In this document: positions 1 through 64,000 of the stretch, in pieces | Layout: each line of letters begins with the position of its first letter | How positions within the stretch are numbered: the stretch's first letter is position 1 | Assembly: GCA_009720755.1 (NCBI GenBank) | Contig: WNKV01000003.1 | Location: 310,001-374,000, forward strand | Direction of reading: 5' to 3' | Length of the DNA: 64,000 nt | DNA from: Rhodoplanes serenus | GTDB lineage: Bacteria; Pseudomonadota; Alphaproteobacteria; Rhizobiales; Xanthobacteraceae | Notes under the pieces: model-generated | Databases searched by the model: none | What the model was told of the DNA's origin: nothing | What the model saw: only the letters and a program-made list of their open reading frames with translations | Program-made: the position numbers and the translations under genes

Positions 1-178
1 AGCTCGCCATCCAGCTTGCCCCACCGCTCGCCCCAGAGACCATCCCGCCCTCGTGCGCAGGGCCGTCCCGCGGCCCGGAATATCCCCCGGAGACAAGCGC
101 CGGAATGGTGTCCAAAGTGTGGATTTCCAGTCGTTTTCGGCCGTTCGGACGGCGTCTCGCGGGGTCCGCGGGCGGCCG

Positions 179-817
179 TCAGGGGGCGTCCGGCTGCACC
201 TCCGGGCGGGCCTGCGCGAAGGCCGGCAGGGCCAGGCAGGCGGCCTCGGCCGCGAGGATCTTCGGGAAGCGGTCGAGCGCCATGTCGATCCGCCGGGCGT
301 TGGCGAGCTGCGGGACGAGGCAGACGTCGGCGAGCGTGACGGCATCGCCGAACGCATAGGGGCCGGGCGTGATCAGCCGCTCGATGGCCTCGAAGCCCGC
401 GCCGATCCAGTTCGCCACCCAGGCGTCGATGGCGGCCTGGTCATGCCCCAGCGTGCGGGCGAGATAGCGTTGTGGCCCGGTGTTGTTGAGCGGGTGAATG
501 TCGGTGGCGATGATCAGGGCGACAGCGCGCACCCGGGCGCGGGTGAGGGGATCGGCCGGCTGAAGCGGCGGCTCCGGCCATGTCTCGTCGAGATAGTCGA
601 TGATGGCGAGGGACTGGAGCAGCACGTCGCCGCTGTCGAGCTCCAGCACCGGCACCCGCATCTGTGGATTGACGGCCCGGAACGCCTCGCCGAACTGCTC
701 GCCGCCGCCCTTGGCGCGCAGGTCGATGGGGACGGTCTCGTAGGCGAGCCCCTTGAGGTTCAGGGCGATGCGGACCCGGAAGGCGGCGGACGAGCGATAA
801 TAGGAATACAGCTTCAC
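179..817 (-). CDS. maiA: Maleylacetoacetate isomerase (zeta-class GST)
   Basis: Glutathione-dependent cis-trans isomerisation of maleylacetoacetate to fumarylacetoacetate in the tyrosine/homogentisate pathway; cytosolic. The 212-residue protein opens with KLYSYYRSSAAFRVRIALN, the typical N-terminal thioredoxin-fold segment of zeta-class GSTs with the SS catalytic pair. It continues through an all-alpha C-terminal domain and ends in the family-typical PAFAQARPEVQPDAP. I start at a GTG (815-817) because the family begins exactly there; the frame stays open upstream to 1003, but that extension is Arg/Pro-rich and unlike the family. No other homogentisate-pathway gene is in the window, so the gene stands alone. 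A generic GST is the only real alternative. Confidence 0.9.
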   Translation of the reverse strand: MKLYSYYRSSAAFRVRIALNLKGLAYETVPIDLRAKGGGEQFGEAFRAVNPQMRVPVLELDSGDVLLQSLAIIDYLDETWPEPPLQPADPLTRARVRAVALIIATDIHPLNNTGPQRYLARTLGHDQAAIDAWVANWIGAGFEAIERLITPGPYAFGDAVTLADVCLVPQLANARRIDMALDRFPKILAAEAACLALPAFAQARPEVQPDAP

Positions 818-1036
818 GGTGGCTCCGGCGGGCTGGCACGAGGGCGGGGCTGGGCGAGGCGGGGCGACCCGGACGCCCGGGCCGGGTGATGCCGGGCGCC
901 GCGATTCGCCGGCGGCGGTCTGTCGGCGAGGATTGCTCGCCGGCCTCGGGCCGGCAAGCCGGACGCGCGCCCCTCGGTCATTGTCATGGCTGGGCCGGCG
1001 CATCGCGCCGCGACCCGGCCGTCCATCTCGGCATCC

Positions 1037-1126
1037 TGTAGCCCGGGTTGAGCGCAGCGAAACCCGGGGTCCGGCGGTGGTAGGAGCAGGAAGGCCCGGA
1101 TTTCGCTCCGCTCAATCCAGGCTACG
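1037..1126. repeat. Intergenic inverted-repeat element
   Basis: The left arm (TGTAGCCCGGGTTGAGCGCA, continuing with GCGAAACCCGGG) and the right arm (CCCGGATTTCGCTCCGCTCA, continuing with ATCCAGGCTACGA) are imperfect reverse complements around a short centre. The element lies between two minus-strand genes. I recall very similar GTAGCCCGGGTTGAGCG repeats scattered through Bradyrhizobium-like genomes; copy number here is not visible. Transcribed, it would fold into one long stem, so it may also end transcription of the upstream small gene. Confidence 0.7.
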
Positions 1127-1189
1127 AGAAAGCCGGACTACGAAGAAGCTGGTCCACGTCTGCTCGTCATGGCCGGACGGCGCCTCGGC

Positions 1190-1498
1190 TCAGCGGCTGC
1201 ACTCGATGGCGACGAAGTCGTCGCAGGCGGCGCCGCGGCAGCCGCTGGCGCGGACCGGGACGGTGCCGGTGATCTCGTCGCGGTCGACCTTGCGGAACGA
1301 CACGGCGTGCTTGAAATCGTGCTGCCGGCACAGCGCGGTCGCCATGGCGGTGCCGCAGCGGTCGCCGCTGGCGAGACAGCGATCGATGCCATAGGCGTCG
1401 GCGTTGCTGTTCAGGATGAACACCCGCTTCTCGGCCTGGGCCGGGGCGAGGCCGGCGACCAGGGTCGCCAGGAACGTGACCAGGGCGAGGGCGCGCAT
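1190..1498 (-). CDS. Small secreted cysteine-containing protein
   Basis: A 102-residue protein with an evident Sec signal peptide (MRALALVTFLATLVAGLAPAQA, cut after AQA), so it is probably periplasmic. The mature part is about 80 residues and carries six cysteines (RCLASGDRCG, LCRQ, SGCRGAAC, IEC), consistent with disulfide bonding. No recognised domain. The start at 1496-1498 puts the signal peptide at the N-terminus; a start 11 codons upstream adds only a polar tail. Function unknown. Similar short signal-peptide proteins are, as far as I recall, common in Hyphomicrobiales. Confidence 0.7.
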   Translation of the reverse strand: MRALALVTFLATLVAGLAPAQAEKRVFILNSNADAYGIDRCLASGDRCGTAMATALCRQHDFKHAVSFRKVDRDEITGTVPVRASGCRGAACDDFVAIECSR

Positions 1499-1956
1499 CG
1501 GCGTGCTCGATCGGTGAGAGGGCGACGGCACTGCGGCCGGGCGCCAGCGGCGCCGCGAGCCAATTCCGACAATGCGGCCACATCCGTTAAGGCGGCGTTA
1601 ACTGCCCGATTCGGCGGCTCCGTGCACGGGAACTCTTGACGGGCCGCCGCGGCTCGACCATGGTGCGCGCCCATGAACGGCCACCACGCCCAGATCGGCA
1701 TTTGCCGGGGGATTATTCGCTAGCGGCTCCCGCTGGCTACGGCCGTCTTGTCTTCATTTGTCGACAAACAGACGCCGGGCCAGCAGGCCGCGGGCATGAT
1801 TCGGCTCGTGACGAGCAGCCGCTGCGGCGCCGGCTCGTCCCGGACCGGGTGTTCGGCCGGACTCGCATGACGCGGGCCCGCTTCGGCGGACGCGCGACCC
1901 GATGTCGACGGCGAACCCTCGCGCCGCCGGAGCACGCACGAAGGGGACGGCACGGC
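1499..1956. other. Intergenic region, no gene seen
   Basis: A gap of 458 bp between the divergent small secreted gene and cysS. It must hold both promoters. I see a slightly AT-richer patch around 1700-1770 but no convincing -35/-10 pair, no T-box (not expected in this group) and no conserved small ORF. The last part contains AAGGGG about 10 bases before the cysS ATG. Confidence 0.5.
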
Positions 1957-3303
1957 ATGGACCTCAGGCTCTACGACACGCTCGCGCGCGACAAGCGCCC
2001 GTTCGTCCCGCTCGATCCGCGCCGCGTGCGCATGTATGTGTGCGGGCCGACCGTCTACGACTTCGCCCATATCGGCAATGCCCGGCCGGTCATCGTGTTC
2101 GACGTGCTGTTTCGCCTGCTGCGACACGTCTACGGGGCCGAGCACGTCACCTATGTGCGCAACATCACCGACGTCGACGACAAGATCAACGCGCGGGCGG
2201 CGGAGCGCGGCGTCTCGATCCGCGACCTGACGGAGCAGACCTACGCGGAGTTCAAGGCCGACGTCGAGGCCCTGGGCTGCCTGCCGCCGACCGTCGAGCC
2301 GCGGGCGACCGAGCACATCGCCGAGATGCGCGCGCTAATCGAGCGGCTGGTCGCCGCCGGCCACGCCTATGTGGCCGAGGACCATGTTCTGTTCAGCGTT
2401 CCGTCGATGCCGGAGTATGGCCGCCTGTCGAAGCGGCCGCTCGACGAGATGATCGCCGGCGCCCGCGTCGACGTCGCCCCCTACAAGCGCGACGCCATGG
2501 ACTTCGTGCTGTGGAAGCCGTCGAAGCCCGGCGAGCCGGCGTGGCCGTCGCCCGCCGGCATCGCGGTCGAGGGGCGGCCAGGCTGGCACATCGAGTGCTC
2601 GGCGATGTCGTGGAAGCATCTCGGCGAGACCTTCGACATCCACGGCGGCGGCATCGATCTCGTGTTTCCGCACCACGAGAACGAGATCGCGCAATCGTGC
2701 TGCGCCTTCGGCACGCCCGTGATGGCGGCGACCTGGATGCACAACGGCTTCCTCCAGGTCGAGGGCGAGAAGATGTCGAAGTCGCTGGGCAACTTCGTCA
2801 CCATCCGTGAGGTGCTGAAGGACTGGCCGGGCGACGTCGCGCGGCTCGCCATGCTGTCGACCCACTACCGCCAGCCGATCAACTGGACCCTGAAGGGGCT
2901 GGAGGAGGCCCACAAGGCGCTCGCCTCGTTCTTCGACGCGGCCTCCGCCGATGCCGAGCCGCGGCCCGCCCCCGCCGTGCTGGAGGCGCTCGCCGACGAC
3001 CTCAACACCCCGATGGCGATCGCCGCCATGCACGGGCTGAAGAACGCCGCCGGCCGCAAGGCGCTCGCCGGCACGCTTGCCTTCCTCGGCTTCCGGGCCG
3101 AGGCGCTCGCCGCCTGGCAGGCTGCGCATGCGCCGGCGCCGCCGATCCCGGCCGCCGAGATCGACGCCAAGGTGGCGGCCCGTGTGGCCGCCCGCCAGGC
3201 CAAGAACTGGGCCGAGTCCGATCGCATCCGCGACGAGCTTCTGGCGCTCGGGATCGTGCTGAAGGATTCCAAGGACGGCACCACCTGGGAGGTGGCTCGA
3301 TGA
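1957..3303 (+). CDS. cysS: Cysteinyl-tRNA synthetase
   Basis: Charges tRNA-Cys with cysteine using ATP; cytosolic class I synthetase. The 448-residue product has the zinc-ligand Cys29 in [10 protein letters not shown], the HIGN form of the HIGH motif at 38-41, [10 protein letters not shown] and [15 protein letters not shown] (further zinc and substrate region), and KMSKSLGN starting at residue 272. Length matches the family (E. coli 461). The frame is open far upstream, but the ATG at 1957 gives the standard N-terminus and follows AAGGGGACGG. The stop overlaps the start of the DUF559 gene by four bases (ATGA), which starts a translationally coupled run of four genes. Confidence 0.98.
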
Positions 3304-3686
3304 GCGACGCGCAAGAGCAGGGCATGAGCGAAGGCGCGCGCCGCCTGTGGCGGGCGCTGCGCAGCAAGAAGGTCGGCGGCGCCAAGTTCCGCCGCGACGT
3401 GCCGGTCGGGCCGTACCGGGCCGGCTTCCTGTGCGAGGACGTGCGCCTCGTCGTCGAGGTCGACGACGCGGAGGCGGGCGGTGCGCCGCGCGATCCCGCC
3501 CGTGACCAGTGGTTCTTCGCCAATGGCTACCGGGTGCTGTTGTTCCGCGCCGCCGACATCCTCGCCAACCTGGACGGCGTCGTCTCCATCGTCGAGACCG
3601 AGCTGCGGGCCGCCCCGCGCAACGCCGGTGCCGGCCGGGCACGCCGCACTGGCCCCGTTCCGGGGCCGGCGGAAGGTGGTGCGTGA
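3300..3686 (+). CDS. DUF559 (PD-(D/E)XK-like) protein
   Basis: A 128-residue protein related to the DUF559/Vsr-like endonuclease fold: [20 protein letters not shown], then LVVEVDDAE (acidic centre) and [26 protein letters not shown], the usual C-terminal block of the family. Family members look like small nucleases with unknown targets. The usual Q-H-x-D-x-x-R signature after the acidic strand is altered ([13 protein letters not shown]), so activity is uncertain. It overlaps cysS by 4 bp and shares one base (TGATG) with the following GNAT gene, so it is almost certainly co-translated with them. Confidence 0.8.
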
Positions 3687-4186
3687 TGGCGACGGCTCAT
3701 CCGAGCTTCGCGCTGCGCCCGGTCCTCCCGGCCGACACGCCGCTGCTCGCCGAGATCCTGCGCGAGAGCGTCGCCGAGCTCGCCGCCGAGGACTACAGCG
3801 AGGCCCAGCAGGATGCCTGGGTCACGGCGGTGGACGACGAGGCGGCATTCGCGGCGCGGCTCGCCGCGGCGCTGTCGCTGGTGGTGACCCTCAACGGTGC
3901 GCCGGTCGGTTTCGCCACGCTGGTCGACGACAACACCATCGATCTCCTCTACGTGCATCCCGGCGTCGCCGGCCTCGGGGCCGGCGCCATGCTGTGCGAC
4001 GCGCTGGAGAAGCTCGCCGGGGCGCGCGGCACCAAGATCCTGACGGTCGACGCCAGCGACAACGCCCGCGGCTTCTTCGAGCGGCGCGGCTACGTGGCCC
4101 AGCGCCGCAACACCGTGCTGCGCGGCGACGAGTGGCTCGCCAACACGACGATGACCAAGGCGCTCGCCGGGGCCGGTGGCCGATGA
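3686..4186 (+). CDS. GNAT family N-acetyltransferase
   Basis: Transfers an acetyl group from acetyl-CoA to an unidentified amine. The 166-residue protein has the GNAT layout: N-terminal LRPVLPADTPLLAEILRESV, central strand LLYVHPGVAGLGAGAMLCDALE (acetyl-CoA loop, Q/R-x-x-G-x-G/A variant VAGLGAG), and the C-terminal SDNARGFFERRGYV strand-helix. The ATG at 3686 overlaps the preceding stop (TGATG) and follows GAAGGTGG, so this start is firm. Its own stop overlaps the next small gene (ATGA). Substrate cannot be inferred; RimI-like protein acetylation or small-molecule acetylation are both possible. Confidence 0.88.
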   Translation: MATAHPSFALRPVLPADTPLLAEILRESVAELAAEDYSEAQQDAWVTAVDDEAAFAARLAAALSLVVTLNGAPVGFATLVDDNTIDLLYVHPGVAGLGAGAMLCDALEKLAGARGTKILTVDASDNARGFFERRGYVAQRRNTVLRGDEWLANTTMTKALAGAGGR

Positions 4187-4296
4187 AGCGCCCGGAGACG
4201 CCGTTTCCGCGCCACTGGATCTTCTACATCGTCATCAAGCTGCTGGTGATCGCCGGCGGCACCGCCTTCGTCCTCAAGTACATCGGCTGGTGGTGA
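4183..4296 (+). CDS. 37-residue single-span membrane protein
   Basis: A very short gene. The ATG at 4183 overlaps the GNAT stop (ATGA), and the product has 37 residues: a charged/Pro start (MKRPETPFPRHW), one hydrophobic span (IFYIVIKLLVIAGGTAFVLK), then YIGWW. Two positive residues before the span predict an N-in orientation. No family is recognised. The overlap, the clean membrane profile and the position in a coupled run argue that it is real. Possible roles (inference only) are a small regulator or anchor for a neighbouring product. Confidence 0.7.
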   Translation: MKRPETPFPRHWIFYIVIKLLVIAGGTAFVLKYIGWW

Positions 4297-4353
4297 CGGC
4301 GCCGCCGACCGCTCGCGTTCGTTTCGCCGTTCATTCGCACTCCGGGGCCCGCC

Positions 4354-5949
4354 ATGAAGGACCGCCTGTATCTCTACGACACCACCCTGCGCGACGGCGC
4401 GCAGACCAACGGCGTCGACTTCACCCTCTCCGACAAGCTGGCGATCGCCCACATGCTGGCGGAGATCGGCATCGACTACATCGAAGGCGGCTACCCGGGC
4501 GCCAATCCGCTCGACACCGAGCTGTTCGCGCAGGACCACGGTATCGGCGCGACCTTCACGGCCTTCGGGATGACGCGGCGGCCGGGGCGCTCCGCCGCCA
4601 ACGATCCCGGCATGGCGATGCTACTCGACGCACAGGCCGATGCGATCTGCTTCGTCGCCAAGACGTGGGACTATCACGTCCGCGTCGCGCTGGAGACGAC
4701 CCCGGAGGAGAACCTCGCCTCGATCCGCGACAGCGTCGCCGCCGCCAAGGCACGCGGCCGTGAGGTGCTGGTCGACTGCGAGCACTTCTTCGACGGCTTC
4801 AAGGCCAATCCCGACTTTGCGCTCGCCTGCGCCGAGACGGCATGGCGCGAGGGTGCCCGCTGGGTGGTGCTGTGCGACACCAATGGCGGCACGCTGCCGC
4901 ACGAGGTCGAGCGCATCGTCGGCGAGGTGGTGAAGCGGGTGCCCGGCGCGCATGTCGGCATCCACGCCCATAACGACACCGAGCAGGCGGTCGCCAACTC
5001 GCTCGCCGCCGTGCGGGCCGGCGCGCGCCAGATCCAGGGCACGCTGAACGGCCTCGGCGAGCGCTGCGGCAACGCCAACCTGATGTCGCTGATCCCGACC
5101 CTGAAGCTCAAGCCCGCCTATGCGGACCACCTCGAGATCGGCGTCGACGACGCGGCGCTCGGCCGGCTCACCCGGGTGTCGCGCCGGCTCGACGAGATGC
5201 TCAATCGCGCGCCCAACCGGCACGCCCCGTATGTCGGCGCCAGCGCCTTCGTCACCAAGGCCGGCATCCATGCGTCGGCGATCCTGAAGGACCCGGCCAC
5301 CTACGAGCATGTCGCGCCGGAGTCGGTCGGCAACCGCCGCGATCTCCTGGTCTCGGATCAGGGCGGACGCTCCAACGTGCTCGCCGAGCTGGCCCGCATC
5401 GGCCTCACGGTCGACAAGAACGATCCGCGCATCGGCACCCTGCTCGATGTGGTGAAGGAGCGCCAGGCGATCGGCTATGCCTACGAGTCGGCGCCGGCCT
5501 CCTTCGAGCTCTTGGCCCGCCGCGTGTTCGGCACCGTGCCGGACTATGTCGAGGTGCTGAAGTTCGACGTCAATGTCGAGCACCGCATCAATGCGCTGAA
5601 CAAGCGCGTCACCGCGACCGTCGCGGTGGTGAAGGTGCAGGTCGGTGACGGCGAGCCGCTGATCTCCGCCGCCGAGGGCATCGGCCCGGTGCATGCCCTC
5701 GATCTCGCGCTGCGCAAGGATCTCGGGAAGTACCAGGAGTACATCCAGGGCCTGGAGCTGACCGACTACCGGGTGCGTATCCTCGATGGCGGCACCGGGG
5801 CGGTGACGCGGGTGCTGATCGAGAGCCAGGACGAGACCGGCGCGAGCTGGACCACCGTCGGCGTCTCGCCCAACATCATCGACGCCTCGTTCCAGGCGCT
5901 GATGGACTCGATCGTCTACAAGCTGGTGCGCTCCGGCGCCCCGGCCTGA
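4354..5949 (+). CDS. cimA: Citramalate synthase
   Basis: Condenses pyruvate and acetyl-CoA to (R)-citramalate, giving a threonine-independent route to 2-oxobutyrate and isoleucine. The 531-residue protein has the HMG-CoA-lyase/IPMS TIM barrel (LYDTTLRDGAQTNGVDF at the N-terminus, GIHAHNDTEQAVANS metal-binding HxH region, NGLGERCGNANL) and a C-terminal LeuA-type allosteric/dimerisation domain (about 385-525: YVEVLKFDVNVEHR, AAEGIGPVHALDLALR, DYRVRILDGGTGAVTRVLIE). The length and long spacer fit the CimA subfamily (TIGR00977) better than 2-isopropylmalate synthase. It lies 57 bp after the small membrane gene and probably shares its transcript. Confidence 0.94.
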   Translation: MKDRLYLYDTTLRDGAQTNGVDFTLSDKLAIAHMLAEIGIDYIEGGYPGANPLDTELFAQDHGIGATFTAFGMTRRPGRSAANDPGMAMLLDAQADAICFVAKTWDYHVRVALETTPEENLASIRDSVAAAKARGREVLVDCEHFFDGFKANPDFALACAETAWREGARWVVLCDTNGGTLPHEVERIVGEVVKRVPGAHVGIHAHNDTEQAVANSLAAVRAGARQIQGTLNGLGERCGNANLMSLIPTLKLKPAYADHLEIGVDDAALGRLTRVSRRLDEMLNRAPNRHAPYVGASAFVTKAGIHASAILKDPATYEHVAPESVGNRRDLLVSDQGGRSNVLAELARIGLTVDKNDPRIGTLLDVVKERQAIGYAYESAPASFELLARRVFGTVPDYVEVLKFDVNVEHRINALNKRVTATVAVVKVQVGDGEPLISAAEGIGPVHALDLALRKDLGKYQEYIQGLELTDYRVRILDGGTGAVTRVLIESQDETGASWTTVGVSPNIIDASFQALMDSIVYKLVRSGAPA

Positions 5950-5990
5950 GACATGAGACTAACGGCAGCACTCTCGGACCACATCCTCCG

Positions 5991-6077
5991 TCATGGCCGG
6001 GCTTGTCCCGGCCATCCACGTCTTTGTTGCTGCTCGGCTTAAGGTCGTGGATGCCCGGCACAAGGCCGGGCATGACG
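5991..6077. repeat. Palindromic REP-like element
   Basis: Two 30-base arms (TCATGGCCGGGCTTGTCCCG followed by GCCATCCACG, and the reverse complement of CGTGGATGCCCGGCACAAGG followed by CCGGGCATGA) match at 26 of 30 positions around a 27-base centre. All four differences are G/C exchanges. It lies between the convergent cimA and CheB–CheR kinase genes, where it could act as a two-way terminator. I recall this GCCGGGC…CATCCACG family as abundant in Bradyrhizobium-like genomes. A fragment of the same sequence (CCGTCATGGCCCGGCTCG) recurs near 6147. Confidence 0.8.
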
Positions 6078-6172
6078 AGTCAGCGGCCATCGGTATGAGA
6101 CCGGCGGGACGCGGGCTCCGACCGCTCGCCCGGCGATGTCTCTCCGTCATGGCCCGGCTCGCCCCCGGCTCG

Positions 6173-9100
6173 TCAGGATGCGCGGGCGCTGCGCCGTCCA
6201 CCCCGGCCGCGGCGAACAGGGGCCGAACGTGCCGCGGCCGGGGCGGTGGGCGGGGCGGCGTCGTCGCTCGCTGCCAGGGCGCCCGACGATCGCGCCTCCG
6301 CCCGCGGGGGTTCGCCATTCTGGTGTTCGGCGGCGGGCCGCGTGGCACCGCCGATGCCGCCGTCTCCGTCGGTACCGCTCCCGACGACCGTGCCGTTGGT
6401 GCTGCCGTTGGCGCCGCCGTGGCCGAACGGTGCGCCGTTGCCGGCACCCTCGGCGGCGGGTCCGGGCAGCCGATCGGCCGGCAGCACCCGCTCGGGCGGG
6501 AACCGCATGGTCACCGTGGTGCCCTTGCCGGGCATGCTGTCGATGACGAGGTCACCGTTCAGCGCCTTCATCAGCGCCATGCTGACCGGCAGGCCGAGGC
6601 CGCTGCCCTCCTTCTCGCCGTGGCGCACGAAGCCGGAGACCGCCGGCTCCCCGCCGATCCGCGCGATGGTCTTGGGCTCGATGCCGATGCCGTGGTCCGC
6701 CACCTCGATCACGACACCGCCGCTCGCGGGCGTGCGCACCGTGACCCGCACCTTGCCGCCGGGATGCGAGAACTTGACCGCGTTGGACAGCAGGTTGAGC
6801 AGCACCTGGCGGACCCGCAGCTCGTCGGCATGCAGGCACACCGGCCCGGCCTCGAACTCGAACACCACCACGACGCCGGCCTTGGCGGCCATCGGGCCGA
6901 CGAAGCTGACGGCTCCCGACACCAGCCGCACCAGGTCGAGCGGGCCTTCGTGCAGGCGCAGCACGCCGGCCTCGACCTTGGCGATGTCGAACACGTCGTT
7001 GATCAGCCCCAGCAGGTGGACACCCGAGCTGTGGATGTCCTGCACGTAGGAGAGATAGCGCTCGTGCGGCAGCCGGCCGTGGATCTCGGCCAGGATGGCG
7101 TCCGAGAAGCCGACGATGGCGTTGAGCGGCGTGCGCAGCTCATGGCTCATGCGGGTCAGGAAGTCGGTCTTGGCGCGGTTCGCCTGCTCGGCCGCCTTCT
7201 TGGCGCCGGCGAGTGATTCGCGCGCCTCGTGCAGCTCGGTCACCTCGCGCAGCGAGGCCGCCCGATAGGTGTCGGTCCCCAGCGCGAAGCGGCTCAGCAC
7301 GGTGTCGAAGTGGCTGGTCCGGCCGTGGCGGGTGAGGGCGATCTCGAACCGCGTCGGCCGCTCGTCTCCCGGCGCGCCGCGCAGATGGTCGACCAGCGGC
7401 CCGACATTGGCGTCGTCGACCAGGAACAGGCCGGCCGCCGGACGGCCCACGACGCTGCCCTCCGGCACCCCAAGCAACGTGCAGGCGGCCGAGTTGCAGA
7501 CATGCACCAGGCCCTCGCGATCGGCGATGACAATGCCGTCGGTCGATGTCTCGATCAGGATGCGGGCGCGCCGGCCCTGCTCGTCGGCGACGCGCTGCGC
7601 GGTGCGCAGATCGGTGATGTCCGACAGCGTCAGGATGGCGCCGCCGATCCGCCGGTCGATCCGGTGGGCCGACACCTGCATCAGGTACAGCCGGTCGTGG
7701 ATCTGGAGCTCCTCGGCGTGGGTCGATCCCGAGGCAAGCACCGCCTCGATGGCGGGTCCCACCTCGGCGATGCCGATCTGGCTGGTGACGTCGAGCAAAT
7801 GAGGGCGGCCGATGTCGTGGCCGAGACGCAGGATGCGAGCCGCCTTCTGGTTGGCGCGAATGATGTGGAAGGTCGGGTCGATCAGCACGATCGCCTCGGC
7901 CGAGCTGGCCATGATGCCTTCCAGCTCGCTGTTCGCCTCGGCGAGATCGCCGGTCTTCACCGACAACTCGTCGTTGACGGTGGTCAGCTCCTCGTTGGTC
8001 GCCTGAAGCTCCTCGTTGGCGGTCTCCAGCTCCTCGTTGGAGGCCTGCAGCTCCTCGTTGGACGCCTGGAGCTCCTCGTTGGTCGATTGCAGCTCCTCGT
8101 TCGAGGTCTCCAGCTCCTCGACGACGGTCTGCAAGTTCTCCTTGGTGGCCTTCAGCTCCTGCTCGAGCGCGGCGATCTGCTGGCTGCTGGCCTCGTCCGC
8201 ATCGCTCGCCGTGGTGGCGGCGAGGGGGGTCACCGGCTCGCACTCCTCGAAGCACACGAGAAAGAGCCGCTCGTCCGCCCGCGCCCGGTCGACCGCGTGG
8301 ACCGAGACGCGCACGCCGCGCCCGCCCTGCGGATCGGCGTGCACCTGGCCACGATGCGAGCCCTGGTCGCGCTGGCAGCGGTGCAGCAGCACGCGCAGCT
8401 CGCTGCGCAGCGACGGGTCGACGATGTTGGCGAGGTTGAGATCGACCTTGCCGCTGCCGCGGCCGAGGTGAACGAAGCGGCTGACGTCGCCGTAGAAGTG
8501 CAGCGGCTCGCCGTCGTTCGACACCAGGATGCTGGGCGGGCCGAAGCGCTCGACCAGAAGGTCGCGGCCGACGCGGCCGAGATCCTCCTCGGGCGGTTCG
8601 GCCGGGCGGCGCACCGGGGCGCCGAGATCCGGGGTGGTCGGCAGGATGCCCTCGGCCTTGGGCACGTAGTAGGGGCGGATCGAGATGTTGCGGCGGCGGA
8701 ACAGCTTGTGGCGGGCGTCCACCGCCGTGAACAGAGCCTTGCAGTTGCCGAGCGATTCCGACTTGCCGAGGAACAGGTGGCCGCCGGGCCGCAGGGCGTA
8801 GTGGAACAGCTTGAAGATGTGGTCCTGCAACGCCGGCTTGAAGTAGATCAACAGGTTGCGGCAGCTGATCAGGTCCATGTTCTTGAACGGCGGGTCCTGC
8901 ACCACGTCGTGGCGCGAGAACACCACCATGTCGCGGACCGTCTTGTCGATGCGGAACAGCCGGCCGTTGCTGGAGAAGTGGTTTTGCAGCGTGGCGCTGC
9001 CGAGGCTGACGAGGCTGCTCTCGGCATATTCGCCGCGGCGGGCGTGGTTGGTCGCGGCGGCGTCGATGTCGGTGCCGAAGATCTGCACCCGCAGGGCGCC

Positions 9101-10153
9101 GAGGCGGGTCTGCGCCTTGCCGGCGAGCAGCAGGGCGATGGAGTAGGCTTCCTCGCCGGTGGCGCAGCCCGGCACCCAGATGCGCAGCGAATCCCCGGTC
9201 CGCTTCTCCTTGATGATCTTGTCGAGCGCCTTGTTGAGCGCCGCGAACGCCTCCTTGTCGCGGAAGAACGACGTCACCGAGATGAGGAAGTTCTTGGCGA
9301 GGACGCCGACCTCGTCGCGGTTGTGCTCGATGTAGCCGATGTAGTCCTTGAGGGTGCCGATCTGCAACGCCGACATTCGGCGGGCGATCTGGCGGCGCAG
9401 CGTCGCCTCCTTGTACTTGCTGAAGTCGATGCCGGTCTGGTTGCGGATCACCCGGATGATGGTCTGGTAGGTGCCACCGACATCGGACTTCTCGACGAGG
9501 CCGAGATGCAGGTCGTGTCCCTGCGCGATGGTGGCGAGCTTGCCGGCGATCTCCTTGGGCGGCAGCACGAGGTCGGCGCCTCCCACTGTGATGGCGGCGC
9601 GCGGCATGCTCTCGTACTTGGCGGAGTCGGGCTCCTGGGCGAAGGTGATGCCGCCATGCGCCTTCACGGCGCGCAGGCCGTTGGCGCCGTCCGAGCCGGT
9701 GCCGGACAGCACGATGGCGATCGCCCGGCTGCCGAGCCCGGCCGCCAGGCTGGTGAAGAAGTGGTCGATGGACGGCTTCGGCCCGATGGTCTCCATCGGG
9801 GTGCGCAGCACCAGCTTGCCGCCGCGATAGAACACGTCGCTGTTGGGCGGCGCGATATAGATGGTGTTGGGCTTGACGGTGACACCGTTGTTGATGGCGA
9901 CCACCGGGATGCGGGTCTCGCGCGCCAGCAGCTCCACCATCATGCTGCGATGCTGCGGCGAGAGGTGCTGCACCACCACGAAGCACAGGTTGGACGAGCT
10001 TTGCAGGGCGGCGACGAACGGCCGCAACGCCTCCAGGCCACCCGCCGAGGCGCCGATCCCGACCACATAGAGATCGCGGAGGCGGCTCGCCTCGCCGGAC
10101 TTGACGTCCCCCGGCCCGCGGGCGGCGCGAGGTGACGGTGCGCGTCGGCTCAT
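6173..10153 (-). CDS. CheB–CheR–PAS–histidine kinase hybrid
   Basis: A cytosolic signalling protein of 1326 residues with no membrane span. Positions here count from the chosen ATG. CheB methylesterase (about 27-210) has the triad Ser36 (GASAGG), His63 (QHLSP), Asp155 (GTGSDG). CheR methyltransferase (about 230-490) has GCATGEEAYSIA as SAM-binding loop and ISCRNLLIYF. A heptad coiled coil of (S/T/A)NEELQ repeats covers about 660-730, followed by two PAS domains (about 740-850, 860-980). HisKA has His1004 (MSHELRTPLNAIVGFSD); HATPase_c has NLLSNAVKFS, DHGIGIEP and GSGLGLPV. The last ~100 residues are Gly/Asn/Ala-rich and unstructured. There is no receiver domain, so the partner regulator is elsewhere. 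I start at 10153 because GGGAG lies 7 bases upstream; starts at 10159 and 10171 are in frame. Confidence 0.92.
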   Translation of the reverse strand: MSRRAPSPRAARGPGDVKSGEASRLRDLYVVGIGASAGGLEALRPFVAALQSSSNLCFVVVQHLSPQHRSMMVELLARETRIPVVAINNGVTVKPNTIYIAPPNSDVFYRGGKLVLRTPMETIGPKPSIDHFFTSLAAGLGSRAIAIVLSGTGSDGANGLRAVKAHGGITFAQEPDSAKYESMPRAAITVGGADLVLPPKEIAGKLATIAQGHDLHLGLVEKSDVGGTYQTIIRVIRNQTGIDFSKYKEATLRRQIARRMSALQIGTLKDYIGYIEHNRDEVGVLAKNFLISVTSFFRDKEAFAALNKALDKIIKEKRTGDSLRIWVPGCATGEEAYSIALLLAGKAQTRLGALRVQIFGTDIDAAATNHARRGEYAESSLVSLGSATLQNHFSSNGRLFRIDKTVRDMVVFSRHDVVQDPPFKNMDLISCRNLLIYFKPALQDHIFKLFHYALRPGGHLFLGKSESLGNCKALFTAVDARHKLFRRRNISIRPYYVPKAEGILPTTPDLGAPVRRPAEPPEEDLGRVGRDLLVERFGPPSILVSNDGEPLHFYGDVSRFVHLGRGSGKVDLNLANIVDPSLRSELRVLLHRCQRDQGSHRGQVHADPQGGRGVRVSVHAVDRARADERLFLVCFEECEPVTPLAATTASDADEASSQQIAALEQELKATKENLQTVVEELETSNEELQSTNEELQASNEELQASNEELETANEELQATNEELTTVNDELSVKTGDLAEANSELEGIMASSAEAIVLIDPTFHIIRANQKAARILRLGHDIGRPHLLDVTSQIGIAEVGPAIEAVLASGSTHAEELQIHDRLYLMQVSAHRIDRRIGGAILTLSDITDLRTAQRVADEQGRRARILIETSTDGIVIADREGLVHVCNSAACTLLGVPEGSVVGRPAAGLFLVDDANVGPLVDHLRGAPGDERPTRFEIALTRHGRTSHFDTVLSRFALGTDTYRAASLREVTELHEARESLAGAKKAAEQANRAKTDFLTRMSHELRTPLNAIVGFSDAILAEIHGRLPHERYLSYVQDIHSSGVHLLGLINDVFDIAKVEAGVLRLHEGPLDLVRLVSGAVSFVGPMAAKAGVVVVFEFEAGPVCLHADELRVRQVLLNLLSNAVKFSHPGGKVRVTVRTPASGGVVIEVADHGIGIEPKTIARIGGEPAVSGFVRHGEKEGSGLGLPVSMALMKALNGDLVIDSMPGKGTTVTMRFPPERVLPADRLPGPAAEGAGNGAPFGHGGANGSTNGTVVGSGTDGDGGIGGATRPAAEHQNGEPPRAEARSSGALAASDDAAPPTAPAAARSAPVRRGRGGRRSARAS

Positions 10154-10533
10154 GGTCATGCTCCCGATCATCGGGGTGCACGCAAATGACCTCGCCGCCG
10201 AAGCGACGCGGGTACGCCTACTAGAACAGTTTGTAATGGGCTAAAAGATACCGTTCGACGCACGCCTCGTCTTACGTACGTCTGCGTATCTTAGTAGCAC
10301 TGCGGAGAATACTCGCGCGTCACGGTCGATACCGCTGGTAAGTTGTCCACTCTTTCTCCGCAATCAGTGGCAGCGTCTCGGCACGATTAGCCGTAATCCT
10401 AGTCGAAGCTTATAGGAGAGGGGCGACGTCCCGGACATCTCCGCGGTAACGTCCCCGCGTCATGCTGGCGAATCTCCGAATCACGTCTCGGCGATGCGCG
10501 GCGATCGGCGAAGCAGGGTGGCCGAATTCTGGA
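10154..10533. other. AT-richer intergenic region, probable kinase promoter
   Basis: About 380 bp between the kinase and the end of the LOG gene, both on the minus strand. It is clearly less GC-rich than its surroundings (for example 10220-10330), as expected of a promoter and upstream region. No GGAAC-N16/17-CGTT stress promoter and no clear sigma-70 pair was found. No gene is seen. Confidence 0.5.
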
Positions 10534-10561
10534 AAAACGATGCGGGGCGCGCAGGCGCGCC
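10534..10561 (-). terminator. Probable Rho-independent terminator of the LOG gene
   Basis: On the minus strand, just after the stop codon, GGCGCGC-CT-GCGCGCC forms a GC-only stem, followed by CCGCATCG and a run of five T (10534-10538). In practice the stem would be 6 bp with a 4-base loop. The U-tract is offset from the stem, so efficiency is uncertain. Confidence 0.5.
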
Positions 10562-10563
10562 GC

Positions 10564-11178
10564 CTACATCCGCTCGACGGTGGCGGGATCGCCGGCTTTC
10601 TCGCGCTCGCTCACCTGGGCGGTGGCGGCCTGGAGGGTGGGCACCACGTTCTCGATGTCGCGGCAGACGTGGTAGTTCATCAGCGCGCCATTGTGGATGA
10701 AGCCCGCCTCGCGCATGCGGTCGAGCACCGCGAGGAGCGGTTGCCAGAAGCCCCCGAGGTCGGCGAGAAGAATCGGCTTCTTGTGGCGCCCGAGCTGCGC
10801 CCAGGTGAGCTGCTCGACCAGCTCCTCCAGGGTGCCGATGCCGCCCGGCAGGGCCACGAAGGCGTCGGCGCGCTCGAACATCAGTTGCTTGCGCTCGTGC
10901 ATGTCGCGGGTGACGATCAGCTCGGTGGCGCGCCGGAACATGTTCTCGCGGGTTCGCAGGAACTCGGGGATCACCCCGATGACCCGGCCGCCGTGGTCGA
11001 CGACCGCGTCGGCGACAGCCCCCATCAGGCCGTTGGAGCCGCCGCCATAGACGAGGCCGATGTGGTTCTCGGCAAACAGCCGGCCGAGCCGGCGGGCCGC
11101 GGCCACGAAGGCGGGGTCGGTCCCGTTCCGCGAGCCGCAGTAGACACAGACATTTTCGATCTTGCTCATCCCCGGCAT
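10564..11178 (-). CDS. LOG-family nucleotide phosphoribohydrolase
   Basis: Rossmann-fold hydrolase of the LOG/YvdD type (TIGR00730), which cleaves nucleoside 5'-monophosphates, classically cytokinin riboside monophosphates, to the free base and ribose 5-phosphate. Diagnostic blocks are VCVYCGSRNGTDPAF, VYGGGSNGLMG (44-53), MHERK (93-97) and the catalytic PGGIGTLEE (111-119). Length 204 is usual. The C-terminal ~20 residues are charged and variable. A start three codons in (MSKIENV) is equally possible. In bacteria the role is usually housekeeping nucleotide salvage rather than cytokinin signalling, so a plant link should not be assumed. Confidence 0.9.
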   Translation of the reverse strand: MPGMSKIENVCVYCGSRNGTDPAFVAAARRLGRLFAENHIGLVYGGGSNGLMGAVADAVVDHGGRVIGVIPEFLRTRENMFRRATELIVTRDMHERKQLMFERADAFVALPGGIGTLEELVEQLTWAQLGRHKKPILLADLGGFWQPLLAVLDRMREAGFIHNGALMNYHVCRDIENVVPTLQAATAQVSEREKAGDPATVERM

Positions 11179-11411
11179 CTGGCGTGCCGGCCCGGCGGCG
11201 TCAAGATCGTGGGCCGCGTCTCACGGCGCCTCACCGCGTCACCCCGCGCCGGGCGCCCGGCGAACAGTCGCCGGGCCGTCATTGTGCCGGAGCGGAGGTG
11301 CGACACCGTGCACGCCCGCCCGCGATCTCCTATATGGAGGAGGGTAGCCTCCGCCCCTCCCGCCGGCGCGGCGACGCCGCCGCGCACGAGAACTCCGCGA
11401 TAAGAGACCCG

Positions 11412-13412
11412 ATGAGACCCAACGCGCCCGAATCCCGCGATGTGTCCGCCGACGGCGGCCGCCTGTTCAAGACCCTTCTGGCGCTGTGGCCCTATATCTG
11501 GCCGGCGGAGCGCGCCGACCTCAAGGGGCGGGTGATGCTGGCGCTGGTGCTGCTCCTCGGCGCCAAGCTCGCCACCGTGTTGATGCCGTTCACCTTCAAG
11601 TGGGCGACCGACGCGCTGACCGCGGCCGGCACCACCGGGGTTGACGCGACGACGCTCGCCTGGATGGCCTCCGCGCCGATCGCGCTCACCATCGCGTATG
11701 GCGGCTCGCGCATCCTGATGGCGGTGCTGACCCAGCTTCGCGACGGCCTGTTCGCCAAGGTCGCCATGCACGCGGTGCGGCGCCTGGCCATCCTCACCTT
11801 CGAGCACATGCACCGGCTGTCGCTGCGCTTCCACCTGGAGCGCAAGACCGGCGGCCTGACCCGGGTGCTGGAGCGCGGCCGCAACGGCATCGAGATCATC
11901 GTCCGCATGGTGCTGTTGCAGCTCGTGCCGACCGTGGTCGAGTTCGCCCTGATCGTCGGCGTCCTCCTGTGGGTGTTCGACTGGCGCTACGTCGCCACCA
12001 TCGTGGCCACGGTGGCGCTGTACATGTGGTACACCTACGTCGCCACCGAGTGGCGGATCGGCATCCGCCGCAAGATGAACGACAGCGACAACGACGCCAA
12101 CACCAAGGCGATCGACTCGCTGCTCAACTACGAGACGGTCAAGTATTTCGACGCCGAGGCGCGCGAGGCGCGCCGCTACGACCGCTCGATGGCCCGCTAC
12201 GAGGAGGCGAGCGTCAAGGCGTACACGTCGCTCGCCGTGCTCAATGCCGGGCAGGCGATCATCTTCACCATCGGGCTCACCGTGGTGATGGCGATGTGCG
12301 CCATCGGGGTGCAGGGCGGCACCCACACGATCGGCGACTTCGTGATGATCAACGCGATGATGATCCAGCTCTACCAGCCGCTCAACTTCATGGGCATGGT
12401 GTATCGCGAGATCAAGCAGGCGGTGATCGACATCGAGCAGATGTTCCGCATCCTGAAGCGCGAGACCGAGGTGGCCGACGCGCCCGGCGCGCGTCCGCTC
12501 GCCGTCAAGGCCGGCGCCATCCGGTTCGAGGACGTGCGCTTCGCCTACGAGCCGTCGCGGCCGATCCTCGAAGGGCTCAGCTTCGAGGTACCGGCCGGCA
12601 AGACGGTCGCCATCGTGGGCCCGTCGGGGGCCGGCAAGTCGACCATCTCGCGGCTCCTGTACCGCTTCTACGACGTCACCGGCGGCCGCATCACCATCGA
12701 CGGCCAGGATGTCCGGGCGGTGACCCAGGGTTCGCTGCGCAGCGCCATCGGCATGGTCCCCCAGGACACCGTGCTGTTCAACGACACCATCCGCTACAAC
12801 ATCCGCTATGGCCGCTGGGAGGCGACCGACGCCGAGGTGGAGGAGGCAGCCAGGCTCGCCCAGATCGACGGCTTCATCCGCATGGCGCCCAAGGGCTACG
12901 AGACCGAGGTGGGCGAGCGCGGCCTCAAGCTGTCGGGTGGCGAGAAGCAGCGCGTCGCCATCGCCCGCACGATCCTGAAAGGGCCGCCGATCCTGCTGCT
13001 CGACGAGGCGACCTCGGCGCTCGACAGCCACACCGAGAAGGAGATCCAGGACGCCCTCCAGCAGGTGTCCCGGAACCGCACCACCCTGGTGATCGCCCAC
13101 CGGCTGTCCACCATCGTGGGGGCCGACGAGATCATCGTGCTGGACAAGGGGCGGATCGTCGAGCGTGGCACCCATGCGGCGCTGCTCGAAGCCGGCGGCC
13201 TCTACGCCTCCATGTGGAACCGCCAGCGCGAGGCCGACGAGGCGCGCGAGAAGCTCGCCCAGGTCGACGAGCCCGCCGTCGCCCCGAACCGCGATCCGCC
13301 CGGCACGGCGCCGCTCGCGGCCGGAGCAGTCGCCGCGGCGGGGACCGCGGTGGCCGAGGAGGCGGGCAGCACGGCGGGGCCGCCGGAGGACCGGGCCGAG
13401 CCGGTCGCCTGA
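11412..13412 (+). CDS. ATM1-type ABC exporter (fused permease–ATPase)
   Basis: Inner-membrane half-transporter that works as a homodimer. The 666-residue protein has six membrane spans in its first ~320 residues and a nucleotide-binding domain with Walker A GPSGAGKS (403-410), Q-loop [10 protein letters not shown], signature LSGGEKQR (507-514), Walker [13 protein letters not shown] (527-538) and H-loop VIAHRLST. The membrane part ([44 protein letters not shown]) is characteristic of the ABCB7/Atm1/HMT group, which exports glutathione-linked sulfur or metal species. The final ~55 residues are an Ala/Gly-rich low-complexity tail. I chose the start at 11412 to match family length; the frame opens further upstream. 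It is divergent from the LOG gene, with a shared promoter region. Confidence 0.93.
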
Positions 13413-13635
13413 TCGGCGGCGCCGTGGCCGCACGGCCCGACGGCGCCATTGCGCCGCGTCATCATGCGCCGCGACCGTCCGGCGCGGCCACGGGTCGCTG
13501 GGGGTGCCGGCCGGCGGCGGTGGACGAGGGGGCGCCGCCGCGCGCGAGCCGCGCGGCGATGTGCTACCAACGCGACCGACTCAAAGACGGACGCGCGCGC
13601 CTGCCCGGCGCGCCGAAGCCATTTCGAGAGCACCC

Positions 13636-14337
13636 ATGTCCATCGTCGATTCGATTCGCTCCCAGCTCGTGCCCATTCATTCCGAGGGCTATCCGTTCGT
13701 CGGCGCCTTTGCGCTGGTGAGTCTCGTCCTGTTCTGGCTGTGGTCGCCGCTCGGCTGGATCGGCGTCGTCCTCACCCTGTGGTGCGCCTATTTCTTCCGC
13801 GATCCGCCGCGGGTGACGCCGTTGCGCGACGGCATCCTGGTGTCGCCCGCCGACGGCCGCGTGTCCCGCATCGCGCCGGCCAAGCCGCCGGCCGAGCTGG
13901 GCCTCGGCGAGGCCCCGCTGCTGCGCGTCTCGATCTTCATGAACGTGTTCAACGTGCATGTGAACCGCAGCCCGACGGCCGGCCGCATCGAGCGCATCGC
14001 CTACACGCCCGGCCTGTTCCTCAACGCCGAGCTGGACAAGGCGAGCGAGAACAACGAGCGCAACGGCTTCGTCATCGCCACCCCGTCGGGCGTGCGGATC
14101 GGCATGGTGCAGATCGCCGGGCTGATCGCGCGGCGCATCGTCACCTTCACCCGCGAGGGGGCGACGGTCGGGGCGGGCGAGCGCGTCGGCATGATCCGCT
14201 TCGGCTCGCGGGTCGACGTCTATCTGCCGGAGGGCACCCGGCCGCTGGTCGCCGAGGGGCAGACCATGCTGGCCGGCGAGACCGTCATCGCCGACCTCAA
14301 GGCGAGCGATCCGGGCCGCACCTATCGGGTCGGGTAG
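13636..14337 (+). CDS. psd: Phosphatidylserine decarboxylase proenzyme
   Basis: Makes phosphatidylethanolamine from phosphatidylserine at the inner membrane. The 233-residue protein is the short PSD form usual in alphaproteobacteria. It has two N-terminal hydrophobic segments (about 20-52), FFRDPPR, SPADGRV (conserved Asp), [17 protein letters not shown] and the self-cleavage site Gly190-Ser191 in [11 protein letters not shown], where Ser becomes the pyruvoyl group of the alpha chain. GAGAG precedes the ATG. In related genomes psd and pssA are adjacent; here they are 928 bp apart. Confidence 0.96.
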
Positions 14338-14859
14338 TCGTCGGGCCGAGTAGGGCCGGACGCGGCGCGCCGTCGGGGTGACGGCCGGTACGAGGCCGCC
14401 CGGCGCGGCGTGTACGGGCTGTGGGCCGCCGATCCGGGCGTGCATTCCAGGAACAGACGGAGTCCGTGTCGCCGCCGCTCCGCGGAGGCGGCGGGCGGCT
14501 AGTTTGGAACCTCTCTAATGTGGGGTCCGATTCGTGAGTCTGGCCCGATAACGGTATTTCAGTAAGGGTTGAAAACCCTGGCGGCGTGGCCGACAACATC
14601 GAGACAAGACATCGGGGCGTCTGCACAACGATAATAAACAAGAAGCCGACTGCGTGTCGTCCTCTCTCCCGGGACGGCCTGTGGCGGCTCATAATCCGGA
14701 ACAACACATGGAAGATCCAAGTCGGGCACATCGATAGCCTGACCGAGCAGATCTTTTTCTTGTTCCGATTGGAATGTGTTCGAGTTTCCACTTCACGCGG
14801 CCACGCTTCGACGGTCGCGCCGATTTCGGCGCGGCACACCATCCATGACGAGGCGAGCG
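14338..14859. other. AT-richer intergenic block between psd and pssA
   Basis: The base composition falls sharply between about 14510 and 14790 (AATGTGGGG, GATAACGGTATTTCAG, ACGATAATAAACAAG, CAGATCTTTTTCTTG). A small stem AGGGTT-GAA-AACCCT lies near 14566-14580. An open frame on the plus strand crosses this block but has no recognisable product. It may be a promoter region for the small gene at 14860 or a remnant of transferred DNA. Confidence 0.5.
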
Positions 14860-15126
14860 ATGAGTCGGATCAAGATCGACCACCAGATTCCCGCGGCCAC
14901 CCAGGCCCGTCTCCTGCTCGTGGTGTTCGGCGCCCGCGCCTACGGGGTGGCGCGTCGGATGCAGCGGCGAAACTTCCGCCGGCCGGAGCGCGCGCGCTAC
15001 TGGGCCGAGGTGGCCCGGGCGATCCGCAAGGCGCGAGCCGGCGATTCCGTGAGGAGCACCGCGATCACCGGCCATGTCTGGCGCGCTCCGGCGCCGGCAG
15101 GGGCGGGTGATCGGGCCGGACTGTAA
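14860..15126 (+). CDS. Small basic protein of unknown function
   Basis: An 88-residue frame starting MSRIKIDHQIPAATQARLLL at 14860, with GAGG six bases upstream (14850-14853). The product is strongly basic and mostly helical (GARAYGVARRMQRRNFRRPE, then ARYWAEVARAIRKARAG), ending in a Pro/Ala/Gly tail. No domain is recognised. The good ribosome-binding site and the well-formed amphipathic helices speak for it; the absence of a known family and the location in an odd insertion between psd and pssA speak against. An in-frame start at 14845 exists. Confidence 0.45.
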   Translation: MSRIKIDHQIPAATQARLLLVVFGARAYGVARRMQRRNFRRPERARYWAEVARAIRKARAGDSVRSTAITGHVWRAPAPAGAGDRAGL

Positions 15127-15265
15127 GCGACCGGCCGGCGGACGACGGCGGCGTCCCCGCGCGATGAGATCCGCCGCGCGATGAGATCGGCTCCGGTGCG
15201 TGACGGGCGGCTGCGCACCGGAATCCGTGGCGGAACCGCCGCCGGGGTTCTATAGTTCGCCCGCC

Positions 15266-16237
15266 ATGTCCCTGTTCCCGCCCTTCGATCCCGAACGTGA
15301 TCGACGCACCCCGCGCCTGCGCGGCTTCCGTCCGATCCCCATCCGCACCCTCATCCCCAACGTCATCACGCTGCTGTCGCTGTGTGCCGGGCTCACCGCC
15401 ATCCGGCTCGCCGCAGAGGGGCGTTTCGAGGTGGCGCTCGGCGCCATCGTGTTCGCGGCCGTGCTCGACGGGCTCGACGGGCGTCTCGCCCGCCTGCTGC
15501 GCGGCACCTCGCGGTTCGGCGCCGAGCTCGACAGCCTCGCCGACTTCGTCAACTTCGGCGTCGCCCCGGCCCTGATCCTGTATTTCTGGGGCCTGCACGT
15601 CTTCAACAATATCGGCTGGATCGTCGTCATCGTCTTCGCGATCTGCGGGGGCCTGCGCCTCGCCCGCTTCAACGTGATGATCGACGACCCCAACCGGCCC
15701 GCCTGGGCCGCCAACTTCTTCACCGGCATGCCGGCACCGGCCGGCGCCATCGTGGTGCTGTTCCCGATCTACCTCCAGTTCCTCGGCGTCGCGAAGTCGA
15801 TCATCCCGATGACGCTGGTGCTGATCTACACGCTCGCCATCGGGCTGTTGATGATCTCCAAGCTGCCGGTGTGGTCGGGCAAGCGGCTCGGCACCCGGGT
15901 GGCACCCGAGATGGTGCTGCCGGCCTTCGTGCTGGCGGTGCTGTTCTTCGCGCTGTTGATCAGCTTCCCGTGGGAGGTGCTGACGGTCGGCACCCTGGTC
16001 TATCTCGGCGTGCTGCCGCTCGGCTGGAAGTCGTACCGCCGCCAGGCCCAGGCCGATGCCGACCGCGCCGCCGCCGACCGCGCCGCCGCGACCCGGATGG
16101 CCGCACCCGCGGCGTCGCCCGGCCAGCCCGCTGCGGCGGGTACACCGGCGGCGGGTGCACCCGGGGCCGGGCCGACGGCAGCGCCGCCGGCCGGCGACGG
16201 CAGCGCCCAGGGCGACCGCCCGAATCGCCTCAACTGA
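15266..16237 (+). CDS. pssA: CDP-diacylglycerol–serine O-phosphatidyltransferase
   Basis: Makes phosphatidylserine from CDP-diacylglycerol and serine in the inner membrane, feeding psd. The 323-residue protein carries the CDP-alcohol phosphotransferase signature D71-G-x2-A-R-x8-G85-x3-D89-x3-D93 (within DGRLARLLRGTSRFGAELDS) and about eight membrane spans. After residue ~262 comes a soluble Ala/Pro/Gly-rich tail of about 60 residues. I start at the ATG at 15266, where the conserved N-terminus (MSLFPPFDPE…RTLIPNVITLLSLCAG) begins; the frame extends 22 codons upstream without similarity. Confidence 0.95.
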   Translation: MSLFPPFDPERDRRTPRLRGFRPIPIRTLIPNVITLLSLCAGLTAIRLAAEGRFEVALGAIVFAAVLDGLDGRLARLLRGTSRFGAELDSLADFVNFGVAPALILYFWGLHVFNNIGWIVVIVFAICGGLRLARFNVMIDDPNRPAWAANFFTGMPAPAGAIVVLFPIYLQFLGVAKSIIPMTLVLIYTLAIGLLMISKLPVWSGKRLGTRVAPEMVLPAFVLAVLFFALLISFPWEVLTVGTLVYLGVLPLGWKSYRRQAQADADRAAADRAAATRMAAPAASPGQPAAAGTPAAGAPGAGPTAAPPAGDGSAQGDRPNRLN

Positions 16238-16374
16238 CTGCGGCCGCGACACTCTCGCGGGTCGCCGCACAGCGCCCCACCGGAGGCGGTTGACGGCGGC
16301 GCCGTGGCGGGCGATGCCTTCGCCCGAAGCGCCGCCGCGCCCGCGTGCCGGCCGCAGCAACGAAGGCCACGCCG

Positions 16375-18588
16375 TTGAGTCACGAGCCCACCATCACGCC
16401 CGAGCTGATCGCCCAGCACGGGCTCAAGCCCGACGAATATGATCGCATCGTCGCCCTCATCGGGCGGACGCCGACCTTCACGGAGCTCGGCATCTTCTCG
16501 GCGATGTGGAACGAGCACTGCTCGTACAAGTCGTCCAAGATCCACTTGAAGACGCTGCCGACCAGCGCCCCCTGGGTGATCCAGGGGCCGGGCGAGAACG
16601 CCGGTGTCATCGACATCGGCGACGGGCTCGCGGCGGTGTTCAAGATGGAGAGCCACAATCACCCGAGCTACATCGAGCCCTACCAGGGTGCGACCACCGG
16701 GGTAGGGGGCATCCTGCGCGACGTCTTCACCATGGGGGCGCGGCCGATCGCCTGCCTGAACGCGCTGTCGTTCGGATCGCCAAGCCATCCGAAGACCCGG
16801 CGCCTCGTGGCCGGCTGCGTCGCCGGCATCGGCGGCTACGGCAACTCCTTCGGGGTGCCCACCGTCGGCGGCTCGGTGCGCTTCCACAAGAGCTACGACG
16901 GCAACTGCCTGGTCAACGCCTTCGCGCTCGGCCTCGCCGAGGCGGACAAGATCTTCTACGCGGCGGCCTCCGGCGTCGGCATGCCGATCGTCTATCTCGG
17001 CTCCAAGACGGGCCGCGACGGCATGGGCGGTGCCACCATGGCGTCGGCCGAGTTCGACGAGGACGCCGAGCAGAAGCGCCCGACCGTCCAGGTCGGCGAT
17101 CCGTTCTCCGAGAAGCTCTTGCTCGAAGCCTGCCTGGAGATCATGGCCAAGGGCTGCGTCATCGCCATCCAGGACATGGGCGCCGCGGGCCTCACCTGCT
17201 CGGCCGTCGAGATGGGCGCCAAGGGCGACCTCGGCGTCACCCTCGATCTCGACCAGGTGCCGTGCCGCGAGACCGGCATGACGGCCTACGAGATGATGCT
17301 GTCGGAGAGCCAGGAGCGCATGCTCATGGTGCTCAAGCCCGAGAAGGAGCAGGAGGCCGAGGCGATCTTCCGCAAATGGGGGCTCGACTTCGCCGTGGTG
17401 GGCGAGACCAACCCGTCGAAGCGCTTCGTGGTGAAGCGCGGCGGCGTGGTGATGGCCGACCTGCCGATCAAGGAGCTCGGCGACGAGGCGCCGGTCTACG
17501 ACCGCCCGCATGTTCCGACCGAGAAGCCCGCCGTGATCGATCCGGCCGCGGTGGAGCCGAAGACGACGCTGGCCGAGGCGCTGGAGATGCTGATCGGCAC
17601 CCCCGATCTGTGCAGCAAGCGCTGGGTGTGGGAGCAGTACGACCACGTCATCCTCGGCAACACGATGCAGCGTCCGGGCGGCGATGCCGCCGTGGTGCGG
17701 GTGCTCGACGGCCCCAGGGGCCTGGCGATGACCACCGACGTGACGCCGCGCTACTGCGAGGCCGACCCGGTCGAGGGCGGCAAGCAGGCGGTGGCGGAGG
17801 CATGGCGCAACCTGACCGCGGTCGGGGCGCGGCCGCTCGCCGTCACCGACAATCTCAACTTCGGCAATCCCGAGAAGCCGGAGATCATGGGCCAGCTGGT
17901 GGGCTGCATCGCCGGCATCGCCGAGGCGTGCCGGGCGCTCGACTTCCCGGTCGTGTCCGGCAACGTGTCGCTCTACAACGAGACCAACGGCAAGGCGATC
18001 CAGCCGACCCCGACGATCGGCGGCGTCGGCGTGCTCGACGACGTCACCCGCAGCGCCACGGTTGCCTTCAAGGCCGCCGACGAGACCATCCTGCTGGTCG
18101 GGGAGACCGCCGGCTGGCTCGGCCAGTCGGTCTACTTGCGCGATGTCTGCGGCCGCGAGGAGGGGGCGCCGCCCCCGGTCGACCTCGCCGCCGAGAAGCG
18201 CAACGGCGATCTGGTCCGTGGCCTGATCGGCGACGGCCTCGTCACCGCGGTGCACGACGTTTCCGACGGCGGCCTTCTGGTGGCGGTGGCCGAGATGGCG
18301 ATGGCGGGCGAGCTGGGCGCGCATCTGGATGCGCGGGCGGCCGGCGACGTGCCGCCGCACGCCTTCTGGTTCGGCGAGGACCAGGCCCGCTACGTGGTCA
18401 CCATGAAGGGCGAGGCGGTCGCCGCCGTCACGGCGCGGGCCGCGGCGGCCGGCGTTCCGGTGGTGCGGCTCGGTGTCACCGGCGGCCACGCGCTCGCGAT
18501 TTCCGGTGAGCGCCCGATTGGGCTACATGCCTTGACCGAGCGATTCGAGCAGTGGCTGCCCGCCTACATGGCGGCGGCCGCCGCGTAG
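16375..18588 (+). CDS. purL: Phosphoribosylformylglycinamidine synthase, large subunit
   Basis: ATP-dependent fourth step of purine synthesis (FGAR to FGAM) together with PurS and PurQ. The 737-residue small-type PurL has [11 protein letters not shown] (catalytic His), [24 protein letters not shown], the second-half NVSLYNET and VHDVSDGGL. The start is probably TTG at 16375 ([16 protein letters not shown] becomes MSHEP…): GAAGG sits at 16362-16366, eight bases away, and this matches the usual N-terminus. A GTG ten codons upstream lacks a binding site. The following repeat element begins inside its stop codon. purL–bolA–grxD is a familiar alphaproteobacterial order. Confidence 0.97.
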
Positions 18589-18690
18589 AGCGGAATCCGA
18601 TCCAACGGGATCGGACTCCGCTCTAGAAGTTCTTATTCGATCGCATTTTCACGGCGAACCGGGTCCCACTTCGCCGGAAAATGCTCTAGG
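18587..18690. repeat. Double-hairpin intergenic repeat
   Basis: Two adjoining inverted repeats. First, AGAGCGGAATCCGATCC-AACG-GGATCGGACTCCGCTCT (18588-18625), 17-base arms with one mismatch. Second, GCATTTTCACGGCGAA…TTCGCCGGAAAATGC, arms of 15-16 bases around CCGGGTCCCAC. The element starts within the purL stop codon and probably serves as its terminator or mRNA stabiliser. A degenerate copy of the second half occurs in the opposite orientation at 23357. I recall this repeat type from Bradyrhizobium-like genomes. Confidence 0.75.
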
Positions 18691-18760
18691 GCCTCGTCCG
18701 GCAAGCAGGCCCTCCTCGCGCGCCGGACAGAATGTGCCCACCAAGAACGTGCGGAGTGGG

Positions 18761-18782
18761 CTCCGATCCGGCCGGATCGGAG
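18761..18782. repeat. Perfect 22-bp palindrome upstream of bolA
   Basis: CTCCGATCCGG-CCGGATCGGAG is a perfect palindrome 63 bp before the bolA start. Its core resembles the arms of the repeat at 18588-18625 (CCGATCC/GGATCGG), so it may be a fragment of the same family rather than an operator. As RNA it gives a 9-bp stem with a 4-base loop. Confidence 0.55.
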
Positions 18783-18845
18783 TTCCCTTCAGGGAGCAAG
18801 GGCGCCGAGACCGGGCGACTATCGAGGACGGGTGCGGAGACCGCC

Positions 18846-19085
18846 ATGCCGATGAGTGCGAACGACATCGAAGCGTTGATCAAGCGGCACATTCCGGATG
18901 CCGAGGTGACTATCCGGGATCTCGCCGGCGACGGCGACCACTACGCCGCGACGGTGATCTCCGAGACGTTCCGCGGCAAGACCCGCCTCCAGCAGCATCA
19001 GCTCGTCTATGCGGCTCTCAAGGCCGAGATGGGCGGCGAGCTGCACGCCCTGGCCTTGCAGACCGGCACCCCGAAGGGGGCTTGA
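18846..19085 (+). CDS. bolA: BolA-family protein
   Basis: A 79-residue protein of the BolA/IbaG fold that pairs with CGFS glutaredoxins in iron–sulfur cluster sensing or delivery. It shows the family helix-strand pattern: ANDIEALIKRHIPDAEVTIRD, GDHYAATVISETFRGKTRLQ and QHQLVYAALKAEMGGELHAL, with the conserved His in QQHQLVY and the C-terminal ALALQT strand. GGAGA precedes the ATG at 18846. The glutaredoxin partner gene lies 520 bp downstream, so the pair is probably functional here too. Confidence 0.92.
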   Translation: MPMSANDIEALIKRHIPDAEVTIRDLAGDGDHYAATVISETFRGKTRLQQHQLVYAALKAEMGGELHALALQTGTPKGA

Positions 19086-19605
19086 GTCTGACGGTCGCCG
19101 GCCGGCATGCGACCTTTGGAGTTCTGCTGGACCACGGCCGGCCCACCGGCAAGGCGGCGCGCCGGCGGTAGTGGCGAGCGGCGCCGGCCCGCGGCGGTCG
19201 CTGGACGGCGGGTGGGTGGGGCCTATCATTCAGGCGGTCCGTCCGGCCGACCGCATCCCTCCATCCGTTCGGCCGCGAGGCCGGAACGGGAGCGGCCGAG
19301 GCGGCCGGACCGCGGTGTCGCGCGGCGTCCCGGAGTTCGGTCCGGCGTCTTCTGTTCGGCGATCCGGGCGTCGTCTCCCTCGTCTCGTCGGTCTCCTTCG
19401 GAGGTGACATGATCCGCCCTGGTTTCGCCGCGCTCGCGGCGGTGGAGGGCACGTTCTATGCCCCTGCGAAAAAGTGAATATTGATTCGAGGCGCCACGGG
19501 GATTCGCTCGCTCAGGGGGCTTGGTGACATCCCGTGTCCTCGGCTACATATTCGTGACATGCGGGTCCGGCTGCGATTGGGCTGCCGGCCCCAAGGGACG
19601 CGATC
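19086..19605. other. Intergenic region between bolA and grxD
   Basis: A gap of 520 bp, which is long for this normally close pair. Apart from the 22-codon frame described separately, I see only GC-rich sequence with no domain-bearing frame. The last part (19500-19600) should hold the grxD promoter; no clear -35/-10 pair stands out. Confidence 0.45.
19409..19477 (+). CDS. Possible 22-residue mini-ORF
   Basis: ATG at 19409 is preceded by GGAGGTGA (19400-19407), close to a consensus ribosome-binding site. The frame encodes MIRPGFAALAAVEGTFYAPA followed by KK and ends in TGA. The spacing from GGAGG is only four bases, somewhat short. No family is recognised. It could be a leader peptide for grxD, a tiny gene, or chance. 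Confidence 0.25.
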   Translation: MIRPGFAALAAVEGTFYAPAKK

Positions 19606-19941
19606 ATGGGCATCGAGCAATTCATCGACAACGAAGTGAAGTCCAACGACGTCGTGCTGTTCATGAAGGGCACGCCGCAGTTCCCGATGTGCGGCTTCTC
19701 CGGGCAGGTCGTGCAGATCCTCGACTATCTGGGCGTGCCCTATAAGGGCCTCAACGTCCTCGAGAACGACGATCTCCGCCAGGGCATCAAGGACTTCTCC
19801 AACTGGCCGACGATCCCGCAGCTCTACGTGAAGGGCGAGTTCGTGGGCGGCTGCGACATCGTGCGCGAGATGTTCCAGGCCAACGAGCTCCAGCAGTTCT
19901 TCAAGGACAAGGGCATCGCGGTCCGCGAGACCGCCGGCTGA
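19606..19941 (+). CDS. grxD: Monothiol glutaredoxin, Grx4 type
   Basis: A 111-residue CGFS glutaredoxin that binds a [2Fe-2S] cluster with glutathione and hands clusters on; cytosolic. Diagnostic features are [19 protein letters not shown] with the single active-site Cys29, the GSH-binding Lys21, [20 protein letters not shown] (cis-Pro) and [12 protein letters not shown]. Length is exact for the family. With bolA upstream it forms the usual BolA–Grx4 iron–sulfur pair. Confidence 0.97.
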
Positions 19942-19980
19942 CGGCTGCGGCCGACTTCGGTCCGGCCTAATCCTCGGCAC

Positions 19981-20000
19981 CGGGGCGGCGCGCCGCCCCG
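19981..20000. terminator. GC-rich perfect palindrome between convergent genes
   Basis: CGGGGCGGCG-CGCCGCCCCG is a perfect 20-bp palindrome in the 96-bp gap between grxD (+) and the alpha/beta hydrolase (-). As RNA it gives an 8-bp all-GC stem with a 4-base loop on either strand. It lacks a T-tract, so a two-way terminator is an inference from its position. Confidence 0.45.
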
Positions 20001-20037
20001 TCCACGCCGGTGCTCCGGCTGGCGGGCTGGTGATCGC

Positions 20038-20928
20038 TCAGCCGAGGGTGCGGGCGAGAAAGTCACGCACGAGCGGCAGCGCCGCGTCGAAATGCGTCTC
20101 CAGCAGCCAGTGGCCGGCGCCGGGGATCAGGTGCAGCTCGGCGTCCGGCAGGTCGCGCAGATAGGCGCGGGCCGCCGGCTCCGGCATGTAGCCGTCCTCG
20201 GGACCCCAGACGATGAGGGCCGGCGGCCGCCGGGTGCGCAGGTAATCCTGGTAGCGCGGGAACCAGGCGAGATTGGCCTCGAGCTTCTCCATCAGGCCGA
20301 CCGACAGCGCCCGGCGCACCGGCGTATCCATCAGCGGCCAGTGCAGCGTCCACAGGTCCGGCGGCACCCGGGCCGCGACCGCGTCGTCGACCTCGCCGAC
20401 GAACTCGTGACGGAAGCCGTCCTCGCTCACCGCCTCCTCGAGCGGTCGCCGGGTGGCCGGTGACGGGGCGTCCCAGTAGGCGCGGATGGTCGCGTATTTC
20501 GGCCCGAGCACGTCGGCGTAGATGTCGCCGTTCTGGATGATGAGGGCGGCGATGCGCTCCCGCCGCGCGATGGCGTGGCGCAGGCCGATCTGGGACCCGT
20601 AGTCGTGCAGCCAGAGGGCGTAGCGGGCAAGCCCCAGCGTGCTCGCAAACGTGTCGAGGAATTCGGCGTAGGCATCGAAATCATAAGCAAAATTTTGCGG
20701 GTCTGGGGTGCCGCTATAGCCGAAGCCGGGGAAATCCGGCGCGAGGGTGCGCCAGCGGTCCGCGAGAGCCGGCATCAGCCGCCGGTACTGAAACGACGAG
20801 CACGGATAGCCATGCGGCAGCAGCAGCACCGGCGCATCGGGCGGGCCGGCCTCGCGATAGAAGACCTCGACGCCGCCGACCGTGATGGTCCGGTGAACCA
20901 CGGCGTGATCGGTGGTCTCGTCCGGCAT
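20038..20928 (-). CDS. Alpha/beta hydrolase (dehalogenase/epoxide-hydrolase like)
   Basis: A 296-residue cytosolic alpha/beta hydrolase. The oxyanion region is LLPHGYPCSSFQYRRL and the nucleophile elbow is LHDYGSQIG, giving Asp rather than Ser at the nucleophile position, as in haloalkane dehalogenases and epoxide hydrolases (HDWG). The acid is in VWGPEDGYMP and the catalytic His in PGAGHWLLETH. The start at 20928 (MPDETTDHAV) follows GGGAGG; the longer frame adds a basic stretch without similarity. No pathway neighbour is present, so the substrate is unknown. Confidence 0.85.
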   Translation of the reverse strand: MPDETTDHAVVHRTITVGGVEVFYREAGPPDAPVLLLPHGYPCSSFQYRRLMPALADRWRTLAPDFPGFGYSGTPDPQNFAYDFDAYAEFLDTFASTLGLARYALWLHDYGSQIGLRHAIARRERIAALIIQNGDIYADVLGPKYATIRAYWDAPSPATRRPLEEAVSEDGFRHEFVGEVDDAVAARVPPDLWTLHWPLMDTPVRRALSVGLMEKLEANLAWFPRYQDYLRTRRPPALIVWGPEDGYMPEPAARAYLRDLPDAELHLIPGAGHWLLETHFDAALPLVRDFLARTLG

Positions 20929-21145
20929 GGAGCCTCCCGGCTTCGGGGTGTTCCGGCGGGAGAACCGGGCCGTGAAGCGTTTGGTTCCGGCCATAGCCGG
21001 GGCGGCGGGTGGGCGGCGGGCCGCAAAGAGCCGCCCGGATGATGTTCAGATGAGGTACCGCATGGTGGGCGGGGGCGGGCCCTGCGGTGCCCCGGCGAGC
21101 GGTTGATTGCCGTATTATCCGAAGGTTGCTCCCCGAGGTCAGGAC

Positions 21146-22195
21146 ATGTCCGGTCGTGTGATGCGGGACCACCGAGGCGAAGCCGCCTCGCGCGCTGGCG
21201 GTGACCATCCCCCGGTGGCCGGTTCGGAGGCCGGCGTGACGATGTCTGATGCTTCGACCCGCGGCAGGACGACCGCCGAGGAGAGCGCTGCCGAGGGAGG
21301 GGCTGGGGACGAGGCGGGCGGCCAGCGGTGGGCGGTCGCCGTCCTGATCGTCGCCTCGGTCCTGTTCGGATGCTCGGGCGTGTTCGCCAAGCTCCTGTTC
21401 GTCGAGCAGATCTCGCCCGTCCAGGTGACCGCCCTGCGGACTCTCGTGGCCACCGTCTGCATCGTCGCGTTTGCGGTGCTGCTCGACCGCCGGACCTTCG
21501 CCGTGACGGCGCCGCAGCTCCGCTTCCTGGCCGGCTTCTCGGTGATCTTCACGCTGGTGCAGCTCTCGTTCTACTGGACCGTGGCGCTCACCGGCGTGGC
21601 GATCGCCATCTCGCTCCAGTACACGGCGCCGGTGTTCGTGCTGATCTACGACAGCCTGCGCGGCCGTCGCGTCGGCGCGGCCGCCTGGGCCGCGGTGGCG
21701 GTCGCGGTCGTCGGCTGCGCCCTGCTGACGCGGGCGACCGACGCGGCGGTGCTGGCCGAGGATGCGCTCGGCATCGCGGTCGGCCTCCTCAGCGGCGTGA
21801 TCTTCGCCGCCTACAACATCGCCGGCAACGGCGTCGCCGGCCGCCGGATCGGCACCATCACCGCCTCGATCTACTCGTTCGGCCTGTCCGGTGCGGGCTG
21901 GGCGGTGCTGATGCTGGCCGGGCTGGTGCCGGTCGGGGAGCTTACCGGCGATCAGATCGGCAACATCCTGTTCATCGGCATCGGGGCGACCTTCGTGCCC
22001 TTCGTGCTGCTCACCTATGCGCTGCGGCGCGTGCGGGCCGATCGCGCGACCGTGATCGGGATGATCGATCCGCTGTCGGCGGCCGTGCTCGCCTATCTGC
22101 TGCTCGGCGAGGCTCTGGACGCGCTCCAGGCGGCCGGCATGGCGATGGTCCTGGCGGCGATCGTGCTGCTGGGGCGAGCCCGGCGGGCGGCCTGA
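21146..22195 (+). CDS. EamA/DMT-family transporter
   Basis: Inner-membrane protein of 349 residues with ten predicted spans in two EamA repeats: first repeat from VAVLIVASVLFGCSGVFAK, second from ALGIAVGLLSGVIFAAYN to the C-terminus (ATVIGMIDPLSAAVLAYLLL). This is the layout of drug/metabolite exporters and amino-acid exporters. A soluble, charged N-terminus of about 60 residues precedes the first span; a start at 21242 (MSDASTRG) would shorten it. I prefer 21146 because GAGG lies seven bases upstream. Substrate unknown. Confidence 0.88.
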   Translation: MSGRVMRDHRGEAASRAGGDHPPVAGSEAGVTMSDASTRGRTTAEESAAEGGAGDEAGGQRWAVAVLIVASVLFGCSGVFAKLLFVEQISPVQVTALRTLVATVCIVAFAVLLDRRTFAVTAPQLRFLAGFSVIFTLVQLSFYWTVALTGVAIAISLQYTAPVFVLIYDSLRGRRVGAAAWAAVAVAVVGCALLTRATDAAVLAEDALGIAVGLLSGVIFAAYNIAGNGVAGRRIGTITASIYSFGLSGAGWAVLMLAGLVPVGELTGDQIGNILFIGIGATFVPFVLLTYALRRVRADRATVIGMIDPLSAAVLAYLLLGEALDALQAAGMAMVLAAIVLLGRARRAA

Positions 22196-22304
22196 TGCGC
22201 AGAGCCGGGTGATCTCGCCGGCTTGCTCCGACGTAAAAGTCGGTGCGGGTGGCTGTGAGGCATCCGGTGTTCGTGCTGGCGCCGCGACGGCGAGGAGAGG
22301 GGGC

Positions 22305-22877
22305 ATGCGGGATCTCGTGGCGCGTCTGCGCGCCTATGCGGCGGTCGACGATCCGCTCGCCGCGGCGGCCGCCACCGTCGCCCTGGTGGTGGTCGGCAAC
22401 CAGCCGTTCTATCCGCTCTATCTGCACGCCATCGCGGGCTCCGCCGCCTGGCCGGCCTGGCTGACGCTGCTGTCGACGCCGTTTTTCCTCGCCGTGCCGA
22501 CGGTGGCGCGGTGGAATTCGCTCACCGGCCGCCTGCTGCTGCCGGTGGTCGGCGTCGCCAACACGCTGCTCGCCATCAAGGCGCTGGGACGGGGCAGCGG
22601 GCTCGACCTCTTCCTCATCCCCTGCGCGCTGCTCGCCGCCGTGCTGGTGCGGCCGCGCGAGCGCCTGCTGGCGCTGCCGGTGCTGGCGCTGCCGTTCCTC
22701 GCCTATGTGTGGCTCGGTGGCCTCCTCGGTGCCCCGCTGGTGCGCGTCTCGCCCGAGCAGGAGGCCGCCATGCTGGTGGTCAACGCCATCAGCGTGGCGA
22801 GCCTGGTGACGCTGATCGGCCTCCTGGTGGCCGGCCTGCTCGACCGGCGCATCGCGGAGCCGGCCACGGCGCGCTGA
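22305..22877 (+). CDS. Multi-span membrane protein, unknown function
   Basis: A 190-residue hydrophobic protein with about five to six membrane spans (DPLAAAAATVALVVVGN, AGSAAWPAWLTLLSTPFFLA, LLLPVVGVANTLLAIKA, LFLIPCALLAAVLV, LALPVLALPFLAYVWLGGLL, AISVASLVTLIGLLVAGLL). A strong AGGAGAGGGGG site precedes the ATG. No family is recognised. It starts 109 bp after the EamA transporter on the same strand and could share a transcript. Confidence 0.75.
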   Translation: MRDLVARLRAYAAVDDPLAAAAATVALVVVGNQPFYPLYLHAIAGSAAWPAWLTLLSTPFFLAVPTVARWNSLTGRLLLPVVGVANTLLAIKALGRGSGLDLFLIPCALLAAVLVRPRERLLALPVLALPFLAYVWLGGLLGAPLVRVSPEQEAAMLVVNAISVASLVTLIGLLVAGLLDRRIAEPATAR

Positions 22878-23011
22878 TGCCGTGGGGGGGCACTGGAACC
22901 GGCTCCGGACCTTATGGGACCTTTATGGCGCGGCGGGTGGAGCCGTCTCGATACCCTATGGGGGCATCGGCACATTGACGGGCAGGACGATCACGAGAGG
23001 ACTCGACCGTC

Positions 23012-23176
23012 ATGCCCATCCTGCGTGCCATGAAACGACTGCTGCTGGCGCGTGTCGCTGATGTCGCCGGCCTGCTGATCGGGCCGCCCGATCCCCGCTA
23101 CTGGCCGGAGCGCCACTACATGCGTGGCCCCGGCCCCAAGTGGCGTGAGAAGCACGCCCGCGGAGGCGTCCGGTGA
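23012..23176 (+). CDS. Small basic hypothetical protein
   Basis: A 54-residue frame beginning MPILRAMKRLLLARVADVAG, with one weak hydrophobic stretch, then a Pro/Tyr/Trp-rich basic part (GPPDPRYWPERHYMRG, PGPKWREKHARGG). GAGAGG lies 11 bases before the ATG. Its TGA overlaps the GTG of the next frame (GTGA), which suggests translational coupling. No family is known to me. Confidence 0.45.
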   Translation: MPILRAMKRLLLARVADVAGLLIGPPDPRYWPERHYMRGPGPKWREKHARGGVR

Positions 23177-23355
23177 GCGTAGTTCCTTACCGCGATTGCG
23201 CGCGCGGCCCGAGCGAGGGCGCCGCGCTGGTCCAGGCGCCGCCGCCGCTTCGCCCGCGGCGCGAGACCGAGCCGGCCGAGACGCGCCCCGACGGAGCCGC
23301 GGACGACCGCCGTCGCCGTGCCTTCGCCTACTGCGTCAGCAACGATCTCGTCTAG
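23173..23355 (+). CDS. Small hypothetical protein coupled to the preceding ORF
   Basis: A 60-residue frame starting with GTG at 23173 that overlaps the stop of the upstream mini-gene. Composition is Pro/Arg/Ala-rich in the middle (APPPLRPRRETEPAETRP) and ends RRRRAFAYCVSNDLV. GGAGG lies five bases before the start. No domain. The overlap is the main argument that it is translated. Confidence 0.35.
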   Translation: MSVVPYRDCARGPSEGAALVQAPPPLRPRRETEPAETRPDGAADDRRRRAFAYCVSNDLV

Positions 23356-23356
23356 C

Positions 23357-23402
23357 TAGAGCATTGTCCGGCGACGTGGACCTCGGTTCGCCGTCGAAAA
23401 TA
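23357..23402. repeat. Degenerate copy of the 18587 repeat (second half)
   Basis: TAGAGCATTGTCCGGCGACG followed by TGGACCTCGGTTCGCCGTCGAAAATA is the reverse-complement form of 18640-18690 with scattered changes. It starts two bases after the stop of the small gene, again placed as a terminator-like element at a gene end. Confidence 0.6.
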
Positions 23403-23495
23403 CCTCGGCCGGTCGTGTAAGCCAGACGACACCGATCGCGCTCTTCGGCAGGAGCCGCGACAGCGGCGGAGATCCGCTATATCGACGGAGATCGT

Positions 23496-23520
23496 GGAAC
23501 GAATTCCGTCCCGATGCGTT
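23496..23520 (+). promoter_or_regulatory. Candidate EcfG (general stress) promoter
   Basis: GGAAC (23496-23500), 16 bases, CGTT (23517-23520) is an exact match to the alphaproteobacterial EcfG consensus GGAAC-N16/17-CGTT. The DUF6894 ATG lies 39 bases downstream, with its ribosome-binding site between. No sigma-70 pair competes nearby. Confidence 0.6.
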
Positions 23521-23558
23521 GTGTCGCGGGCCGTCTTGCTCGGGGAGGGCCGCGATCG

Positions 23559-23972
23559 ATGCCAACCTTCTTCTTCAATCTGATTCACCGCGGCGGCGTG
23601 ACCTTGGACCCGGACGGCACCACGCTGCCGGACGAACCCGCGGCCCGGCTCCACGCCGAAGGGGTGGCGCGCGAGCTGATGCAGAATCGCGAGGCCGCGA
23701 CGCGCTTCTGGCGCCTGCGCGTCTGCGACGACGAGCGTCGGCTGCTGTTCGAAGTGCCCTTCGTCGAAATCGACCCGACGCTGCTGCATCTGCCGGTGCA
23801 CCTGCGCGAGGCGATGCGGGATGTGGTGGTCGGTGCGGCCTCCCTTGGGAATGCCATTCACGACGTCAGGTTCAGCATCCGCCAGTTGAGGGGGACGATG
23901 GCGCGTGCCGACGGTCTGCCGTATCTGGTCGCCCTGGACGGGCGGACCTTGCCCGACCGCCCTGCCACCTAG
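23559..23972 (+). CDS. DUF6894-type small protein
   Basis: A 137-residue cytosolic protein. The N-terminus MPTFFFNLIHRGGVTLDPDG, then TTLPDEPAARLHAEGVARELM, is the typical start of the DUF6894 family (xxYFFxL.dG….DxeGxeLpD…A). After that come REAATRFWRLRVCDDERRLLFEVPFVEIDP and a less conserved C-terminal half that is longer than in most members (usually 75-100 residues). Function unknown; genes of this family are frequent in Hyphomicrobiales. The strong GGGGAGGG site and the EcfG-like promoter point to a stress-induced gene. Confidence 0.75.
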   Translation: MPTFFFNLIHRGGVTLDPDGTTLPDEPAARLHAEGVARELMQNREAATRFWRLRVCDDERRLLFEVPFVEIDPTLLHLPVHLREAMRDVVVGAASLGNAIHDVRFSIRQLRGTMARADGLPYLVALDGRTLPDRPAT

Positions 23973-24170
23973 GGACAGACTGTTCCGTACGGGCATGGAA
24001 CAAAGAGCTAGGCCGGATGATAATGTGATGGGTCTCCGCATGCGACCGGCCCACCGGGTGTGTCGATCGCGTACAGCGACGCCGTCCTCGACGAGGCATA
24101 TGGACATCGAGCCTGATCCCGCCGCACCCTTTATCCCGAAGCTGCTGTGTCGAACCCGAAAGGTTCAGCG

Positions 24171-24992
24171 ATGAACGAGTTCGGTCTGGGAGCCATCGGC
24201 CCGAACGGCAAGTTAGCCTCCCCGTCACGCGGCGGCAACGCGACGTCGAACGGAGTCCTGGCGGCTCTGTCGCCGGAGGCGCTCGGCCGGCTCAAGCCGT
24301 TCCTGCGCGAGCGCTTCTTCCGTGACGGCCATGTTCTATGGAAGGGCGGCGAGCGGCCGGATCGGGTCTATTTTCCTGTTTCCGGCATGATCTCTCTGGT
24401 CGTGGCGACCAAGCCGGGCGCAGCCCTGGAGGTCGGCAGCGTCGGCCTCGAAGGCGCCATCGGGTTCGACGGCGGAGCGGATGCGCCGGCCGCGCCGGCG
24501 AGTGCCGTGGTGCACGCATCCGGCACCTTCGTCCACATGCCGGCCCGCGAGTTCGCCGCTGCCAGCCGGCAGAGCGAGGAGCTGCGCCGGGTGGAGCTTG
24601 TCTGCCGCGAGTGGATTCTGGCTCAGGCCCAGCTGGGCGCCGTCTGCAACGCGGTCCACAGCGCCGATGCCCGTTTCGGCCGTTGGCTCGCCCGCGCCGC
24701 CGAGGCGATCGGCAGCGATGTCGTCGCCGTCACCCAGGAGGTTGCGGCCGAGATGCTCGGCCTTCGTCGCACCACCGTGACGCTGATCGCCCAGAACTTG
24801 CAGGCCGCCGGCATCATCCGGTATCGGCGCGGCGTCATCACCATCCTGAATCACGCCGCGCTGCGGGGAGCGGCCTGCTCGTGCAGCGCCTCGCTCGGGC
24901 CGTCGCGCTGGCCGTCCAGGCTGGTCGCGTCGCGGGCCGACGGGGCCGGCGCCGATCGGCCTTCGGCCGAGCCGGCAAATCGGAGCGCGTGA
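24171..24992 (+). CDS. Crp/Fnr-family transcriptional regulator
   Basis: A 273-residue DNA-binding protein. An N-terminal cyclic-nucleotide-like beta-roll covers about 45-150 (FFRDGHVLWKGGERPDRVYF, PVSGMISLVV, GSVGLEGAIGF), followed by a dimerisation helix and a C-terminal winged helix (VTQEVAAEMLGLRRTTVTLI, then QNLQAAGIIRYRRGVITIL). There are no Fnr-type N-terminal cysteines, so an oxygen-sensing iron–sulfur cluster is unlikely. The pattern GxVGxEGxIG is typical of the rhizobial Crp/Fnr group often found beside stress and chemosensory genes. AAGG lies seven bases before the ATG. The C-terminal 45 residues are a low-complexity extension. Confidence 0.9.
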   Translation: MNEFGLGAIGPNGKLASPSRGGNATSNGVLAALSPEALGRLKPFLRERFFRDGHVLWKGGERPDRVYFPVSGMISLVVATKPGAALEVGSVGLEGAIGFDGGADAPAAPASAVVHASGTFVHMPAREFAAASRQSEELRRVELVCREWILAQAQLGAVCNAVHSADARFGRWLARAAEAIGSDVVAVTQEVAAEMLGLRRTTVTLIAQNLQAAGIIRYRRGVITILNHAALRGAACSCSASLGPSRWPSRLVASRADGAGADRPSAEPANRSA

Positions 24993-25015
24993 GCCGCCGG
25001 CCCGTATCCGGGCCG

Positions 25016-26041
25016 TCAGCCGGGCTCTCCGGGCTCGTCGAGCCGGTCTGCCTTCATTTGGTCGAGGCGGCGGATCGCGCCGTCGATGATGCCAGCCTCG
25101 CGCCGGTAGTCGCGGGCCCGCGCCCGCCAGTCGGCCGCCAGCATACCGCGACCGTCCCGCTCCGACTCGCGGGCCAGCTTCTCCACCAGTGCGACCCGCT
25201 CCTCGAGGCTGCGCTGCGCCACCGCCAGCGCCCGCCGCAGGCTCTCGTCGAGCGCCGGGCTCATCGTCTCCGCCGTGTAGGCGTGGCCGACGTGACAGCG
25301 GTAGCGGGCAGGCTCGCCGTCGTCGTCGAACTCCCACATCACGCCGCCGCAGTCCGGACAGGTGAGCACCGAGCGTCGCCCCAGATGCTCCATCGTATCC
25401 ATGCTGGTCTGCCCGCTGCGGGCGACCTCGACCTCGTAGCGGAGCTTGTCGGACACCGGTCGCGTCTCTCCGGCAGGTGAATGGATGAGCCCTTGGAGCA
25501 GGCGCGGCAGCTCGGCCAGCCGCACCACATGATCGGCCTTCACCCGCTCGAGCGCCGTGCGGGGCATTTCGGGAAACTCCGCGTCCGTCGGGTCCTGCAC
25601 CACGGCCAGGCCGCCGCAGGCGGCCAGCGTCCGCAGCCCCGAGGCGCCGTCGCCGAGCGTGCCGGTCAGCACCACGCCGATCGCCCGCGGCCCGCAGCAC
25701 AGCGCCGCCGAGCGCAGCATCGGGTCGATCGCCGGCCGGGTGTTGTTCTCGCGCGGTCCACGGCCGAGACACACGCGGTCGCCGTCGAGCAGCAGGTGGC
25801 GGTCGGGCGGCGCGACCAGGATGTGTCCGGGCTCGACATGGTCGCCGTCGCGGGCGAAGCGTGCCGGCAGCGGCCCAGCCCGAGACAGGAGCTCGTCCAG
25901 CACCGAGCGCAGATGCGCGGGGAGGTGGATGGTCACCAGCACGGCGGCGGGAAAACGCGCCGGGAGGGCGCGGACCAGCTCGAGCAGCGCCTTGACGCCG
26001 CCGGCCGAGGTCCCGATCGCCACGATGTCGCGTTGCCCCAA
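25016..26041 (-). CDS. Stand-alone CheB-type methylesterase
   Basis: A 341-residue cytosolic protein. The CheB domain (about 1-185) has the triad Ser12 (GTSAGG), His39 (IHLPAH) and Asp131 (GTLGDG). There is no receiver domain, so it is not the phosphorylation-controlled chemotaxis CheB. A C-terminal zinc-ribbon-like part (CPDCGGVMWEFD…YRCHVGHAYT, four Cys/His pairs) is followed by a helical tail. This CheB plus zinc-finger layout is seen in orphan CheB proteins. Its real substrate is unknown; deamidation or demethylation of a protein in the adjacent CheR-type hybrid's pathway is plausible. A candidate EcfG promoter lies just upstream. Confidence 0.9.
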   Translation of the reverse strand: MGQRDIVAIGTSAGGVKALLELVRALPARFPAAVLVTIHLPAHLRSVLDELLSRAGPLPARFARDGDHVEPGHILVAPPDRHLLLDGDRVCLGRGPRENNTRPAIDPMLRSAALCCGPRAIGVVLTGTLGDGASGLRTLAACGGLAVVQDPTDAEFPEMPRTALERVKADHVVRLAELPRLLQGLIHSPAGETRPVSDKLRYEVEVARSGQTSMDTMEHLGRRSVLTCPDCGGVMWEFDDDGEPARYRCHVGHAYTAETMSPALDESLRRALAVAQRSLEERVALVEKLARESERDGRGMLAADWRARARDYRREAGIIDGAIRRLDQMKADRLDEPGEPG

Positions 26042-26071
26042 GCCCGTGCTCCACGATCGGTTTATCGCTTC

Positions 26072-26097
26072 AACGCGGGTGATCCGACCGCCGTTCC
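26072..26097 (-). promoter_or_regulatory. Candidate EcfG promoter of the CheB gene
   Basis: On the minus strand: GGAAC (26097-26093), 17 bases, CGTT (26075-26072), matching the EcfG consensus GGAAC-N16/17-CGTT. The expected transcript start is about 25 bases before the CheB ATG (26041), an ordinary 5' leader length. Confidence 0.55.
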
Positions 26098-26307
26098 TGC
26101 GTCGGCCATCCGACCGTCCCGCGGCCGTCGATTGTCAGTCGGTATGGCGGGCGATAATCTCGCGTCTGAAACCTTTGATGTGGAAACGTCGCGGCGGCGT
26201 TTTCGGAGCCCTGTTCATCACGACGCTCCGGTCTTCGGACAGGATCGGTGCCGGTCGGCGAGCCGTGCGGGCGCTGCGGATCGGTCGACTCGGCAGAGAG
26301 CGTGACG

Positions 26308-29300
26308 ATGGCGGGCGACTTTCACGACGAGCCGCGGCGAGCGGCGGACGGGCCGGGCGGCGAGCCGGGCGTGCTGGTGACGATCGGCGCGTCGGCGGGC
26401 GGGATCGCGGCCCTGCAACGGCTCTTCGCCGAGCTGCCCGACGACACCGGCGCCGGCTTCGTGGTGGTGATCCACCTCGATCCCGAGTATCGCAGCGAGC
26501 TCGCCTCGATTCTCGCCGCCAAGACCGCCATGCCGGTGCGGCAGGTCACCAACTCCATGCCGTTCCTGCCGAACCACGTCTATGTGGTGCCGCCCGACCG
26601 GCGGTTGCAGGTCGTCGATCGTCGCATCTCGGCGGAGCCTTTCGAGGACGAACGCGCCCGCCGCAACCCGATCGATCATTTCTTCCGCTCGGTCGCCCTG
26701 GAGCTCGGCGACGGCTGCGCCGTGGTGCTCAGCGGCGCCGGATCGGACGGGGCGCTCGGCGCGCGCGCCATCAAGGAGGCGGGCGGCATCATCCTGGTGC
26801 AGGACCCGAACGAGGCCGAGTACCCCTCGATGCCGCGTAGCGCGATCGCCACCGGGGTGGCCGATTTCGTGCTGCCGGTCCGCGATCTCGCCGCGCGGCT
26901 CGTCGAGCTGATCCGCGGCAAGCGCGGCCGGCCGGCCGAGCCGGACGGCGCCGTCGACGAGGAGAATCTCCGCCGCATCCTGGCGCATCTGCGGGTGCGC
27001 ACCGGCCACGACTTCTCCAAGTACAAGCGCTCGACGGTGCTGCGGCGGGTGGCGCGCCGCATGCAGGTCACCCGCACCGAGACGCTGCGCGAGTACTACG
27101 ACGCGCTGCATCAGGATTCCGAAGAGGCACGGGCGCTGCTCGGCGACCTGCTGATCTCGGTGACGACGTTCTTCCGCGATACCGAGGCGTTCCAGGGCCT
27201 GAAGACCCAGGTGCTGCCGGAGCTGTTCCAGGGCAAGGAGCCGAACGACACGATCCGGGTCTGGATACCCGGCTGTGCGACCGGCGAGGAGGCCTACACG
27301 ATCGCCATGCTGCTTCTGGAGGAAGCGTCCCGCCACGACATGCGGCCGGTCGTCCAGGTGTTCGGCTCCGACCTCGACACGCGAGCCCTCGCAGTGGCGC
27401 GCGAGGGCCGCTATCCGGCCGCCATCGAGGCGGATATCGGCGAGGACCGGCTGCGCCGCTTCTTCACCCGCGAGGGCGACGGCTTCCGGGTGCGCCAGGA
27501 GCTGCGCGACGTGGTGCTGTTCGCGGCGCACGATCTCCTGAAAGATCCGCCGTTCTCGCGCATCGACCTGATCTCCTGCCGCAACGTGCTGATCTATTTC
27601 GATCGCGACCTCCAGGACCAGGTCGTCAGCACGTTTCACTACGCGCTCAATCCCGGCGGCTTCCTGCTGGTCGGCGCCTCCGAGGCGGCCGAGAACCCGG
27701 CCGGCCTGTTCCGCTGCCTCGATCGCGGCGCTCGCATCTACCAGTCGCGCGCGCTGCCCGGCGACAAGCCGCGCCTGCTGCCGCAGCTCGTCGGCCCGAT
27801 CGGGCTTCGCGAGCATACCCCCGGCCTCGGCCGCAGTGTCAGCCCGACCGCGGCGCTGAGCGATGCCGTGGCACACCGGCGCGCCATCGAGTTGCTGGCG
27901 CCGCCGAGCTTCCTGGTCGACCAGACCCATCGGGTCATTCATCTCTCGGAGACGGCCGGACGATTCGTCATGCCGTCCGGCGGCCCGCTGACCGGCGACA
28001 TCGTCGACCTGGTCCGCTCGGAGCTGCGCTTCGAGCTGCGCTCGGCGCTGCATCGCGCCTTCGAGCAGGGGCAGGCGACCCTGAGCCTGCCGATCCCGGT
28101 GCGCTTCAACGGCGCGCCGCACCGCGTCCAGCTCCTGGTCAGGCCGGTGCCGGCCGACGACGGCAGCGGCTCTGGCTCCGCCGTCGTCATGCTGATCGAA
28201 GGCGAGCCGCTCGACGAGACGCTCGGCAAGTCCGAGGAGCATCAGGCCGCCGACGAGACGGTCCGCCGGCTCTCGCAGGAGCTGGAGATGACGCAGTCGC
28301 GCCTGCGCACCGTCCGCGAGGAGTCGGACGCCGCCAACGAGGAGCTGCGCGCCGCCAACGAGGAGCTCCAGTCGATCAACGAGGAGTATCGCTCGACCTC
28401 GGAGGAGCTTGAGACCAGCAAGGAGGAGCTCCAGTCGATCAACGAGGAGCTGCAGACTGTCAACAGCGAGCTGAAGCTCAAGCTGGAGGCGATCTCGCGC
28501 GCCCACAGCGACTTGCAGAACCTGATGGCGGCGACCGACTACGGCACGCTGTTCCTCGACTCGGTGCTTCGCATCAAGCGGTTCACGGAATCCGTCACGC
28601 AACTGTTCAGCATCACGCCGAACGACAGCGGCCGGCCGATCACCGACGTCGCTCATCAGCTCGAATACGACGGCCTGGTCCGCGACGCCCGCGGCGTCCT
28701 CTCCGATCTCGTGCCGGTCCGCCGCGAGATCCATAGTCGCGACGGCCGCTGGTACGAGATGCGGATGCGGCCTTACCGCACCGTCGACGACAAGATCGAC
28801 GGAGTCGTGATCACGTTCATCGACGTGACGCAACGGCGCAGCACCGAGGAAGCGCTTCGCGACAGCGAGGAGAAGCTGAAGCGGCAGACGCGCCTGATCG
28901 AGCTGTCGCGCGACCCGATCTTCGTCTGGCATTTCGACAACGGCATCGTCGACTGGAATCGCGGCTGCGAGGAGCTCTACGGCTTCATGCGCGACGAGGC
29001 GCTCGGCCGTTCGGCCGTGGCGCTGCTCGGCACCACCCTCGAGACCGGCACGCTGGCCGAGATCAAGGCGCGGCTGAACGCCGAGGGAAGCTGGAGCGGC
29101 GACCTGCTCCAGCGGACCAAGGACGGCCGCGATCTGGTGGTCGACACCCGGATGCGCGTCGAGTCGTTCGCCGGCGATCGCCTGGTGATCGAGATCGGCC
29201 GTGACATCACCGAGCGCAGGCTGTGGGACGAGCGCCAGCGCCTGCTGCTGCGCGAGTTGACCCATCGGGTCAAGAACACGCTGGCGGTCGCCCAGGCGAT

Positions 29301-29850
29301 CGCCCATTCGACGTTCCGGGGCGACGCCGAGATGCGCGAGAGAGTGGCACGCTTCGACGAGCGGCTGGCGGCGCTGGCGAGCAGTCACGGACTCCTGGTG
29401 CAGACCGACTGGACGGCGGCCGATCTCGGCGCGCTGGTGGCCGGCCAGCTCGCCCCCTACGTCTCCGCCCATCCGGACGGGCTGATCACCGAGGGCAGCC
29501 CGATGGCGCTGTCGGCCGACATCGCGACGCCGCTCGGGCTGGTGATCCACGAGCTGGCGACCAACGCCGCCAAGCACGGCGCCCTGTCGCGCCCGAGCGG
29601 AAGCGTGCGGGTGGCGTGGAGGCTCGGCGAGCGCGACGGCGCCCGAATGCTGACGCTCGTCTGGTCGGAGATCGGTGGTCCGCCGGTGACGCCGCCGTCC
29701 AGGTCCGGCCTCGGAAGCCGGCTGATCGACGGCGCCATCCCGAACGCGACGGTGACGCGCGACTTCCGTCCCGACGGCCTCGTCTGCACCATCGAGGTCG
29801 CCCTGCCGAACAAGGAGGTGACGGCGGATTTCCCCGTGGTTCCCCGCTGA
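26308..29850 (+). CDS. CheB–CheR–PAS–HWE histidine kinase hybrid
   Basis: A soluble signalling protein of 1180 residues. CheB (about 20-205): Ser29 (GASAGG), His56 (IHLDPE), Asp147 (GAGSDG). CheR (about 218-480): FSKYKRSTVLRRVARRM, PGCATGEEAYTIA, LISCRNVLIYF. A long coiled coil (about 650-735) has repeated NEEL motifs; two PAS domains follow (about 740-855, 870-970). The kinase domain is of the HWE/HisKA_2 type: RELTHRVKNTLAVAQAIA with phospho-acceptor His986, HELATNAAKHGAL and the short WSE-IGG ATP domain ending SGLGSRLI. HWE kinases of alphaproteobacteria often act on PhyR-type general stress regulators. The start at 26308 follows GAGAG; a frame extends 20 codons further up. Divergent from the CheB gene. 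Confidence 0.93.
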   Translation: MAGDFHDEPRRAADGPGGEPGVLVTIGASAGGIAALQRLFAELPDDTGAGFVVVIHLDPEYRSELASILAAKTAMPVRQVTNSMPFLPNHVYVVPPDRRLQVVDRRISAEPFEDERARRNPIDHFFRSVALELGDGCAVVLSGAGSDGALGARAIKEAGGIILVQDPNEAEYPSMPRSAIATGVADFVLPVRDLAARLVELIRGKRGRPAEPDGAVDEENLRRILAHLRVRTGHDFSKYKRSTVLRRVARRMQVTRTETLREYYDALHQDSEEARALLGDLLISVTTFFRDTEAFQGLKTQVLPELFQGKEPNDTIRVWIPGCATGEEAYTIAMLLLEEASRHDMRPVVQVFGSDLDTRALAVAREGRYPAAIEADIGEDRLRRFFTREGDGFRVRQELRDVVLFAAHDLLKDPPFSRIDLISCRNVLIYFDRDLQDQVVSTFHYALNPGGFLLVGASEAAENPAGLFRCLDRGARIYQSRALPGDKPRLLPQLVGPIGLREHTPGLGRSVSPTAALSDAVAHRRAIELLAPPSFLVDQTHRVIHLSETAGRFVMPSGGPLTGDIVDLVRSELRFELRSALHRAFEQGQATLSLPIPVRFNGAPHRVQLLVRPVPADDGSGSGSAVVMLIEGEPLDETLGKSEEHQAADETVRRLSQELEMTQSRLRTVREESDAANEELRAANEELQSINEEYRSTSEELETSKEELQSINEELQTVNSELKLKLEAISRAHSDLQNLMAATDYGTLFLDSVLRIKRFTESVTQLFSITPNDSGRPITDVAHQLEYDGLVRDARGVLSDLVPVRREIHSRDGRWYEMRMRPYRTVDDKIDGVVITFIDVTQRRSTEEALRDSEEKLKRQTRLIELSRDPIFVWHFDNGIVDWNRGCEELYGFMRDEALGRSAVALLGTTLETGTLAEIKARLNAEGSWSGDLLQRTKDGRDLVVDTRMRVESFAGDRLVIEIGRDITERRLWDERQRLLLRELTHRVKNTLAVAQAIAHSTFRGDAEMRERVARFDERLAALASSHGLLVQTDWTAADLGALVAGQLAPYVSAHPDGLITEGSPMALSADIATPLGLVIHELATNAAKHGALSRPSGSVRVAWRLGERDGARMLTLVWSEIGGPPVTPPSRSGLGSRLIDGAIPNATVTRDFRPDGLVCTIEVALPNKEVTADFPVVPR

Positions 29851-29909
29851 TGCCCCGGCGCAAGGTCGCGCGCCGCTGAGGCGAAGATAGAACGAAGTCA
29901 AATGTTAAG

Positions 29910-29986
29910 TGGCGCGCTCGGAGAGATTCGAACTCCCGACCCTCAGATTCGAAGTCTGATGCTCTATCCGGCTGAGCTACGAGCGC
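29910..29986 (-). tRNA. tRNA-Arg (anticodon TCG)
   Basis: Complete cloverleaf on the minus strand: acceptor GCGCTCG/CGAGCGC, D-arm GCTCAGCCGGATAGAGC, anticodon stem TCAGA/TCTGA with loop CTTCGAA (TCG, reading CGA), five-base variable loop, T-arm GGGAG-TTCGAAT-CTCTC, discriminator G and an encoded CCA end. A TATAAG hexamer on the same strand (30018-30023) could be the -10 element. Confidence 0.97.
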
Positions 29987-30239
29987 GTCGGGCGCCGGTG
30001 GGCGGCGCCGAGACCGTCTTATAGCGGATCGGCGCCGAAAAGCGACCGCGGCATGGTGGATCGGAGCCCAACAGGGGCCGTGCCGTCAACCCTGCCGTCA
30101 ACCCTGACGAACGGGCGGGTCCGCGGCCCCGATCCGAAGGCCGCAGCAGGGGGCCTCGAGACGCCAAGGCGTTCCAGGCATCGAGCGGCGTCGACTCGGA
30201 CGGAGAGGTCCGCGGCACGTCTCCGCGGCCCCGCATTGG

Positions 30240-31709
30240 TCAGCCCGGCTCGGGCCGATCGTCGGCGGGGGCCAGGCTGGCGGCGCGGGCCACCAGGGCG
30301 GGGGTCGGTGCGGTCTCGGGGGTCGGACGCCGTGCCTCCCGGCGGCCCGTCTCGGCCGCCGTCGTGGCTGTCCCGGCCACTCCTGTCCCGGCCACTCCTG
30401 TCGCGATCACTCCGGGAGCCGCCACCCCGGTCGCGGCGACCCCGGTCGCGGCCCCCGCGGGGGTGGCCACCGGGCCCGCAGTGGCCGGCACCGCCGGCGC
30501 GGTCCCCGTGCCTGCGCTCTCGCTCCCGGCTGCGGCCAGTGCCCCCGCCATCAGGGCTCCGACGGTCTCGACCCGGTTGCGGCCGTTCGCCTTGGCCCGG
30601 TACAGCGCCTTGTCGGCGGTCGCCACCAGCGCCGCCAGATCGATGGCCGCATCGGACGTCACGGCGACCCCGACGCTGACCGTCGAGGCCGGCCCGACCG
30701 CCCCGAGCGGCGCCAGCCGGCAGCGCTCGAACTCGGTGCGGATGCGCTCCGCCACGGCGAACGCCTCGGTCAGGGTGGCGCCGGGCAGCAGGCAGGCGAA
30801 CTCCTCGCCGCCGGTTCGCCCGAGCAGGTCGGTCGAGCGCAGCACCCGCACCGTCGTCTCGCAGAAGGCGCACAGCACGCGGTCTCCGGTCTGGTGCCCG
30901 AAGGTGTCGTTGATGCGCTTGAACTGGTCGAGGTCGAGCATCAGCAGCGCCGCGGTGCCGCCTTCGGCGAGCAGCCGGCGCAGCATGCGCTCGCCGCGCT
31001 CGAAGAAGGCGCGCCGGTTGGCGACCCCGGTCAGCGGGTCGACCAGGGAGTTGCGCCGATGCTCCAGCTCCAGCCGCTCCTTGGCCATCGCCATCACCAG
31101 AAAGGCCAGGCAGAAGACATGCAGCACCAGCGCGGCGGCGCCGATCGGCACCACCAGCTCGGCAATCGGATCGGGCTGCACCGGCAGCACCAGCCGCTCG
31201 GCGATCGGGATGCGGGCCAGGAAGGCGAGCCCGTAGGCGACCAGGATCACGATGGTGGGCCAGCGCGACATCAGCTCGGGGTTGCGGGCGCGCCAGTACT
31301 CGGAGGCGATCAGCAGGGTGAACACGAACATCGCCAGCGAGAATATCCGGATGCGCAGCGCCCCGTCGGTCCACACCGCATCGAAGCCGCACGCCATGAT
31401 CCACGCCAGCGCGGCGCCAAGCGGCACTGCGAGATGCGGCCGCCGCCCCTCGAAGCTGCGCGCGCCGCACCACATCAGCCCATAGGCGAACAGCCACACG
31501 GCATTGCCGAGGCCGACCGAAGCCCAGTCGGGGACGACACCGCGCAGCACGACCAGGACGCCGCCGACGTCGAGCACCAGGAGCCCCGTGCCCCACCACG
31601 CCAGGGTCGCCAGGCTGCGGTCCTGAAGCCAAGCGAACAGCAGCATCAGGCCGCTGATCGCCGTGGCGAAGGCGGTGACCGCAAAGAGGGTGGGGAGGTC
31701 GAGCGGCAT
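30240..31709 (-). CDS. Membrane-bound diguanylate cyclase (GGDEF)
   Basis: Makes cyclic di-GMP from two GTP. The 489-residue protein has about six membrane spans in its first ~200 residues, a short linker, and a GGDEF domain (about 215-385) with [27 protein letters not shown] and the active-site GGEEF in [13 protein letters not shown]. No RxxD inhibitory site is obvious ahead of GGEEF (RSTDLLGR is close to it: RxxD five residues upstream), so product inhibition is possible. After the domain comes a ~100-residue Ala/Thr/Gly/Val repeat tail ([19 protein letters not shown]). I prefer MPLDLPTLF at 31709, where the first membrane span begins. Divergent from the formaldehyde dehydrogenase gene. Confidence 0.9.
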
Positions 31710-31856
31710 GAAATCGGGGTTCGAGGGCGGCCAGCGATGATGCACGACGGTAGTCGCCGTTCTAGCCCAGACCGTTCAAACTCTCGTGCTCGAACGGCTA
31801 AACTTCGTACAGTCCCGATTAACGAATCTTTCACCCAACAAGGACGGAGAGGCCGG

Positions 31857-32984
<1,128 letters not shown>

Positions 32985-33007
32985 AGCCGGGCGCCGGCCA
33001 CCCTGTC

Positions 33008-33032
33008 GTCGCCGCGGCGAGACCGCGGCGAC
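33008..33032 (+). terminator. Terminator-like hairpin after frmA
   Basis: GTCGCCGCGG-CGAGA-CCGCGGCGAC is a perfect 10-bp stem with a five-base loop, 24 bp after the stop codon. There is no T-tract behind it. Confidence 0.5.
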
Positions 33033-33182
33033 GTGCGGAAATGACGTCACAGCCATGCGCGATGATCGGCTATTTCTGCATTTCCGGCGGCGCTTTTTAC
33101 CAGACCTTACAGGTTTTGCGTCAGCCTGGTGACTGGCCGCGACCCCGGCCCGTGCCTCGGCCCGCGGCGCCGGAGGCGTGTC

Positions 33183-33470
33183 ATGACCAACCCCCTCGAT
33201 CGCTTCCTCGAACTCGCCGGGCTCGGCATCCGGGCTCAGGCCGTCATCGCGCTACGCACCATCCGGCTCGCCGAAGGCGGCCCGGCGGCGCTGCGCGAGG
33301 CGCAGCGCATGGTCACCGAGAAGGTGGTGGCCACCGTCGAGGCCGAGATGGCGGCGGCGCGCGCGCTGCTCGGCGGTGCCAGCTTCGACGATGCGGCGTC
33401 CGAGGCGCTGGTGCCGGTGCGGCGCTGCGTCGAGGACAATGTCCGCCGCCTGTCGGGCCGACTGCCCTGA
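33183..33470 (+). CDS. Small helical protein of unknown function
   Basis: A 95-residue, Ala-rich, probably all-helical protein ([58 protein letters not shown]). The composition and amphipathic helices recall phasin-like or coiled-coil assembly proteins, but I do not recognise a family. GGAGG lies seven bases before the ATG. It sits between frmA and a flavoprotein gene on the same strand. Confidence 0.65.
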
Positions 33471-33571
33471 ATGGATCGTCACGCCGGCCGCGAACGCCGT
33501 ATCACCTCGCACGTTGTCGGCCAGGACCGGCCGGCGGCGCCCGGCCGCGCCCGGACCCCGGCGAGGCGGCG

Positions 33572-34477
33572 ATGGACGATGCGGAGACGGTCGACTGCGT
33601 GATCGTCGGCGGTGGCCCGGCGGGGCTGACGGCGGCCATCTATCTGGCACGCTTCCGCCGCCGCGTCGTGCTGGTCGACTCCGGCGAGAGCCGCGCCGCC
33701 CTGATCCCCGAGTCGCACAACTATCCGGGCTTCGCCGGCATCGCCGGTCCGGCCTTGCTGGCGCGGCTGCGTGACCAGGCGGGCCGCTATGGGGCGGAGC
33801 TGCGCGGCGGCCGCGTGGAAACGCTGGTGCGGACCGATGGGCTGTTCCGGGCCGAGATCGCGGAGGGTCGGGCGGTCATGGCGCGCGCCGCCCTGATCGC
33901 CACCGGCATCGTCGACGAGAGCCCGGAGCTGCCGGCACTGCGCACGCTGGTGGCTGCCGCGCGGGTGCGCTACTGCCCGATCTGCGACGCCTTCGAGGCG
34001 ATGGACCGCCACATCGGGGTGGTCGGGCCGCTGCGGCGGGCCGCCGCCAAGGCGCGCTTCCTGCGCACCTTCAGTCGGCGGGTGACGGTGCTGCCGCTCG
34101 ACGCCGGACCGCTGCCGGACGAGGAGGCGGCGGCACTCGCCGAGGCCGGAGTCGCCGTGCTGCGGGGGCCGCTGGCCGATCTCCGGCCGGAAGGCGAGGG
34201 GATCGCCGCCACCGCGGCCGACGGCACCCGCCTGATCGTCGATGTGCTCTATCCGGCCATGGGGGCCGAGGTCCGCGCCGGCCTGGCGCTCGCGCTGGGG
34301 GCCGAGACGGCCGGCGACGGCTGCCTGACCGTCGATCACCGGCAGCGCACCGCGGTGCCCATGCTCTACGCGGCCGGCGATGTCACCACCGACCTGCACC
34401 AGATCAGCGTCGCCACCGGCCACGGGGCCGTGGCGGCGACCGCGATCCACAACGCCCTGCCGCCGAATTTTCGCTGA
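33572..34477 (+). CDS. Thioredoxin-reductase-like flavoprotein
   Basis: A 301-residue FAD oxidoreductase with FAD loop GGGPAG (13-18), ALIATG (ATG motif), a CPIC redox pair (Cys135, Cys138 in [10 protein letters not shown]) placed like the CxxC of thioredoxin reductase, and the C-terminal FAD block [20 protein letters not shown]. The NADPH-binding loop is changed: where thioredoxin reductase has GGGDSAxEEA, this protein has [15 protein letters not shown]. The electron donor may therefore not be NADPH in the usual way. GAGG precedes the ATG. The natural partner (thioredoxin or other disulfide protein) is not in the window. Confidence 0.85.
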
Positions 34478-34580
34478 GACCGGAGCCCCTGGCCCCGCGG
34501 TCGCCGTCCGCCCCGAGAGGGGCGGCACTCGCCGACCGTTGACAGCGCTACCGGCGAATCTTACGGTGTTCGTGAATAGA

Positions 34581-34592
34581 GAACCATGGTTC
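34581..34592. promoter_or_regulatory. Palindromic candidate operator upstream of the IclR gene
   Basis: GAACCATGGTTC is a perfect 12-bp palindrome ending 17 bases before the IclR-family ATG, inside an AT-richer patch (34550-34609). It overlaps where the promoter or the very start of the transcript must lie, so auto-control by the IclR protein is a fair guess. No Shine-Dalgarno sequence is visible before this ATG. Confidence 0.4.
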
Positions 34593-34609
34593 CGAATTTG
34601 TGAACTGAT

Positions 34610-35422
34610 ATGAGCATCCTGGACGGTGTGCAGCGGGTTCTGACGCTCTTTGCCGAGGGCGCCACCGAGCTGTCCTTCACCGAGGTGGCGCAGCGGCTCG
34701 CCCTGCCGAAAAGCTCGGCGTCGCGGCTGCTCAACCAGATGCAGCATTACGGCCTGCTCGATCAGGACGCCGTCACCCGGCGTTACAGGCTCGGCACCGT
34801 GGTGCAGCGCGCGGTGCGGACCGGCCTGGCGGCGCGACCGCTCGACGAGGCGTGCCGGGCCGTGCTGGTGCGGCTCTCCGAGGCGAGCGGCCTCACCGCC
34901 TATCTGTCGACTCTCAATCGCCGTGAGACCGTGGTGCTCCAGCGGCTCAACGGCGCTCATCCGGTGCAGGTGCTGTCGCCGCCGGGCTCGCGCCGGCAGG
35001 CGTCGGGAACCGCCATGGGGCGGGCGCTGCTGTCGCGCCTGAGCGACGCCGAGTTCGCGGCGCTCTACGGGCGCGATCCGGCGGCACCGCTGCCGCCCGA
35101 AGGCAAGGACTGCCCGACGACCGTCGGCGCGCTCGCGGCCCGTGTCGCAGAGGTGCGGGCCGATCGCTGCGGCGTCGCCATCGACGAGGCGATGCCCGGC
35201 ATCGGCGCCGTGGCGGCGGCGGTGCGCGATCCGGAGACCGGCGACCTGCGCGGCCTGTGCGTCTCCTTCGTGGCGTTCCAGGTCGACGCGGTGCGCGTCG
35301 CCACGCTGCGCGCCCTGGTGCTGGAGCAGGTGGGGGCGCTCGGGCGCGATCTCGGCGATCCGTTCTGGACGGCGCCGCCGGAAGCCACGAGGGCTGCCGC
35401 GGCCGGGGAGGGCGGCGCATGA
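34610..35422 (+). CDS. IclR-family transcriptional regulator
   Basis: A 270-residue regulator. An N-terminal winged helix (ILDGVQRVLTLFAEGATELS, FTEVAQRLALPKSSASRLLN, QMQHYGLLD) is followed by a GAF-like IclR effector domain (about 75-250: SGLTAYLSTLNRRETVVLQR, ASGTAMGRALLSRLSDAEF, GVAIDEAMPGIGAVAAAVRD). It leads an operon: its stop overlaps the pepE start (ATGA). IclR proteins usually control neighbouring catabolic genes in response to a small carboxylic or aromatic effector, so it probably controls pepE–DUF1177–aroM–bug. Confidence 0.92.
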   Translation: MSILDGVQRVLTLFAEGATELSFTEVAQRLALPKSSASRLLNQMQHYGLLDQDAVTRRYRLGTVVQRAVRTGLAARPLDEACRAVLVRLSEASGLTAYLSTLNRRETVVLQRLNGAHPVQVLSPPGSRRQASGTAMGRALLSRLSDAEFAALYGRDPAAPLPPEGKDCPTTVGALAARVAEVRADRCGVAIDEAMPGIGAVAAAVRDPETGDLRGLCVSFVAFQVDAVRVATLRALVLEQVGALGRDLGDPFWTAPPEATRAAAAGEGGA

Positions 35423-36123
35423 CTCTCCTGTTGCTCAGCAACTCGACCAGCGATGCCGGCTATCTGGTGCATGCGCAGCCGGCGATCCGCGATCTCGTCG
35501 CCGGCCTACCGCCGGCATCCCCCGCCGCCTTCGTGCCGTTCGCCGGGGTGACGCGCGACTGGGACGCCTACACGGCGCTCGTCGCTGCGGCGCTCGCCGA
35601 CACCGGGCTCGATCTCGTGCCGCTGCACCGCGCCGACGATCCTGTCGCGACGATCGCGGCCGCGGCCGTGATCGTGGTGGGGGGCGGCAACACCTTCCGC
35701 CTGCTGCACGAGCTGCGCCGCCGCGGCCTCCTCGATCCGATCGCCCGTCGGGTGTGGGCGGGCGGCCGCTATCTCGGCTGGAGCGCCGGTGCCAATCTCG
35801 CCTGCCCGACGATCGCCACCACCAACGACATGCCGATCGTTGACCCCGACGGCTTTTCGGCGCTCGGCTTGGTCGGCTTCCAGATCAACCCGCACTACAC
35901 CGACGCGCACCCCCCCGGCCATCGCGGCGAGACCCGGGCGCAGCGCCTCGCCGAGTTCTGCACCCTCAATCCCGAGATGCCGGTGGTCGGCCTTCCGGAA
36001 GGGTGTGGTCTGGCGGTGCGCGGCGCCGCCGTCACGCTGATCGGCCCGCAGCCGGCGCGGCTGTTCGTCGGCACCGCGCCGCCGCGCCTGCTGGCACCGG
36101 GGCCGCTGGAGATGATCGCATGA
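35419..36123 (+). CDS. pepE: Peptidase E (alpha-aspartyl dipeptidase, S51)
   Basis: Cytosolic serine peptidase; the characterised enzyme splits Asp-X dipeptides. In this 234-residue protein the nucleophile is Ser122 in GWSAGANLACPTI, with Asp137 (TTNDMPI) and His159 (INPHY) as partners. These positions are within two residues of Salmonella PepE (Ser120, Asp135, His157). GGGNTFRLLHELR is the conserved strand-helix before the nucleophile. GGGAGGG lies six bases before the ATG, which overlaps the IclR stop. Context suggests it releases an amino acid or acid from a peptide-like substrate handled by this operon. Confidence 0.93.
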   Translation: MTLLLLSNSTSDAGYLVHAQPAIRDLVAGLPPASPAAFVPFAGVTRDWDAYTALVAAALADTGLDLVPLHRADDPVATIAAAAVIVVGGGNTFRLLHELRRRGLLDPIARRVWAGGRYLGWSAGANLACPTIATTNDMPIVDPDGFSALGLVGFQINPHYTDAHPPGHRGETRAQRLAEFCTLNPEMPVVGLPEGCGLAVRGAAVTLIGPQPARLFVGTAPPRLLAPGPLEMIA

Positions 36124-37052
36124 AGCAGGTTCTCGACGCCGTCGAGCTTCTGTCCGCCGCCGATATCGATGGCGAGGCGGTCGCCGCCGTGCTGCGCGGC
36201 GCCGGCGACTGCGAGGTCGCGGTGACGCCGCTCGCGCAGGACGGGGCGGCGACCGACTTCCTCTCGATCGTGATCCGAGGTCGCGACGACACGGCACCGC
36301 AGCTCGGCATTGTCGGCCGCCTCGGCGGCGTCGGCGCGCGCCCGGCCGTCACCGGCCTGGTGTCGGACGCCGACGGCGCCGTGGTGGCGATCGCAACCGC
36401 CTTGAAGCTGATGGCGATGGCGCGCCAGGGCGACGTCCTGCCCGGCACCGTGCGCATCCGCACCCATATCTGCCCGCGTGCCGCGACGCGCCCGCATCAT
36501 CCGGTGCCGATGATGCGCTCGCCGTTCCCGATGCGCACCATGATGGCCCACGAGGTCGATCCTGCCATGGCGGCGATCCTGTCGGTCGACACCACCCGCG
36601 GCAACCGGCTGGTCAATCGCCGCGGCGTCGCGCTCACCCCGGTGGCCAAGCAGGGCTTCCTGCTGCCGATCCCCGACACCATGCTCGACGTGCTGTCCTG
36701 GGTCAGCGGCGAGCTGCCCGTCACGCTGCCGCTCACCACCCAGGACATCACCCCCTACGAGAACGGCCTGCGGCATGTGAACTCGCTGATGCAGCCGGCG
36801 ATCGCCACCGACGCCCCCGTGGTCGGCGTCGCGCTCACGGCGCAGAGCACGGTGCCGGGCTGCGCCACCGGCGTCACCAGCGCGGTCGACTGCGACGTCG
36901 CGATCCGGTTCTGCATCGAGATCGCCAAGCTGTTCGGCGCCGGCACGCTCGCCTTCGTGGATGCGGACGAGTGGCGGGAGCTGCAACGCCGCTACGGCTC
37001 GCTGGCGCATCTCCAGACGGTCGGCCGGGACGACGGGGAGGTGGTGTCGTGA
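36120..37052 (+). CDS. DUF1177 protein
   Basis: A 310-residue protein matching DUF1177 as I recall it: N-terminal KQVLDAVELLSAADIDGEAV, LGIVGRLGGVGARPAVTGLVSDADGA, the conserved THICPRAATRPHHPVPMMRSP block, SVDTTRGNRLVNRRGVALTP and NGLRHVNSLMQPAIATDAP. Several His, Asp and Cys residues are conserved-looking (HIC, PHHP, DTTRGN), which would suit a metal-dependent hydrolase, but no reaction is established to my knowledge. Coupled to pepE by ATGA and to AroM by GTGA overlaps. Confidence 0.85.
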   Translation: MKQVLDAVELLSAADIDGEAVAAVLRGAGDCEVAVTPLAQDGAATDFLSIVIRGRDDTAPQLGIVGRLGGVGARPAVTGLVSDADGAVVAIATALKLMAMARQGDVLPGTVRIRTHICPRAATRPHHPVPMMRSPFPMRTMMAHEVDPAMAAILSVDTTRGNRLVNRRGVALTPVAKQGFLLPIPDTMLDVLSWVSGELPVTLPLTTQDITPYENGLRHVNSLMQPAIATDAPVVGVALTAQSTVPGCATGVTSAVDCDVAIRFCIEIAKLFGAGTLAFVDADEWRELQRRYGSLAHLQTVGRDDGEVVS

Positions 37053-37738
37053 GCGAGCCCCGGCAACGCCGCATCGCCTTCGTCACCATCGGCCAGGCGC
37101 CGCGGCGCGATGTCGTGCCCGAGATGGCGGCGCTGGTCGGATCGCATGTGCGCATCGACGAGTACGGCGTGCTGGACGGGCTCGATGCCGCCGCGATCGC
37201 GGCGCTCGGGCCGCGCCCCGGCGCCTATCGGTTCGCGACCCGGCTCGCCGACGGCACCGCGGTCGAGCTCGACAAGGCGGCGACCGAGGACCGGCTCGCG
37301 ACCCTGGTGGCGCGCCTCGACGGTGCCGGCTACGACCTTCTGGTGCCGCTGTGCACCGGCGCCGCGCTGCCGGCGACCGCGACCCTCACGGTCGAGCCCC
37401 AGCAGGTGGTCGACCATACCCTGGCGGCGCTCGCTCATCGCTGCCGCCGGGTCGGCGTCGTGGTGCCGCTCGCCGCCCAGGTCGACACCCTGCATCTCTC
37501 GGTGCCAGTCGACTGCCCGGTGCGGCTGGTCCATGCCTCGCCTTATGAGCCCGATCCGGCGCGGGCCGCCGCCGCCTTCGCGGCCGCCGGCACGGCGCTC
37601 GCCGACTGCGATGTCGTGCTCATGCACTGCATGGGCTACGGCGCCGCCATGCGGACGATGGTGGCCGCGGCCGCCGGCCGGCCGGTGCTGCTCTCCACCC
37701 ACCTGGTGGCGCGCCTGCTCGCCCAGATCTTGGAATGA
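37049..37738 (+). CDS. AroM-family protein
   Basis: A 229-residue protein of the AroM family: FVTIGQAPRRDVVPEMAAL at the N-terminus, LLVPLCTGAALP (Cys102) in the middle, RRVGVVVPLAAQ, and VVLMHCMGYGAAMR (Cys194). The GTG start at 37049 overlaps the DUF1177 stop and follows GGGGAGG by seven bases. E. coli aroM has no established function despite its name. The two halves with one cysteine each resemble Asp/Glu racemase-fold enzymes, so an isomerase or racemase role is a hypothesis. Confidence 0.88.
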   Translation: MSEPRQRRIAFVTIGQAPRRDVVPEMAALVGSHVRIDEYGVLDGLDAAAIAALGPRPGAYRFATRLADGTAVELDKAATEDRLATLVARLDGAGYDLLVPLCTGAALPATATLTVEPQQVVDHTLAALAHRCRRVGVVVPLAAQVDTLHLSVPVDCPVRLVHASPYEPDPARAAAAFAAAGTALADCDVVLMHCMGYGAAMRTMVAAAAGRPVLLSTHLVARLLAQILE

Positions 37739-37785
37739 CGTCTCTTGGAATGACGCCCGTTCTGTCCTGTTCGGAGACTTGCCCG

Positions 37786-38772
37786 ATGGTTCGAAGCAAC
37801 ATGGTTCGCGCGTTCGGCGCGATGCTGGCGATGGCGGTGACGAGCCTGACGCCGGCGGTGGCCGCCGACACCTGGAAACCGCTCGTGCCGGTGCGCCTGC
37901 TGATCGGCTTCGCGCCCGGCGGCTCCGCCGACACGCTCGGGCGGCTGCTCGCCGAGCCCCTGTCGCAGCGGCTGGGCCAGCCCGTGCTGGTCGAGAACGT
38001 CGCCGGCGCCGGCGGGAACATCATGGCGGCGCGGCTCGCCCAGGCGCCCGCCGATGGCCACACCATCGGCATCGCGGCGGCAGGCTCGATGGCGATCACC
38101 TTCGCGCTCAAGCCCAAGAGCACGACCTACAAGCCGTCCGACTTCACGCCGATCACGCTCGCCGCCACGCAGCCCAACGTCGTCATCGTCAACAAGGACG
38201 TGCCGGCCAAGACGCTCGCCGAGCTGAAGGCGTATTTCGAGAAGACGCCGGCCGCTACCTACGGCACCGCCGGGGTCGGCACCTCCAACCACCTGATCGC
38301 CGAGACGATGTTCTACCGGCTCGGCATCAAGGTGCCGCACGCCGCCTACCGGGGCGCTACCCCGGTGATCACCGATCTCCTCGGTGGCCACATCGCCATG
38401 ACCATGGACAACATCTCGACTGCCGGGCCGCTCGCCCAGCAGGGCAACGTCAGGGCGATCGCGGTGGCGTCGCTCAAGCGGGCGCCGCAGCTTCCCGACG
38501 TGCCGACCCTCGACGAGCAGGGGCTGACCGGCTTCGACATGCCGACCTGGCAGGGGGTGTTCGGTCCCGCCGGGCTGCCGCCCGCCGTGCTCGCCACCTA
38601 CGCGACGGCGCTCCAGGAGGTGCTGAAGGACCCCGCCGTGATCGCCAAGATGGCGGTGCTCGGCTCCGAGCCGGTCACCGGCATGACGGCCGAGGCGTTC
38701 GCGGCGTTCCTGGAGAAGGACCGCAAGCAGTGGGCCGACATCGTCAAGGCGGCCGACATCGCGGTGGAATAG
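37786..38772 (+). CDS. Bug-family periplasmic binding protein (TctC)
   Basis: A 328-residue exported solute receptor of the tripartite tricarboxylate transporter type. A signal peptide (MVRSNMVRAFGAMLAMAVTS…AVAA) is followed by the Bug fold: VRLLIGFAPGGSADTLGRLL, VENVAGAGGNIMAARLAQAP, TYGTAGVGTSNHL, PHAAYRGATPVITDLLGGHI and PTWQGVFGPAGLP. I start at 37786 (GGAGA eight bases upstream, clean signal peptide). An ATG at 37735 overlaps the AroM stop and would add 17 residues. No TctA/TctB membrane genes follow, so the permease must be encoded elsewhere, or the receptor has a sensing role. It probably binds the substrate of the operon, likely a carboxylated compound. Confidence 0.9.
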   Translation: MVRSNMVRAFGAMLAMAVTSLTPAVAADTWKPLVPVRLLIGFAPGGSADTLGRLLAEPLSQRLGQPVLVENVAGAGGNIMAARLAQAPADGHTIGIAAAGSMAITFALKPKSTTYKPSDFTPITLAATQPNVVIVNKDVPAKTLAELKAYFEKTPAATYGTAGVGTSNHLIAETMFYRLGIKVPHAAYRGATPVITDLLGGHIAMTMDNISTAGPLAQQGNVRAIAVASLKRAPQLPDVPTLDEQGLTGFDMPTWQGVFGPAGLPPAVLATYATALQEVLKDPAVIAKMAVLGSEPVTGMTAEAFAAFLEKDRKQWADIVKAADIAVE

Positions 38773-38818
38773 CGGCCGCTCCGGCGGAGCAGGAGGAAGG
38801 CGGCGCGTTGCGCACCGC

Positions 38819-40492
<1,674 letters not shown>

Positions 40493-40535
40493 GCCCGGCC
40501 ATGTGGCAGGGAAACGGCGCCGGGGCAAGGGGCGT

Positions 40536-40564
40536 CACCTCTTCCCGGCGGGCGGGGAGAGGTG
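40536..40564 (-). terminator. Terminator-like hairpin between ialB and prfC
   Basis: CACCTCTTCCC-GGCGGGC-GGGGAGAGGTG: 11-bp stem with one non-canonical pair, ten bases after the ialB stop on the minus strand. It separates the secretion operon from prfC. No long T-tract. Confidence 0.5.
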
Positions 40565-40573
40565 AAACGAGGT

Positions 40574-41167
40574 CTACTGCTTCGCCAGCGCGTCGAGAGC
40601 GGCCGCGAAGCCCTTGAAGGACAACGGCACCGCCACGTCGCGCTGGATCGCGTCCTTGTACTCGATGCGGCCCGGATCGGTGCGGGCGCGCAGCCGGCGG
40701 AGCACGTCGTCGCCGAGCTCGGCGTCGGCGAAGCAGCCGGCCGGCATGCAGCGCTTGTAGCCGAGGGCGAGCGGCGGCTGCTTGTCGTCGAGGACGAGGC
40801 GCGGGGCGGCGGCGAGCCAAACGTTCACCGGCATCTGCACCACGAGGCGCAGCGGGTCGGCCTTGGCGGCCCGCCCGATGGCGACCTGCCAGGTCGGGAC
40901 GGCCTGGCCCTGGAGCTGCTGAGTCTGGAAGATCTCGCAGATTTTCTGCGACGTGGCGGGCGGCGTCGCCGGCGGGGTCTCGCAGCGCACCGTCCAGTCG
41001 TCGTAGGTGGCGGTGGTGCGGGTCGGCGACTGGCCGGCCGCCGGGCCGGCAGCCAGCATCGCGAGGGCGGCGACGAGCGTGACGGCCGCCAGGGAGCGGC
41101 CGCGCCGGGCCGGCGGTTTCGAGAGCAGGCGCGACAGGAACAGGCGCGACAGGGACGAGCGCGACAT
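40574..41167 (-). CDS. Invasion-associated locus B (IalB) family protein
   Basis: A 197-residue periplasmic protein. A basic N-terminus and hydrophobic core (SLAAVTLVAALAMLAAGPAA, cut near AAGQ) form a signal peptide. The IalB fold follows: TTATYDDWTVRCETPP, KICEIFQTQQLQGQAVPTWQ, LRLVVQMPVNVWLAAAPRLV and GYKRCMPAGCFADAELGDD with paired cysteines. IalB proteins are periplasmic factors of unclear mechanism, first noted in Bartonella host-cell invasion. The gene starts 17 bp after tpsB, so it belongs to the secretion operon. GAGG lies about ten bases before the ATG. Confidence 0.85.
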   Translation of the reverse strand: MSRSSLSRLFLSRLLSKPPARRGRSLAAVTLVAALAMLAAGPAAGQSPTRTTATYDDWTVRCETPPATPPATSQKICEIFQTQQLQGQAVPTWQVAIGRAAKADPLRLVVQMPVNVWLAAAPRLVLDDKQPPLALGYKRCMPAGCFADAELGDDVLRRLRARTDPGRIEYKDAIQRDVAVPLSFKGFAAALDALAKQ

Positions 41168-41184
41168 GGCGCGGCGACCTCGGG

Positions 41185-42957
41185 TCAGTAGGTGGCGGTC
41201 ACCCGGGCATGGATGCGCCAGGTGCCGGCGGGTGTCTGCGGCCCGTCGAGCAGGGCGTAGCCGGCCGCCAGGTTGGCGCGCCACAGCGTGCCGATCTGGG
41301 CGTCGAGGCCACCGCCCACCGAGGCGAGCGTGGTGTCGCGGTCGAGGAAGACGTCGCGGCCCCAGCCGACGTCGCTGAACACATAGGGCACGACCTTGGC
41401 TTGCAGCCAGGGCGCCGTCTTGTCCACCGCCAAGGCGGGGAGGTACAGGGTGTTGCGCGAGATCACCGCCTGGTCGACGGTGCGGTCCTCGGTCATGTAG
41501 CCGCGCACCTGGAAGGCGCCGCCGAGCGAGATGCGCTCGGTGTCGGGCAGCGGCTGGCCGGCGATCAGGGCGAACACCTCGTTGCCGAGGACGAAGCCCT
41601 TCGGCAGCGGGGTCGTGCGCACATAGGCGAGCGTCGCATAGGCGTAGTGGACATTGTCGACGCGGCCGTTGGTGTAGAGGCTCCAGGCCGCGGGGGCGTT
41701 GTCGGGCAGCATGCCGCCTGGGTTGTACTTCACCCGCACGTCGAGATCGTTGACGCCGAAACGGTCGGTGAAGCGGCCGGCGAAGCCGCCGACGACCTGG
41801 AACAGGTCGACGCCGAAGTCCGCCACCTCCGTATCGACGAAGAACAGCGCGCGCTCCTGGTGCTTCGCCTCGACGCCGAGCAGCAGGTCGCCGAACGCCC
41901 ACGGCAGCAGGTCGCCGAGGGCGCTGCGATGCAGGGCCGAGAACTCCGTCGTGCGGGTGCGATAGCGCAGCCAGAGGTTCGGGTGCTCGTTGGTCTGGAT
42001 GGCGTTGCCGATCAGCTCCAGGCTGGCGCGCGGCCACAGCGGCACGATCACCCGGCCCGCATGGCTCTGGTAGAGGGCCAGGTCGGGGTTGTTGATCGGG
42101 TGGCCGTCGTCGATCCAGTAGTCGCGGCTGCCGGTCGCCTGATAGGAGGCCAGCACCTCGCCGGGCAGCACCATGGACGTGCCCGCGAACCAGCGGTCGC
42201 GGCTGGTGAGCAGGGTGCCGGTGTTGGCGTAGCCGGTGTAGACCTGCCAGGGCCGCAGCTCGGTGGTGCGCAACGTCAGGTCGGCTTCGGCGAGGTCGCG
42301 GCCGGGGCCGAACACCGCCTCGACCCGGCGGAACGGGTTGCGGTTGAGCCAGTCCAGATCGGTTTCGAGCCGGCGCGCGTCGATCGGCTCGCCGGGCGTC
42401 ACCCGCACCCGGGTGCGCACATGGTCGGTGCCGGTGCGGGCCGCGCCGGCGACCGTCACCCGCCCGGTACGATACTCGATCACGCGCACCTGGAGGGCGC
42501 CGCCGGTGATCTCCTGGGGCGGGATGGTGACCGACACGAAGGGCCGGCCGGCGTCCTTGTAGGCGCCGGTGATGGCGGCCTGGATGTCGGCGATCAGCTT
42601 GCGGCTGAGCGGCCGGCCGACGAACGGGGCGAGGCGTCCGCGCAGCGCCGCCGGGTCGGTGCTGGCGACGCGGCTGTCGTCGATGCCGGAGGAGCGCGCC
42701 TGCGCGGCCGGCTGGTCCTTCGGGCCGAGCAGTATGATCCCGCGCAGCGTCGCGCCGAGCGGCGTGTCGTCCTCGCCCTTCAGGAGGTCCGGCGTGATGA
42801 AGCCGACCGGCGGCGCGCCGCTGCGGGCGGGGGCGGGCGGCAGGTTGCGCTCCACCACCTGGGCGGCGGTCGGGCCGCCCCCCATCAGGGCGGCCACAGC
42901 CGTGGCGACGACGGCGCACGCGAGCCGGCGCGTGTGCGCCGGCATTGGTCCGGGCAT
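41185..42957 (-). CDS. Two-partner secretion outer-membrane pore (TpsB, ShlB/FhaC family)
   Basis: A 590-residue outer-membrane transporter. A signal peptide (about 1-32, …GGGPTAAQ) is followed by a Pro-rich linker, then POTRA-type domains (about 80-215: PFVGRPLSRKLIADIQAAIT, VSVTIPPQEITGGALQVRVI, PIDARRLETDLDWLNRNPFR with the TpsB-typical L-N-R-N-P-F-R) and a 16-strand barrel. The barrel contains VYTGYANTGTLLTSRDRW and the conserved VRGY (FQVRGYMTEDR) and GLDAQIG motifs. It ends in Tyr (RVTATY), as outer-membrane barrels do. It lies directly downstream of the exported partner at 43095-47945 (137 bp gap), which is its obvious cargo. Confidence 0.92.
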   Translation of the reverse strand: MPGPMPAHTRRLACAVVATAVAALMGGGPTAAQVVERNLPPAPARSGAPPVGFITPDLLKGEDDTPLGATLRGIILLGPKDQPAAQARSSGIDDSRVASTDPAALRGRLAPFVGRPLSRKLIADIQAAITGAYKDAGRPFVSVTIPPQEITGGALQVRVIEYRTGRVTVAGAARTGTDHVRTRVRVTPGEPIDARRLETDLDWLNRNPFRRVEAVFGPGRDLAEADLTLRTTELRPWQVYTGYANTGTLLTSRDRWFAGTSMVLPGEVLASYQATGSRDYWIDDGHPINNPDLALYQSHAGRVIVPLWPRASLELIGNAIQTNEHPNLWLRYRTRTTEFSALHRSALGDLLPWAFGDLLLGVEAKHQERALFFVDTEVADFGVDLFQVVGGFAGRFTDRFGVNDLDVRVKYNPGGMLPDNAPAAWSLYTNGRVDNVHYAYATLAYVRTTPLPKGFVLGNEVFALIAGQPLPDTERISLGGAFQVRGYMTEDRTVDQAVISRNTLYLPALAVDKTAPWLQAKVVPYVFSDVGWGRDVFLDRDTTLASVGGGLDAQIGTLWRANLAAGYALLDGPQTPAGTWRIHARVTATY

Positions 42958-43094
42958 CGCCCCGCTGGTCCGCTCCGTACTCCGTCCACGCCCGTCCACG
43001 ACCCTGTCCTACGCCCCGTCCGTCCTACGCCTCGTCGTCTCGTTTCGGCCCGGCTCTCCGGCCGGTGCTCGTCTCATCTCGTCGGTCGCCGCCG

Positions 43095-46000
43095 CTAGCG
43101 CAGCGGCTGTGCCGGCACCACGCCCGGCCGCGGCGGCGCCGCCGCCGGCGCCACCGGCGAGGCCGTCGCCGGGGCGATCCCGGCGAGCGAGCGGATCGGG
43201 TCCACCAGCCCGGCGCCAGTCTGGAGATCCTTGCCGGGACCGAGGGGCTTGGCGGTCCGTGTCAGAATGGCGCGGATATCCGCCGGTGTCAGGCTCGGCC
43301 GGGCCTCCAGCAGCAGGGCGACGACGCCGCTCACATGGGCGGCCGCCACCGAGGTGCCGGTGGTGAGCTGATAGGCCCCGTTGGGTGAGGGCACCAGCAC
43401 GTCGACGCCGGGCGCCGCCACGGCGATGTGCTTGCCGCGGTTGGCCTGGGCGAACGGCCGGTCGTCGTTGTCGGTGGCCGAGACGGCGATCACGTTGGGG
43501 TCGGCGGCCGGGAACAGCGGCGGCGACTTCGCCCCGGCATTGCCGGCCGCGGCGATCAGCACGATGCCCTGGCGGTACGCTTCGTCGAGGATGCGTTCGG
43601 TCATCAGGTCGCGCGGGCCGGCGAAGCTCATGTTGATGATGCGCGGCCGGCGCGCCATCACCCAGTCGAGCCCTTTCAGCACCTGGGTGGTGGTGGCCTC
43701 GGCGCTGGGCGCCTTCTCGGAGAACGCCCGCACCGCCAGGAGGCGGGCGCCGGGGGCGACGCCGAGGAGGCGGAAGCGCGACGCGATGGCGCCCGCCATG
43801 CCGGTGCCGTGGGTGTGCGGCCGCGGCGCGTCGCCGGTCGCGTCGAAGCGGTCGACGATCACCCCTTGCAGGTCGGGATGGCGGGCGTCGATCTCGGAGT
43901 CGATCACCGCGACCGTGACGTTGGCGCCGCGCACCCGCTGATGGACGGTGCCGAGCTGGAGCTTCTGAATGACGTACTGGGCCGGGTCGCCGGCCGGCAG
44001 TGTGGTGCGGGCGGCGAGGTCGCTGGCCAGATCGCTGGCGCCCGCCGCGGCGGGCTCCGGTGCATCCGCGCCGGGCGCCCGAGGCGCCACGGGCGGCGCT
44101 GCGGTGTCGGGGGCCGCGGCGTCGGGCGCGAGCTGGGCGACCTGCCGGCCGACGTCCCGGGCGGGTCCGCGGGCGAGCCCGAAGGTGTAGTTGGGCTGCG
44201 CCGAGGAGACGATGCGGTTCTGCTCCAGGGTGAGGATCAGCGCCCGGATGTCCTGGCCGGCGCCCATGCGGAAGCGGTAGACGACCCGATTGGTCAGGGC
44301 GATCGGCTCGGCCGAGAGGATCTCGACCCCGAGCCGGCGAGCGATCGCCTCCACCTCGGCGCGCGACACCCGGGCCGGAATCTGGAGCACGATCTCGTCC
44401 GGCACGAAGCGAGTCTCGCCGAGCGGCGGCACGCCGCTGAACTGCTGCTCGCTGGGCGAGCGGTCGAGGCCCGGTCCCGGCGGTGGGCCGGCGCCCGGAT
44501 TGCCGGCGGCTCCGCCCGCGCCGCCGCGGCCGCCCTGGCCGCCACGCCCGCCGGAGCCGGTGCCGTCGCCCGAGGGGGGCGGCGTGATGTTGCTCTGGTT
44601 GGGGTCGGGCGGGCCGAAGCCGCCGAGGCCGGTCGGCGTCAGCGACACCAGGGTGACCAGCGGGCCGGGATCGTAGAACGACGGCACCCGGATCGGCGGC
44701 CCGAACAGGAACGGATAGGTTTGTCCCGGCAAGGTGTTCCAGACGCCCGGATCGAAGCCCGGCGGCAGGCCGCCGGCGAGCTGGAAGGTGGTCAGGCCGA
44801 CGCCGCCGGCGCTGGTGGTGCGGCCGGACGTCATCGTGTCCCAGTACGACGACTGGACGACACCCGGGCCGCCCAGGAAGGTCTGGTCCGGCGCCAGGGT
44901 GTTGACCCCGATCAGGCCGCCGGCTGTGCCGCCGGCCCCGGTGGTGACCCGGCCGATCGCATAGGTCTCGCGCACGAGGCCCGAATTGGTGCCGACCAGG
45001 CCGCCCGCCACGCCGGTGCCGGTGCCGGTCACGGCGCCGGTCGCGTAGGACTGGATGATCTCGGCCGGCGGCCCGTAGGCGGTCGTCGCGTTGAGGCCGG
45101 CGAGGCCACCGAGGCGGGTGCCGCCGTCGCCCGTGACCGCGCCGGTCGCGAACGAGCGGGCGATCGTCCCGGTGTTGGTGCCGACGAGTCCGCCGCCGGT
45201 GCCACCGGGGCCCGCCGTCGTCACCGCGCCGGTCGCGCTCACCTCCTCGACCAGGCCGTCGTTGCGGCCGACCGCTCCGCCGACCGCGCTGCCGGCGCCG
45301 CCGGTCACGGCACCGACCGCGATGGACTCGAACAGCGTCCCGCGGTTGCGGCCGACCAATCCGCCGACCTCCGCGCCGGCCCCGCCGGTGACGTCGCCGG
45401 TCGCCACCGAATAGCGGATCTCGCCGCCGGGTCCGAAATAGCCGGTGTTGTTCTCGCCGACGAGGCCGCCGACCGCCGCCAGAGGTCCGGCGGTGACCGA
45501 TCCGGTCGCCACGCTGAACTCGATGAGGCCGGCGTTGCGGCCGACCAGGCCGCCATAGGTTCCGTAGCTGGTGGTCGGCCCGGCGATGATGTCGCCATGC
45601 GCCGACGAGCCGGAGATGAGGCCCTGGTTGTCGCCGGCGAGCCCCCCGACGGTGTGTTCGCCGAGGCTCGTGATGGCGACGTCGGCGGTCGAGCCGACGA
45701 TGGTGCCCTCGTTGCGGCCGACCAGCCCGCCCGCCCACACGCCGTTGCCGGTGCCGATCAGCATGGTGCCGGCGACATGGACGTTCTCGATCCGCCCCTC
45801 GTTGATGCCGGCCAGCAGGCCGACCGAGCTTTCCGCCCATTGACCCTCGACATGGCCGGTGAGCATCAGGTTGCGGACCACGGCGCCCGGGCCGATCACG
45901 TCGAACAGGCCGCGCGACGGATTGGGGCTGGCGACGCCGAGATGCGAGATGGTGTGGACGATCTTCGAGCCGTCCGCCCGGACGAGGCCGCCATGGCCGT

Positions 46001-47945
46001 CCAGGATGCCGTCGAAATGGCCGTCAATGCCGGCGAAGCCGGTGGCGTCGATGTCGCGGCCGAGCGCATAGGCGCCGCCGAGATTGTCGCCGATGCGGCC
46101 GAGGTCGGCGGCGCTGTTCACCAGCATGTAGGCGGCGAGGCGGGCGTTGGCCCCGGTCGCCACGGCGGCCGTGTAGTCGGTCGGCGACGTGTAGCTGTAC
46201 GGGTTGTAGTAGATCGACACCGAGCCGGTGCTGCCGGAGAAGTCGATCGCCGGGCCGTAGTAGTTGTAGCTGTTGAACAGGACGGTGCCGACGCCGGTCC
46301 CGGTGTTGTCGGCGCGCAGGATCAGATGACCGGACCCGGTATTGACGATCTGGGCGTCGGGCACGAACGTGTAGGCCGATCCGAACACGATGTTCCGGTA
46401 GGCGCTCAGCGTCAGCGTCGCGCCGGTGTTCCAGGCGATGGTGACGCCTGGCAGGATGGTGATGTCGCCCTGGCCGCCGGTGCCGGAGGCCGTCGTCTCC
46501 TGGGTCACGTTGGTGCCGGCGTTCAGGCTCGCCGAGATGATGCCGGCGAGCGTCGTGTCGATGACGAGGTCGTCGGGATCGAGCAGCCAGGTGCCGCCGC
46601 GGCCAGCGTCGACGCGGCCGCCGGTGATCACGAGGTCGCGGCCCGATGTCTCGACGAAGCCGCCGCCACCCGGCCCCTTGGCGCTGACGGTGCCGGCGAA
46701 CGACGTGGTGCCGTCCGACCACACCACCACCTTGCCGCCGGCGCCGCTGCTGCCGTCCGCCCGGATCTCGGCGCCGGACTCGACCGTCACCCGCTCGGCG
46801 TTGCGGATCGGCCGGTCGAACAGCGCGCCGCCGGGCGCCCGGCCGCCGCCCCGATCGCCGCCGACCAGCACCAGGCCGCCCGTCGTGCCGCTCGCCGTCA
46901 GGAGGGCGCCGGACTTCACCGTGACGTCGCGCCCCGTGACCACGATGCGGCCGCCGGCGCCGTCGATCCCGGCGGCATCGAGCACGCCGCCGATCGTCAC
47001 CGCGTCGGCCTCGATCAGGATGTCGCCGCCGGCCGTGACGGTCTTGGCCGCGCCGCCTTTGCGGCCCCGCCGATCGGGCTCGGCCGGGGCGGTCGCTTGG
47101 CGCCGCGCCTCCAGGCGCTGGGTCGCCACCACGCTGCCGCCCTCGGCGGTGAGGAAGATGCGGCCGCCCTTGCTGGCGACGCCGGTCGCCTTGATGACGC
47201 CGTCGGTGTTGCCGGCCAGTGCCAGCACGTTGCCGCCATTGGCGCGCAGCTCGACGTCGGCGGCCCGGATCGAGCCGCGGTTGACCACCTGGCCGTTGCC
47301 GCCCGGCAGCTTGACCTGCACCTTGCCGTTGCCGAGGGCGCCGTCGCTCAGCACCACCTCGCGGCCGGACGCCATCGCGGCGGTGCCTTCCGGGGCCGTG
47401 ATGCTGCCGTCGTTCTGCACCGTGCGGGCGATCAGCACGACGTCGCCCTTGGCGGAGCCGATCCGCCCGAGATTGACGACCGCGGCCGTGCTGGCGCCGT
47501 CGAACGTCATGCTGCGGCCGGCCAGGAAGGCGGCGTCCTTCACGTCGAGGGTCGAGGCGACGAAGCTGCCGCCAGTCTGCACGATGCCGGTCTGGCCGAC
47601 CGCGATGCCGGCCTGGTTGACCAGGAAGACGCTGCCGGTCGCCGTCAGGGTGCCGTTGATGGTCGACGGGACGTTGCCGGTGACCCGGTTGAGGGTAGCG
47701 CCGCTGCCGTTGTCGAAATGGACGGTGTTGCCGGTGCCGATCGAGAAGGTCGACCAGGAGATGATGCCGGCCGGTCCGCCCTGGGTGACCAGCAGGCTTC
47801 CGGGCGAGGGCTGGGAGATACCGATCGCGCCGTGGGTCGGCGTTCCGCCGGTGGGCAGCGGCTGCGCCAGCGCGGCCCACGGCACACCGCTCGCGGCGGC
47901 GCCGAGCGCGACCGTCACTGCGAGGCGGGCCAGCCTTCGGGTCAT
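43095..47945 (-). CDS. TpsA-type exoprotein fused to a subtilisin (TPS domain–GLUG repeats–S8 peptidase)
   Basis: A 1616-residue exported protein. Signal peptide at 1-28 (…WAALAQ). The TPS secretion domain (about 30-160) has GGPAGIISWSTFSIGTGNTV and SVFLVNQAGIAVGQTGIV. A beta-helical region follows to ~650, then about 11 GLUG repeats (roughly 700-1040; GGLVGRNxGxI…SxATGxVT) ending SSYWDTMTSG. A Gly/Pro linker (~1125-1160) leads to a prodomain-like segment (FVPDEIVLQIPARVSRAEVE, ~1178-1260). The C-terminal S8 peptidase has Asp1349 (VIDSEIDARHPDL), His1379 (HTHGTGMAG) and Ser1532 (GTSVAAAHVSG), so the triad is complete. The start at 47945 gives the signal peptide. It is probably secreted through the TpsB encoded downstream and may cleave itself or other surface proteins. 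No frameshift is seen across the fusion. Confidence 0.88.
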   Translation of the reverse strand: MTRRLARLAVTVALGAAASGVPWAALAQPLPTGGTPTHGAIGISQPSPGSLLVTQGGPAGIISWSTFSIGTGNTVHFDNGSGATLNRVTGNVPSTINGTLTATGSVFLVNQAGIAVGQTGIVQTGGSFVASTLDVKDAAFLAGRSMTFDGASTAAVVNLGRIGSAKGDVVLIARTVQNDGSITAPEGTAAMASGREVVLSDGALGNGKVQVKLPGGNGQVVNRGSIRAADVELRANGGNVLALAGNTDGVIKATGVASKGGRIFLTAEGGSVVATQRLEARRQATAPAEPDRRGRKGGAAKTVTAGGDILIEADAVTIGGVLDAAGIDGAGGRIVVTGRDVTVKSGALLTASGTTGGLVLVGGDRGGGRAPGGALFDRPIRNAERVTVESGAEIRADGSSGAGGKVVVWSDGTTSFAGTVSAKGPGGGGFVETSGRDLVITGGRVDAGRGGTWLLDPDDLVIDTTLAGIISASLNAGTNVTQETTASGTGGQGDITILPGVTIAWNTGATLTLSAYRNIVFGSAYTFVPDAQIVNTGSGHLILRADNTGTGVGTVLFNSYNYYGPAIDFSGSTGSVSIYYNPYSYTSPTDYTAAVATGANARLAAYMLVNSAADLGRIGDNLGGAYALGRDIDATGFAGIDGHFDGILDGHGGLVRADGSKIVHTISHLGVASPNPSRGLFDVIGPGAVVRNLMLTGHVEGQWAESSVGLLAGINEGRIENVHVAGTMLIGTGNGVWAGGLVGRNEGTIVGSTADVAITSLGEHTVGGLAGDNQGLISGSSAHGDIIAGPTTSYGTYGGLVGRNAGLIEFSVATGSVTAGPLAAVGGLVGENNTGYFGPGGEIRYSVATGDVTGGAGAEVGGLVGRNRGTLFESIAVGAVTGGAGSAVGGAVGRNDGLVEEVSATGAVTTAGPGGTGGGLVGTNTGTIARSFATGAVTGDGGTRLGGLAGLNATTAYGPPAEIIQSYATGAVTGTGTGVAGGLVGTNSGLVRETYAIGRVTTGAGGTAGGLIGVNTLAPDQTFLGGPGVVQSSYWDTMTSGRTTSAGGVGLTTFQLAGGLPPGFDPGVWNTLPGQTYPFLFGPPIRVPSFYDPGPLVTLVSLTPTGLGGFGPPDPNQSNITPPPSGDGTGSGGRGGQGGRGGAGGAAGNPGAGPPPGPGLDRSPSEQQFSGVPPLGETRFVPDEIVLQIPARVSRAEVEAIARRLGVEILSAEPIALTNRVVYRFRMGAGQDIRALILTLEQNRIVSSAQPNYTFGLARGPARDVGRQVAQLAPDAAAPDTAAPPVAPRAPGADAPEPAAAGASDLASDLAARTTLPAGDPAQYVIQKLQLGTVHQRVRGANVTVAVIDSEIDARHPDLQGVIVDRFDATGDAPRPHTHGTGMAGAIASRFRLLGVAPGARLLAVRAFSEKAPSAEATTTQVLKGLDWVMARRPRIINMSFAGPRDLMTERILDEAYRQGIVLIAAAGNAGAKSPPLFPAADPNVIAVSATDNDDRPFAQANRGKHIAVAAPGVDVLVPSPNGAYQLTTGTSVAAAHVSGVVALLLEARPSLTPADIRAILTRTAKPLGPGKDLQTGAGLVDPIRSLAGIAPATASPVAPAAAPPRPGVVPAQPLR

Positions 47946-48242
47946 GGGCGTCGTCCCGGCTTCGATCGTTCTGGCTGCCGCGGTGGTTCGGCGCCGCTGT
48001 CCTGACGTCGTCGTCCCGACCTCCGCGGGTCCGGGGCCGAACTGGCCGACCACCTCCCCCGGAGGGGCGGACCGTATCAGAGCCGTGCTGCGACGAACAA
48101 GCAACAGGGCGCCGGAACCCTCCGGAACCGCTCGGAATTCAGCGTGCCGTGGCAGAATCGCCGCAGCCGTCGGTTGCGGTCTACGGAACCGGCGCCGTCG
48201 CCGGCCCGCGGTCCGCCAGGGGGCGTTCCGCCATGGGCCGCG

Positions 48243-50531
48243 TCACCGGGCCAGCACCACGTCGCCGATCAGCGAGGAGTGGTCCCACGGGAGCTGGCGC
48301 TGGCGCGTCGTCTGGTAGACGTCGGCCCGCACCCGCTTCATCACCGCCCCGATCTCCAGGCCGGGCGTGGCCATGTGCTTGAGCAAAGCGGCGGTGAACG
48401 GGCTGTTGCGGCCCTCGCCGTCGAGCGCGACGTTCTTGGGCTGGGTGGCGTAGACGATCATGGTGCCGACCGCGCTCTGGATCGGGGCGAGCCCGGTGCC
48501 GACCGAGGTCGAGCGGGTGCCGAGTGCGGCGGCGAGCGACCGCGCCAGCGGGTTGTCCCGGCAAGCGTCGAGGAAGACCAGATTGACCCGGCGCTCGCTC
48601 TCCATCTGGGCGAGCACGTCGTCCACCGTCACGGTGTCGAGGGTCAGGTCGCCCGCCCGCTCCAGCCGGGCGTCGACCGGCACCAGATAGTTCTTGTCGG
48701 CCACCTGGAGGCCATGCCCGGCATAGAAGAACAGGGCGAGGTCGGCGCGGTCGAGCTTGCGGCCGAAGTCGCGAATGCGCGACTCCATCCCGTGCTTGTC
48801 GAGATCGATGCCCTCGACCACGTCGAAGCCGAGGCCGCGCAGCGACCGGGCCATGTCGCGGGCGTCGTTGCCCGGGTTGGGGAGGGTGGTGGCGTAACGG
48901 TAGGCGCCGTTGCCGATCACCAGGGCGACGCGGGTGCCGCGGCCCACCGGCGGCTCGGCGGCCGGCGGCGGTGGTAGCACCGCCGGGCTGGTGGCCGGGG
49001 TGACGGACGGGGTCGGGGTGGCCGCAGGGGCGACCGTCGCGGCCGGCGCCACCGTGGCGGACGGCACCGAGCCGGACGGTGTCGCACCGGATTGGGGCGT
49101 AGCCGGACGGCTTCCGGGGTCGGGGCGCGGCGCACCGGCGTCGATCGCCGCCAGATGGGCGCGGGCGGTGTCGATCGCCCAGGCTCCGCCGAGATAGCTG
49201 CGGCTGGTCGGGGACGCCAGGGCGGCGCGGAAGTCGTCGCGGGCGCGCGAGAGATCGCCGCGCGCCTCGAAGGCGAGGCCGCGGCTTGTGTAGGCTGGCG
49301 CCAGGGTCGAATCGAGGCGCAGGGCCTCGCCGAGATCGACGATGGCGCGGTCGAGTTCACCCTTCAGGCGCCAGGAGGTGCCGCGATTGCTCAGCGCTGC
49401 GGCGAAGCGGGCGTTGAGCCGGATCGCCTCGTCGAGATCGCGGATCGCGCGGTCGTAGTCGCGGCGCTGATTGTGGACGTAGCCGCGCAGATTGAGGGAG
49501 CTGGTGTCGCGCGGGTTGAGCTTCACGGCCTCGTCGAGGTCGGCGAGGGCGCGCTCCCAGTCGCCGCGGGCGATGCCGACCTGGGCGCGGTTCTGCCACG
49601 CGAAGGCATAGCGCGGGTCGATCCGGATCGCCTCGTCGTAGTCGCGCTGCGCCCGGTCGAGGTCGCCGCGGCCCCGATAGGCATTGCCCCGGTAGCTGTA
49701 GTAGGCGGCGACGCGCGGCTCCAGCCGCACCGCCTCGTCGTAATCGCTGATGGCCCGGCCGTGATCGCCCTTGTTGTAATAGGTGTGGCCGCGGTTGATC
49801 AGCGCGGTGACGTAGTTGGGCTGCAACCGCAGCGCCTCGTCGAGGTCGCGCAGAGCGCGGTCGTAATCGTTCTTGTTGCGGTAGGCATTGCCGCGATTGC
49901 TGACATAGACGACGGTCTTGGGCGACAGCCGGATCGCCTCGTCGTAGTCCTGGATGGCGCGGTCGTAGTTGCGTTGGTCGAAGAAGACGTTGCCGCGAGC
50001 GTTGAAATACTCGGCGGCGCCGGGCTTGAGCCGGATCGCCTCGTCGTAGTCGCGGATGGCCTTGTCGTACTCGGCCTTCTTGCGCCAGGCGGCGGCGCGA
50101 TTGCCGTAGGCGATCACGTATTTGGGGTCGAGCCGCAGCGCCTCGTCGTAGTCGCGCAGGGCGCGGTCGGGGTTGCCCTGGGCGCTGAACGCGAAGCCGC
50201 GATTGTTGAACGCCGTGGCGTTGGTCGGATCGTGGCGCAGCGCCTCGTCGAGATCCCGGATCGCCAGCTCGTGCTGACCCTTCTCGTTATAGACATAGGC
50301 GCGGTTGTTGTAGGCGGCCGAGCGGTCGCGTGGCGCCATCTTGCTGCCGCTCCGCTCGATGATGCGGGTGCAGCCGGCGAGGCGGGAATCGAGCTCGCCG
50401 TTACGACAGGCGTTCCAGTCCTTCTGACTCTGGGCGGAGGCCGTGCTTCCGCCGAGAGCGAGCGCCGCGAGAGCGAGTGCGGCGAGGACGAGGGCGGTGA
50501 AGCCGGTAGGAACCACGAGAAGCCGACGCAT
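48243..50531 (-). CDS. Periplasmic TPR–orthocaspase (C14 family)
   Basis: A 762-residue protein. A Sec signal peptide (…ALALGGSTASAQ) is followed by 11 consecutive TPR units (about 70-440; consensus NRGxxYxxxxDYDRAIRDYD), a Pro/Ala/Thr-rich linker (about 455-515), and a caspase-like p20 domain with VALVIGNGAYRYATTLPNPG, catalytic His606 (FFYAGHGLQV) and Cys657 (FLDACRDNP). Orthocaspases cleave after Arg or Lys. The signal peptide places both halves in the periplasm. GGGAGAG precedes the ATG. It lies 297 bp upstream of the TpsA–subtilisin gene on the same strand, which suggests, but does not prove, a shared role in handling exported proteins. Confidence 0.9.
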   Translation of the reverse strand: MRRLLVVPTGFTALVLAALALAALALGGSTASAQSQKDWNACRNGELDSRLAGCTRIIERSGSKMAPRDRSAAYNNRAYVYNEKGQHELAIRDLDEALRHDPTNATAFNNRGFAFSAQGNPDRALRDYDEALRLDPKYVIAYGNRAAAWRKKAEYDKAIRDYDEAIRLKPGAAEYFNARGNVFFDQRNYDRAIQDYDEAIRLSPKTVVYVSNRGNAYRNKNDYDRALRDLDEALRLQPNYVTALINRGHTYYNKGDHGRAISDYDEAVRLEPRVAAYYSYRGNAYRGRGDLDRAQRDYDEAIRIDPRYAFAWQNRAQVGIARGDWERALADLDEAVKLNPRDTSSLNLRGYVHNQRRDYDRAIRDLDEAIRLNARFAAALSNRGTSWRLKGELDRAIVDLGEALRLDSTLAPAYTSRGLAFEARGDLSRARDDFRAALASPTSRSYLGGAWAIDTARAHLAAIDAGAPRPDPGSRPATPQSGATPSGSVPSATVAPAATVAPAATPTPSVTPATSPAVLPPPPAAEPPVGRGTRVALVIGNGAYRYATTLPNPGNDARDMARSLRGLGFDVVEGIDLDKHGMESRIRDFGRKLDRADLALFFYAGHGLQVADKNYLVPVDARLERAGDLTLDTVTVDDVLAQMESERRVNLVFLDACRDNPLARSLAAALGTRSTSVGTGLAPIQSAVGTMIVYATQPKNVALDGEGRNSPFTAALLKHMATPGLEIGAVMKRVRADVYQTTRQRQLPWDHSSLIGDVVLAR

Positions 50532-50706
50532 CGGACTCTCCCGAGCGAACGTGCAGGGGCCGTGAGACAGCCGCGAGAGGCGCGGGACCCACGCCCCGAT
50601 AGTGTTCCGCGATCGGCGGGTTGATCAAGCCCCGTCGACGCTTTGTGCCGCGTCGGGGGAGCGGGGTTCGAGCCGGCTGGCGGCCGCGCCGCGGGCGACG
50701 GCCTCG

Positions 50707-51603
50707 TCAGCCGCGGCGGTTCTCCTTCATCAGGGCGTCGCGGGCCTTGAGCAGGGCGGCCCGCTCGGCCTTGGAGAGGGTCGGGAAGGCGAGGTCCAGG
50801 CTCTCCATGGCGTCGACGATGGCGGCGACGATGACCAGGCGGGCGAACCACTTGTTGTCGGAGGGCACGACGAACCACGGGGCGTGCGGGGCGGCGGTCG
50901 CCCGGATCATGTCCTCATAGGCGCCCATGTAGTCCTTCCAGTGCGCGCGCTCGGCCAGGTCGGCGCCGGAGAACTTCCAGTTCTTCTCGGCTTCGTCGAG
51001 GCGCTCCAGGAAACGGCGCTTCTGCTCCTTCTTGGAGACGTGCAGGAAGAACTTGAGGATCAGCGTGCCGTTGCGGGCGAGGTAGCGCTCGTGCGCCGCG
51101 ATGTCCTCGTAACGGTCCTCGAAGATCGACCGGGTGACCAGCGCGGGCGGCAGCTTCTGGCGCGCCAGCACGTCCTCGTGGACGCGGGCGACCAGCACCT
51201 CTTCGTAGTAGGAGCGGTTGAAGATGCCGATGCGGCCGCGCTCCGGCAGCTTGCAGAAGCAGCGCCACAGGTAATCGTGATCGAGCTCAGTCGAGGTCGG
51301 CTGCTTGAAGGAGTGGACCTCGCAGCCCTGCGGGTTGACGCCCGACATCACGTGCTTGATGGCGCCGTCCTTGCCGGCGGCGTCCATCGCCTGGAAGATC
51401 AGCAGCACCGACCAGCGGTCCTGGGCGTAGAGCATCTCCTGCATCTCGGAGAGCCGCGTCACCCCGGCCGCGATGTAGAGCTTGGCTTCCTCCTTCTCGA
51501 TGTCGAGGCCGTTGGTGTCGTCGGGCGCGATGTCGGACAACTCGAACTTACGGCCTTTGGTGACCCGGTAGGGTGCGATCAGCTCGGCGGCCTTCATCGG
51601 CAT
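50707..51603 (-). CDS. ppk2: Polyphosphate kinase 2 family protein
   Basis: Transfers phosphate between polyphosphate and nucleotides; cytosolic. The 298-residue protein has one PPK2 domain: SVLLIFQAMDAAGKDGAIKH (Walker A, AAGKDG at 75-80), VNPQGCEVHSFKQPTSTELD, IGIFNRSYYEEVLVARVH (Walker B, ~126-142), RYEDIAAHERYLARNGTLIL, and the lid region SKKEQKRRFLERLDEAEKNW. Direction and AMP/ADP/GDP preference cannot be told from sequence alone. AGGAG lies about seven bases before the ATG at 51603; the frame upstream is Pro/Ala-rich and unrelated. Confidence 0.93.
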   Translation of the reverse strand: MPMKAAELIAPYRVTKGRKFELSDIAPDDTNGLDIEKEEAKLYIAAGVTRLSEMQEMLYAQDRWSVLLIFQAMDAAGKDGAIKHVMSGVNPQGCEVHSFKQPTSTELDHDYLWRCFCKLPERGRIGIFNRSYYEEVLVARVHEDVLARQKLPPALVTRSIFEDRYEDIAAHERYLARNGTLILKFFLHVSKKEQKRRFLERLDEAEKNWKFSGADLAERAHWKDYMGAYEDMIRATAAPHAPWFVVPSDNKWFARLVIVAAIVDAMESLDLAFPTLSKAERAALLKARDALMKENRRG

Positions 51604-51711
51604 GCGGCGTCTCCTGAGGGGGGCAGGGGCGGGCGGGGCTCCGGCTGTAACGGGGCCGGCCGGCCCCGGCAAATCACGAAGGACGGACCGTGAGCCGGGT
51701 GGGGGCGCCGG

Positions 51712-52686
51712 TCAGCCGGCTGTCCGGGCCGCCGCGGCGAGGCGATGGACCAGCTCGGGCATCCGGGTCGTGGCCCGCCAGCCGAGACGAGCGAAGGCGC
51801 GGTCGGGACGGCCGACCGAGACGGCGATGTCGGACGGTCGCATCAGCTCCGGAACCGAGACGACGTGATCGCGCCAGTCGAGCCCGAAGGCCGAGAACGC
51901 CGCGGCGACGAAGTCGCGCAGCGTGGTCGCTTCGCCGGTGGCGATGACGAAGTCTTCGGCGCTGTCGGCCTGCAGCATCAGGCGCAGCGCCGCGACATGG
52001 TCGGCGGCCCAGCCCCAGTCGCGGCAGATGTCGAGATTGCCGAGCCGCAGCGGCTCGGCGGCCTGGCCGGCGGCCAGCCGCGCCGCGATGCGGGCGGCGC
52101 CGCGCACCACCTTCTGGGTGACGAAGCGTTCGGCCCGCAGCGGCGACTCGTGGTTGAACAGGATGGCGGTCGCGGCGAACAGGCCGTAGCTCTCGCGATA
52201 GGTCGCGACCGTCCAGTGCGCGGCCGCCTTGGCGACCGCGTAGGGACTGCGGGGGCGAAACGGCGTGCTCTCGTCGGCGCCCGTCGGCGGGGTCTCGCCG
52301 AAGCACTCGCCCGAGCCGGCGTTGCAGAAGCGGATCGCGGCCCCGCTCAGCCGGATGGCGTCGAGGATCGCCACGGTGGCCGACAGGATGCTGTCGATGG
52401 TCTCGCGCGGCTCCGCGAAGGACAGGCCGACGGAGCTCTGGGCCGAGAGGTTGTAAACCTCGTCCGGCTGCACCGCATCGAGCAGGCGGCGGACCGCATC
52501 GATGTCGTCGGGCCGGCAGCCGTGCAGCCGGACCGTGTCGACGAGGCCGAGCGCCGCCAGGTTGGGGAAGGGGCCGGCCGGCTGCCGCGAGGTGCCATGC
52601 ACCACGGTGCCCTCGGCGGCGAGCTGCTCGGCCAGCAAGCTGCCGTCCTGGCCGGACACACCGAACACGAGCGCCGTGCGGCTCAT
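51712..52686 (-). CDS. gmd: GDP-mannose 4,6-dehydratase
   Basis: Converts GDP-D-mannose to GDP-4-keto-6-deoxymannose, the entry to GDP-fucose, GDP-rhamnose or GDP-perosamine for surface polysaccharide. The 324-residue extended SDR has the NADP loop GVSGQDGSLLAEQL (9-15), YNLSAQSSVGLSFAEP, Ser125/Glu127 (GSGECFG), catalytic Tyr149-x3-Lys153 (SPYAVAKAAAHW) and LFNHESPLRAERFVTQKV, which is diagnostic for Gmd. No partner reductase or glycosyltransferase lies beside it in the window. Confidence 0.93.
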   Translation of the reverse strand: MSRTALVFGVSGQDGSLLAEQLAAEGTVVHGTSRQPAGPFPNLAALGLVDTVRLHGCRPDDIDAVRRLLDAVQPDEVYNLSAQSSVGLSFAEPRETIDSILSATVAILDAIRLSGAAIRFCNAGSGECFGETPPTGADESTPFRPRSPYAVAKAAAHWTVATYRESYGLFAATAILFNHESPLRAERFVTQKVVRGAARIAARLAAGQAAEPLRLGNLDICRDWGWAADHVAALRLMLQADSAEDFVIATGEATTLRDFVAAAFSAFGLDWRDHVVSVPELMRPSDIAVSVGRPDRAFARLGWRATTRMPELVHRLAAAARTAG

Positions 52687-53129
52687 GCGCGGTGCGGCCC
52701 GCGCGTGGCCCTGCGCCCACCGGCAGAGCGCGGCGACCGGGCGGAGCGCGGCCGCAGGGTCGCAGAGGTGGTGGATCGGGGGTCGGCGGGCACCATGGAT
52801 CGAAGCTCGGGCGTGGTGGCGGCGAGCGCCGTCTTACCAGAGGAGCGGCTTCCGGAACAGCGTATCCGGGTCGCGCTGCTCCGTCCGCGCTCCGCCGGTG
52901 TGGCGCGGCGATCCACCCGCCTGGCGCCGGGTGACGGGCAGATCGGTCGGGCGCGCCTCGCCAGGGGTCTCGATCGGAGCTGGAATGAAGCTAGAAAAAT
53001 CACTATATCAATCATATGGACTTCGATTTTGAAGTTTCGTGTCAAGGCCGAGGCTCGCTGCCAGTCGGCGACTGGGCCCGAGCCTCGGGGTGCGGCGGAT
53101 CGCGCGGCACGGAGGTTGCTAAGAGGGAC
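52687..53129. other. Intergenic region upstream of the rplJ promoter
   Basis: No gene seen. An AT-rich patch at about 52985-53045 (AGCTAGAAAAATCACTATAT, CAATCATATGG, GATTTTGAAGTTTCG) resembles an UP-element or a promoter region and lies about 90 bp before the candidate rplJ promoter. It could also serve gmd on the other strand. Confidence 0.45.
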
Positions 53130-53157
53130 TTGGCAAACGGTGTGCGACCCGTTAAAT
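53130..53157 (+). promoter_or_regulatory. Candidate sigma-70 promoter of rplJL-rpoBC
   Basis: TTGGCA (53130-53135), 16 bases, TTAAAT (53152-53157), close to TTGACA/TATAAT and the best pair in the 950-bp gap before rplJ. If it is used, the transcript carries a leader of about 470 bases before the rplJ start. Confidence 0.45.
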
Positions 53158-53635
53158 AGCGCCCACGGGCGTGCCGGCCCTTTGTCGGCGCGCCCTTGCG
53201 TGTTCTCGGAAAAGCTGTTGGATCAGGACTCTGTTCCTTTTGGGCATCCGATCGGATCGATCAGAAGGGCAGGGCCGGAAAACGGCCGCCTCCGTGACGC
53301 ACGCGGCCGCTCCGGTGGAGCGGCCGGTCCTGTCCGAGACTGCAGGTGCTGCTGCTAGCGCGCGATTTTGCATGAGCAATGTCAATTGCATAGGCATTAG
53401 GACGCAAGAGCGACGGCTTAATTCGATCCAAGGGCCTGCACAGACGGGGAAGATCGATTCGGGGGAGACCCCGTACGGTTCCGACTCGGGTTTGTCCCGG
53501 CGGCGCGGTCCGCGCGCTCTCGGGGGACAGGGCAAGAAGCGTCGTTCCGCTTCGGCGCCGTGAGGCGCAGGCGCGGGACGATTCGACGCAACCGGCGGCT
53601 CCTTCCGGGGGGCCGCCAACCAGAGAGAGCAAGAC
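53158..53635 (+). promoter_or_regulatory. Long leader of rplJ with a 5' hairpin
   Basis: The stretch from the candidate start site to rplJ has no credible gene. Near its 5' end, GGGCGTGCCG-GCCCTTTGT-CGGCGCGCCC (53167-53195) forms a 10-bp stem with one U·G pair. In many bacteria the rplJ leader binds the L10–L12 complex and shuts off translation. The length here would allow such autocontrol, but I cannot identify the binding fold by eye. Confidence 0.4.
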
Positions 53636-54151
53636 GTGGATCGAGCGGCAAAGAAAGAGCTCGTCACGACCCTGAACGAGGTCTTCAAGGCCTCCAACGT
53701 GGTCGTGGTGGCTCACTATGCCGGCCTCACCGTCGCCCAGATGCAGACCCTGCGCAGGCAGGCCAAGCAGGCGGGTGCCTCGGTGAAGGTCGCCAAGAAC
53801 CGTCTCGCCAAGATCGCTCTTGATGGCACCGACGCGGCGATCGTCGCGCCCCTCCTCAAGGGGCCGACCGTGCTCACCTACTCGGGTGATCCGATCGCCG
53901 CGCCGAAGGTCGTCTCCGATTTCGCCAAGGCCAACGACAAGCTCGTGATCCTCGGCGGCGCCATGGGGAGGACCGCCCTGAACCCGGACGGCGTGAAGGC
54001 ACTCGCCTCGCTGCCGTCTCTCGATGAGCTGCGCGCCAAGATCGTCGGCCTCGTGCAGGCCCCGGCGACCAAGGTGGCTCAGCTGGTCAACGCGCCGGCG
54101 GGCAAGCTCGCCCGGGTGGTTCAGGCCTATGCCAGCAAGGGCGAGGCGTGA
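53636..54151 (+). CDS. rplJ: Ribosomal protein L10
   Basis: Base of the ribosomal stalk that carries the L12 dimers. The 171-residue protein starts with GTG at 53636 ([20 protein letters not shown], the usual L10 opening) after GAGAG. It has the RNA-binding block [40 protein letters not shown] and the C-terminal stalk helix [20 protein letters not shown]. The gene upstream is not rplA, as it would be in the classical rplK-rplA-rplJ-rplL order, but the inverted gmd gene. Confidence 0.97.
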
Positions 54152-54196
54152 GGCTCGCAAACCCGAACAAGTCGAAATCGAGAAGGACTGACTTCA

Positions 54197-54571
54197 ATGG
54201 CTGATCTGCAGAAGATCGTTGACGACCTGTCGAGCCTCACGGTGCTCGAGGCGGCCGAGCTGGCCAAGCTGCTCGAGGAGAAGTGGGGCGTGTCGGCGGC
54301 TGCGGCCGTCGCGGTCGCCGCTGCTCCGGGTGCCGCCGCCGCGGCGCCGGCCGAGGAGAAGACCGAGTTCAACGTGATCCTGGCCGCCGCCGGCGACAAG
54401 AAGATCGAGGTCATCAAGGAGGTGCGCGCGCTCACCGGGCTCGGCCTCAAGGAGGCCAAGGATCTGGTCGAGGGCGCCCCGAAGGCCGTCAAGGAAGGCG
54501 TCAACAAGGACGAGGCCGAGAAGATCAAGGCGACCCTCGAGAAGGTCGGCGCCAAGGTCGAACTCAAGTAA
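54197..54571 (+). CDS. rplL: Ribosomal protein L7/L12
   Basis: Flexible stalk protein that recruits translation factors. 124 residues: N-terminal dimerisation domain ([31 protein letters not shown]), Ala-rich hinge ([20 protein letters not shown]), and C-terminal factor-binding domain ([40 protein letters not shown]). GAGAAGG precedes the ATG. It follows rplJ by 45 bp. Confidence 0.98.
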
Positions 54572-54589
54572 TCGTGAGCTTTGTCAAGC

Positions 54590-54708
54590 GATTCCGTTCC
54601 TATATTGCGGAATCGACAGCGTCACCGGCGCGGTGACGGAATCGACCGTGCGAGGTGGGTGCACCCGCCGCGCGGTCGATCAGGCGGTCCGGGACCTCCC
54701 GGACCGCC
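54590..54708 (+). promoter_or_regulatory. Three tandem hairpins in the rplL–rpoB spacer
   Basis: Three perfect inverted repeats: GATTCCG…CGGAATC (54590-54614, 7 bp, 11-base loop), CGTCACC-GGCGC-GGTGACG (54620-54638, 7 bp), and GGCGGTCCGGGA-CC-TCCCGGACCGCC (54683-54708, effectively 11 bp with a 4-base loop). None has a T-tract. The spacer in E. coli holds a partial terminator and an RNase III site that set the L12:RpoB ratio; these stems could do the same. Confidence 0.55.
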
Positions 54709-54827
54709 CGGTTCGGGCGGCGACCATGCGAAAGGTTCGCCGCGATGCCGCTTCCGGGCAGCGCCCTCCAGGGCCGCCGGAAGCCCCCCGCCGCCATGTC
54801 GGCCGGCGGAGGAAGCGAGAGGCCACG

Positions 54828-58949
<4,122 letters not shown>

Positions 58950-58960
58950 CGCGACCATGC

Positions 58961-58981
58961 GGGCCGGGCATGTCCCGGCCC
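58961..58981 (+). promoter_or_regulatory. Hairpin in the rpoB–rpoC spacer
   Basis: GGGCCGGG-CATGT-CCCGGCCC is a perfect 8-bp GC stem 11 bases after the rpoB stop. There is no T-tract, so it is more likely an mRNA processing or stability element than a terminator. Confidence 0.45.
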
Positions 58982-59105
58982 TCCCGCCGCGGCCGACGGG
59001 CCGTGGCCGGGATCGCGCCCTCGCGCGACGGGTCGAGGGCGGACTTTTCGATCGACACGGCTGCGGAACCCTCGGCGGTCGAACCCACCAAGTGTGGAGA
59101 CAGCA

Positions 59106-63305
<4,200 letters not shown>

Positions 63306-63373
63306 CGGGCGCGCGTCCGGGCTGCACCATCGCGGCCGGCGACGGCAGCCGCGATGGATGACGACGAAAGCGA

Positions 63374-63399
63374 CGGGCCGCCCGGCGACGGGTGGCCCG
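63374..63399 (+). terminator. Probable terminator of the rpoBC operon
   Basis: CGGGCCGCCCG-GCGA-CGGGTGGCCCG: 11-bp stem with one G·U pair and a GCGA tetraloop, 68 bp after the rpoC stop, followed by CTCGCGTTTCGGTGGTGTTT, which is T-enriched but lacks an unbroken T-run. Confidence 0.6.
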
Positions 63400-63553
63400 C
63401 TCGCGTTTCGGTGGTGTTTCTGCCGCCAGCCGATCCCGACAGTTGTGTGTCCCATAGGTTCGCGGCATCGTCGGGCCGCAGGCCCGGTCGCGCCCCCGCG
63501 CGGGCGGGCATGCGGGTCGCGTGACGGAGACGGGCAGGGCGGCGGACGGGGCA

Positions 63554-63570
63554 ATGCCGCAATGCGGCAT
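63554..63570. promoter_or_regulatory. Palindrome upstream of the GH13 gene
   Basis: ATGCCGC-AAT-GCGGCAT, perfect 7-bp arms, 99 bp before the GH13 start. It could be an operator for a sugar-responsive repressor or just a small hairpin; no regulator gene is in view. Confidence 0.3.
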
Positions 63571-63669
63571 CAGGGGCGAACCGCATGGGCTCCAGTGCGT
63601 TCGTCTACCGGCAGATCATCCGCCGGGGCGATCTGTCGTCACCAGATCAAGAGACGAAAGGGCGTACCC

Positions 63670-64000
63670 ATGGGGGCTCTCGCCGAACAGCAGATGAAAC
63701 CCGCGCGCGTCGCCGATCGCACCGCGCCCTGGTGGCAGTCCGCCGTGCTCTACCAAGTCTATCCGCGCTCGTTCCAGGACACGGACGGCGACGGCATCGG
63801 TGATCTTCCCGGGCTCATGCGGCGGCTGCCCCACCTGGTCGAGCTCGGGGTGGATGCCCTGTGGCTGTCGCCGATCTATCCGTCGCCGATGGCGGACTTC
63901 GGCTACGACATCTCCGACTACACCGACATCGATCCGGTGTTCGGCACGCTGGCGGATTTCGACGCGCTGCTCGACGCGGCGCACCGGCATGGCATCAAGG
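63670..64000 (+). CDS. GH13 alpha-glucosidase/amylase-family protein (partial)
   Basis: First 110 codons of a glycoside hydrolase family 13 enzyme; it runs off the window. ATG at 63670 follows GAAAGGG. Visible are the N-terminal barrel entry [20 protein letters not shown] (GIGDLPGL), then [20 protein letters not shown] and [20 protein letters not shown], the calcium/first-strand pattern of oligo-1,6-glucosidase, alpha-glucosidase and trehalose synthase types. The catalytic Asp/Glu/Asp lie beyond the edge. The Y-P-x-S-P-x-x-D-F-G-Y-D motif favours an alpha-glucosidase over a large amylase. Confidence 0.88.

Follow-up and report, generated by a model that had tools for sequence, protein, structure and literature searches.

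A two-partner secretion protein of Rhodoplanes serenus with a C-terminal pro-subtilisin as its probable payload

Gene and domain organization of the locus

The analysed stretch of DNA (the window) comprises 64,000 nucleotides of Rhodoplanes serenus, a member of the Xanthobacteraceae (assembly GCA_009720755.1, contig WNKV01000003.1, positions 310,001 to 374,000). A single stop-free open reading frame on its reverse strand (43095-47945, ATG at 47945) translates into a protein of 1616 residues, referred to here as TpsA-S8; no stop lies between the GLUG repeats and the peptidase. The frame, Pfam matches and a structural model bear out the original prediction of one continuous chain that joins a two-partner secretion (TPS) domain, a stalk, GLUG repeats, a Gly/Pro linker, a prodomain and an S8 peptidase (Table 1), with matches to all three expected families, Haemagg_act (PF05860), Glug (PF07581) and Peptidase_S8 (PF00082). 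The PF05860 match in this protein is the only one in the genome. The Glug match (E 1e-17) includes three stretches that each pass alone, and a motif scan counts 11 units, in agreement with the approximately 11 repeats anticipated. No Pfam domain exceeds its cut-off in the presumed beta-helix region (residues 269-688). The motif that caps the GLUG stalk was matched in 10 of 21 scanned proteins; similar caps also precede the CHAP payload and two of the lipase-like payloads described below.

Table 1. Features of the TpsA-S8 gene and its neighbours in the window
Feature	Residues	Position in window (strand)	Basis or remark
IalB-domain protein		40574..41167 (-)	Pfam; third gene of cluster, ATG at 41167
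TpsB partner (POTRA_2, ShlB)		41185-42999 (-)	Pfam; next gene downstream of tpsA
Peptidase_S8 PF00082	1340-1578	43212..43928 (-)	Pfam E 1e-43; Asp1349, His1379, Asn1469, Ser1532
Disordered linker, prodomain to catalytic domain	1260-1313	44007..44168 (-)	pLDDT <50 in model
Prodomain, I9/fervidolysin-like fold	1180-1256	44178..44408 (-)	C-terminal end is the conserved QPNY region
Gly/Pro-rich linker		44457..44708 (-)	Read from translation
GLUG stalk end cap, SYWD...GFDP..W....YP	1032-1079	44709..44852 (-)	Motif
GLUG repeats, 11 GLUG-like units	709 (first) to 1009 (last)	44826..45821 (-)	PF07581 and motif scan
Presumed beta-helix stalk, remainder	269-688	45882..47141 (-)	Fold presumed
TPS secretion domain PF05860	27-268	47142..47867 (-)	Pfam E 4e-24, above cut-off
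Sec-type signal peptide	1-28	47862..47945 (-)	Read from translation
TPR repeats and caspase (Peptidase_C14) protein		48243..50531 (-)	Pfam; upstream neighbour

A TPS domain directly after the signal peptide and an adjacent tpsB gene fit the TpsA class (type Vb exoproteins), and export of the protein is accordingly predicted from its sequence. The start codon of the IalB-domain gene lies 17 bases past the tpsB stop, with no overlap between the two. The Rhodoplanes group is further represented by R. tepidamans DSM 9987 (G001), R. elegans DSM 11907 (G002), 'Rhodovulum' sp. PH10 (G003) and a Rhodoplanes MAG (G004). In all five genomes, TpsB and IalB follow tpsA. The TPR-caspase gene precedes tpsA in four of them and is unlisted beside the G003 gene at E 1e-30, in a comparison that left out weak GLUG and TPR-caspase matches; it is uncertain whether this gene is part of the TpsA-S8 system. 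A second gene similar to the TPR-caspase neighbour occurs in G004. Both G001 and G004 have this single frame and this gene order. The G002 and G003 copies are split into a TPS part and an S8 part, both of which reach a contig end, so the join cannot be seen there.

The same genome encodes a paralogous subtilase (L048), which has a lead rich in Pro and Gly and lacks a TPS match. Similarity between the two proteins begins at a GPPPGxG motif in the linker (GPPPGPG in TpsA-S8); the motif thus marks the fusion junction, as this is where likeness to a stand-alone subtilase starts.

Among eight other open reading frames of the window, six lack a Pfam match at E 1e-5, and their frames are possibly wrong. 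A single protein encoded at 6173-10171 combines CheB, CheR, PAS and histidine kinase domains. The frames at 54600-60998 and 61017-63554 (-), of 2132 and 845 aa and without a Pfam match at E 1e-5, may be genuine genes for unknown proteins or, in this G+C-rich DNA, open frames that are non-coding.

Protease domain and prodomain

The catalytic domain matches subtilisin BPN' in a PDB search (E 2e-37). The triad is intact at exactly the predicted positions, Asp1349, His1379 and Ser1532, and together with the oxyanion Asn in an S8 fold it places the enzyme in peptidase family S8. All 16 fused or contig-split copies compared retain these four residues; the count leaves out L094 and L126.

The HMM gives a weak match to the prodomain (PF22148, E 0.03, below cut-off), which is identified by its fold. 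An AlphaFold2 model of residues 1152-1604 (mean pLDDT 82.7, pTM 0.83) contains a high-confidence beta-alpha-beta-beta-alpha-beta prodomain, followed by a disordered stretch and the subtilisin fold. Its best solved matches, spanning prodomain and catalytic domain together, are fervidolysin (PDB ID: 1r6v) and unprocessed pro-subtilisin E (PDB ID: 3whi; TM-score 0.84 by target length), which clearly agrees with the proposal that the protease keeps its own prodomain. In agreement with these closest structures, the prodomain of the model packs against the catalytic domain in a largely zymogen-like arrangement. In subtilases, the enzyme itself cuts the prodomain off at the C-terminal end of the latter. 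Judged from the pro-subtilisin arrangement of the model, the protease likely matures itself, and the disordered linker is likely the region of the predicted self-cleavage; since subtilases cleave at the prodomain end, such a cut would also free the protease from the stalk.

The two ends of the protein are its most conserved parts. Relative to G001 and G004, dN is 0.09-0.11 for the S8 domain and 0.13 for the TPS domain, against 0.36-0.41 for the fast-evolving helix region (residues 269-700) and 0.43-0.52 for the GLUG repeats; gapped codons were dropped, and dS is modest, so the ratios are indicative only.

Distribution of fused and unfused subtilases

Some part of TpsA-S8 is matched in 64 of 100 genomes (the R. 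serenus genome and 99 relatives). A count of the architecture across genomes yields, within the samples, 16 distinct one-frame TPS+S8 proteins, all of them within the Xanthobacteraceae: 14 from the fetched candidates (including the R. serenus protein) and two among the named loci (L094 and L126). The frame of L037 is open at the 5' contig end, leaving the TPS domain partial, and that of L069 is open at the 3' end. Two further loci (L091 and L092) have GLUG repeats plus S8 and are cut before the TPS part. One-frame TPS fusions also account for 13 of the best 80 among 405 named protease relatives, mostly genes already counted; because the best 80 were taken, this is not a population frequency.

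Of 119 genomes sampled evenly across the family, 64 contain the protease, at 93 places (E 1e-100). The frame is longer than 1400 aa at 15 of these places, 14 of which are verified fusions; the fifteenth (G296) matches L092 in length and place. At the remaining 78 places, to which the R. serenus paralogue belongs, the frames have at most 861 aa, some being contig-cut and the halves from G002 and G003 being included. The order sample contains the protease in 70 of 199 genomes (E 1e-40), with a longest frame of 817 aa besides the R. serenus fusion, and the class sample in 11 of 289 genomes (E 1e-50), where the longest frame besides that fusion, 774 aa, is the R. serenus paralogue. According to these counts, the enzyme usually occurs unfused, and its fusion to a TPS part is seen, within the samples, only in this family. 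A widespread fusion was considered and rejected: a search that covered close relatives of this S8 domain in the order and class samples found none in a long frame outside the family.

The same subtilase carries an autotransporter barrel in 8 of the best 80 named loci, two of them recognized by Pfam and six by an HMM built from those two; two of the eight are contig-cut. In both Pfam-scanned barrel loci, TIG and Ig-like domains stand in front of the subtilase. This type Va form is represented by L106 (8372-12049), L108 (8744-12037) and the other six loci; the eight come from Bradyrhizobium and others.

Two lineages of TPS domains

The TPS domains of the fused proteins form two lineages, each on long branches and each supported by 100/100 together with non-S8 rows. 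Type I, the Rhodoplanes lineage, groups with TpsAs of G017, G022, G026 and G055. The protein of G017 (L045) ends in MBG repeats according to Pfam, and those of G055 (L047) and G022 (L082) look similar by eye; L047 and the G026 protein (L046) run into contig ends, and their C-termini lie outside the sequence seen. Judged from their sequences, these nearest TPS relatives of type I look like ordinary adhesins. The lineages also differ in gene order. In type I, tpsB is on the 3' side of tpsA in all five genomes, whereas in type II an HMM-detected TpsB lies 5' of the gene in 10 of 11 TPS+S8 loci, the eleventh (L037) being cut there.

When the TPS domains of the fused proteins are constrained to a single clade, the log-likelihood drops by 152 units (p-AU 4e-148). 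With two non-S8 type II rows admitted to the clade, which were picked once the tree was known, the drop is still 52 units (p-AU 0.001). A single inherited fusion in which the TPS part was kept is rejected by these tests. The S8 tree joins the type I proteases with that of a type II protein (G041) with weak support (88/49), and S8 trees are poorly supported within type II; given this grouping, two separate fusions and one existing fusion that exchanged its TPS end are equally possible. On a quick S8 tree of 102 rows, from which duplicates and S8 rows shorter than 230 aa were dropped, seven changes among the unfused, TPS and autotransporter forms are needed.

C-terminal enzymes of the type II lineage

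Within the family, a profile of type II TPS domains has matches in 17 of 296 genomes (E 1e-75). In the order, nine of 297 genomes match at E 1e-60, two of them clearly (G163 and G242) and seven with far lower scores; two low-scoring proteins scanned as whole proteins (G507 and G579) carry MBG repeats. The resulting 19 type II members (with G326 equated to L126 and G376 to L094 by frame length and place) end in S8 (13 members), in class-3-lipase-like domains (three) or in a CHAP domain (one), while one lacks an enzyme (G015, which ends after GLUG-like sequence) and one is cut by a contig end (G353). A C-terminal hydrolase is thus present in 17 of the 19. The tally of non-S8 payloads covers TpsAs chosen by TPS score, and the different payloads are seen in type II, not in the Rhodoplanes (type I) lineage.

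The three lipase-like hydrolases (G106, G163 and G242) possess a GHSLGG motif. Lipase_3 is just above its cut-off in two of them, and G242 is below the cut-off for all payload families; the best PDB match of the lipase-like profile is the T6SS lipase effector 7ubz (E 7e-10). The CHAP payload (G349) matches the peptidoglycan hydrolase PcsB (E 1e-5). When the lipase and CHAP members are aligned with three S8 members, the main segments of TPS domain and stalk share approximately 38-50% identity, and the alignment stops before the payload; that of G242 is limited to the TPS domain and part of the stalk, the first ~490 residues. In a tree of 41 TPS domains, the 19 type II members form a clade (support 98/94) within which the payload types are intermingled. 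In a deeper relative (G632; clade support 99/91), the C-terminal domain is a caspase (E 1e-21). G583 and G817, which are likewise deep relatives, lie on short contigs that end early.

At several named loci, the encoded TPS protein has a CHAP or class-3-lipase-like domain at its C-terminus: L163 (3647-7333), L165 (3789-8186), L166 (3837-7130) and L074 (5789-9916). The G015 gene (L076, 3687-6785), a type II tpsA whose product ends after GLUG-like repeats, has TpsB matches in two separate frames ahead of it, and that genome also has, on a different contig (L021), a related S8 whose frame is broken; L076 is possibly a decaying copy. A caspase domain occurs in the TPR-caspase neighbour of the Rhodoplanes gene and as the C-terminal payload of G632.

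Comparison with known secretion systems

The nearest known case is LepA/LepB of Pseudomonas aeruginosa, which shares a TpsA protein that is itself a protease. LepA is a trypsin-like (S1) protease, whereas TpsA-S8 has no S1 match in Pfam; its protease is an S8 subtilisin that follows the GLUG repeats and has an I9-like prodomain. In a table of TpsA proteins in PMC5422565, LepA is placed under proteases.

The FhaB/FhaC system of Bordetella with SphB1, the parallel drawn in the original prediction, likewise brings together a TPS protein and a cell-surface subtilisin. SphB1 is described there as a separate autotransporter encoded elsewhere (PMC5422565, PMC6070651), whereas the Rhodoplanes subtilisin sits within the TpsA chain. 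According to PMC5422565, genes for maturation proteases seem to lie outside TPS operons. Subtilase autotransporters of type Va (Ssp, SphB1 and NalP) share with TpsA-S8 a subtilisin payload that takes a type V route, and relatives of the Rhodoplanes S8 domain bear an autotransporter barrel as these do. TpsA-S8, in contrast, has no barrel of its own (no PF03797 match in Pfam, the S8 match ending 16 residues before the C-terminus) and is encoded beside a separate TpsB.

CdiA and other polymorphic toxins with a TPS leader have in common with these proteins a TPS stalk with varied C-terminal enzymes. TpsA-S8 differs in that no PT-VENN or similar pretoxin region is matched in Pfam at E 0.1, nor is HINT matched. 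The next gene in type I is tpsB, and the weak comparison of downstream genes given below detected no immunity partner. Zhang et al. 2012 (PMC3482391) name HINT as the protease that processes the T5SS class and assign subtilisin to others.

Subtilisin-autotransporter architectures are tabulated in PMC2605481; in its text, 'haemagg' and 'GLUG' are absent and 'hemagglut' occurs once, in reference to Cleaved_Adhesin. Among the open-licence matches listed, no title or beginning of an abstract indicates a TPS-subtilisin fusion, and a paper on Rhodoplanes with two-partner secretion was not found in the open-licence literature searched.

Proposed function and alternative explanations

TpsA-S8 is probably a two-partner (type Vb) secreted exoprotease, with the subtilisin as a payload that probably frees itself at the prodomain. 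The TPS domain would direct the protein to the TpsB pore encoded by the adjacent gene, and the helix and GLUG region would form a surface stalk carrying the complete pro-subtilisin at its C-terminal end. The protease would be the last part to cross the outer membrane, and the prodomain would guide its folding outside. A self-cut in the disordered linker would then free an active enzyme of ~30 kDa, with the prodomain staying on the stalk; alternatively, the protease may remain attached to the stalk. Export, its order, the activity and the place of cleavage are what we infer from the domain order, the gene cluster and the model.

The original prediction had left three roles side by side for the attached protease: cutting the adhesin off the surface, maturing itself, or being delivered by the adhesin. 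Its structural premises stand (the fusion in cis, the prodomain and the intact catalytic residues), and a TpsB gene lies next to the fusion. Delivery emerges as the best supported of the three options, because lipase-like and CHAP domains fill the same position in the other TPS lineage and because the subtilase is elsewhere found either with no TPS part or joined to an autotransporter barrel; nothing in the data specifically favours release of the putative adhesin from the surface. These TpsA proteins have a payload slot at the C-terminus, and in this view the most likely role of the Rhodoplanes protein is that of an exoprotease exported by the TPS route.

The foremost alternative is that the subtilisin mainly cuts its own adhesin part and so controls shedding of the stalk, in a role like that of SphB1. 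The protease does lie in cis behind an FHA-type stalk, SphB1 acts in trans in Bordetella according to the descriptions of that system (PMC5422565, PMC6070651), and the prodomain and long linkers could allow it to reach its own chain. This main role is nevertheless unlikely: the enzymes that occupy the slot in the other TPS lineage, lipase-like and CHAP domains, are not expected to mature an adhesin, and most places of the subtilase lack a TPS-sized frame. The plain SphB1 analogy was accordingly considered and rejected; cis-maturation is possible as a side effect, with no support of its own.

Somewhat less probable still is a contact or predation effector, in which the C-terminal enzyme would be a toxin module aimed at other cells, as in CdiA and polymorphic toxins. 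Such a role would agree with the variable C-terminal enzymes on a related TPS stalk, with the T6SS effector as the first PDB match of the lipase-like profile and with the likeness of the CHAP payload to PcsB. It is opposed by the lack of PT-VENN and HINT matches in TpsA-S8 and by the lack of a widely shared gene directly downstream as an immunity candidate. When ORFs of at least 80 aa within 2.5 kb downstream of 18 loci were compared (E 1e-6), two pairs shared any, one by way of the type I tpsB and the other being a type II pair; this test is weak, since immunity genes can be short and can differ between toxins.

An artefact, whether a pseudogene or a false joining of two genes through an error in assembly or frame, has next to no chance of being the explanation and was rejected: several relatives are draft assemblies and contig ends hide the join in G002 and G003, but the single frame and the gene order recur in the independent assemblies G001 and G004, one-frame TPS+S8 proteins number 16 overall, and the active site is retained with low dN at both protein ends.

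The reading of TpsA-S8 as a TPS-exported exoprotease can be extended to the lineages as a whole. The chances seem evenly balanced that a TPS lineage serving generally as a carrier for exchangeable C-terminal hydrolases (subtilisin, class-3-lipase-like, CHAP and the caspase domain of the deeper relative) exists in Alphaproteobacteria, that Rhodoplanes represents a second TPS lineage, which acquired the same subtilisin, and that the enzyme, rather than adhesion, is the business end of the protein, freeing itself by means of its prodomain. The relatives with other enzymes on a similar stalk suggest such an export carrier. A stalk with varied, fully equipped exoenzymes would widen the known cargo of type Vb secretion and would allow enzyme display to be studied in phototrophs, which are not known to be pathogenic. 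It would also lend itself naturally to testing how a compact subtilisin gets through a TpsB pore and becomes active once outside.
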